From: Spirochaetes bacterium GWF1_51_8
GTDB taxonomy: Bacteria > Spirochaetota > Brevinematia > Brevinematales > GWF1-51-8
Direction: 5' to 3'
DNA length: 36,741 bases
Assembly: GCA_001829415.1 (NCBI GenBank)
Contig: MIBE01000032.1
Span: forward strand, 1-36,741
Below are positions 1 to 36,741 of this stretch, piece after piece (the first letter of the stretch is position 1; each line of letters begins with the position of its first letter). The notes below the pieces were generated by a model. The model saw nothing but the letters and a program-made list of their open reading frames with translations, did not search any database and had not been told where the DNA came from. Made by a program: the position numbers and the translations under genes.

Positions 1-2
1 TT

Positions 3-113
3 TTTTTGATTGACAGGATTACACTAGGTTTTAGAATAGTTTTGAGATAAAAAACATATCTCTCTTACGACTATCCTTGCTTCTTTCTCTGTGTTCTCTG
101 CGCAAACTTCCCC
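3..113. repeat. Dispersed direct repeat, copy 1
   Basis: About 110 nt that recur with few mismatches at 237-349. Both copies run from a T-rich start through GGCAGGATTA/GACAGGATTA, a stretch of ATAGTTTTGAGATAAAAAAC, and end in a phrase like TTCTCTGCGC followed by CTTCCCC. No reading frame is evident. The terminal phrase is nearly the reverse complement of a motif at 20509-20527, so the same repeat family appears again 20 kb away in the opposite orientation. The rest of 1-385 holds only the second copy and a short tandem repeat. Confidence 0.8.
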
Positions 114-145
114 GGACTCCCGTCTATCGAAATACCGGGAATCTC

Positions 146-180
146 ACACGGAGTACACGGAGTACACGGAGTACACGGAG
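146..180. repeat. Tandem 9-nt repeat ACACGGAGT
   Basis: Three full ACACGGAGT units and eight bases of a fourth lie head to tail between the two copies of the 110-nt repeat. The unit shares the ACACGGAG core with the repeats at 20196-20220 and 20509-20527. Confidence 0.85.
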
Positions 181-236
181 GCTGCTGCGGATACATTTGA
201 TGAGAGATATGATTTTGCTCTCACGGCTTTTTGCCC

Positions 237-349
237 TTTTTGTTTGGCAGGATTAAACTAGGTTTTTAGAATAGTTTTGAGATAAAAAACATATCTCTCT
301 TATGACTATCCTTGCTTCTTTCTCCGTGTTCTCTGCGCGATCTTCCCCG
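237..349. repeat. Dispersed direct repeat, copy 2
   Basis: Second copy of the 110-nt sequence at 3-113, same orientation, differing at scattered positions. It ends about 37 nt from the stop codon of the HD-GYP gene, so it sits in the 3' flank of that minus-strand gene. No clear terminator hairpin is visible between them. Confidence 0.8.
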
Positions 350-385
350 TATTTGCATTAAAAGAAATAAATGGAACCTCACTTT

Positions 386-1525
386 TTACAGCAGATAAGA
401 CAATTTCTCAATCTCTTCCGGCTCGTCGACCGTCTTCGCGATCTGGCGCGACGTGTCGCGTTTCAGGTCGATCTGGATCGGCACTCTTAACGGTATCCCC
501 TTTTGGTTCTTCAGGATCGCCACGTCCGGCTTCAACGTGTACTCCTTGTCCTTCCCGGTGATATACCCGACCTCGCCTGTATTGAGGATGACGAACGCAC
601 CCACCGGATAGAATGAGCCGAGCTCGTAACGGAGCGACATCTCGTAGATAAAACGCTGGGAAATGTATGAGCAGAAGTGCGTGTTGGTATTGCGCATAAT
701 ATAGAGCAGGGCGTCGTTAATGGAATAGGGCTGTTTGTATGAACGCTCGGTGGTGAGCGCGTCGTAGACGTCGGAAACCGCGACAATCTGCGCGAAGTTC
801 CCGATAGCGTCTCCCTTGAGGCCTAATGGGTATCCGCCGCCCGCCCATTTCTCATGATGGAACAGGACGACCTTTTTCACATAGTTGGAGAGCGAGGGAT
901 CGTCCTTCACGAGCTTGAAGCCGTAGACCGGATGGTTCTTCATGATCTTGAACTCATCGTCGGTCAGGTTGCCGTGCTTGTTCACGATCTTCGTCGGTAT
1001 CTTGATCTTGCCGATATCGTGGAGAAATCCGCCGAGGGCGATTTCCTGGATGAAATAAGTGTTGAACCCGAGCTGTTTGGTCAGGAACATCGAAAGCAGG
1101 CCGACGTTGATGGAATGGGTGTAGGTGTAGGTGTCGTAGTCCTTGAGCACCATCAGGTTCAGGAAGCCGTTGGCGTTGAGCTCCATATCGTGGAAGAGCT
1201 TTTCGATAGTGATGCGGGCGTTCTTGATCTCGGGGATTTTCCCGAACTTGATCTGGGTGACGATCTCGTCCAATGCTTCCTGGGCGAAATTGAGGGATTC
1301 GGAACTGAACATCGGGGCGGATTCGGCGCTCGATTTCCATTTCGGCGGGACGTAATACACCCTTTCGATCCCTTTCACTTTCAGCTTGGATATGAACGAA
1401 TCCGTGATCGGCTTGCGCGCCGGCCATAGCATTGTGCCTTTTTCGTCAAACAGGATGCCTGATAGTATAGACCCGGTTTTGAGGAAGGTAACTTCCACTT
1501 CCTTCAGTTTGTCTTTCTCGAACAT
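386..1525 (-). CDS. HD-GYP domain protein, probable cyclic di-GMP phosphodiesterase
   Basis: A 379-residue soluble protein. The HD-GYP core spans roughly residues 130-310: H137, the HD pair in HDIGK at 169-173, H198 in NHP, HHE at 223-225 and the GYP signature in GGGYP at 229-233. The metal ligands and the GYP loop expected for hydrolysis of cyclic di-GMP are therefore present. The N-terminal 120 residues resemble no domain I can name; they look like a sensory or partner-binding segment as in many stand-alone HD-GYP proteins. The last 60 residues form a small beta-rich extension. The start ATG has GGAG ten bases upstream. A promoter lies at 1564-1592, so it can be transcribed apart from dcd. 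Activity on c-di-GMP is inferred from the family. Confidence 0.9.
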   Translation of the reverse strand: MFEKDKLKEVEVTFLKTGSILSGILFDEKGTMLWPARKPITDSFISKLKVKGIERVYYVPPKWKSSAESAPMFSSESLNFAQEALDEIVTQIKFGKIPEIKNARITIEKLFHDMELNANGFLNLMVLKDYDTYTYTHSINVGLLSMFLTKQLGFNTYFIQEIALGGFLHDIGKIKIPTKIVNKHGNLTDDEFKIMKNHPVYGFKLVKDDPSLSNYVKKVVLFHHEKWAGGGYPLGLKGDAIGNFAQIVAVSDVYDALTTERSYKQPYSINDALLYIMRNTNTHFCSYISQRFIYEMSLRYELGSFYPVGAFVILNTGEVGYITGKDKEYTLKPDVAILKNQKGIPLRVPIQIDLKRDTSRQIAKTVDEPEEIEKLSYLL

Positions 1526-1563
1526 TTTTAATTCGCTCCGGTATGCGGGAGTCCTATTTACAT

Positions 1564-1592
1564 ATTATCGCATGATAAACCCAAAAAGTGAA
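1564..1592 (-). promoter_or_regulatory. Promoter of the HD-GYP gene
   Basis: On the minus strand TTCACT (1592-1587), 17 nt, then GATAAT (1569-1564), about 40 nt before the start codon. The -35 box and the bases after it (TTCACTTTTTGGG) match the promoters before ridA and the first cyclase (TTCACTTTTCGGG). Confidence 0.6.
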
Positions 1593-1621
1593 ACATTATG
1601 TGTCACTTCTAATAACCGCAC

Positions 1622-2140
1622 TTATGAAAACTCGCCGTGTATCCCGCTCACCTGTATCCCTTTATTATTCTGGTACTTTCCTTCGTAACGCGAAAGTTTG
1701 CCTTTTACTTCGGTGTAATAGATCTGGCAGATTTCGATCCGGGGATAGATGATGACGGGCTGGATGACCGAAATCTCGAGCGTCCAGAACCCGCAGAAAC
1801 CCACGTCGCCGAACCCGGCGGTCGCGTGGATCGATATCCCGAGCCGCCCGATACTGGAACGTCCTTCGAGGAGCGGGACGTGCTTCAACGTTTTAGTATA
1901 TTCGAGGGTGCGCCCGAGGTAGAGATGTCCCGGTTCGAGGCGGAATCCGCTTTCGGGGATGACAATCTCCTTGTATCTGCACTCCTTCCGCATATCAAGA
2001 ACATCGTCCGCGAGCATGAGGAGGGTATCGTAGAGGCAGAGGTTATAGGAGTTCGGATTGAGACGAGACATTTCAAACGGTTCGACCGAGATGTTGCCCG
2101 CTTTCATCTCGTTCAGGATTTCATCACCCGTCAGTATCAT
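1622..2140 (-). CDS. dcd: dCTP deaminase
   Basis: A 172-residue protein that deaminates dCTP in the pathway to dTTP. The family core is clear: EGRSS at about residues 92-96 followed by R..G and HATAGFGDVGF, then TLE with the likely catalytic Glu at about residue 122. The HxTAG form of the motif resembles the bifunctional dCTP deaminase/dUTPase proteins (Mycobacterium, Methanocaldococcus) more than the TAH of the E. coli enzyme, so it might release dUMP directly; this is inference. An upstream ATG at 2173 would add 11 residues, but the ATG at 2140 is preceded by AAAGGGGA at good spacing and gives the usual MIL.GDEI family start, so I chose it. It lies downstream of valS on the same strand. Confidence 0.92.
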   Translation of the reverse strand: MILTGDEILNEMKAGNISVEPFEMSRLNPNSYNLCLYDTLLMLADDVLDMRKECRYKEIVIPESGFRLEPGHLYLGRTLEYTKTLKHVPLLEGRSSIGRLGISIHATAGFGDVGFCGFWTLEISVIQPVIIYPRIEICQIYYTEVKGKLSRYEGKYQNNKGIQVSGIHGEFS

Positions 2141-2201
2141 ACTTTTCCCCTTTATTTCGTTAATCAGCGCCATCCCGATCCATTTTCAGTCATCCCGAGC
2201 G

Positions 2202-2234
2202 CTTGTCCCGCAATGCGGGATGTCGAGGGACAAG
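2202..2234. repeat. Nested inverted repeat between valS and dcd
   Basis: CTTGTCCC (2202-2209) pairs with GGGACAAG (2227-2234), and inside it CCCGC-AAT-GCGGG forms an alternative perfect hairpin. No T-run follows on either strand, so it looks like an intergenic palindromic element rather than a terminator. Confidence 0.5.
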
Positions 2235-2291
2235 CCGGTCACCGAGCGCCCGCCTTCCACCTTTGGTGAAAGTGGACAGGCAGCCGAAGGA

Positions 2292-4934
2292 CTATTTCAG
2301 CGCGGCGAGGTTGCTCTTCAGCTTGTCCAATTCGGTCTCGAGGTACGCGAGCTTGTCGCGTTCCTTCTGCACGATATCCGCCGGGGCCTGCCCGACAAAC
2401 TTCCCGTTAGACAGTTTCGCCTTCGTCCCCTTGATCGAGCCTTCGACACGGGCGACTTCCTTAGTCAGCTTCTCGCGCTCCTTCTCGACATCGATCAGCC
2501 CTTCGAGGGAGATAAATATGTTAAACCCGGGTCCTGTACCCGCGACTTCGTTATCGGCCTTCGCGTAATCCGCCGGGACGAAATCGAGAGATTCGACTTT
2601 CGGCAAACGAAGCACGAGGTCCCGGTTGTTATCGATACGCGCCTGTAACGACGGATCGTCGAGGCCGATCCTGACCGCGACCGCGACATGCGGCGGGATT
2701 CCCTTCTCCCCGCGGATGTTGCGGATCGTGTAGATCAACTGTTTGACCCATTCGATATCGCGTTCCTCGTTCCCGAAAACGAGAGCCTTGTCGTAGACCG
2801 GATATTCCGCCCGCATAATCGTCCCGTCGGTGCCGGGAAGCGTCTGATATATCTTTTCGGTGATGAACGGCATCACGGGATGAAGGAGCTTGAGGCTTCC
2901 CTCGAGGATAAAGAGCAGGACGGTGACCTTCGCGGCCTTTTCTTCCGGTGTGCCGTTGTAAATCTTGATCTTCGACGCCTCGATATACCAGTCGCAGAAC
3001 TCGCCCCAGATAAAGTCGTAGAGCGAGATCGTCGCCTCGTTGAAATGGAATCCTTCGATCTCGGCGCGCGCCTTCTCGATAGTCTTCTCGTAACGTGTCA
3101 GTATCCATTTATCGATATCGTCGAGGACGATCTTGCGGATATCGCCGGGCTCGACGCTTTCGGCGTTCTGCAGGATATACTTCGACGCGTTCCATATCTT
3201 ATTGGCAAAATTCCGCCCCAGTTCGCATTTCTCGTTACTGTAGAGGATATCGTTTCCTAACGGCGCGAGGCGGATGATGGTGTAGCGTAACGCATCGGCG
3301 CCGAACTCCGCGATCACATCGAGCGGATCGGGCGAGTTGCCGAGCGACTTGCTCATCTTGCGTCCCTGTTCGTCGCGGATGAGTCCCGTGAAATAGACCT
3401 TCTCGAACGGTATCTTGCCGAGGAATTCCATCCCCGCGATAATCATCCTCGCGACCCAGAAAAAGATGATATCCGGCGCGGTCACAAGCGCGCTTGTTGG
3501 GTAGTAGTACTCGAGGTCTTTATCGATCTCCGGCCACTTGTGCACCGCGAACGGCCATATCCATGACGACGCCCATGTGTCGAGCACATCCTCGTCCTGC
3601 CTGAGATGCGCGGAGCCGCATTTTTCGCACTTTTTAGGCGCTTCTTCGTAAGCGTCGAAATGGCCGCAGTCCTGGCAATAGTACACCGGGATACGGTGTC
3701 CCCACCAGAGCTGACGGGAAATACACCAGTCGCGGATATTTTCGAGCCAGTGGAAATAGGTCTTCACCCAGCGCTCGGGATAGAAATGCACCGAGCCGTC
3801 CTTGACCTTCTCGACGGCGGGTTTGATCAGTTCTTCCATCCGCATAAACCATTGCTCGGACAGTAACGGCTCGATCGGCACATGCCCGCGTTCGCTGTAC
3901 CCGACATTATTAGTATAGTCTTCTATTTTCACAAGGAGCTTGAGCTCTCGGAGCTTTTCGACTACCGCTTCGCGCGCCTCGTAACGATCCATGCCCCGGA
4001 ACTCTTCCGGCACGCGGTCGTTCAATGTCGCGTCGATATTCATGATGTTGATGATCTGGAGATCGTGCTTCTTCGCGAGCTCGTAGTCGTTGAGGTCGTG
4101 CGCGGGAGTCACCTTGAGCGCGCCCGTTCCGAAATCGATATCGATATACTCGTCGGCGATCACCGGAATCTCACGGTCCGCGATAGGCAGGATCGCCGTC
4201 TTGCCGACAAGGTGCTTGTAACGTTTATCCTTGGGATTGACCGCTACCGCCGTGTCGCCGAGAAGGGTCTCGGGGCGCGTGGTCGCTATCGTGATCGTTT
4301 CGTCCGTTCCTTTGATCGCGTACTTGATATGCCAGAGACTGCCCTTGACTTCCTTGTAGTAGACCTCTTCCTCGGATATCGCCGATTTGGAGACCGGACA
4401 CCAGTTTACAAGACGGTAGCCTTTATAGATTTTACCCTTTTTGTAAAGATCGACAAACGCGTGAATGACGGCCTTGTAGTACCCGTCGTCCATCGTGAAA
4501 CGCAGGCGGTCCCAGTCGCACGACGCGCCCATCCGTTTGAGCTGGCCGATGATGATGCCGCCGTACTTGTCCTTCCAGTCCTGTGCGTACTCGAGAAACT
4601 TCTCGCGCCCGATTTGCTCCTTAGTGATCCCGCTCTCGGCGAGCCATTTCACCACTTTCGCTTCCGTCGCGATAGACGCGTGATCGGTGCCGGGTATCCA
4701 GCATGCCTCGTACCCGTTCATCCTGTGGTAACGGATCAATATGTCCTGGATGGTGTTATTGAGGATATGTCCCATATGGAGCATCCCGGTCACATTAGGC
4801 GGCGGGATGACGATCGTGTAGGGTTTTTTCTCGGGATCGGGCGAACTGCGGAAATATCCTTTCTCAGTCCATTCGCGGTAGATCGCTTCTTCGAACTCGC
4901 GGGGGTTATAACTCTGGGGCAAGCCAGCGTTCAT
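2292..4934 (-). CDS. valS: Valyl-tRNA synthetase
   Basis: An 880-residue class I aminoacyl-tRNA synthetase that charges tRNA-Val. Seen in order: PPPNVTG followed by the HMGH signature at 53-56, PGTDHA at 81-86, the editing domain with ATTRPETLLGDTAVAV (217-232) and GTGALKVTPAHD (269-280), ISRQLWWGHRIP (405-415), a zinc knuckle with C420, C423, C436 and C439, the KMSKS loop at 526-530, the anticodon-binding region and a C-terminal coiled coil (about 805-880). Length is typical of the bacterial family. The start ATG has AGGAG about six bases upstream. Preceded by its own promoter at 4968-4996; ridA lies upstream on the same strand and dcd downstream. No T-box element was seen in the leader. Confidence 0.97.
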   Translation of the reverse strand: MNAGLPQSYNPREFEEAIYREWTEKGYFRSSPDPEKKPYTIVIPPPNVTGMLHMGHILNNTIQDILIRYHRMNGYEACWIPGTDHASIATEAKVVKWLAESGITKEQIGREKFLEYAQDWKDKYGGIIIGQLKRMGASCDWDRLRFTMDDGYYKAVIHAFVDLYKKGKIYKGYRLVNWCPVSKSAISEEEVYYKEVKGSLWHIKYAIKGTDETITIATTRPETLLGDTAVAVNPKDKRYKHLVGKTAILPIADREIPVIADEYIDIDFGTGALKVTPAHDLNDYELAKKHDLQIINIMNIDATLNDRVPEEFRGMDRYEAREAVVEKLRELKLLVKIEDYTNNVGYSERGHVPIEPLLSEQWFMRMEELIKPAVEKVKDGSVHFYPERWVKTYFHWLENIRDWCISRQLWWGHRIPVYYCQDCGHFDAYEEAPKKCEKCGSAHLRQDEDVLDTWASSWIWPFAVHKWPEIDKDLEYYYPTSALVTAPDIIFFWVARMIIAGMEFLGKIPFEKVYFTGLIRDEQGRKMSKSLGNSPDPLDVIAEFGADALRYTIIRLAPLGNDILYSNEKCELGRNFANKIWNASKYILQNAESVEPGDIRKIVLDDIDKWILTRYEKTIEKARAEIEGFHFNEATISLYDFIWGEFCDWYIEASKIKIYNGTPEEKAAKVTVLLFILEGSLKLLHPVMPFITEKIYQTLPGTDGTIMRAEYPVYDKALVFGNEERDIEWVKQLIYTIRNIRGEKGIPPHVAVAVRIGLDDPSLQARIDNNRDLVLRLPKVESLDFVPADYAKADNEVAGTGPGFNIFISLEGLIDVEKEREKLTKEVARVEGSIKGTKAKLSNGKFVGQAPADIVQKERDKLAYLETELDKLKSNLAALK

Positions 4935-4967
4935 TCTATGCTCCTGGGTAACTTATTATAGCGCATT

Positions 4968-4996
4968 ATTTTAATAGGATTGTGAAAGTCTGTCAA
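4968..4996 (-). promoter_or_regulatory. Promoter of valS
   Basis: Minus strand TTGACA (4996-4991), 17 nt, TAAAAT (4973-4968). Start of transcription would fall near 4961, giving a leader of under 30 nt. A second TATAAT at 4960-4955 has no matching -35 box. Confidence 0.6.
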
Positions 4997-5108
4997 TATA
5001 AGTGACCTCCCGTCATACGCCGGAAGGCAGGCAAATGACAGGTTGAAAGTGACAAGAGGCGGGCGCAGCGATCGAGTATCAGGTGTGAGGCAATGATGCA
5101 GGTCTTTC

Positions 5109-5498
5109 TTAGCCTTTGTAGGCGACTACCGCGATCTCGACAAGCGAGTCCTTCGGGATACGCGCCACCTGTAACGTCGTCCGCGCGGGCTTGAGGCTCT
5201 CGGTGAAATAGCGCGAGTAGACCTCGTTCATCTTCGCGAAGTCCTCGAGGTCTTTCAGGAACACCTCGGATTTGACGACATTGGCGTAGGTCAAGCCTCT
5301 GGCTTTCAGGAGCGCGCCGATATTCTTCAGCACTTGTTCGGTCTGCTCGGTAATCCCGCCCGGGATCATTTCACCGGCGGAAGTGAGGGGGATTTGCCCC
5401 GAGAAGAAAATGAAGTCCCCGGCTTCGACAGCGGGAGAGTAAGGGCCGATCGCCTTGGGAGCGGCGGCGGATTCGACTTTGCTTAATCCGTTCGACAT
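5109..5498 (-). CDS. ridA: RidA family enamine/imine deaminase
   Basis: A 129-residue single-domain protein of the RidA (YjgF/YER057c/UK114) family. Members hydrolyse reactive enamine/imine intermediates made by PLP enzymes such as threonine dehydratase. Diagnostic features are GPYSPAV near the N terminus, FFSGQIP, and the active-site stretch with R106 in PARTTLQV plus E121, matching Arg105 and Glu120 of the E. coli protein. AAGGAT lies five bases before the ATG. Its promoter (5526-5554) starts right behind the stop of the upstream cyclase gene and is nearly identical to the promoter of that cyclase. Confidence 0.93.
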   Translation of the reverse strand: MSNGLSKVESAAAPKAIGPYSPAVEAGDFIFFSGQIPLTSAGEMIPGGITEQTEQVLKNIGALLKARGLTYANVVKSEVFLKDLEDFAKMNEVYSRYFTESLKPARTTLQVARIPKDSLVEIAVVAYKG

Positions 5499-5517
5499 GG
5501 TTTATCCTTAAAATTTA

Positions 5518-5556
5518 TTTCGGGTATTATAGCTCGATTTGCCCGAAAAGTGAATT
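5518..5556 (-). promoter_or_regulatory. ridA promoter with internal 7-bp inverted repeat
   Basis: Minus strand TTCACT (5554-5549), 17 nt, TATAAT (5531-5526). Two arms, TTTCGGG (minus-strand 5548-5542) and CCCGAAA (5524-5518), flank the -10 box with a 17-nt gap, a layout expected of a repressor operator. The whole 39-nt block is repeated at 6675-6713 with one mismatch. Confidence 0.7.
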
Positions 5557-5566
5557 ACCGCGGTAT

Positions 5567-6658
5567 TTAAATACCCGCAGAACCGGCTGAATCCGGATCA
5601 TGACCGGGAGCCGCAGAATAAATCTTTATTTCTTTATCCTTTCCGCGCAGGGTGATTGCTCCGATAAATTCCAGCTTTACGCCATCGCCGCCGGATTTCA
5701 GCATATCAGCGACCGTTTCTGAAATCAGGATATCATTTCCGTACTCGTTACAAACACTTTGTATCCTCGCGGCCGTATTGAGAACATCTCCGTAGAAAGC
5801 TATCTCGCGTTTAACACTTCCCACCTCGATCACAGTAACCGGGCCGCTGTTCAATCCCGCCTTAAATTGCGGAAGAACTCCGTATTTTTTTCGGTAATAT
5901 TCCTTTTTTTCATCAATAATTTTCATAAACTCCATGAATATCCCGACACAGTTATTTCGATGCTTCCCATTCTTTATATCCCAAACAAGAATGACTTCGT
6001 CGCCTACATATTTATAAATCTCCGCCTTATATTTATTGATAATGGAGTTTAAATCGAAGAAACAGTCCTGTATCAGCTCGCTGAAAAGGTTATGGCCCAA
6101 TTTTTCAGCGATAGTCGTAGAAGAACGCATATCTAAAAACATGAATATCCTTTCCTCTTCACGCGGCTTATAGTATTTTCCGATAAATAATGAAAGGAGA
6201 TTATTTTCTCCGATATGTCGGCTGATCTGAATGATGAATCCCAGCAGGATACACATGAGGATTGAGAACGAGAAAAGCGAAAAGTAACGGATTACCAAAA
6301 CTGAGAACGAGGTTTCCGGCCCTTTCTGCGAAATCAGGAGATAACTGACAAATCCCATAACGAACACGATCAATATCGAAAAACAATACACCATTATCCT
6401 AATCAATACCTCTAATCCGAAAGAGGATTTTTTATGATAAAAACGGCTCGTGAGAAGGTCGAAAAGGCTGAATACAATCCCCATAAATATCCCGGCGAAC
6501 GTTCCTATCAATGCGTTCAACGAGAAACTGACCTCCATTCCGGAAGGCAGGAAGGAACTATACTCCATTTGTACCGGAGTCACAATAAGACTGTAAAAAT
6601 TGTATGCGATCACCCAAATAATGACAAAAAGCGCTACCCTTTTGAAAACTTTCAGCAT
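5567..6658 (-). CDS. Membrane-bound class III adenylate/guanylate cyclase (copy 1)
   Basis: A 363-residue protein with four predicted membrane helices in the first 150 residues and a cytoplasmic class III nucleotide cyclase domain at about 168-350. The two metal-binding aspartates are D176 in FLDMRSST and D220 in YKYVGDEVILVW; the transition-state Asn and Arg are N294 and R298 in GDVLNTAARI. All residues needed for catalysis appear present. Substrate preference cannot be read with certainty; the Lys of YKYVGD favours ATP. It is a paralogue of the cyclase at 11863-12897: both share the four-helix anchor, the linker with P.EEE, the EIYKYVGDE block and the end of the catalytic domain. The last residues are Asp/Ser/Ala-rich and probably disordered. 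Own promoter at 6683-6711. Confidence 0.9.
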   Translation of the reverse strand: MLKVFKRVALFVIIWVIAYNFYSLIVTPVQMEYSSFLPSGMEVSFSLNALIGTFAGIFMGIVFSLFDLLTSRFYHKKSSFGLEVLIRIMVYCFSILIVFVMGFVSYLLISQKGPETSFSVLVIRYFSLFSFSILMCILLGFIIQISRHIGENNLLSLFIGKYYKPREEERIFMFLDMRSSTTIAEKLGHNLFSELIQDCFFDLNSIINKYKAEIYKYVGDEVILVWDIKNGKHRNNCVGIFMEFMKIIDEKKEYYRKKYGVLPQFKAGLNSGPVTVIEVGSVKREIAFYGDVLNTAARIQSVCNEYGNDILISETVADMLKSGGDGVKLEFIGAITLRGKDKEIKIYSAAPGHDPDSAGSAGI

Positions 6659-6674
6659 TTCGCCGCACCTTTCA

Positions 6675-6713
6675 TTTCGGGTATTATAGCACGATTTGCC
6701 CGAAAAGTGAATT
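6675..6713 (-). promoter_or_regulatory. Cyclase promoter with internal 7-bp inverted repeat
   Basis: Minus strand TTCACT (6711-6706), 17 nt, TATAAT (6688-6683). TTTCGGG (minus-strand 6705-6699) and CCCGAAA (6681-6675) bracket the -10 box exactly as at ridA. AAAGGTG then stands seven bases before the cyclase ATG. Confidence 0.7.
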
Positions 6714-6714
6714 G

Positions 6715-7743
6715 TCAGCGCGGATTGTTCGGGCGCAGGACATGCATAATCATCCGCATAACTTCCTCATTCGTATCGGTCGGGATAATTTCGATATCGG
6801 GGTGCTCGTTCTGGAAAACCCGGAAAATCTCGTCGGCGAAACCTTGTCCGATAAGCGGAATATTTTTAAAAGATAAAGTAATTTTTTTATACTTGTCCAA
6901 ACCGAATACTAATCGCTTTGCTTGAGACCTTGAGACTAAATCTTCATTCGGAAATCGTAAAAGATCAACCCGGACTTCTGTTTTGGAAAAGCTATAATCA
7001 TTCTCACTATCAGTGAATTCTTTAAAAATACTGTCCAAAGTCTTCTTCGATTCTAAAAATATCGCCATTAACACACTAGTTCCTTTCTTTCCCTCATTGA
7101 TCGGTTTTAAAACCAGCAAATCCTCAGAATTTGAACTATGAAATTCTAGATTTTCGGATAAAATAATAAAAGTATCGAAAGCGCGTGAAGTAAAAAATAT
7201 TCCTTCACCCGAATGATTTTTTGGATCGGATGTGAATTTTCCCTTCTCTAATTCTATTATCGATTCTCTTGGCGAAGATAGATTGAGTGTTTTCTGAATT
7301 TTATTGAAGATACCTATACCGTTATCGATAATCGAGAATATTAATACAAATCTATTAAAAGAAACAATAATTTCCACATTCTCCGATTCCGAATGATCGA
7401 TAACGTTATTCAGCATTTCATTAAATCCGTATTGACAAATCGCACGGACATTTTCATTTAAAAATGTAATTTTTGGAAGAATTTCATTGCTCCACACAAA
7501 GCTTTCTTCGAATCGATCTTTTATTTTATGTGTTATTTTAAAGCTTGATAACTTCAGCTGATATTTATTTCCGATCTTCTCAATATCGCCCCATTTCACT
7601 AATTCTTTTATATAATGATGTACGGTTTGGCGGGATACTTGGAATCTTTTAGAAATTTCATTGATAAAACCTTTATTATCCGTACTTAATTCTTTCAGGA
7701 TATTATACAGTATTTCTGCCCGTTTTTCCCTCGGTAACGACAT
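6715..7743 (-). CDS. Single-chain regulator: winged helix, GHKL ATPase and STAS-like (DUF4325) domain
   Basis: A 342-residue protein. Residues 8-65 form a winged helix-turn-helix (SRQTVHHYIKELVKWG). Residues 95-230 form a GHKL/HATPase fold with the N box FNEMLNNVIDHS (107-118), the G1 box DNGIG (140-144) and GEG at 179-181, as in anti-sigma serine kinases and histidine kinases. Residues 262-340 match a STAS-like DUF4325 domain (PLIGQGFADEIFRVF). No phosphoacceptor His box is seen. Kinase and anti-anti-sigma-like modules in one chain with DNA binding suggest an ATP-gated transcription factor; this is inference. The gene is more AT-rich than most of its neighbours, which hints at transfer. It stops just before the promoter block of the downstream cyclase. 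Promoter at 7774-7802. Confidence 0.8.
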   Translation of the reverse strand: MSLPREKRAEILYNILKELSTDNKGFINEISKRFQVSRQTVHHYIKELVKWGDIEKIGNKYQLKLSSFKITHKIKDRFEESFVWSNEILPKITFLNENVRAICQYGFNEMLNNVIDHSESENVEIIVSFNRFVLIFSIIDNGIGIFNKIQKTLNLSSPRESIIELEKGKFTSDPKNHSGEGIFFTSRAFDTFIILSENLEFHSSNSEDLLVLKPINEGKKGTSVLMAIFLESKKTLDSIFKEFTDSENDYSFSKTEVRVDLLRFPNEDLVSRSQAKRLVFGLDKYKKITLSFKNIPLIGQGFADEIFRVFQNEHPDIEIIPTDTNEEVMRMIMHVLRPNNPR

Positions 7744-7773
7744 ATTCCCTCTTTGTAAACATAAATATACTAT

Positions 7774-7802
7774 AATGTAAATATATTTTGTGAATTTGTC
7801 AA
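7774..7802 (-). promoter_or_regulatory. Promoter and possible operator of the winged-helix/GHKL gene
   Basis: Minus strand TTGACA (7802-7797), 17 nt, TACATT (7779-7774). On the plus strand TAAATATA occurs twice (7762-7769 and 7778-7785), once inside the spacer and once beyond the -10 box. These direct repeats could bind the HTH domain of the gene's own product. Confidence 0.5.
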
Positions 7803-7808
7803 CTTATT

Positions 7809-8999
7809 CTACTTCCACTCCGCGAGCGTCATCCGTTTGATCACCATCGTGGCGTAGCACCCTTTCGGCAGGAAGAATTTCACGCGCAGTGCCTTTTTCC
7901 CCGGGTAACGTTCGTCATCGGACACAACCGGTTCCTCGTCCGTCTCCGGCATCACGACGACCGGGCGGTCTTTCCCGTGCACGTTACGCTGGTAGAGCGC
8001 ACGCACCTTCAGGCTGTCGAGCGTGATACCTTCCGAGGCGAATACAGCCGAGGCGCATTCCTCGATCTCCGGGTCGGCGATCGACGTGTCATACCCCGGC
8101 ATCGGCGCTTCCTTCACGGACAACTCCGCGAGGAGTTCCTTGTCGAGCGCGCGGTAGAACACGAACTTTCCCTCCTGATAGGGGTATTCCGCTATGCCCA
8201 TCCCGCGTTTTGCGAGAACGGACGTGAGGTAACGCGATACGATTTCGTTATACAGGAACGACTGATAGACATTGAGCACGAATAGGAGAAAGTTGCGGTC
8301 GATCAGCGACAGGGATTTGGTGTACGAACGGCTGTGGCCGGGTATCTTCATATAGTCGAATATCCGCTTGTACTCGCCCGGCGGGATGTCCGCGAGCCTG
8401 TCCCATTTGCCCCAGTTGTCTATGACGGACTGCTTGAAGTCGCGGTCTTTCTTCCGGTCTTCCGCCGACGGCGTGAAATAGAGTTTGAGCGCCTTCTCGC
8501 GGTCGCCGAGAAATATCTCCTTACCCATAAAACCTTTGCCGTGACGCGACGAGCCGAAACGCTGGTCGTCGAAATAGTTCGGCACGCCCCATTCGCGGGC
8601 GGCGCGGTAGTTCTCGATGTATGTCTCCGTTTCGCCGGGCGCGATATCCCGCAGGACGATATCGAACAGGTTGCCTTTGATATCCTTCGCGCGGACAGGT
8701 TCGCCGGAATAGCCCTTCGCGGTCAATAGACATCCCTTCTCGGAATAGCTGTCGGGCAAACCCTTACGGGCGCGGATCGTGATATACTGCGAGGTGTCGC
8801 CGTGACGGTCCTTGATCCCGCCGTAGATAATATCCTTCTTCGGCACGTTCAGGTCGCGGGCGAGCTTATCGACTAGCGCGAACATATCCCATCCGGACTT
8901 TTCGAGCAGGTAGACCTTATACTCCGACGGGCTTTTTTCGATATTCAGGTCGGGCACTTCGGTGACACGGAAGTCTGACGGGAGAACTTTTATTTTCAT
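7809..8999 (-). CDS. truD: tRNA pseudouridine(13) synthase
   Basis: A 396-residue TruD family enzyme that isomerises uridine 13 of tRNA. The catalytic Asp is D64 in the motif GGIKDRHGDTSQY (60-72), equivalent to Asp80 of E. coli TruD. The second signature PNYFDDQRFGS stands at 140-150 and the C-terminal FLPKGCYATMVIKR motif at about 375-390. The insertion domain in the middle is of normal size. The start ATG lies ten bases after the stop of the upstream repeat lipoprotein, so it is probably cotranscribed with that gene, the CapA-like gene and the hydrolase (11722 downwards). No clear terminator follows. Confidence 0.94.
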   Translation of the reverse strand: MKIKVLPSDFRVTEVPDLNIEKSPSEYKVYLLEKSGWDMFALVDKLARDLNVPKKDIIYGGIKDRHGDTSQYITIRARKGLPDSYSEKGCLLTAKGYSGEPVRAKDIKGNLFDIVLRDIAPGETETYIENYRAAREWGVPNYFDDQRFGSSRHGKGFMGKEIFLGDREKALKLYFTPSAEDRKKDRDFKQSVIDNWGKWDRLADIPPGEYKRIFDYMKIPGHSRSYTKSLSLIDRNFLLFVLNVYQSFLYNEIVSRYLTSVLAKRGMGIAEYPYQEGKFVFYRALDKELLAELSVKEAPMPGYDTSIADPEIEECASAVFASEGITLDSLKVRALYQRNVHGKDRPVVVMPETDEEPVVSDDERYPGKKALRVKFFLPKGCYATMVIKRMTLAEWK

Positions 9000-9009
9000 C
9001 GGGCGCCGT

Positions 9010-9546
9010 TTACCATTCCCATACCGAAGCGGCGTAATCCCCGAGATAGGCTGCGGGGCAGACTCCGGCCTTCTGGGCGTCGGTATAACGTGTATAGAAC
9101 ACCTCGGGCGGCTGGTACCCCCCCGCGAACTGCGCCCGGTAGATAACCGGCAGGCCTTCGATCTTGCCCGCCATCGCGACCCGTTCGATAAATTGCGCGA
9201 GTTCCCATGTCGAGGCGGCGTAGGCGCCGTAGTACTGCGGATCGAGCGCGCCGGAACTCTCCGCCTCGGTCAGCCTGGTGGTGAAATCGTCGAGCGCGAC
9301 GGTCGACGCCGCATACCAGCCGTGGTAGACGAACGCGACGGTTTCGAGCGCGCCGATATCGTCGAGCCGCTGGAGAAATACCGGCATCGAATGCGAGCAC
9401 CCGGCATACAATCCGCGGAACATCGCGGGAAGCTGGGAGTAACGCTCGGCTTCGGTGAGACGCGCGGAAAAGTTCTGCCTGAACGCCCCGCACGATGCGA
9501 GGGTCAGGAGCAGAACGAACGCTTTCAGGATATGCCCGTGCTTCAT
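9010..9546 (-). CDS. Lipoprotein made of five 31-residue tandem repeats
   Basis: A 178-residue protein with a lipoprotein signal (lipobox LASC, Cys19). The mature part, residues 26-178, divides without a single gap into five units: four of 31 residues (26-56, 57-87, 88-118, 119-149) and a last one of 29. Shared pattern: F at position 1, R at 4, often LTEA at 5-8, G/L/P around 12-15, an aromatic at 18, G/A at 20 and YAAS or FAGG at 22-25. I do not recognise the family; the regular helical-length unit suggests an alpha-solenoid or a Sel1-like stack at the membrane face. GGAGG lies six bases before the ATG at 9546; an in-frame ATG at 9654 would extend it through the 3' end of the CapA-like gene and is unlikely. 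It lies between capA-like and truD. Confidence 0.8.
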   Translation of the reverse strand: MKHGHILKAFVLLLTLASCGAFRQNFSARLTEAERYSQLPAMFRGLYAGCSHSMPVFLQRLDDIGALETVAFVYHGWYAASTVALDDFTTRLTEAESSGALDPQYYGAYAASTWELAQFIERVAMAGKIEGLPVIYRAQFAGGYQPPEVFYTRYTDAQKAGVCPAAYLGDYAASVWEW

Positions 9547-9567
9547 GGGTTCCTCCGGGTGATAACT

Positions 9568-9677
9568 ATTTATTGCCGCTTCCAAATACTTATTATAAGA
9601 CGCGGCCTTGAGTGCTATATTATTCATTTTGCTTCGATTTTCCGGAAAGGGCAATGCTATTCGAACCGCCCTTATTT
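9568..9677 (-). repeat. 110-nt dispersed homology block, copy 1
   Basis: Two blocks related to 19988-20095: a 42-nt block at 9568-9609 (about 31 of 42 identical) and a 22-nt block at 9656-9677 (about 19 of 22), separated by 46 nt here and 44 nt there. In this copy the outer block encodes the end of the CapA-like protein (NKGGSNS) and the inner one lies just upstream of the repeat lipoprotein. In both copies the inner block precedes the start codon of a gene on the same strand. Confidence 0.55.
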
Positions 9678-10741
9678 GCCCAGACGATTGAATACTCGGG
9701 ATACGGCTTGCCGCTCTTCAGGACGAACTCAGGTTTCCATTTACCCAAAGACGCGCTGATCTTCTTCAGGTGAGCGGTAATCGCGTCCGCGTCCTTCTTC
9801 CCCGCGAACTCCGGCAGAAATAACTCCGTGTTCCGCATCATTGGGATGACAGAGTACTCCGCGCCGATCACCGTTTTGCCGGATACCAGTTTCTTCGTGA
9901 TCTTCACACTCCCGAGCATCGTCTTGAGAGTGATCGCGTTCTTCTGGTCGAATAGCAGGTTTCCCATGCTGTAGAAGATGACCCCTCCTTCGCGCTTTTC
10001 GATCCCCTGGATCACATGGGGGTGATGCCCGATAATCAAATCGGCGCCGTTATCGATGATGGCGTGATAGTTCGAGAGGACGCGCTGCATCGGAAAGTCC
10101 ATATACTCCGCGCCGTCATGAAGCGAGACGATCAGGAAATCGACCTTCGGGCGGAGCTCGTTCATGACAGGCAGGATATTGGTCAGACGGATAGGCGCGG
10201 TGCCGTGAGTGATAGGAGTCGCGTCCAGCACCTCGCCGGGGCCGTTGAGGCCGAACGACAGGTAGCCGATCTTGATGCCGTTCACCTCGAAGATCACCGG
10301 TTTCGACGCCTGCATCAGGTTCGTCCCCGCGCCGGAATACGCGATCCCCGCCGCGTCCAGGTAACGGTGCGTGTCGATCAGAGCCTGCTTCCCGTAGTCC
10401 AGCATATGGTTATTACCGAGAGACACGGCGTTCACAAACGAATTGGTCAGCAGAGTGATCGCGATAGGGTCGGCGATAAAGACGTAAGGCTTATCGTAGG
10501 GCTCGGAGTTGTTAGTGGAAATCGGGGTTTCGAGATTGAGGATGCAGATATCGGCGTCCTTCGCCGCCGCGCGGATATCCTTGAAGAGATCGACACCCTT
10601 CGCTATCAGCGGCTTGAGCTTCCTTCCGAAAAACGTGTCCCCGCCGAACACGACGACGGCCTCGGAGACCGGCGGAGCTGCCGTGACGCATCCCATAAGC
10701 GAGGCTGAAATGAGAATTATCGCTATTACTGAGTGTTTCAT
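9620..10741 (-). CDS. CapA/PgsA-family metallophosphatase-like lipoprotein
   Basis: A 373-residue lipoprotein (lipobox LMGC, Cys18) with a CapA domain, related to the poly-gamma-glutamate synthesis accessory proteins and to calcineurin-like phosphatases. Metal-site motifs in order: FGGDTFFG, ILNLETP, SLGNNHMLDYG, VSLHDGAEY and IGHHPHVIQG, followed by FYSMGN. The family usually reads HWG where this has HDG. No ligase (CapB) or transporter (CapC) gene is nearby, so a role in polyglutamate is unlikely; phosphatase or envelope function is inference. AGGA stands eight bases before the ATG, nine bases after the stop of the upstream hydrolase gene, so both are one operon. Confidence 0.88.
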   Translation of the reverse strand: MKHSVIAIILISASLMGCVTAAPPVSEAVVVFGGDTFFGRKLKPLIAKGVDLFKDIRAAAKDADICILNLETPISTNNSEPYDKPYVFIADPIAITLLTNSFVNAVSLGNNHMLDYGKQALIDTHRYLDAAGIAYSGAGTNLMQASKPVIFEVNGIKIGYLSFGLNGPGEVLDATPITHGTAPIRLTNILPVMNELRPKVDFLIVSLHDGAEYMDFPMQRVLSNYHAIIDNGADLIIGHHPHVIQGIEKREGGVIFYSMGNLLFDQKNAITLKTMLGSVKITKKLVSGKTVIGAEYSVIPMMRNTELFLPEFAGKKDADAITAHLKKISASLGKWKPEFVLKSGKPYPEYSIVWANKGGSNSIALSGKSKQNE

Positions 10742-10750
10742 AAGGCTGTC

Positions 10751-11722
10751 CTATTTTTTAAGATTCTTAAAAAAGCCGAAAATTCCTTCATATACCTCGC
10801 CGCGTGTTTCATACAGAAGGGTCAGATAGTGCAGGGAAATACCCGACGCCTTCGGATGTAAAAGCAGGGCGGTTTTGTTTGAGGATGCGATGTGTCGGGC
10901 GATATAATCCATATTCCTTTCGTCCACGACCGGATCGCCGGAAGCATGCACAATGAACACGGGCATTTTTATCTTGAACAGGTTGTCCTTTAATCTTTTC
11001 AATCCCATTTTCATCGATTGTATCTGTTGGGGGAATACCCAACGGTATCCTACCCAGTTTTCGGTGCCGTCGGTGTTCGTCGCGTTCGGGAAAGTTTCGC
11101 CCGGTATCCGATCGGTAAAAAGACCGATCAGGCGGGCAAAATAGGTTTCGGGATGCGGGACGATTCCCAGTTCGAAAAGGTTATTAATAAAGACAGGAGC
11201 GGAGATGACCGCGACCGCTGTCGGCGCGAGGCCGGGTGTTTCATGCTGGGTGAAATTCTTCGCTATTTTTAACGCAAGCGATCCCCCCATCGAAACCCCC
11301 ACGACATAGAACTCCTTGTAGTTCTTTCGGTATTTCAGGTAGAGGCTCTGGATAAAGCTGTACCATCCTGAAAACGTCTGATCGAGGATATCCGAAGGTT
11401 CCGTACCCATGCCCGGAAGCAGAGGTACGAAAACATCATACTTATCCTTTGCCGCAAGTCCGGCGTAATACTCGAAAACAGCCGGAGACCCCCCGAGCCC
11501 GTGAATAAAAAGTACGGCTTTTTTATTGCCGCCCAAGAGAACAATCGGCTTAGCCCGTTCGTCCATCAGTTTAGTCAGGTCAGATTCTTTATACTGATTC
11601 GATTCCCAATACAGAAAGGATGCCTCGTTGTAGTTATAGATCGCGATCAGAATGAGCAGGGGAATCCCCGTCCAGAAAAGAATCTGGCGAAGGATATGGA
11701 GCTTTTTTTCATGATATTCCAC
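10751..11722 (-). CDS. Membrane-anchored alpha/beta hydrolase (serine aminopeptidase/lipase type)
   Basis: About 323 residues: one N-terminal membrane helix (about 10-30), then an alpha/beta hydrolase fold with the oxyanion motif LFIHGLGG, the nucleophile S144 in GVSMGGS, the acid D263 in HASGDPVVDE and a catalytic His near 298 (ISLHYL). Substrate unknown; monoacylglycerol lipase or carboxylesterase would fit. The start is unusual: a GTG at 11764 is possible, but a good promoter (11748-11776) overlaps it, which would put transcription start downstream. The GTG at 11722 has GAGGG upstream and begins directly before the membrane helix, so I chose it. First gene of the run hydrolase - CapA-like - repeat lipoprotein - truD. 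Confidence 0.82.
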   Translation of the reverse strand: MEYHEKKLHILRQILFWTGIPLLILIAIYNYNEASFLYWESNQYKESDLTKLMDERAKPIVLLGGNKKAVLFIHGLGGSPAVFEYYAGLAAKDKYDVFVPLLPGMGTEPSDILDQTFSGWYSFIQSLYLKYRKNYKEFYVVGVSMGGSLALKIAKNFTQHETPGLAPTAVAVISAPVFINNLFELGIVPHPETYFARLIGLFTDRIPGETFPNATNTDGTENWVGYRWVFPQQIQSMKMGLKRLKDNLFKIKMPVFIVHASGDPVVDERNMDYIARHIASSNKTALLLHPKASGISLHYLTLLYETRGEVYEGIFGFFKNLKK

Positions 11723-11747
11723 AGCACCCTCGAATTCGGTATCGGTT

Positions 11748-11776
11748 ATTATATCCCGAAACACCGGAAATGTCCA
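11748..11776 (-). promoter_or_regulatory. Promoter of the hydrolase-capA-like-truD run
   Basis: Minus strand TGGACA (11776-11771), 17 nt, TATAAT (11753-11748). Predicted transcription start near 11741, which excludes the GTG at 11764 as initiation codon. Confidence 0.6.
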
Positions 11777-11817
11777 TCACGGAAGGAGATAACATAAGGG
11801 CGCGATCCGATTTCCCA

Positions 11818-11846
11818 TTGCGTTATTTCCGTATTCATGCTATTAT
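11818..11846 (+). promoter_or_regulatory. Candidate promoter of cyclase copy 2
   Basis: TTGCGT (11818-11823), 17 nt, TATTAT (11841-11846). The transcript would start near 11853, right at the GGAGG ribosome site (11853-11857), leaving a very short leader, so the call is tentative. Confidence 0.4.
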
Positions 11847-11862
11847 CTTGCCGGAGGCTAAG

Positions 11863-12897
11863 ATGAATTCGAAAAGTATAAATAAATATAGAATCATCAA
11901 CTCGGTCAGTATCGGAGTGGTATCCTGTGTCATTTCGATTGCGTTCGCGTTTCTCGGAGTTTTCGATTCCACACTTCAGGGAATTATCACCGCGGGAGCG
12001 ATCGGCCTGTTCTGCGGGCTGACAATTTCCCTATTCGAATCATGGTCGGCCGTGTCGTTCATCAAACGTCTGGCGCTTCCGGTCAATATGCTGATCCGTT
12101 TCTTGTTTTATACCTTTATACTTTTTGTCGCGAATTCGGCCGGGTACTCGATCAAGTACACCGGCAGTTTTTCAGAGATCATGTTTTCCGTTATCAACGA
12201 TCCGGCATTTAATAATTCGATCATTTTCTCAATCGTGCTGTCCGCGCTTTTCAATACGTCATTTACATTTATCTCGCTCATAGGTCAAAAAGTGCTCTTA
12301 AACCTTCTCCTCGGAAGATACCATCACCCGAAGGAAGAAGAGCTGATCTTCATGTTCCTCGACATCAAAGGCTCCACGACGATTGCTGAAAAGATCGGAC
12401 ATCTCCGGTTTATCAATCTTCTGAACGATTTCTTTTACGATATGTCGGAAGCTATCATGCTTGCTAAGGCGGAAATATATAAATATGTCGGCGACGAGAT
12501 CATCCTTGTCTGGAAGTTCAAGCAAGGTTTTTTGAACGCTAACTGCGTCAGGCTGTTTTTCCTGCATGGAGAAAAAATCCAGTCTAGAAAGGATTACTAC
12601 CGGAACGTCTACGGCCTGGTTCCTGACTTCAAGGCAGGCCTTCATGGCGGTAAGGTAGTGACCGGGGAATTGGGCGCGATTAAAACGGAAATCGGGTATT
12701 TCGGCGATGTGCTGAACACGACCGCGAGGATCGAGTCGCTCTGCAACGAGAAGTGCGAAGGGCTTTTAGTGTCCGGCGACCTGCTCGCCCTGATGGAACT
12801 TCCGGCGGAGTATGAAAAAGTCCCCCACGGCGATATCGTTCTGCGCGGGAAGGAAAAGCCGGTCGCGGTCTACGGAGTCAAGAAGCGCGCGGACTAA
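11863..12897 (+). CDS. Membrane-bound class III adenylate/guanylate cyclase (copy 2)
   Basis: A 344-residue paralogue of the cyclase at 5567-6658. Four membrane helices fall in residues 12-145; the cyclase domain covers about 160-340. Metal aspartates D167 (FLDIKGST) and D211 (YKYVGDEIILVW) and the catalytic pair N285/R289 (GDVLNTTARI) are intact. The substrate pocket is as ambiguous as in copy 1, with the same Lys in YKYVGD. An earlier ATG at 11770 is open but the ATG at 11863 follows GGAGG at five bases and begins at the conserved family start. It is transcribed divergently from the hydrolase gene. The 130 nt behind it hold the perfect palindrome AACCGCGCGCGGTT (13013-13026) without a T-run. 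Confidence 0.9.
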   Translation: MNSKSINKYRIINSVSIGVVSCVISIAFAFLGVFDSTLQGIITAGAIGLFCGLTISLFESWSAVSFIKRLALPVNMLIRFLFYTFILFVANSAGYSIKYTGSFSEIMFSVINDPAFNNSIIFSIVLSALFNTSFTFISLIGQKVLLNLLLGRYHHPKEEELIFMFLDIKGSTTIAEKIGHLRFINLLNDFFYDMSEAIMLAKAEIYKYVGDEIILVWKFKQGFLNANCVRLFFLHGEKIQSRKDYYRNVYGLVPDFKAGLHGGKVVTGELGAIKTEIGYFGDVLNTTARIESLCNEKCEGLLVSGDLLALMELPAEYEKVPHGDIVLRGKEKPVAVYGVKKRAD

Positions 12898-13026
12898 TCG
12901 AAATCGGCGGCGGTATACTCAAACATGCGTAACATTATCAGCATACTTATCAAAACAGCATCGGTATATTCAGCTATTGCCCCATCTCGTATATAGATAG
13001 TATAAACTGACAACCGCGCGCGGTTT

Positions 13027-13410
13027 CTACTCCACGCTCAGCCACTCAAGATGTTCGTAAACCAGTTTAATGTTAAACGGTTTTAGGTCGATACCCTTAT
13101 TTGCGGCCATCCCTTCAATCCGTTTGCCGGAGTCCATCAGCTTCTGCTTGACTTGAGTCTTCTCCAGTTCGGGGATAAGCCTGTTCATTTCCATATCGAA
13201 CAGGATGCTGTTGATCGCGCGTTCGATCCGGTCGTATTCAGCAAGCGCGGCATCCGGGAAAGCGGCGTCGACATTCTTTACATACTCGTCCATCATAAGC
13301 GCGATATTCTTCTCGGAATCGGCGATAAGCGTATCGATTCCGGGCTTCGAGCCCTGCGCGCACGAGATCAACAGAAGTGTGAAAACGACGAAGACCGCGA
13401 TATGTTTCAT
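13027..13410 (-). CDS. Small lipoprotein of unknown function
   Basis: A 127-residue protein with a clear lipoprotein signal (lipobox LISC, Cys17). The mature part is mostly helical with many Asp, Glu and Lys residues (PDAALAEYDRIERAIN, then ELEKTQVKQKLMD) and no Cys. I recognise no family. AGGAG stands three to four bases before the ATG. It lies alone between the second cyclase and lysS on the opposite strand to both. Confidence 0.75.
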   Translation of the reverse strand: MKHIAVFVVFTLLLISCAQGSKPGIDTLIADSEKNIALMMDEYVKNVDAAFPDAALAEYDRIERAINSILFDMEMNRLIPELEKTQVKQKLMDSGKRIEGMAANKGIDLKPFNIKLVYEHLEWLSVE

Positions 13411-13491
13411 ATTCTCCTCCCTAAACCGTCAATATTTTACATCCACTCCGGAAAAATCGCAACTCCCGCCCGTACATGTTCTTCCCCCCGC

Positions 13492-13520
13492 TTGATTTTA
13501 TACCAACCCTCCTTTATACT
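13492..13520 (+). promoter_or_regulatory. Promoter of lysS
   Basis: TTGATT (13492-13497), 17 nt, TATACT (13515-13520); transcription start near 13527, about 22 nt before the start codon and just before the GGAGG site. Confidence 0.65.
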
Positions 13521-13548
13521 AACAGATACCAATTTCCGGAGGACCAGA

Positions 13549-15030
13549 ATGTCGGATGCACCGCAGAACCTGACAGACGAACGAAAAAGCCGTCTCGCGA
13601 AACTCGAAGAGTTTAAAAAGAAAAATATCAATCCCTACCCAAACCGTTTTAAGCCGGAAGGGTATTCCGAAGATATAAAAAAGCAGTTTCAGGATAACGG
13701 CGAACTGGAGTTCAAGACCACGATCGCCGGGCGTGTCATGCTCTGGCGCAGTTTCGGTAAGGCGATCTTCGCCACGATCAAGGACGACCAGGGCGATATC
13801 CAGATTTACGCCCGGAAGGACATCCTCGGCGACGAGCAGTTCGAAACCTTCACCCTTCTCGATATCGGCGATGTGGCCGGGATCAAGGGCAACGTGTTCA
13901 AGACCCACAAGGGCGAGATCACGGTGCTGGTCGAGGAATTCACCCTTCTCGCCAAGGCGGTCAACTCACTCCCCGAGAAATGGCACGGCCTTTCCGACAT
14001 AGAGCTCCGTTATAGACAACGTTACCTCGATCTGATTATCAACCCGAACGTAAAAAAAGACTTTATCATCCGCTCGAAGGTGATCGCGTATATCCGCGAC
14101 TTCCTGACCCAGCGCGGCTTCCTCGAAGTCGAAACCCCGATGATGCAGGTGCTTCCCGGCGGGGCGTCCGCGCGCCCGTTCACTACCCATCACAACGCCC
14201 TCGATATCGACCTCTATCTCCGTGTCGCGCCTGAGCTCTATCTCAAACGGCTCATTGTCGGCGGGTTCGAACGGGTCTTCGAGCTGAACCGAAACTTCCG
14301 TAACGAGGGGATCGACACCCGTCACAACCCCGAGTTTACGATGCTCGAGATGTATCAGGCTTACGCCGACTTCCAGACCATGATGGACCATTTCGAGCAG
14401 ATGACGAAGGGGATCGCGTTTGCGGTAAAGGGCGACTCCGAGTTCGATTACCAGGGCCGCCGTCTCGATTTCGGAAACTGGAAAAAGCTGAAGTATGTCG
14501 ACGCCTTGAAGGATATCGCGGGAGTGGATACATCGAAGATCCGCGACGCGAAAGACGCCGCCGAGGCCGCATCGGCAAAGGGGATCAAAAAGATCGACAA
14601 GTTCCTCGGTAAATGGGGAATTCTCGACCTCATCCTCGGCGAATGTGTCGAAGACAAGCTGATCGACCCGACCATCATATACGAGTACCCGGCTGAGATA
14701 TCGCCCCTCGCGAAGTATAAACCCGACGATCCCGACTTCGTGGAACGTTTCGAGGCGTACTGTATGGGACGCGAGCTGTGTAACGCCTTCTCCGAACTCA
14801 ACGACCCGTTCGTCCAGCGCGAGCGTTTCGAGGAACAGGCGCGGCGTAAGGCCGGCGGCGACTCCGAGGCGATGTATATCGACGAGGATTACCTCAACGC
14901 CCTCGAACACGGGATGCCCCCGGCGGGCGGATTGGGTATCGGGATCGACCGTCTGGTGATGCTCTTTGTGGATACCAACTCCATCCGCGACACGATCCTC
15001 TTCCCGACATTGAAGCCCAAGTCGGAATGA
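13549..15030 (+). CDS. lysS: Lysyl-tRNA synthetase, class II
   Basis: A 493-residue class II LysRS, normal length. The N-terminal OB-fold anticodon domain covers about 58-140 (IAGRVMLWRSFGK). Class II motif 1 region RYRQRYLDLI is at 154-163, motif 2 FRNEGIDTRHNPEFTMLE at 250-267, and motif 3 GLGIGIDRLVM at about 462-472. The frame is open upstream to 13153, but that stretch runs antisense through the small lipoprotein gene and lacks synthetase homology; the ATG at 13549 has GGAGG seven bases upstream and a promoter in front. The class II form sets this organism apart from those spirochaetes that use class I LysRS. Confidence 0.97.
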   Translation: MSDAPQNLTDERKSRLAKLEEFKKKNINPYPNRFKPEGYSEDIKKQFQDNGELEFKTTIAGRVMLWRSFGKAIFATIKDDQGDIQIYARKDILGDEQFETFTLLDIGDVAGIKGNVFKTHKGEITVLVEEFTLLAKAVNSLPEKWHGLSDIELRYRQRYLDLIINPNVKKDFIIRSKVIAYIRDFLTQRGFLEVETPMMQVLPGGASARPFTTHHNALDIDLYLRVAPELYLKRLIVGGFERVFELNRNFRNEGIDTRHNPEFTMLEMYQAYADFQTMMDHFEQMTKGIAFAVKGDSEFDYQGRRLDFGNWKKLKYVDALKDIAGVDTSKIRDAKDAAEAASAKGIKKIDKFLGKWGILDLILGECVEDKLIDPTIIYEYPAEISPLAKYKPDDPDFVERFEAYCMGRELCNAFSELNDPFVQRERFEEQARRKAGGDSEAMYIDEDYLNALEHGMPPAGGLGIGIDRLVMLFVDTNSIRDTILFPTLKPKSE

Positions 15031-15238
15031 TGTACGGACATCGAGCGTAGCCGAGATGCCCGCATCTCGATATTACCCGGCAACCGGCTGGCGGACGGCA
15101 ATCCCATTACGGCACGTCATCATTCTGTCATCAGCCAGCCTGCGACCTGTCGTCACCCTGTGCCTTGTCGAAGGGTGGAGGGACGCCGAGTATCTCCGCG
15201 AAGCGGAGAATATCGAGGCGGATTAGGAGAAAAATCCT

Positions 15239-15472
15239 ATGGAAGCGTTAAAAATGATCGAGAAAGCGAAAAATATAAACTGGAAATACGATCCCGGCGC
15301 GGATGTCCTCTATATCTCGATCGGTGAACCAAGGAACGCCGAAGGAATCGATATCGGGGATGGGATCATTTCCCGAGTCGATTCGGCGAATAAAGAAATC
15401 GTCGGATTGACAATTCTCAATTTTTCCGCGCGTACCCTCAAATTGATGGGTAAAAATAAAGGGCACGGATAG
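15239..15472 (+). CDS. DUF2283 family small protein
   Basis: A 77-residue protein. The pattern YDPGADVLYISIG, then GDGIISRVD and EIVGLTILNFS, fits the DUF2283 family, whose members are often encoded beside DUF4258 proteins and have been suspected to be antitoxin-like. No DUF4258 partner is present here. AGGAG stands nine bases before the ATG; an ATG five codons later is an alternative. The preceding 208 nt hold short hairpins (CTCCGC-GAA-GCGGAG and CGAGATG-CCCG-CATCTCG) but no gene. A bidirectional terminator follows at 15509. Confidence 0.8.
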   Translation: MEALKMIEKAKNINWKYDPGADVLYISIGEPRNAEGIDIGDGIISRVDSANKEIVGLTILNFSARTLKLMGKNKGHG

Positions 15473-15508
15473 TTCCATGCCCCCGGTGTTTGAATAACTG
15501 TTTAACCG

Positions 15509-15530
15509 AAAACCGGCGACCCGGTTTTTT
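15509..15530. terminator. Bidirectional rho-independent terminator
   Basis: AAAACCGG-CGAC-CCGGTTTT followed by TT: a perfect 8-bp stem with a 4-nt loop. It ends the DUF2283 transcript on the plus strand; read on the minus strand it has a T-run too and overlaps the end of the DUF1801 remnant. Confidence 0.85.
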
Positions 15531-15672
15531 AGATCGGTCCGCTGTACATTATTTCTTCCGCGATATCCGGAATCGCGTGAAAGATCATCTCTCTTATCCG
15601 GCTGAAAATATGATAGTGTTCCGGACGTAATATTTTCAATTAGCTTAAAAAGCCTGCTATCTTCTCATCCAT
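15529..15672 (-). pseudogene. DUF1801-like gene remnant, interrupted and truncated
   Basis: An ATG at 15672 overlaps the stop of the VOC gene. It opens MDEKIAGFLS, then an in-frame TAA (15642-15640), then 36 further residues in the same frame including RPEHYHIFSRIREM and IPDIAEEIMYSGPI, ending at TAA 15531-15529. The composite resembles the N-terminal third of DUF1801/YdhG-type proteins (pattern P....I...IR..I....P...E.I.Y). The family is normally over 100 residues, so both an internal stop and loss of the C-terminal part are seen. VOC and DUF1801 genes in one operon are plausible partners. Confidence 0.6.
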
Positions 15673-16087
15673 TCGTCGCCTCCGCAAAACCGAGCACATA
15701 TCCGTTATTATCGAGAATATAAAACTCTTTCATCCCATACCATGTGACAAACATATCTTTTACAATGGTGATCTTTTCCTTGATTTTTCCGTACAGTTCA
15801 TCCAAACCCTTAGTTTCGAAATAGAATGAAACCGACGCCCCGACCTGTTTTTGCTTGAATTGCGGTGAATCTTCAAGAAAAGACTTCTCAAGTTCGATCA
15901 TGATTTCAATACCGTTTTGGTTGATAGTCGCAAAGGTCAGCGTTCCGGTTTTACTATACTCCTGCACGATACTGTTATCCGCCGACAATACTCCCATCCC
16001 GAAATCGAAACCCAGCACGCCGGTATAGAATTCGACAGCCGCATTCACATCCTTCACCATTATATTTGGTGTCAGTTTGGTAAACAT
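15665..16087 (-). CDS. VOC superfamily (glyoxalase/bleomycin-resistance-like) protein
   Basis: A 140-residue protein with the paired beta-alpha-beta-beta-beta units of the vicinal oxygen chelate fold: LTPNIMVKDVNAAVEFYTGVLGF at the N terminus and EFYILDNNGYVLGFAE at the C terminus. The usual first metal ligand (His or Gln near the end of strand 1) is not evident, so it may bind a ligand without being a dioxygenase or glyoxalase. It lies 75 nt downstream of the AraC-type gene on the same strand, which probably controls it, and its stop codon overlaps the start of the DUF1801 remnant. Confidence 0.85.
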   Translation of the reverse strand: MFTKLTPNIMVKDVNAAVEFYTGVLGFDFGMGVLSADNSIVQEYSKTGTLTFATINQNGIEIMIELEKSFLEDSPQFKQKQVGASVSFYFETKGLDELYGKIKEKITIVKDMFVTWYGMKEFYILDNNGYVLGFAEATNG

Positions 16088-16161
16088 AAAAACCTCCTCG
16101 ATGTTTTAGGAGATTATTATACATATAAGAATCGGCGCAGGCTTGTAAAAATGCGACATTT

Positions 16162-16878
16162 CTATGCGGGTTCGGGATAGTTACCGGTTAAATCTTTGTA
16201 ATCTTTATAAAAGTGGGATTGATCGAAATATCCGGATTCTGCGGCGATTTGTGAGAGATGATCGAATTTACCGGATTTTAGCATATAACGGGCATTCTGG
16301 TAACGGACTATTCGCGAGAATTGTTTTGGGGGGATTCCAATCTCTTCACGAAAGAGCCTTTCCAGATGCCTGCGGGATATATTTAGCTTTTTCGCGACTT
16401 CCGATACGGGAAGTATACCGCCCGACCGGGAAATCATCTGTGTCGCACGCAGAGATGTTTTATCATATGGAGCTTCCTGAAAGATGCTTGAAAGAAAACG
16501 CTCGAATTCACGGAATATTTTTTCATGAGACGGCGAAACTGCAATTTTTTCATCGAATTCAACCCTATCTTTACTAATTAAATCATAAGGAATGCTTAAA
16601 TCGGTAAACTCGGATAACGGCGTTTTCAGGAATGCCGAAGCGCATCCCGGCTTTAAACCGATCCCTGCGCTTATGTCACCGCGGGCGATAGTAATATCGA
16701 GCGGATGGGTCATGCAACCGACTACTTCCGGTTTCATAAATCCGTCCTCGAATACAATATCCGCGCGTCCGTCCGGAAGAATTGAAAAGTTTAACGTTTC
16801 ATTCCGGTCGTTTTTATAATACCAGAATGTATCGATATATTCCGATAACCAGCCCTGAGGTTTTCTTTGTATATACAT
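16162..16878 (-). CDS. AraC-family transcriptional regulator
   Basis: A 238-residue regulator. The C-terminal 80 residues carry the double helix-turn-helix of the family (VSEVAKKLNISRRHLERLF, then IAAESGYFDQSHFYKDYKDLTG). The N-terminal half (SEYIDTFWYYKND, then LPDGRADIVFE) resembles the DUF6597-type sensor of AraC proteins. Effector unknown. Own promoter at 16900-16928; the VOC gene and DUF1801 remnant follow in the same direction. Confidence 0.9.
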   Translation of the reverse strand: MYIQRKPQGWLSEYIDTFWYYKNDRNETLNFSILPDGRADIVFEDGFMKPEVVGCMTHPLDITIARGDISAGIGLKPGCASAFLKTPLSEFTDLSIPYDLISKDRVEFDEKIAVSPSHEKIFREFERFLSSIFQEAPYDKTSLRATQMISRSGGILPVSEVAKKLNISRRHLERLFREEIGIPPKQFSRIVRYQNARYMLKSGKFDHLSQIAAESGYFDQSHFYKDYKDLTGNYPEPA

Positions 16879-16899
16879 ATCGAACTCGCTATTTTAAGT

Positions 16900-16928
16900 A
16901 TTTTAATACTCCGTTTCTCATTTGTAAA
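16900..16928 (-). promoter_or_regulatory. Promoter of the AraC-type gene
   Basis: Minus strand TTTACA (16928-16923), 17 nt, TAAAAT (16905-16900), about 20 nt before the start codon. The palindrome AGTATTTTAATACT overlaps the -10 box (16897-16910) and could be an operator. Confidence 0.55.
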
Positions 16929-16995
16929 TTTTATAACGGCGAATAACGGAAAATCCGCGCGATCGGTGTGAAACAGGGATGTTAAATTTCCGCTG

Positions 16996-17988
16996 TTAGC
17001 TGAAGAACGGCAACTGCACGAAATGCCCCAGCGAGAAGTAGATATACATGAGCATGATGAACGCCGCTTCGAGCCGGATGAGCTTACTGCCGCTTGTCAC
17101 GAATATCTGGATGACCGAGCCCGCCAGGATCAGGAACGGGATATCGAAGTGGAGGATTGACGCCGAAACCGCCATCGGCTGGACGAGGGCGCATGCCCCT
17201 AGTACGAACATAGCCGTAAAGATGTTCGACGCGTAGATCTCGCCGATACTGATTTCCGCTTTTTTCCTGAATGTCGCCGAGAGCGCGACCGAGAGTTCCG
17301 GCAGGGATGTGCCGAACGCGAAGATCAGGATACCCATCGCGAGCGGGGTGATACCCAGACGCTGGCCGATATTTTCGCCCGCTGTCAACGTGATACTCGC
17401 GCCGGCGATGATCCCGAAAATCGCGAGAGCCGCGATCACGATATGGAGCCAAATCTTTTTATCCTTTCCTTTATGATGAAGTAATTCGGCGTCATCCTTC
17501 GCGTTGTGTTTCGCGGCCTTGATGACGCTGAAAATGTACGGGATATAGAGGAGAATCAGGATCAATCCGTCGATACGCCCCAGCTCGCCGTCATTCGCGA
17601 GGACGAGGATGACGACCGACGAGAGGATCATCCCCGCGCTTTCCCTGTCCTTGATCTCAGTCCCGATCACCATCGGGGAGATGAGCGCGCAGAGCGCGGT
17701 GACGAATGTCAGGGTGACGAAGTTCGATCCGATAATGTTGCCGATCGAGATATCCGCCTTACCCTGAAGGTTCGCGAAGAACGACACGGTGAATTCCGGC
17801 AGAGACGAGAGGACGCTGATCCCGAGGATGGCGACGACTAATTCCTTGACCCCGAAGTATTTGGAGATTGGGCCGAGCTTTCTCATCACGAGCTCCGAGC
17901 CGCCCCAGAGGAAAAACACGCCTATCAGCAGAAACAGGATCGCCGTGAACCAGCTCGATACGATCAAGGGATTGAGAAAGTCGAACAT
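16996..17988 (-). CDS. CaxA/YrbG-type sodium/calcium exchanger family membrane protein
   Basis: A 330-residue integral membrane protein with about ten helices and two inverted alpha repeats. Repeat 1: SSLPEF (61-66) and GNIIGSN (83-89). Repeat 2: FGTSLPELS (225-233) and GEIYASN (249-255). The acidic residues that bind the cation in both repeats are kept (E65, E231). A charged cytoplasmic loop with His and Lys (about 157-178) separates the halves. Direction and ion are inferred. GGGAGGG stands four bases before the ATG. It lies 19 nt behind the CDP-alcohol phosphotransferase gene. Confidence 0.9.
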   Translation of the reverse strand: MFDFLNPLIVSSWFTAILFLLIGVFFLWGGSELVMRKLGPISKYFGVKELVVAILGISVLSSLPEFTVSFFANLQGKADISIGNIIGSNFVTLTFVTALCALISPMVIGTEIKDRESAGMILSSVVILVLANDGELGRIDGLILILLYIPYIFSVIKAAKHNAKDDAELLHHKGKDKKIWLHIVIAALAIFGIIAGASITLTAGENIGQRLGITPLAMGILIFAFGTSLPELSVALSATFRKKAEISIGEIYASNIFTAMFVLGACALVQPMAVSASILHFDIPFLILAGSVIQIFVTSGSKLIRLEAAFIMLMYIYFSLGHFVQLPFFS

Positions 17989-18007
17989 AAAACCCTCCCC
18001 GGAAGTG

Positions 18008-18571
18008 TTATTCTATTTTATCATATCCGGCGGGATTGTCCAGCGTTTTCTTGTTCGGATTTTTCCGCGATGCGGCGATATTTTCAACCGCCGCGGCCAG
18101 AAACCATGCGGACAGTACGACGGAGACCCATTGCCATACGGCGGGGGGAAGGGCGGGGTAGAACACGCGAATCCCGGCGAGGACGAGGATTCCCCCCAAC
18201 GCGAGCGTTCCGTTCCAGCGTCCCAGACGGGTGCGGGCGAACTCCTTCCGGCGGACGCAGAGCACGAGATAACTGACTCCCGCCGCGAGCGGTGTGGTCC
18301 ATACGCACGGGATGAAGTGCCCGTCGAGGCTGTAGTAGATAACGAGCGCGAGGACGAAAAGGAAGTCGGCGGCGAAGTCGAACATCTTGCCGAACAGGCG
18401 GGTGATCCCGGAACGACGCGCGATCGCGCCGTCGAGGATGTCGCTGAGCACAGCGGCGGCGACGGTAATCAGTACCGCCGGATAGTCCGCGCGCAGTTCG
18501 AAATAGATAACCAGCGGAATAGCGAAAATCCGCAGGGAAGTGATACCCTGAGCGAGCGCCCAAAGGGGCAT
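18008..18571 (-). CDS. CDP-alcohol phosphatidyltransferase family protein
   Basis: A 187-residue membrane protein. The complete family signature is present: D44, D47-G48, A51-R52, then eight residues to G61, D65 and D69. It therefore should transfer a phosphoalcohol from a CDP-activated donor (as in phosphatidylglycerophosphate or phosphatidylinositol synthesis); the acceptor cannot be told. About five membrane helices. The start codon lies one base after the stop of the flavodoxin-like gene, so translation is probably coupled. The C-terminal tail is Lys/Asn-rich. Confidence 0.9.
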   Translation of the reverse strand: MPLWALAQGITSLRIFAIPLVIYFELRADYPAVLITVAAAVLSDILDGAIARRSGITRLFGKMFDFAADFLFVLALVIYYSLDGHFIPCVWTTPLAAGVSYLVLCVRRKEFARTRLGRWNGTLALGGILVLAGIRVFYPALPPAVWQWVSVVLSAWFLAAAVENIAASRKNPNKKTLDNPAGYDKIE

Positions 18572-18572
18572 G

Positions 18573-19337
18573 CTATTTCAGCTTGGCAAGGACTGTTTTC
18601 GAGAAGCCCGCGATAGAGTCGGGAAGCTGTCTAGGGTCGGCGGACGGATTGTTCTTGTCCGGCAGGAACATGACAAACTTCGTCTTATCGGCCGGTTTCA
18701 CGTTATGGGTGTTCAGGATGTTGAAGTCGTACTTGAACTCTTCCTCGTTGTAGGGGTTTGTCCCGGTGTGGATCACGAACACCTTCGAGCCGGAAAGGTC
18801 GTGGCCGGCGATAAAGTCCTCGAGGGCGGGACGGATCATTCCGGCATAGACCGGCGAGACGAGGATCACCCCGGCGTAAGCCTTGGGGTCGAAAACAAGC
18901 CGGGCGGACGCTGTCAGCAGGGTGACCTTATAGGGCGATTTATCGAAATGGCTCGCGAATTGGATGAGGACTGTTCTTGTGAACGGCGAGGCGCCGGGGT
19001 GATAGACCACCGCGATTTCCTTATCGCCTGACAGGTTGCCGAGGGTCTCGGGCTCGGAACGCTTCGGCAGGTCGACGATCCCGATCCCCCAGAAACCCAG
19101 CGCGAACGGCAGAAGCATTGCGAACGTAAAAAAATAGAATAGCACCATCAGCGTGTGCGAGAAAAAGTTTTCGATCCCCGGGATTCGGTACAGGAACACA
19201 TGGAGCCAAAGCAGGGCAAGCGGAAGTAATGTCGCGCCGATCCTCATCCCCAGCGGAAACATCCGGGTGGACGATAACAGAAAGAGCGAAAGACTGCTGA
19301 TAACGATGATGGCGGTGAAGACGATTCCGAATGTCAT
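18573..19337 (-). CDS. Membrane protein with C-terminal flavodoxin-like domain
   Basis: A 254-residue protein: three to four N-terminal membrane helices (about 5-95), then a cytoplasmic flavodoxin-like alpha/beta domain (about 105-250). In that domain EIAVVYHPG.SPFTRTV sits where flavodoxins bind the FMN phosphate, followed by YAGVILVSPVYAGMIRP and KVFVIHTGTNPY, all at the expected spacing. FMN binding and a redox role are inference. AGGAGG stands four bases before the ATG. First gene of the unit with the CDP-alcohol phosphotransferase and the CaxA-type exchanger. The 93 nt upstream contain hairpins GGTCTG/CAGACC and GTCTGC-GCA-GCAGAC. Confidence 0.75.
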   Translation of the reverse strand: MTFGIVFTAIIVISSLSLFLLSSTRMFPLGMRIGATLLPLALLWLHVFLYRIPGIENFFSHTLMVLFYFFTFAMLLPFALGFWGIGIVDLPKRSEPETLGNLSGDKEIAVVYHPGASPFTRTVLIQFASHFDKSPYKVTLLTASARLVFDPKAYAGVILVSPVYAGMIRPALEDFIAGHDLSGSKVFVIHTGTNPYNEEEFKYDFNILNTHNVKPADKTKFVMFLPDKNNPSADPRQLPDSIAGFSKTVLAKLK

Positions 19338-19430
19338 GATGCCTCCTGTTCACGTCTGCTGCGCAGACTAATCCCGATACCATGATAGATCGGTCTGTCA
19401 ATCTTCAGACCGTGAGGTATATATTCGCGG

Positions 19431-19979
19431 CTATTCCCGGCTTTTTCCGGCAATATACGGTTTGTTGAGGTAATCGAGGTTATTGACTGTCTCTTCGAGG
19501 ATTTTTTTCAGGGCGTCCATATCCTTCGCGCCGACTAATTTCATGTTATGACGGTGATCGAGGGTGGTATCGGCGAGCTTGGAACTCCAGCCCTGCGACC
19601 ATTCCGCGACAATAATCGGTTTCCGGTAGCACCATGCGTATCCGATCTCGGAGAGCGTCCCCGCCCCCCCGCCGATACCGACTATCACGTCGCCCGCGAG
19701 TACGTTGGTCATATTCCTTGCGAAGCCCATGCCCGAGGGGATGGTGATCGTCGAGAACTCGTTGGCGCTGAACAAGTCGTCGTCGGGGGTGATCGAGACG
19801 ATGATCCCGCCGGCGTCGCTTGCCCCGCGCGCGGAAGACTCCATCACACCCGCCCGGCCGCCGTTAATCAAAACCCAACCCTTTTCCGCGATAAACTTCC
19901 CGATATCATAGGCGATCTTGTTATTGGTCTCGATCTCGATACTGTCGCCGATCACGGTGATCTGGACTTTGCGTGTCAT
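19431..19979 (-). CDS. LOG-family (TIGR00725-like) Rossmann-fold protein
   Basis: A 182-residue protein of the lysine-decarboxylase-like/LOG superfamily. Key motifs: NGGRAGVMES (39-48) and GIGGGAGTLSEIGYAW near 103-118, the phosphate-binding GGGxGTxxE element that LOG enzymes use to split nucleoside monophosphates into base and ribose phosphate. The substrate is not determined by sequence. Its ATG overlaps the stop of a 21-codon open frame (ATGA). A strong promoter lies at 20106-20134. Confidence 0.85.
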   Translation of the reverse strand: MTRKVQITVIGDSIEIETNNKIAYDIGKFIAEKGWVLINGGRAGVMESSARGASDAGGIIVSITPDDDLFSANEFSTITIPSGMGFARNMTNVLAGDVIVGIGGGAGTLSEIGYAWCYRKPIIVAEWSQGWSSKLADTTLDHRHNMKLVGAKDMDALKKILEETVNNLDYLNKPYIAGKSRE

Positions 19980-20041
19980 GTTATATCCTTTATGGCCGCT
20001 GCTAACTGCTTATCAGAGGATACGGCCTTTGGGCGTTTCAT
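19976..20041 (-). CDS. Possible 21-residue leader peptide upstream of the LOG gene
   Basis: Reads MKRPKAVSSDKQ then LAAAIKDIT and stops at a TGA that overlaps the LOG start codon (ATGA), the classic layout for translational coupling. There is no good ribosome site before its ATG. The 42 nt 19988-20029 resemble 9568-9609, where the same frame reads KAASYNKYLEAAIN, so the peptide may be conserved or may only reflect a repeat. Confidence 0.3.
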   Translation of the reverse strand: MKRPKAVSSDKQLAAAIKDIT

Positions 20042-20095
20042 TACTAGTACAACCTTGATTTGTTGGAAAACGAGGTATTAGAACTGCCCTTATTT
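19988..20095 (-). repeat. 110-nt dispersed homology block, copy 2
   Basis: Counterpart of 9568-9677. Blocks at 19988-20029 and 20074-20095. In this copy nothing but leader sequence is encoded at the outer block, although it still translates to a short NKGSSNT stretch like the end of the CapA-like protein. Confidence 0.55.
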
Positions 20096-20105
20096 TATAG
20101 GTATC

Positions 20106-20134
20106 ATTTTAAGTGAGATGCCGGATTATGTCAA
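20106..20134 (-). promoter_or_regulatory. Promoter of the LOG gene
   Basis: Minus strand TTGACA (20134-20129), 17 nt, TAAAAT (20111-20106); transcription start near 20099, which leaves a leader of about 120 nt containing the dispersed homology block and the short open frame. Confidence 0.65.
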
Positions 20135-20195
20135 TTCGCTTTCGCGGGAATGATGCAGGCGATATGAGTCTCTTGTGTGATGGAAAACGGGAAAT

Positions 20196-20314
20196 TCACA
20201 CGGAGAACACGAAGAAATGATATCTGCGGTTTGTTTAAGAGATATGAATTTCAACTTGAAGCTCTCTTTAATACCCGGCTTCGGTTTCAGTCTCTTTGTA
20301 CTCTGCGTGAAACG
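20196..20314. repeat. 115-nt direct repeat, copy A
   Basis: Runs from CACGGAGAACACGAAGAAATG through GCGGTTTGTTTAAGAGATAT to CTCTGCGTGAAAC. Matches 20509-20623 with scattered mismatches. Confidence 0.8.
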
Positions 20315-20508
20315 TCTTCTCGCAATCCGCCTCGTTACTCTCCGCTCTGCGGAGATACTCGGCGTCCGGTCGCCCTTTGGCAAGGCTTGGACACTTCGAC
20401 TACGCACCCCTTTGGGGCACAAGCTCAGTGTCCGGTTACCGAGCGAAGCCGAGGCACCCACACTCCGACTTAGGCTTCAATGTCGGGATAAACCGAAAGA
20501 AGTATTTC

Positions 20509-20623
20509 GCGCGGAGAACACGGAGAAATGATATCGGCGGTTTGTTTAAGAGATATGGATTTCGACCGGAGGCTCTTTTTTAATATCCGGCTTCTGTTTT
20601 AGTCTCTGTGTGCTCTGCGTGAA
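20509..20623. repeat. 115-nt direct repeat, copy B
   Basis: Second copy, starting CGCGGAGAACACGGAGAA. This opening is the near reverse complement of the phrase TTCTCCGTGTTCTCTGCGCG at 319-338, linking these repeats to those at the left end of the window. Confidence 0.8.
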
Positions 20624-20845
20624 ACTGTATTTTCCCATCCGCGGCTATCTGCACCCCCAAGGACGGGGGAAGTGCTGAGCGAAGGCATGGATGCCGAAGC
20701 CAGCGCTAATCCGTGTAATCCGCGATCTATTGGGGTAAAACGGAGGGCATTTATTATCTCCATTGTTCGGCATCACGCTGAAGAAGCGTGACAAGTGCCC
20801 GCGATGATAAAATGAGTTTGTCAAAAAGCTATAAGCTGATGCACG

Positions 20846-20874
20846 AAAAAAAGAGGCTGCCTTTTGAGACAGCC
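20846..20874 (-). terminator. Rho-independent terminator of the CsgG-domain gene
   Basis: Minus strand GGCTGTC-TCAAAA-GGCAGCC (20874-20855, one G-T pair) followed by TCTTTTTTT. It lies about 30 nt behind the stop codon. Confidence 0.85.
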
Positions 20875-20904
20875 CCGAAAATTGGTTTGAAAATGACGCG
20901 GGTA

Positions 20905-22134
20905 TTAGAATAACGGGAGTGTCACACCTGCTTCGAAGTAGAAACGGAAACCGCTGTTATCACCGAAGTCGACAAGATAAGCCGCGCCCGCTCCGGCATA
21001 GAGAAAGTTCAGGAACGTGACATTGGCGCCGAGACTGAGATTTAAAAACTTCTTATCCGAAGAAGAAAAGTCGAAACTGGAATACATGAGCATGGTCAGA
21101 CGGGCGTCGAGGGTCAAAGCATCCAAAGCAGTTCGCAGGATATTAAATCCATAAACAAATTTGAATGTCAGCGCCCCGTTAACATTCCCCATAAAGTTCG
21201 GGATGGCATAACCCATTCCGATGCCCATGATAAATCCCATAAGATTGAAGTCGTAGCTGACAAGAGGTGTATTGAAATTGGCGATACCGAGGGTCAAATA
21301 GCCCGATGCGGGGAAATGGAAATTCACCACGCCTTCCTTGGTCAGCGTTTCCACGAGGTGGCCCTTACCGATAGCCATATACAGGTTCCCGATACTCATC
21401 GTGGGATCGACAGAGCTGATAATCAGTTCGCCGACTTTTTCCAGTCCGTCGTAGGTCTTCAGCCCGGTGATTTCGGAAATTTTATACTTGTTGACATATA
21501 CGTCAAAAACCATCCCGGGCTTGACATTCTGTTCGGAGCCGAGGTTGATGACAAGTTTATCGCCGCCGTTCTTACGGACATCGAGGATGATTCCCAAGCC
21601 CTGGGTTTTCTTCTGGTAATCCGCGGATATTTCACTCTGCGACTGAAGAACTTCCTGGCTCTTCCGCCCGACCAATACGTCGGCGAGGTCGTTCATCTTA
21701 CCGGGGATACTCGATGACTTATTCACCTGGAAGCTCGCGGAGTTCACTATCGCGCCGGAATCGGTGTCGATCATCCTCACGGTCACGGTATACACCTTGC
21801 TCCATTCGATGACGCTTCCGGTGATGATGAATTTCACCCCGTACAGGTCACCGACTTTCGCGGCGGACTCGGCGTTGACAAGCTGGCCGATCCCGAGCTT
21901 CTGTTCCGCGAGGACCTTCTCGAGAAGGATTCTTTCATATAGGTTATAGACCCCGGTTTTCACCAGAGACACGCTCAGCATCTCTGCGATACTGATCCCG
22001 GCGTCCTTGATATCGACATTCCCCCGGACTTCGAACTCCACCACGGCGACCGACGGTTTCAGGTTATTCTGAGTATAGCCTGTTACAGCGATCAGCAATC
22101 CGGCTAAAATCGCCGCGAAAAATCTTCCTTTCAT
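20905..22134 (-). CDS. CsgG-domain outer membrane/envelope protein
   Basis: A 409-residue exported protein: signal peptide (about 1-20), then a CsgG/FlgO-like domain at about 25-165 (KPSVAVVEFEVRGN, TGVYNLYERILLEKVLAEQ, GVKFIITGSVIEW, VTVRMIDTDSGAIV). A middle region of about 70 residues reads like an OB or barrel-type domain (NVKPGMVFDVYVNK). The last 130 residues alternate hydrophobic and polar residues, are rich in Gly and aromatic residues and end in Phe, as in outer-membrane strands. The signal peptide has no lipobox Cys, unlike true CsgG. A GTG at 22140 is possible but overlaps the GGAGG site, so I take the ATG at 22134. Function unknown beyond envelope localisation. Confidence 0.8.
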   Translation of the reverse strand: MKGRFFAAILAGLLIAVTGYTQNNLKPSVAVVEFEVRGNVDIKDAGISIAEMLSVSLVKTGVYNLYERILLEKVLAEQKLGIGQLVNAESAAKVGDLYGVKFIITGSVIEWSKVYTVTVRMIDTDSGAIVNSASFQVNKSSSIPGKMNDLADVLVGRKSQEVLQSQSEISADYQKKTQGLGIILDVRKNGGDKLVINLGSEQNVKPGMVFDVYVNKYKISEITGLKTYDGLEKVGELIISSVDPTMSIGNLYMAIGKGHLVETLTKEGVVNFHFPASGYLTLGIANFNTPLVSYDFNLMGFIMGIGMGYAIPNFMGNVNGALTFKFVYGFNILRTALDALTLDARLTMLMYSSFDFSSSDKKFLNLSLGANVTFLNFLYAGAGAAYLVDFGDNSGFRFYFEAGVTLPLF

Positions 22135-22449
22135 ATCCACCTCCGGAAATATTTGAACTCTCTTTTAAAAATATCCTGTCCGCCAGCACCCGCCTCAATC
22201 CTTCGTACAAATCGGGGGCTGAGCATGTAACTAACCGTTACAAAAGAAATTAACAATGCGATTCTGTTCCATAGTTCATTCTATCTATCATATTCTAAAG
22301 ATGCGGATAAAAACTGTCAAATCCATCGCCGGAATATACTCTATGTGTGATATGCATAACAGGAAAATAAGTTATTAAATTACAGACATTCATTTGACAC
22401 ATCTGAATTGAATAAATACAATAACCATATAAGAAATAAGGAGGAGCAT
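22135..22449. promoter_or_regulatory. Divergent intergenic region with promoters
   Basis: This 315-nt stretch separates two divergent envelope genes. On the plus side TTGACA (22394-22399), 17 nt, TACAAT (22417-22422) serves the repeat lipoprotein, with AAGGAGGAG directly before its ATG. On the minus side only a weak TTGAGG-17-GATATT is visible about 35 nt before the GGAGG site. I see no gene or larger repeat in it. Confidence 0.6.
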
Positions 22450-24105
22450 ATGGTTAAGTCGATGTTTGTGAAAAGGTATCTCGCGATACCGCTGTTCGGT
22501 ATCATCGCGCTGTTGAGCGCATGCGGCGGCGGGGCTGTCCGGCCGACAATCCACCCGTGGAGCGGCGACGGCAACGTTTTCTCGGCACAATTCCATGGGC
22601 CGGTTTCCGCGCCTCAATGGGGCCCCGGATACTGGAAAATTCCCGACGACGCCAGATTTGTCTTCCAGGTCTCTTACGCGATTTATTATGTCGATAAGGA
22701 CGGGAAGATCCTCAACGCGTATAACAATCTCCCTTCCGGAACTTTTGAAAAGACGATTGTACCCCCGACCGCGAAAATGATCTTCCCGTTGATGAGCGGC
22801 TCGATAGTCCATCTCGGTCAGGACGGATACCTCTACCATACCGAAAAGGGCGTAAAGCTCATGTATGCCGTGCCCGGGAAAGATGAGTTCGCGGAATTCC
22901 CGAAACTCCCCGACGGCGTCCGTTTCGTATTCCAGACCCCGGATTATCAGATATACTTTATCGATAAGGATGGCGGGGTCTATCACGCCGAGACACAAAA
23001 ACCGCTCGAAGGTAAAAAGGGCAAAGCTATGACTGTTCCCGCCGATTGTATTTACGCTTTCCCTATCGAAACCAAGGACGGCACGGATATTTATTACTTC
23101 ACCAAAAACGGGAAAATGTATGTAAAAGATGAAAAGAAAGAACATCCTTCGTACTATATTCCCCCGGACGCAAAGTTCATTTTCGATGCGTGGGGATATA
23201 TCCTCTACGTGCCCGCGGGTAAAACAGAAAACTATTCCAATGTAGTCGCGTTACAGCAGAACAATCGTATCTATAACGCGCTGACCCAGACTGAAATCGG
23301 CGTATTAGCGAAAAAGGACGGAAAGGAAGAGTTTAAGCCTTATACCGTGCCCGGCGACGCCTTGAACGTCTTCTCGGTGGACGGCGCGCTTTTCTATCTC
23401 GCTAAAGACGGATTTGTGTACGGGTTAAGTTCGAAGGAAAAAATCTTTATAGACAAAAAACCGGTCGCGATCCCCACCAACGCCCGGTTTATCGCTCCCT
23501 CGGATATCGGAAGCAAGCTGTCGTATGTCGGTATCGATAACAATATCTACGACGCGGTCAGCGGGACGATGATTACGGCGTTAGGCGACAACAAGAGCGA
23601 ATTCAAAGGTATTTTCAAACCGGCGACAACGACTAAGATGAAGATCAATGTCACCAATAAAGACGGGAAGCTCGAGGAGAAGGAATTCGTGATCAGCGCG
23701 ATGGGAACGATTAAGCTTGTACCCCCCGACGCGAAAAACTTTATCGGCGTCACGCTTTACAAAACGCCCACTTATCTGTATGTCTCGGGCGGCAAGTTCT
23801 TCAACGCGATGATACCTAATAGTCCGACCCCCATTTTCGATAAAGAGAATTTTCCCCAGGGCTGGAATATCGATGTACCCTCCGACCTGCGCTTCCTGTT
23901 CTACTCAGAGGAGTTCAGCGATCAGGGCAAGGGCCTTTACTATGTAAGCTGGTACGACGGGTGCGTGTACGACCTTGTTACACGGAACCGTATCCATCTC
24001 GGCGGCGTTCCGTACTATGTTCCCGTTCACGCAACGTCGATCATAGTTGAGAAGGGCAAGCTGTACTACACGGTGGATATCAAACCCGTCGAAGAGAAGA
24101 AGTAA
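22450..24105 (+). CDS. Large lipoprotein with about ten beta-type repeats
   Basis: A 551-residue lipoprotein (lipobox LSAC, Cys25). The motif [IVL]P.[DGN]A[RK]F.F recurs about ten times, at roughly residues 64, 104, 153, 196, 237, 300, 341, 424, 476 and 524. After most copies comes a strand pattern like IYYVDKDGKILNA or IYFIDKDGGVYHA. Unit spacing is mostly 40-50 residues with two longer ones, which suits a beta-propeller or stacked beta repeats exposed outside the cell. I do not recognise a named family. AAGGAGGAG is four bases before the ATG; an in-frame ATG at 22408 lies inside the promoter and is rejected. A perfect terminator follows 23 nt behind the stop. Confidence 0.82.
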   Translation: MVKSMFVKRYLAIPLFGIIALLSACGGGAVRPTIHPWSGDGNVFSAQFHGPVSAPQWGPGYWKIPDDARFVFQVSYAIYYVDKDGKILNAYNNLPSGTFEKTIVPPTAKMIFPLMSGSIVHLGQDGYLYHTEKGVKLMYAVPGKDEFAEFPKLPDGVRFVFQTPDYQIYFIDKDGGVYHAETQKPLEGKKGKAMTVPADCIYAFPIETKDGTDIYYFTKNGKMYVKDEKKEHPSYYIPPDAKFIFDAWGYILYVPAGKTENYSNVVALQQNNRIYNALTQTEIGVLAKKDGKEEFKPYTVPGDALNVFSVDGALFYLAKDGFVYGLSSKEKIFIDKKPVAIPTNARFIAPSDIGSKLSYVGIDNNIYDAVSGTMITALGDNKSEFKGIFKPATTTKMKINVTNKDGKLEEKEFVISAMGTIKLVPPDAKNFIGVTLYKTPTYLYVSGGKFFNAMIPNSPTPIFDKENFPQGWNIDVPSDLRFLFYSEEFSDQGKGLYYVSWYDGCVYDLVTRNRIHLGGVPYYVPVHATSIIVEKGKLYYTVDIKPVEEKK

Positions 24106-24128
24106 CTGTTCAGGTATGTACGCATAAA

Positions 24129-24157
24129 AAATCCCCCGGCGCAAACCGGGGGATTTC
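24129..24157. terminator. Perfect bidirectional terminator hairpin, copy 1
   Basis: AAATCCCCCGG-CGCAAA-CCGGGGGATTTC: an 11-bp perfect stem with A-rich and T-rich flanks. Ends the repeat lipoprotein transcript. The same 29 nt recur at 25122-25150 in the same orientation. Confidence 0.9.
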
Positions 24158-24182
24158 AGTTTATCAATCCATTTGAATAAAA

Positions 24183-24211
24183 TTGACTTGAATTTAAAAT
24201 ACAGGTAAAAT
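24183..24211 (+). promoter_or_regulatory. Promoter of the AT-rich membrane-protein gene
   Basis: TTGACT (24183-24188), 17 nt, TAAAAT (24206-24211). The first ATG (24217) is only five bases behind the -10 box, so the transcript would be leaderless or translation begins at the ATG at 24241; neither has a ribosome site. Confidence 0.5.
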
Positions 24212-24216
24212 ACTCT

Positions 24217-25122
24217 ATGTGGGACAATAACATACCTATAATGATTTATCCAGTTTTATCTAATAAACCAGATTGTTTAGAATATGTATCTTTAATTGCT
24301 ACAATTTTACTGACTGGAGCAACTGCATTTCTTACCTTCTTTTTAGTAAGGTATACAAAAAGACAGACTGAGGTAAATGAAAAACTAGAAAGAATTGAAA
24401 GAAAGCGGTTTGAAGAAGAGAATAAAGAGGAAGTAATTTTATACAATTTAGAACAAAAAGAAGTTATTGTTTTTTCTGAGAATAATAGTATTGAATTCTA
24501 TTATTCGTATATAATAAATTTGATAAATAATAGTCAAAAAGTACTGCAAGGAATAAAAATCTTGGTAGAAACCAAAGGAATTCATAATTCTATGCATACT
24601 AAGAAGATATACATTCCTTTTATGTTAAAAAATGAAATTTACAGTTTTGAAAGTAGAGTTTATTCTATGATAACTCTAATTAATTATGATCAATATAAGT
24701 ATCTAACAAATGATACAAATGAAATAGAAGCACGCAGAAGGACAGATAGCATTACATTACCATTAAATGAAATCTATAAAGAAGACCCAAATATTGAATT
24801 GTTTAAAGAAGTAAAAACCGAACAAAACTATTATTCCCATATAAAGTACTTAGGAGAAATCGTTGAAAATAAAATAAATAGGTTTTTGCAAAACAATGAA
24901 AATCAAAAAAATAATTTCGGAAATCAGCATAGTCGCATTGAGGTCTTACACTATTTATTCATAGATGATCAGGAATATATAAATACTTTAAACAAAACTG
25001 AAACTCTAAAAGTTGAAATAATAAAGAATGGAGAACTGTCATCCGAAGATAAATTTATTAACCAAATAGAAATTGCTTTACAGCCGCATTTAGGACAAAT
25101 AGTCGATTCAGAAATAAAATGA
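24217..25122 (+). CDS. AT-rich gene for a one-TM protein of unknown function, probably acquired
   Basis: A 301-residue protein. One membrane helix at about 24-46 (SLIATILLTGATAFLTFFLV) is followed by a charged coiled coil (about 50-75, EVNEKLERIERKRFEEENK) and a long cytoplasmic part without recognised domain. G+C is by eye near one quarter, against about one half around it, with AAA, ATA and TTA codons dominating, so transfer from another genome is likely. It sits between two identical terminator copies; the second begins at the last base of its stop codon. No recombinase, transposase or partner gene accompanies it. Such one-TM coiled-coil proteins occur among anti-phage and stress genes, but nothing here proves that role. 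Confidence 0.75.
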   Translation: MWDNNIPIMIYPVLSNKPDCLEYVSLIATILLTGATAFLTFFLVRYTKRQTEVNEKLERIERKRFEEENKEEVILYNLEQKEVIVFSENNSIEFYYSYIINLINNSQKVLQGIKILVETKGIHNSMHTKKIYIPFMLKNEIYSFESRVYSMITLINYDQYKYLTNDTNEIEARRRTDSITLPLNEIYKEDPNIELFKEVKTEQNYYSHIKYLGEIVENKINRFLQNNENQKNNFGNQHSRIEVLHYLFIDDQEYINTLNKTETLKVEIIKNGELSSEDKFINQIEIALQPHLGQIVDSEIK

Positions 25123-25150
25123 AATCCCCCGGCGCAAACCGGGGGATTTC
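25122..25150. terminator. Perfect bidirectional terminator hairpin, copy 2
   Basis: Identical over 29 nt to 24129-24157. It ends the AT-rich gene on the plus strand and, read on the minus strand, lies 17 nt behind the stop of cbiM. Flanking bases after both copies (ATCA within 12 nt) also look alike. Confidence 0.9.
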
Positions 25151-25166
25151 TATTGATCAGGTAATT

Positions 25167-26084
25167 CTATGCTTTGACTGCGGCGGGCTTGGGATTGAAG
25201 ATCAAGCCGGTCAGGATCGAGACAGCGAACACGGCCGCGATGCCGATCAATCCGGCGGCCGATGCCGAAAGAACCGGATCGCTCAGGAACGGTGCGGCGT
25301 AATCCGCTATCGGGGCGACAAATAACGGCGCGGCGTCATGCAGGGCGTTGAACTTCGCGGCGGCCCACTCGAGACCGTCGGGCAGCGCGCTCGCGAACGG
25401 GCTCAAGACAAGCGCGATCACTCCCGCCGATGCGAGAGGTAACGCGAACGAGAGCTTCGCGGAGCGGCGGACCGTCCTGTTCTCGAACATCGCGGCAAAC
25501 GCTCCGGTCAGGATACCCTCGCCGATGCCGATCAGAAGGTGGACGGAGAGCATCGCGGGTAATGCGGCGGATAACGCAATCGCGCCGGAAACACCGAGCT
25601 CGACCGCGCAGGCAATCGAAGCGAGTACAGTCGAAAGCCATGACGCGAACACGACGAGTCCCAATTTAAGCGGAATGTTCCCGGATATCTTTTCGTTTTT
25701 CAGGATGAAGCCGAGGATAATCCCCGGGATCGAGGCGACAAGCGCCATATTGAGAATGTTCGTGCCGAGCACCATCAGGCCGCCGTCAGCGAACAAAAGG
25801 GTCTGCACCGCGAGGACGATCGCCATCGAGATGACCCCGAACGGCGCGCCGAGCGCGAGCACCGCGAGGGTGACGCCGATCATGTGCCCGGAAGTGCCGT
25901 CGAGCACCGGGAAGTTCAGCATCTGCGCGGCGAAGATCAACGAGGTGACCGCTGCGAATTTCAGCGCGGCGGGTTTATCTTTGGACTTGACCGCGAAAAA
26001 GGCGGCGGCGGCTATCCCTGCAATCGCCAATCCGGCGGTCACGGGGCATATCGGACCATTAACCATATGTTCAGGAATATGCAT
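25167..26084 (-). CDS. CbiM/NikM energy-coupling factor transporter subunit with fused PDGLE domain
   Basis: A 305-residue membrane protein that binds Co2+ or Ni2+ for uptake. The mature start MHIPEHM supplies the metal-binding N terminus with His2, and GTSGH gives His67, both essential in the family. About seven helices make up CbiM (1-200); a PDGLEWAAAKF motif at 235-245 marks the C-terminal PDGLE (NikN/CbiN-like) domain, followed by a last helix. The usual CbiQ and CbiO partners are absent here, as the gene is flanked by a terminator and by divergent thrS. GGAG stands close before the ATG. No cobalamin riboswitch fits in the 158-nt upstream gap. Confidence 0.9.
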   Translation of the reverse strand: MHIPEHMVNGPICPVTAGLAIAGIAAAAFFAVKSKDKPAALKFAAVTSLIFAAQMLNFPVLDGTSGHMIGVTLAVLALGAPFGVISMAIVLAVQTLLFADGGLMVLGTNILNMALVASIPGIILGFILKNEKISGNIPLKLGLVVFASWLSTVLASIACAVELGVSGAIALSAALPAMLSVHLLIGIGEGILTGAFAAMFENRTVRRSAKLSFALPLASAGVIALVLSPFASALPDGLEWAAAKFNALHDAAPLFVAPIADYAAPFLSDPVLSASAAGLIGIAAVFAVSILTGLIFNPKPAAVKA

Positions 26085-26112
26085 ATCGCTCTCCTACATT
26101 TTCTCTTCGTAT

Positions 26113-26140
26113 ATCTTAATTCAGAGCGGAATTTTGTCAA
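26113..26140 (-). promoter_or_regulatory. Promoter of cbiM
   Basis: Minus strand TTGACA (26140-26135), 16 nt, TAAGAT (26118-26113), with about 20 nt of leader. No NikR-type GTATGA/TCATAC palindrome was found. Confidence 0.5.
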
Positions 26141-26184
26141 TATTTAATAAATTATTTATCTCATTCTGGTGATTTCGCGGATAT

Positions 26185-26213
26185 TTGCGTAATTTCCGTT
26201 GACCTATTATAAT
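26185..26213 (+). promoter_or_regulatory. Promoter of thrS
   Basis: TTGCGT (26185-26190), 17 nt, TATAAT (26208-26213); start near 26220, leader about 23 nt with GAGG before the ATG. No T-box is present. Confidence 0.6.
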
Positions 26214-26242
26214 AATTACTTATTCTGTATGAGGACGTTACG

Positions 26243-28177
26243 ATGTTGACGATCAGTATCGGAAGCGGTAAAATCGAGGTTCAGAACGGCGCGGCTATTA
26301 TGAGCGTCGTGAAGACCATGAAGGAAGACCGCGCCAAGGCGAAGGAACTCGGTATCTCCGGCGATCTCGACGACGCGATCGCGGCGGAGTATAACGGCGT
26401 GATGCGCGACCTTTCCGCGTCTATCGAGGACGACGGGAATATCCGTCTGCTGACGCCCCGCACTATCGAAGGGCTCGATATCCTGCGGCACAGCGCATCG
26501 CATATCATGGCGCAGGCCGTGATCCGCCTTTACCCCGGTACGAAGCTCGGGATCGGCCCGACGATCAAAGACGGCTTCTATTACGATATGGAAATCGCGG
26601 GCACTCTCGCCGACGAAGACCTTTCGCGGATCGAAGAAGAGATGCAGAAGATCATCGACGAGAACCTGCCTGTCGCGCGCTCCGAGATAAGCTACGACGA
26701 CGCGGCCAAGATGTTCCGCGAGATGAAGCAGGACTATAAGCGCGAGTTGATCGAAGACCTCAAGACTGAAAAGATCACTATCTATAGACAAGGCGAGTTC
26801 GCCGACCTCTGCCGAGGCCCGCATCTCCCGTCCACCCGGCACCTGAAGGCGTTCAAGCTCCTTTCGATAGCCGGGGCGTACTGGCGCGGGAGCGAGAAGA
26901 ACAAGATGCTGACCCGCATCTACGGGACGGCGTTCGCGGACAAGAAGGAACTCAAGGCGCATCTCGACCTGATCGAAGAGCTCAAGAAGCGCGACCACCG
27001 GAAGCTTGGCAAGGAGCTGAAGCTTTTCAGCCTGCACGAAGAAGCGCCGGGGATGCCGTTCTGGCTCGCGCGCGGCGTGATTCTGAAGAACATCCTGATC
27101 GAGTTCGAACGCGAGAAGCACCGTGTGCGCGACTATATCGAAATACAGACCCCGCATGTACTTAAGGATATGCTCTGGATCCAGTCCGGGCATATGGAAA
27201 ACTATAAAGAGAACATGTTCTTCACCGGGACGGCCGAGGGCGAGCAGATGGCGGTCAAGCCGATGAACTGCCCCGGCGGATTTCTGGTATATAAGGAAGA
27301 GAAGCACTCGTACCGCGATCTTCCGCTCAAGGTGGCGGAATTCGGTCAGGTGCACCGTTACGAACGTTCCGGACAGCTTCACGGGTTGATCCGTGTGCGC
27401 GGGTTTGTCCAGGACGACGCGCATATTTTCATGACCCCGGAGATGATCGAAGACCAGATTCTCGGCGTAGTCCAACTGATCGACGAAATCTACTCGGCGT
27501 TCGGCTTCGAGTACAAGCTTGAGCTTTCCACCCGCCCCGAGAACTCGATCGGAACGGACGAAATGTGGGAACTCGCGACCGAGGCGTTAAAGAGATCGCT
27601 TCTGCGGTTCGGTAAGGAGTTCAAGATCAACGAGGGCGACGGCGCGTTCTACGGCCCGAAGATAGATTTCCACTTGCAGGACGCGTTGGGCAGGACACAC
27701 CAGTGTGGGACGATCCAGCTCGACATGAACATGCCCGAGAGGTTCGACCTGAGCTATACCGGCGCAGACGGGCAGGATCACCGGGTCATCATGATCCATC
27801 GCGCGATCTACGGCAGCCTCGAACGGTTTATCGGGATACTGATCGAACATTACGCCGGGAAGTTCCCGGTTTGGCTCTCGCCGGTACAGGCGGCTATTCT
27901 GACCGTGTCGGATAAATTTATCGATTACGCGAAGAAAGCGCTCGGCGAGATGAGGGCGGCGGGTGTCCGCGCGGAGGCCGATCTCTCCTCGGAGAAGCTC
28001 GGGTACAAGATTCGCCAGGCGACCCATGAAAAAATGCCCTATATGCTGATAGTCGGGGAGAAAGAAGCCGAAAATAACACAGTCTCGATACGCCATCGCG
28101 ACCAGGGCGACCTCGGAACGATGAGTATCGGCGAGTTTATTAAAAAGATACTTGATGAAAATGGAAAAAGACTATAA
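26243..28177 (+). CDS. thrS: Threonyl-tRNA synthetase
   Basis: A 644-residue class II synthetase of normal length. N-terminal TGS domain (1-72); editing domain with HSASH at 83-87 and the C190/H194 pair (CRGPH) that removes serine from tRNA-Thr; catalytic domain with the zinc ligands C343 (MNCPGG), H394 (DDAHIF) and a third His in MIHRAIYGSLERF; anticodon-binding domain from about 545. GAGG is eight bases before the ATG. It starts the familiar order thrS-infC-rpmI-rplT, with a 229-nt gap before infC. Confidence 0.97.
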   Translation: MLTISIGSGKIEVQNGAAIMSVVKTMKEDRAKAKELGISGDLDDAIAAEYNGVMRDLSASIEDDGNIRLLTPRTIEGLDILRHSASHIMAQAVIRLYPGTKLGIGPTIKDGFYYDMEIAGTLADEDLSRIEEEMQKIIDENLPVARSEISYDDAAKMFREMKQDYKRELIEDLKTEKITIYRQGEFADLCRGPHLPSTRHLKAFKLLSIAGAYWRGSEKNKMLTRIYGTAFADKKELKAHLDLIEELKKRDHRKLGKELKLFSLHEEAPGMPFWLARGVILKNILIEFEREKHRVRDYIEIQTPHVLKDMLWIQSGHMENYKENMFFTGTAEGEQMAVKPMNCPGGFLVYKEEKHSYRDLPLKVAEFGQVHRYERSGQLHGLIRVRGFVQDDAHIFMTPEMIEDQILGVVQLIDEIYSAFGFEYKLELSTRPENSIGTDEMWELATEALKRSLLRFGKEFKINEGDGAFYGPKIDFHLQDALGRTHQCGTIQLDMNMPERFDLSYTGADGQDHRVIMIHRAIYGSLERFIGILIEHYAGKFPVWLSPVQAAILTVSDKFIDYAKKALGEMRAAGVRAEADLSSEKLGYKIRQATHEKMPYMLIVGEKEAENNTVSIRHRDQGDLGTMSIGEFIKKILDENGKRL

Positions 28178-28324
28178 AATAAGGACGGTTATTTAAACGC
28201 CGTTATTTCCCGAGACGGAGTGACCGTTAAAGGACGCGGAATTTCGAAACGGACGGCGGGTTTTCAGTGAAATCGAATAGATTGGATATGTAGGTTTTTG
28301 AAGACAGCGTGTTGTTTCCGGGTA

Positions 28325-28406
28325 ATCGAATTGATTTCGATAATAAATCGCCTGACGGCCGCTTCACCGGCGGCTGAGGTTCAGTGATTTGAACAAGGAG
28401 GCTCTC
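28325..28406 (+). promoter_or_regulatory. infC leader with hairpins
   Basis: Two hairpins precede infC: ATCGAA-TTGAT-TTCGAT (28325-28341) and GCCGC-loop-GCGGC (28358-28374, extended by CCT/AGG). They lie in the place where L20- or IF3-dependent control acts in other bacteria. The strong site AAGGAGG (28395-28401) then stands five bases before the AUC start. The earlier part of the gap (28178-28324) holds nothing I can name. Confidence 0.4.
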
Positions 28407-28958
28407 ATCGCAGAAAAAGAAGGGTTGCAGCCCAAACCCCCGCAGAAGGATAAGCAGAGGATCAACGACGATATCAGGGCGAAAGAGGTCAGGTTGATCG
28501 GGAGCGACGGTTCCCAGAAAGGGGTGGTCGCGATTGCCGAGGCGTTGCAGATGGCGAAGGACGAAGAGCTCGATCTGGTCGAGATTTCGCCTGAGGCCGA
28601 GCCGCCGGTCTGTAAGATAGTCGATTTCGGGAAATTCGTTTACCAGCGCGAAAAGAAAGCCAAGGAAGCGAAGAAGAAACAGAAGATCATCGAGATCAAG
28701 GAAATGAAATTCAGCCCGAAGATCGACAAGCACGACTACGATTACCGGATTCAGCATATTCTCGACTTTCTCTCCAAGGGAGACAAGGTTAAGGTCACAA
28801 TCCGGTTCCGTGGGCGTGAAATGAGCCATACCGAGTTCGGGTTCGAGCTGATGGACAAAATCCTCGCGGATGTCATGGAGTTCTCGACGGTCGAAAAGAC
28901 CCCGAAGTTGGAAGGAAGAAGTTTGACGGCGTTTTTGACGCCTAACAAGAAGAAATAA
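28407..28958 (+). CDS. infC: Translation initiation factor IF-3 with AUC start codon
   Basis: A 183-residue IF-3, which binds the 30S subunit and rejects non-canonical start codons. The N-terminal domain (RINDDIRAKEVRLIGSDG), the linker of Lys/Glu and the C-terminal domain (KVTIRFRGREMSHTEFG, then EKTPKLEGRSLTAFL) are complete. No ATG or GTG suits the start: a TTG at 28389 is in frame but lies before the ribosome site AAGGAGG, whereas an in-frame ATC at 28407 follows it at five bases. The rare start codon fits the known self-control of infC by IF-3 (AUU in E. coli). rpmI follows after 18 nt. Confidence 0.93.
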   Translation: MAEKEGLQPKPPQKDKQRINDDIRAKEVRLIGSDGSQKGVVAIAEALQMAKDEELDLVEISPEAEPPVCKIVDFGKFVYQREKKAKEAKKKQKIIEIKEMKFSPKIDKHDYDYRIQHILDFLSKGDKVKVTIRFRGREMSHTEFGFELMDKILADVMEFSTVEKTPKLEGRSLTAFLTPNKKK

Positions 28959-28976
28959 ATAGTTCGGAGGATAGAA

Positions 28977-29174
28977 ATGCCCAAGATCAAGACATGCCGT
29001 TCCGCGGCGAAGCGTTTCACTGTCAGCGGAAGCGGAAAGCTGTTGCGCAGAATGGCGGGCAAAAGCCATCTTTTATCCCATAAATCCAAGAGAAGAAAAC
29101 GGGTTTTAGGGAAAAGTGCGGAAGTTTTTAAGGGAGATCAGGCTCGTCTGAGACGTCTGGTCCCGTATCTATAA
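28977..29174 (+). CDS. rpmI: 50S ribosomal protein L35
   Basis: A 65-residue basic protein of normal L35 length with the signature RSAAKRFTVSGSGKLLRR and KSHLLSHKSKRRKR. GGAGG stands seven bases before the ATG. Lies between infC and rplT as in most bacteria. Confidence 0.97.
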   Translation: MPKIKTCRSAAKRFTVSGSGKLLRRMAGKSHLLSHKSKRRKRVLGKSAEVFKGDQARLRRLVPYL

Positions 29175-29192
29175 ACATAACGGAGGATACCG

Positions 29193-29546
29193 ATGAGAGC
29201 AAGATATACGGTCGGCGCCCGCGAACGTCACAAAAAAGTCCTGAAACGCGCTAAGGGTTTTCAGGCTTCGCGCCATTACAGGTTTAAGGTCGCTAAGGAA
29301 GCGGTCACCCATGCTATGCACAACGAGTATGTCGCACGCAGACTCCGCAAGAGAGATATGCGCGCGCTTTGGATTACCCGCCTCAACGCGGCTGTCCGCA
29401 TGGAAGGAATGTCCTATTCCCGTTTTATCGACGGGCTGAATAAGGCGAAAGTCGTCATCAACAGAAAGGTTCTCGCCTATCTCGCGGTCACCGATTTCGA
29501 CGCTTTTAAGAAATATGTGGAAATAGCGAAGGCGGCAGTCAAGTAA
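29193..29546 (+). CDS. rplT: 50S ribosomal protein L20
   Basis: A 117-residue L20, normal length, with the N-terminal basic helix (ARERHKKVLKRAKGF) and the globular C-terminal domain (RDMRALWITRLNAAVR, SYSRFIDGLNKA). L20 binds 23S rRNA early in assembly and represses its own operon in several bacteria. GGAGG lies before the ATG. Its TAA overlaps the ATG of the next gene by one base (TAATG). Confidence 0.97.
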   Translation: MRARYTVGARERHKKVLKRAKGFQASRHYRFKVAKEAVTHAMHNEYVARRLRKRDMRALWITRLNAAVRMEGMSYSRFIDGLNKAKVVINRKVLAYLAVTDFDAFKKYVEIAKAAVK

Positions 29547-30403
29547 TGAAGGGAGTTCGCGATTTTGCGATCGTCCTCTTCTCTTCTCTTGTCATCATAC
29601 TTTCGGAAGCTCGCCCTTTATGGGGTAAGCTTCCGAATTTGCTTTTAATGGATAATTACTTCTGCAAGGAAAACGAGACCCAACTATCATTGGAGTACCG
29701 GAATATCGCGCTCGAAAAGACGTCAATGCACGCGATGATCTTCTCGATCGAGTACGGTGTCAACCATAACTTTCTCCTCGGGTTCGACATTCCGTATTTA
29801 GTGATGGGCGGCGGTAACGATTACGGGGTGCTCGGTGATATTTCCGCGTACCTGAAATTCTCCATCGCGAAGGCCGAGATGCTCGAGTGGATGCTTTCGG
29901 GCGAACTATTCTTCCGTTTCGCCACCGGGATTTCCTCGCAGGAAGGAGTCCGTTGGGTGGACGGGGTCATCCAGAACTATTCGCCGTTCGCGACACGCAC
30001 TACGCTCTTCGCACCGGTAGTCGTCATGTCGTTCCTGTTCGGGGACTTCATGCTGAACACCTCGGTTGGATACAAGAGCGAAAGCGATATCGACGAAGGG
30101 ATGCTCGACTTCGTACTGGATTACGACCGGATCGATTTCCAGGTTTCGGTCGATTACCAGGTGAAATGGACGCTGGACCTCGAAAAGGACCTGATTTTTT
30201 ATTTCCGTCCGGCGATCTACCTCGACTACAAGCAGAATCTGACATCGAGCGTCCTGATCCCGGACAGTTTCCATACCACGCTCGAACTGAATTTCCGTCT
30301 GAAAAATATCGCCCGGCTGAGCCTGATGTTCTCGGTGCCGGTGTATTCGAAGACTTGGCTGAACAGATACCAATTTTCGGTACAAATCGGGAAATCTTTT
30401 TAG
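29546..30403 (+). CDS. Outer-membrane beta-barrel-like protein of unknown function
   Basis: A 285-residue protein with an N-terminal signal peptide (about 1-22), no lipobox, and a run of amphipathic strands of alternating hydrophobic and polar residues with aromatic girdle positions (for example FDIPYLVMGGG, AEMLEWMLSGELFFRFATG, DLIFYFRPAIYLDY). It ends GKSF, a terminal Phe as typical of BAM substrates. About 12-14 strands are possible. No family recognised. It shares TAATG with rplT, so its translation should depend on ribosomes finishing L20, an odd partner for a surface protein. Confidence 0.72.
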   Translation: MKGVRDFAIVLFSSLVIILSEARPLWGKLPNLLLMDNYFCKENETQLSLEYRNIALEKTSMHAMIFSIEYGVNHNFLLGFDIPYLVMGGGNDYGVLGDISAYLKFSIAKAEMLEWMLSGELFFRFATGISSQEGVRWVDGVIQNYSPFATRTTLFAPVVVMSFLFGDFMLNTSVGYKSESDIDEGMLDFVLDYDRIDFQVSVDYQVKWTLDLEKDLIFYFRPAIYLDYKQNLTSSVLIPDSFHTTLELNFRLKNIARLSLMFSVPVYSKTWLNRYQFSVQIGKSF

Positions 30404-31075
30404 ATATTGAAGTTACAGACCGATACACACATAGGGGCACTTCTAAAAAATTTGAAGACTTTAGAAAATCCGTGAATAAACTTTTACTTTCTTTCTGTGC
30501 GGGCACCGCGCCTTCCATCTCCGAAGGAAGGTGGACAGGGAAAGAAAGTAACAAAGAACCCCGCATTGGAACGCGGGGCAAGCTAACCGCCGTGCTGATA
30601 AAGTTCAGGAGAAGAGCCGGAAAATCCGGAAAAGGCATAACTCCTCCCTTCGGTCGTCCGACCCGCCATCCATGGCTCCTGTCGGACCTTCTCCCTTCCG
30701 TGGGAGTCGTCGGACAAATGCCTTTTCTTCTGATTTTCCGGGAATTTGAATCGCTTTAAAGTGCGCGGACAGAACAGCCAAAATCAGTCATGTTGTTATG
30801 TTTTCGGCTGCTTGCCCCGCCGCTATGCCGTGACTTTTACTAAGCGGAACGGTCAGAAACGCCGATGTCCGAAGCGTGACTCTTCATCGCTTCTTCTAGT
30901 GGCCGACCGCGAGTTTCGGCGTTTCCCGTTTCGCGCCCCTCTTCTCTGGAACGGCATCGGGCGGGAAACCTCTTTCTTTGGTTCTTTCTTTCTGGGTTTG
31001 AAGAAAGAAAGAACAGTGTCTTTTTGGTTTTTTGAGGAGTTTTTAGAACTTCCCTAAATATACTTTGAGGACTTC
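30404..31075. repeat. Gene-free stretch rich in inverted repeats
   Basis: About 670 nt without a credible gene. Visible structure: CCCCGC-loop-GCGGGG near 30560; long arms 30617-30638 and 30718-30741 that are reverse complements except for two extra bases; inside them GTCCGAC/GTCGGAC arms near 30655-30687; and outer imperfect arms, CACTTCTAAAAAA near 30440 against TTTTTAGAACTTCC near 31045, both followed inward by CTTTCTTTCT-type tracts. The nested symmetry suggests a non-autonomous mobile element remnant or a large folded RNA. No transposase is present. Confidence 0.55.
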
Positions 31076-31642
31076 ATGGAGATCAGAGAGCTATCGGATC
31101 AAGATTTCGCTGTCAGGCTCAAAGAAACCGCGCTGAAAGATGGGGTATATTCCAACGAGTTCTCCCGTTACGCTAATGAACTTTTCAACAGGTATCATCA
31201 GCAGGGGTACAACATCGCCCGTTACTACGGGCTGAAGCACGACGACGCGATGGATTCCGTCCAGAGCGCGTTCATCAAGACATTCCATTCCATCAAGAGA
31301 TACGACCCGGGCCGTCCGTTGAAGCCGTGGTTTTTTAAGATCGTGCTGAACTGCGTGCGAGACAAGTTCAAGGAACTGCGCCGGACCCGTCACGAGAAGA
31401 TCGATAAAGCCGAGAACTTTACAAAAGAAATATTTGAAGAATTTCACATTCGGGAGTCTATTAACGGTATTATAAGTATACTGCCGGAAAAATTAAAATC
31501 CGTGGTTCTGCTGCGGGTTTACGGCGACATGGATTTTGATTCCATCTCGCTGATAGTCGGGGTGAGCGTCCGGCAGCTCCATAACCGTTTGAAAGAAGCC
31601 TACGGTATGATTGAAAAAAAGCTCAACGAGGGAGATGGATAA
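31076..31642 (+). CDS. ECF-type RNA polymerase sigma factor
   Basis: A 188-residue sigma-70 family protein with regions 2 and 4 only. Region 2: DDAMDSVQSAFIKTFHSIKRYDP with RPLKPWFFKIVLNCVRDKFKE, the -10 recognition and core-binding part. Region 4: ILPEKLKSVVLLRVYGDMDFDSISLIVGV followed by the recognition helix SVRQLHNRLKEAY. GAGG lies before the ATG. Its TAA shares a base with the ATG of the FecR-PQQ gene (TAATG), the arrangement expected of a sigma factor and its membrane regulator. The stretch of 670 nt upstream gives no clear standard promoter, so self-control by a non-consensus promoter is possible. Confidence 0.88.
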   Translation: MEIRELSDQDFAVRLKETALKDGVYSNEFSRYANELFNRYHQQGYNIARYYGLKHDDAMDSVQSAFIKTFHSIKRYDPGRPLKPWFFKIVLNCVRDKFKELRRTRHEKIDKAENFTKEIFEEFHIRESINGIISILPEKLKSVVLLRVYGDMDFDSISLIVGVSVRQLHNRLKEAYGMIEKKLNEGDG

Positions 31643-34152
31643 TGCCTCGCAGAATCGATAATGTCGAAAACTTTTTGAGAGACTATACATACACCCACAA
31701 TCGCGCGGAGTTCGGCGATATGTGGAAATCGTTTTATCAAACAAGGATAAAGGAGGAATCTATGGCTGAGAAAAAGGGAGGCCTGAAGGTCTTTATTTGG
31801 GTTTTCTGTTTTCTTTTAGTGGTGGGCGCGGGCTGGTTTGCGATTACCAAATTCAGCGCGGTACAGATGAAGGGAAAAATAGACAGCGGTGAGGCTATTA
31901 TCGTCACGATGACGGTCGGCCAGGTCGAGGCGATGAAGACCGCGGCTAAAGACTGGAACGAGCTCTATTCGGACGATACGCTCGAAATGGGCGATACGGT
32001 CAAGACCGGAAACAAGTCCTACTGCGAACTGCAGATCATCAATAAAGGAATGTTCCGTGTTGAAAGCGATACCGAACTCGTCATCGCGTCGCTAATAGGC
32101 GCGGACGGTAAGCTCGACGCCAAGATGAAATTGACGAAGGGTGAAGTCGCGATCAAGCCGAAGAAGCTTGAATCCGGCGAAGTCTTCGAAGTGGAAACAT
32201 CTTCCGCTGTCGCGGCAGTCCGCGGTACGACATTCAATATCTCCGTAGACGACGAAGGTTCTACGAAGGTGGCCGTATCCGAGGGTAAAGTCGCCGTGAC
32301 GCCGAAGATCAACGCTATCGACAACGCCGAGAAGAAAGGCCAGATCAGCAAGGACTCGGTCGATGAGTTGACGGAAGAGCTTATGAAGCCGGTGGATGTC
32401 GTTCCCGGCGAAGAAATGGTGCTCGACCAGAAGAAACTCGATAAGCTCGATAAAGCGATAGAAAAAGCTATCGACGAAGTCGCCAAGGAAAAGGGCCCGA
32501 TCACGAGCGAAAAGATGCTCGCGTCCAAGGCCGAGATTTCCGGCGCGATCGTGACTAAGGCCATGGCCGACGTCTCGTCCGGCGAAGAGCTCAATGTCTC
32601 CTCGAAGGAACTCGTGAATGCCTACAGCATTTCAGCGAGCGTCGTGACCAAGCAGGAACTGTCCGAAGAGAACAAAAAGAAGCTCGAACAGGTCACCGAA
32701 GAGAAGATCGTGAAGGATGTCGAACTGCTTGCGAAGCTCACGATCAATTCTACTCCCGCGGGGGCCGAAATCTACCTGAACGACGAATTCCTCGGAATTT
32801 CGCCCGTGCAGAAGATGGTCTCGAAGGACAAGAGCTATAGTATCATGATGGTAAAAGAAGGCTTCGAGAATTACACCGGTTCGGTTGTTCCCGGGCAGGT
32901 TGTCAATATCGAGATGAAGGTCGAGATGCAGAATGTCGCGGTGGCCGATCCGACTAACGTCGTCGCGCCGGTCGAGACGAACGCCCTCGTACCTTCGCTG
33001 AAAGACCCTGTCGACACTCCTGAAGTCGACAAGCCGAAGGTCGACAAACCTAAAGTAGATAAGCCCAAGGTCGACAAACCGAAGGTGGATAAACCTGTTG
33101 TCGATAAGCCCGAAGTGGATAAACCCATCGTGGTCAAGCCGAAGGAGAAGGAAGCCGGCGATCTCATCTGGAATAAGCCGATGAGTGTCAGCCTCGCTCC
33201 CGGAAGCCTGAACGACCCGTTATACTACCAGGGCAAGATCTACGCGACGTCCGAGGATAAACTGATTATCCTTTCGCTCGACGGCGAAGTGCTGAAGACG
33301 GTGCAGGTTCAGCCTGCCGGGCAGTCGTTGACACGCCCCGAAGCGGGTAACGGCATGATCATGTTCAGTTCCGACAAGGGTATGCTCTACGCGTATAAGC
33401 CTAACGGCGATATGGCATGGAAGTCCGAATCCGGTACGCCGGCGTTCACCGAAGCTTCTCCCGTCGCTTCCGGCGGCGTGGTTGCCGTGCCGACAATGGA
33501 TAAAGGGATGCAGGTGTTCGATAAGAACGGTTCTCTCAAGGCGAACGTCGAGTCGAAAGAAGTCATCTTCTCCTCGCCGTTGATCCTGAAAGACGGGAAA
33601 CTGCTTGTTTACGCCAACGACACCGGCGATGTGATCGGGTACGATATCCAGAACAAGACCAAGAAATGGTCGCAGGCGTTCGGTATCAAGCGTATCACTT
33701 ACCCGTTTGTCGGTAACGACGACGTGGTCATCATCCTCGAACGCAGTACCGGTATCCTGATCGGCTTCGATCCCGAAACCGGAAAGGAAAAGTGGAGAAC
33801 CACGATTTCCGATGTGAAGAATACTTCGGTCAACCCTGTCTATGACGACGGTTTTGTCATCTTAGTCAGCGAGGACAAGACAACCGTATTCGCGGTCAAG
33901 GCATCGAGCGGCACGAAGGTACTCGAAAAGAATGTCAAGGCCAAGATTACCGGTAAGCCTTATATCTCGAAGAAGGTTGTGTATATCGGGACTTCCGAGG
34001 GTAAGGTGATCGGTTACGATCTCAGCTCGAAGAAGGAAGTGATGAAGTATTCACCTAAAGAAGAAGACGCTAAAGAAATATCTATCGTCGTAGCGGAAGG
34101 CGAGAACGTCTATTCGGTCGACGAAGGCGAAATGAAGAAGATCAAGAATTAA
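31642..34152 (+). CDS. Envelope protein with FecR, PEGA and PQQ-propeller domains; candidate anti-sigma partner
   Basis: An 836-residue protein. Residues 1-45 are cytoplasmic (FLRDYTYTHNRAEFGDMW); one membrane helix covers about 49-69; a FecR domain about 105-220 (VETSSAVAAVRGTTFNIS); a Lys/Glu-rich helical stretch 230-360; a PEGA domain about 366-421 (INSTPAGAEIYLNDEFLG); a linker of seven VDKPx units (462-496); and a PQQ-type beta-propeller from about 505 to the end. There are two plausible starts: the ATG at 31642, joined to the sigma gene by TAATG, and the ATG at 31762, preceded by AAAGGAGG at five bases, which omits the 40 N-terminal residues. FecR proteins commonly control ECF sigma factors, so the long form may hold the sigma factor; this is inference. 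A terminator follows at 34169. Confidence 0.85.
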   Translation: MPRRIDNVENFLRDYTYTHNRAEFGDMWKSFYQTRIKEESMAEKKGGLKVFIWVFCFLLVVGAGWFAITKFSAVQMKGKIDSGEAIIVTMTVGQVEAMKTAAKDWNELYSDDTLEMGDTVKTGNKSYCELQIINKGMFRVESDTELVIASLIGADGKLDAKMKLTKGEVAIKPKKLESGEVFEVETSSAVAAVRGTTFNISVDDEGSTKVAVSEGKVAVTPKINAIDNAEKKGQISKDSVDELTEELMKPVDVVPGEEMVLDQKKLDKLDKAIEKAIDEVAKEKGPITSEKMLASKAEISGAIVTKAMADVSSGEELNVSSKELVNAYSISASVVTKQELSEENKKKLEQVTEEKIVKDVELLAKLTINSTPAGAEIYLNDEFLGISPVQKMVSKDKSYSIMMVKEGFENYTGSVVPGQVVNIEMKVEMQNVAVADPTNVVAPVETNALVPSLKDPVDTPEVDKPKVDKPKVDKPKVDKPKVDKPVVDKPEVDKPIVVKPKEKEAGDLIWNKPMSVSLAPGSLNDPLYYQGKIYATSEDKLIILSLDGEVLKTVQVQPAGQSLTRPEAGNGMIMFSSDKGMLYAYKPNGDMAWKSESGTPAFTEASPVASGGVVAVPTMDKGMQVFDKNGSLKANVESKEVIFSSPLILKDGKLLVYANDTGDVIGYDIQNKTKKWSQAFGIKRITYPFVGNDDVVIILERSTGILIGFDPETGKEKWRTTISDVKNTSVNPVYDDGFVILVSEDKTTVFAVKASSGTKVLEKNVKAKITGKPYISKKVVYIGTSEGKVIGYDLSSKKEVMKYSPKEEDAKEISIVVAEGENVYSVDEGEMKKIKN
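33025..33129 (+). repeat. Seven 15-nt units encoding VDKPx
   Basis: In-frame repeat in the FecR-PQQ gene coding for VDKPK four times, then VDKPV, VDKPE and VDKPI, with a degenerate eighth unit (VVKPK). Codons vary between units (GTC GAC/GTA GAT/GTG GAT), so the repeat is old or kept at protein level. It forms an extended Pro/Lys/Asp rod between PEGA and propeller, and its length could vary between strains. Confidence 0.9.
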
Positions 34153-34168
34153 TCCCACGAGAATAGCG

Positions 34169-34198
34169 AACGCCCGGTCTGCGGATCGGGCGTTTTTT
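34169..34198 (+). terminator. Rho-independent terminator after the FecR-PQQ gene
   Basis: AACGCCCGGTC-TGCG-GATCGGGCGTT followed by TTTT, an 11-bp stem with one G-T pair, 15 nt behind the stop codon. The promoter of the next operon begins right behind it. Confidence 0.9.
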
Positions 34199-34199
34199 A

Positions 34200-34228
34200 T
34201 TGCCAAAACAGCGCGTTATTTGTATAAT
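34200..34228 (+). promoter_or_regulatory. Promoter of the TPR-dprA-hydrolase operon
   Basis: TTGCCA (34200-34205), 17 nt, TATAAT (34223-34228); start near 34235, leader about 19 nt with GGAG before the ATG at 34254. Confidence 0.7.
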
Positions 34229-34253
34229 TATTCATCAATTTCCGGAGCAATCA

Positions 34254-34988
34254 ATGAAGAAAGGGTACATTCTCGCGATAATTCTCGTAGGCGTATTTAC
34301 AGGGGTGATCGGCTTCCTTCTCGGTAACCATTTTACGCCGTTCAATATGATGTTCCGGAAGGCGCAATCTTTGGCGGCGGCAAAGGATGTAGAGACTAAA
34401 AAGGAATCCATCGATGTCCTGAACGAAGCCCGGGAGTTTATCGACGCGGCGTTCCTGAAACTGCGCACCGAGGAGACCAAACAGATGTTCGCGCTGGCTA
34501 TCGGCGATATGCTGATCAAAGGCGACATGTGGCTCGAGGCCTCGAAGTACCTCGATATGGCGTACGCCATCCTGCCCGGAGATTTTTCGATCAACTACGA
34601 CCTCGCGTTCTGCAGTCTCAAACTCTACCAGATCGAGAGCGATCCCGCGAAGAAGGCCGCGCTGTACCAGAAGACGATGCATCACGCGGCTATCGCTTAC
34701 GCCGAACGGGCGGACAACCCGAATATCAATTATCTTATGGGCGTGATGGAGTTCGACAAGGGCGACTTGAAGAAGGCGTTCCGGCATTTCTCGGTCATTA
34801 TCGGGAAGTATCCGAACGACGTGGACGCGCTCATGGCTATCGCTCGAATCTATTACGAATGGGGTGAGTACGACAAGGCCCAGAATATCTATATCAAGCT
34901 CGAAAGCATCCTGCCCGCCGACCACCCGAAATTCAAACAGGTCGAGCAGAATATGCAGACCCTCAGCGGGAGTATGGCGAATGAATGA
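34254..34988 (+). CDS. Membrane-anchored TPR protein
   Basis: A 244-residue protein with one N-terminal membrane helix (about 5-25, YILAIILVGVFTGVIGFLLG) and TPR-type helical pairs after it (EASKYLDMAYAILPGDFSINYDLAFCSL, NPNINYLMGVMEFDKGDLKKAF and DALMAIARIYYEWGEYDKAQNIY hold the usual W/L/G/Y/A/P pattern). It probably acts as a periplasmic or cytoplasmic scaffold. GGAG is six bases before the ATG at 34254; a TTG at 34200 lies within the promoter and is rejected. Its end overlaps dprA by 8 nt. Confidence 0.82.
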   Translation: MKKGYILAIILVGVFTGVIGFLLGNHFTPFNMMFRKAQSLAAAKDVETKKESIDVLNEAREFIDAAFLKLRTEETKQMFALAIGDMLIKGDMWLEASKYLDMAYAILPGDFSINYDLAFCSLKLYQIESDPAKKAALYQKTMHHAAIAYAERADNPNINYLMGVMEFDKGDLKKAFRHFSVIIGKYPNDVDALMAIARIYYEWGEYDKAQNIYIKLESILPADHPKFKQVEQNMQTLSGSMANE

Positions 34989-36060
34989 TGCGCTTTACCA
35001 CGCGGCGTTAAGCTCCAACGACCTGATCGGTCCGAAACGTTACGGTATGATCCTCGACGAGTTCGGCGCGGTCGAGCCGTTTTTCGGTCTGTCGCCCCGT
35101 GAGCAGATCGAGCTTCTCGGGCTGAAGAAAGAGGACGCCGCCGTCCGTCTCGAAGGGATGCTCGGCAACGGCGAAAAGATCGTCCGCGACTGCGAAAAGA
35201 AAGGAATCGCGATTATCACACGGGGCGATCCGAAGTTCCCGCCGTCTCTGCTGACCATTTCCGACGCGCCCTATATCCTCTATATGGCGGGCAAGATGAA
35301 CTATTCCATCCCGCTGATCGGCGTGGTCGGGACGCGCGAGCCGTCCAATGAAGCGGTGAACATCAACCGTTACTTCGTGACCGAGTTTGTCAATTTCCAG
35401 TTGGGGATAGTGAGCGGAATGGCGCGCGGGCACGATACGGTGGCGCAGGAGACCGCGCTCGAAAACAGGGGCTACACCGTGGCGGTGCTGGCATGCGGTG
35501 TGGATATCGTTTACCCGGCGTCAAATAGGGCGCTCTACCGTTCGATAGTCGAGCACGGCGCGGTGGTGAGCGAGTACCCGCCGGGTGTCCAGCCCGACAA
35601 GTGGCGATTCCCGTTAAGGAATAGGATCATCAGCGGCCTCGCGAATATCGTATTTATCGTTCAGGCGCCGGTCGGGTCGGGCGCGCTCATCACCGCGAAC
35701 TACGCCGAGGCTCAGAACAAGGACGTGTATGTCGTTCCCGGCAATCCGATGGATAGCCGTTACGCCGGGAGCAACCAGCTTCTCCAGCGCGGGGCGAAAG
35801 TCGCGCTCAATCCCGAGGATATCGTGCTAGATCTCTGTGGCGGGAAAAAGACCGCAGTGAAGCGGAAGGTCAAGGAGATGCCCGCGCTCGATGAGGCCGA
35901 GACGAAGATATACGAACAGCTCGCGGGAGAACGGCATATCGACGAACTCGCGGCGTTGACAGGCATCCCGATCGCGGAACTGAACTCGACGCTCACCCAG
36001 CTCGAACTCAAAGGGATCGTGATCCAGTACCCCGGCCGTTTCTATATCAGGAACATCTGA
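34981..36060 (+). CDS. dprA: DNA-processing protein DprA (Smf)
   Basis: A 359-residue DprA, the loader of RecA onto incoming single-stranded DNA in natural transformation. The Rossmann core is complete: GVVGTREPS, SGMARGHDTVAQETAL, VLACGVDIVYPASN, SEYPPG, FPLRNRIISGLAN, SGALITANYA and VPGNPMDSRYAGSNQLL. Where many homologues read AHxxAL this has AQETAL. The C-terminal winged-helix domain follows a Lys-rich linker (ETKIYEQLAGERHIDELAALTGIP). The ATG at 34981 overlaps the TPR gene; the open frame further upstream lies in another frame of that gene and shows no homology. dprA ends in TGATG, shared with the next gene. Confidence 0.93.
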   Translation: MNDALYHAALSSNDLIGPKRYGMILDEFGAVEPFFGLSPREQIELLGLKKEDAAVRLEGMLGNGEKIVRDCEKKGIAIITRGDPKFPPSLLTISDAPYILYMAGKMNYSIPLIGVVGTREPSNEAVNINRYFVTEFVNFQLGIVSGMARGHDTVAQETALENRGYTVAVLACGVDIVYPASNRALYRSIVEHGAVVSEYPPGVQPDKWRFPLRNRIISGLANIVFIVQAPVGSGALITANYAEAQNKDVYVVPGNPMDSRYAGSNQLLQRGAKVALNPEDIVLDLCGGKKTAVKRKVKEMPALDEAETKIYEQLAGERHIDELAALTGIPIAELNSTLTQLELKGIVIQYPGRFYIRNI

Positions 36061-36741
36061 TGGAATTATTAATCACCCTCTCCGCGATTATCGGTTTTAT
36101 CATCGGGACTGTCGTCTTTCTCAATATGACGGACTTCTGGCTTCCGGGGCCGAAAAAGCTCTCCGAACTGGAGAAGCTGACCTTCTGTCCGGATATCGAA
36201 ATAGTGAAAAAGGGGAACAAACGCGCCGTCATGCTGATCCACGAGTACCAGGGCACGCCGGAATCGGTGCGTTATCAGGCGGAATCGCTCGCGCGGGCTG
36301 GCTGGGATGTCTACGCGCCGGCGATGCCGGGCTCGGCCGAGTCCCGTGAGGAGAGCGATAAGCTCGAACCGCCCGACTTCAAGCTGTGGTACGCTTATGC
36401 CCGCGAACGTTATCTTTCGCTTACGGGTCGATATTCCCATGTCGCGCTGGTAGGCGCGTCGATAGGCGGGAGCATCTCGCTCAAGCTCGCGTCGGAATCC
36501 GGCCTGCGTCCGCCCGCCGCGGTAGTCACGCTTGCTTCACCGGTCAGGGTCACGGGGCGGCATTTTCGTAAGCGGCTTCTCAGGAACACGATGATCCGGA
36601 TGAGCGGGGTGCTCGCGGTGTTCGGGGGCAGGATCGAGACCCGCCCGTTATCACCCGAGGCTAAGGAAATCTGCGGCTTTCACGGTATCGACGGAATTCT
36701 CTTCCCGAAGTCGGTGCACAGCCAAAAAATAGGCTTGCGGG
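36060..36741 (+). CDS. Membrane-anchored alpha/beta hydrolase, cut by the window end
   Basis: At least 227 residues, open to the last base, so the C terminus is outside. One membrane helix at about 3-21 is followed by an alpha/beta hydrolase domain with MLIHEYQGTPES at the oxyanion loop, YAPAMPGSAES and the nucleophile S134 in VGASIGGS. The Asp and His of the triad would lie beyond the window. It resembles the hydrolase at 10751-11722 in plan (anchor plus hydrolase), although the sequences have diverged. The start ATG shares its A with the dprA stop (TGATG), indicating coupled translation. Confidence 0.85.
   Translation, partial: MELLITLSAIIGFIIGTVVFLNMTDFWLPGPKKLSELEKLTFCPDIEIVKKGNKRAVMLIHEYQGTPESVRYQAESLARAGWDVYAPAMPGSAESREESDKLEPPDFKLWYAYARERYLSLTGRYSHVALVGASIGGSISLKLASESGLRPPAAVVTLASPVRVTGRHFRKRLLRNTMIRMSGVLAVFGGRIETRPLSPEAKEICGFHGIDGILFPKSVHSQKIGLR

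Follow-up and report, generated by a model that had tools for sequence, protein, structure and literature searches.

An AT-rich gene between two identical hairpins, and other gene-end-bracketed inserts in a Spirochaetes genome

The gene between the hairpins

How does a single AT-rich gene come to lie between two identical hairpins, with the genes on both sides of it intact? The question is raised by a 36,741-nt stretch of the genome of Spirochaetes bacterium GWF1_51_8, the whole of which we call the window. Its two hairpins, R1 (24129..24157) and R2 (25122..25150), are assigned to neither strand and were characterized by sequence comparison, folding and a genome search. They agree at 29 of 29 bases, and each forms a perfect 11-bp stem (AAATCCCCCGG / CCGGGGGATTT), as a sequence-only reading of this DNA had described, around a 6-nt loop. 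Flanking sequence supplies a 12th pair at the stem of R2. Beyond the 29 nt the two copies diverge (38 nt can be aligned at 92%), and both edges of the repeat match the edges of the hairpin; it is a terminator-type repeat rather than a coding end. Folding energies are −20 to −25 kcal/mol. We infer a terminator function, and no Rfam family matches in the window at gathering thresholds. The 29-nt sequence occurs only at R1 and R2 in the whole genome (3,543,039 bases, up to three mismatches allowed), which excludes an ordinary terminator used genome-wide. In 1.47 Mb, 124 perfect hairpins have stems of 9 bp or more, and among them R1 and R2 form the only identical pair within 5 kb.

Upstream lies gene A (22408..24105, plus strand), an open reading frame for a repeat protein with a lipoprotein-like signal at its N terminus, recognized by eye, and with no Pfam match. 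R1 occupies nucleotides 24 to 52 after its stop codon, and the gene A transcription unit is predicted to end there. The convergent neighbor, gene B (25167..26084, minus strand), encodes a cbiM/PDGLE cobalt-uptake protein (PF01891, E = 2e-40), and R2 stands at the 3′ ends of both this gene and the inserted one. The 964 nt that separate the hairpins have a G+C content of 26%, against 51% for the genome, in agreement with the AT-rich gene first noticed in a window of about one-half G+C. Only 0.045% of windows of this length are equally AT-rich. The insert is occupied by a single plus-strand gene (24217..25122; 301 aa, 26% G+C), whose TGA stop codon overlaps R2 by one base. Its product has a predicted N-terminal membrane or coiled helix. 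The family is restricted to the host genus among 296 genomes of the phylum; the gene has no Pfam family above cut-off, no PADLOC match and no relative in viral contigs. Structure prediction gave an unusable model (mean pLDDT 43.6). A sigma-70-like promoter (TTGACT-17-TAAAAT, 24183..24211, plus strand) precedes the gene, and because the ATG follows the −10 hexamer by 5 nt, the mRNA is probably leaderless. By eye, members of the family have a −10-like hexamer 5 to 6 nt ahead of the ATG (window 24183-24217; loci L015, L017 and L018 near position 1500), a spacing that suggests leaderless mRNAs.

Related genomes support the view that the AT-rich gene is an insert at a convergent lipoprotein-cbiM junction. 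Gene A has orthologs at 57 to 60% identity in two relatives of the same genus, G001 and G003; a search of genome contigs for gene A returned none. In G001, the gene A and cbiM orthologs converge 152 nt apart with no gene between them and one strong hairpin. This bears out the expectation that the two genes would converge on a single terminator without the insert, although this hairpin differs in sequence from R1/R2. Since its stem motif also recurs elsewhere in G001, the comparison shows an uninterrupted junction but not the sequence that preceded insertion. In G003, the gene A ortholog is followed by a hairpin and then, to the end of the contig, by an apparent IS3-type transposase (by eye), and cbiM lies on a separate contig, adjoining another gene. 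The gene A-cbiM junction is thus variable.

Inserts bracketed by gene ends across the genome

A scan of 1.47 Mb of the same genome found 15 bracketed inserts, the present locus and 14 more; further cases occur in G001 (C22:94820) and in G003 (C7:9326, with a second, shorter case at C10:26090). The inserts measure 442 to 2670 nt and the bracketing repeats 24 to 163 nt. The 14 others, many of them AT-rich, are bracketed by copies of the end of the upstream gene. In most, the homology stops at the stop codon or a few nucleotides from it, and the orphan copy is always on the insert's far side. Mean G+C is 0.38, compared with 0.51 for the genome, and none of 5000 random draws fell below 0.43. By equal criteria, 11 distinct gene ends (plus one low-complexity place) were found displaced downstream of their gene, against three gene ends upstream, two gene starts upstream and one gene start downstream; the latter were mostly short open reading frames in repeat-rich stretches. 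The single-contig relative G007 was uninformative as a control because large repeat clusters fill all classes. Seven of the 42 AT-rich islands in the examined stretch are bracketed in this way, and most islands are not detectably so.

The present locus likely belongs to this class. A paralog of the inserted gene at another place on its contig (C32:87252; 37% identical over the first 75 residues) is bracketed by a direct repeat (C32:86395-88195) whose 63 nt are the last codons of its own upstream gene. On contig C77, the repeat combines a coding end with a terminator-like hairpin and is a bridge between the coding-end and terminator forms of bracketing repeat. Other cargo with duplicated flanks does exist in the genome, but none of it is bracketed by the same 29 nt, for which the sequence-only reading had proposed to search. 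Apart from R1/R2, the bracketing repeats consist of coding 3′ ends; most of them have no hairpin, and no 8-mer is common to them beyond chance.

The cargo includes an HNH endonuclease that resembles known defense effectors (C63), a GmrSD-type restriction enzyme (C2) and a protein that matches HSDR_N weakly (C77). Also present are a PIN protein, a kinase accompanied by response regulators, and products that gave no match. For the GmrSD cargo, a search of genome contigs matched two distant MAG loci. The junction of gene A and GPX holds the HNH gene in this genome, whereas in G003 it holds a Cas9 gene and a CRISPR-like array. In this junction (locus L159, G003:C10, 5698-6652), a glutathione-peroxidase-like gene borders directly at its 3′ end on a CRISPR-like array, and a Cas9 gene is on that contig.

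At C63:105962, the two copies of the repeat differ at eight sites, all synonymous, so both have evolved as functional gene ends. In several repeat pairs the two copies have different stop codons at corresponding positions (TAA/TAG, TAG/TAA and TAG/TGA, among others). The C77 orphan carries a stop mutation and the orphan at C10:24665 a frameshift, which marks these orphans as decaying leftovers. In our own reading of C63, derived bases tend to lie leftward in one copy and rightward in the other, a layout that weakly suggests a crossover within the repeat, as in Campbell integration. The synonymous-only divergence is also compatible with an imported allele; a donor genome with gene A ahead of the cargo was not found. 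No homology was seen to the left of the second copy in the aligned cases, in keeping with a non-homologous joint on that side.

Other repeats were observed alongside. In the window (5514-5556 and 6671-6713, minus strand) and at locus L044 (15881-15915 and 16459-16493), near-identical promoter-like stretches, with TATAAT 17 nt behind a −35-like hexamer, stand upstream of two successive genes. Between them lie either a cyclase gene (PF00211, with a weak match to a Pycsar cyclase) or a pair of small open reading frames. These duplications are possibly the gene-start counterpart of the gene-end duplications. Dispersed 'TTCACACGGAGAACACGGAGA...' repeats (window 20195-20269 and 20506-20580; L048, L098, L100 and others) occur throughout the genome, often as inverted pairs or in tandem.

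Proposed one-sided insertion and its rivals

With about even confidence, we read the locus as an example of a one-sided insertion, anchored by homology, that recurs across the genome. Incoming DNA would carry a homologous copy of the end of gene A, followed by a foreign AT-rich gene. The donor copy would pair with the resident gene A, which would acquire the donor's gene end, terminator and cargo, while the other side of the incoming DNA would join, without homology, at a position slightly ahead of the end of the resident gene. Beyond the cargo, this original end (here the terminator hairpin) would stay as a displaced copy. Both neighbors would remain intact, and the leftover R2 would now stand where the cargo gene and cbiM both end. 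Such a process would be homology-facilitated illegitimate recombination (HFIR) or an equivalent one-sided anchored event, and both it and the donor are what we infer from the footprints. In its favor count the 15 bracketed inserts and the cases in G001 and G003, the low G+C of the inserts, the excess of displaced downstream gene ends over the control arrangements, the lack of a common motif, the synonymous-only differences at C63, the decayed orphans, the paralog bracketed by another gene's end and the different cargo of the gene A-GPX junction in G003. A mechanism of this kind has been put forward for Vibrio T6SS loci whose 3′ ends are shifted (PMC5361080) and for small variable segments (PMC2884548). 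The upper limit on repeat length may reflect the instability of longer repeats. Several observations count against one-sided insertion: the scan yielded no convincing orphan gene starts, which anchored insertion would be expected to leave; in the absence of a detected Ku, the illegitimate joint must have formed by some other route; at this locus the repeat is of the terminator type, limited by the hairpin edges; the layout at C63 weakly suggests a crossover within the repeat; and the search gave no donor genome. ComEC is present, but the same search also matches in E. coli and is no proof of competence.

Rather than a target, the hairpin is more probably a passenger: it marks where the neighbor's transcription unit ends. 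The sequence-only reading had taken it for an insertion target, which the coding 3′ ends elsewhere, mostly hairpin-free and with no common motif, argue against. Repeats ending at stop codons, and the eight differences at C63, all synonymous, contradict its alternative of a classical target-site duplication. A plain duplication of the target would give identical copies, positioned independently of stop codons. A transposon that prefers hairpins and duplicates its target is the least probable of the readings considered here. In its favor, the repeat is exactly the hairpin at the present locus, and the genome has one Y1-transposase domain (Y1_Tnp), with no tie to the bracketed sites, and an IS110-type match below cut-off. 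The other inserts, however, mostly lack hairpin brackets: the 29-nt hairpin has two copies only, and no family of dispersed palindromes marks the insert ends. Repeat lengths vary rather than being fixed, their ends cluster at stop codons instead of falling anywhere, and diverged copies differ only synonymously. The lone Y1-transposase domain (G000:C43:7128-7442) sits inside an open frame reported as 1183 aa, unusually long for such a protein.

Integration through attachment sites at gene 3′ ends is the main rival, serious although unlikely. Here a copy of the host gene end would act as the attachment site and restore the gene, with the integrase acting in trans or since lost. A strict bias toward gene ends fits this reading, as do the direct repeats at the locus, identical over 29 of 29 nt like an attL/attR pair. 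We used prophage e14 of E. coli at icd/icdC as a measured yardstick. Its 165-nt repeat includes the stop codon, is identical at 153 of 165 positions (nine synonymous and two nonsynonymous codons) and loses identity 1 nt past the stop. The architecture equals that of our inserts except for size and integrase: in both, a coding 3′ end with its stop codon brackets the insert and the differences are mostly synonymous, and mcrA adjoins the orphan icdC as single defense-like genes do here. Unlike our inserts of 0.4 to 2.7 kb, which show no recombinase and occupy many unrelated targets, e14 spans 15 kb and carries intE and xisE. No recombinase domain was found in the inserts searched, as had been noted for the present one, and no site-specific recombinase cognate to the 29-nt repeats was identified in the insert or the genome. 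The assembly, 93.5% complete, holds just two Phage_integrase genes (PF00589, assigned at family level only) and no PF00239 resolvase, which leaves the trans-acting mobilizer once suggested for this locus unsupported. With no common target motif, many different integrases would have been needed, and none is left.

Circles bearing a short copy of a host gene end, integrated by single-crossover homologous recombination through RecA and able to leave again, are quite unlikely. At 24 to 163 nt, the repeats are of sufficient length for RecA, the process needs neither an enzyme nor a motif, and the weak crossover pattern at C63 would fit. Against this, neither a circle nor reuse of a unit in another genome was seen, and members of one cargo family lie next to different genes and between different repeats, which means that the unit itself is not portable. 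More doubtful again is the idea that this genus has many recombinase-free cassettes in which a short gene-end copy (coding tail or terminator) would serve as homology arm for host recombination, which would bring in and take out single, often defense-like genes and leave the neighbor's end complete each time. An assembly artifact, in which two strain alleles were set in series during metagenome assembly, is unlikely, with only a slight chance. In its favor, the assembly consists of 77 contigs, 45 N-runs occur in 1.47 Mb, and both C63 copies are intact alleles. Linearized bubbles, however, would also produce adjacent tandem copies, and none occur at gene ends here; orphans with nonsense or frameshift changes do not represent a working allele from another strain; the exactly identical copies vary in length, unlike the product of a fixed overlap; and stretches of G001 and G003 without N-runs still show the pattern.

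Relation to known systems and significance

One-sided insertion has a close parallel in Vibrio T6SS arrays and in Rhs loci, where a conserved gene segment provides the anchor, new genes are added behind it and the former 3′ end moves downstream, leaving orphan immunity genes and shifted effector 3′ ends (PMC5361080). Here, in contrast, the anchors are ordinary genes, the displaced piece is only 24 to 163 nt, and the cargo is often defense-like and recurs at many sites in one genome. For small variable segments, no description of bracketing by duplicated gene ends was found in the survey (PMC2884548). An HFIR-like process resembles published proposals (PMC5361080 and PMC2884548), but in the literature searched, neither how often it occurs in a single genome nor the small size of the displaced gene ends appears to be described. 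Our literature search, whose searchable scope held few subscription papers, found no description of single-gene inserts bracketed by gene tails. In the minimal mobile elements of Neisseria, single genes are exchanged between conserved flanks by host recombination. Their junctions are clean, without the displaced copy of the neighbor's end that is found here.

It is an open question how single defense genes spread when no mobile-element genes accompany them. The genome examined here has about fifteen arrival footprints, each marked by a displaced, datable copy of a neighbor's end, and these copies make the donor, direction and age of each arrival testable. An orphan gene tail behind a foreign gene is a simple signature to seek elsewhere.
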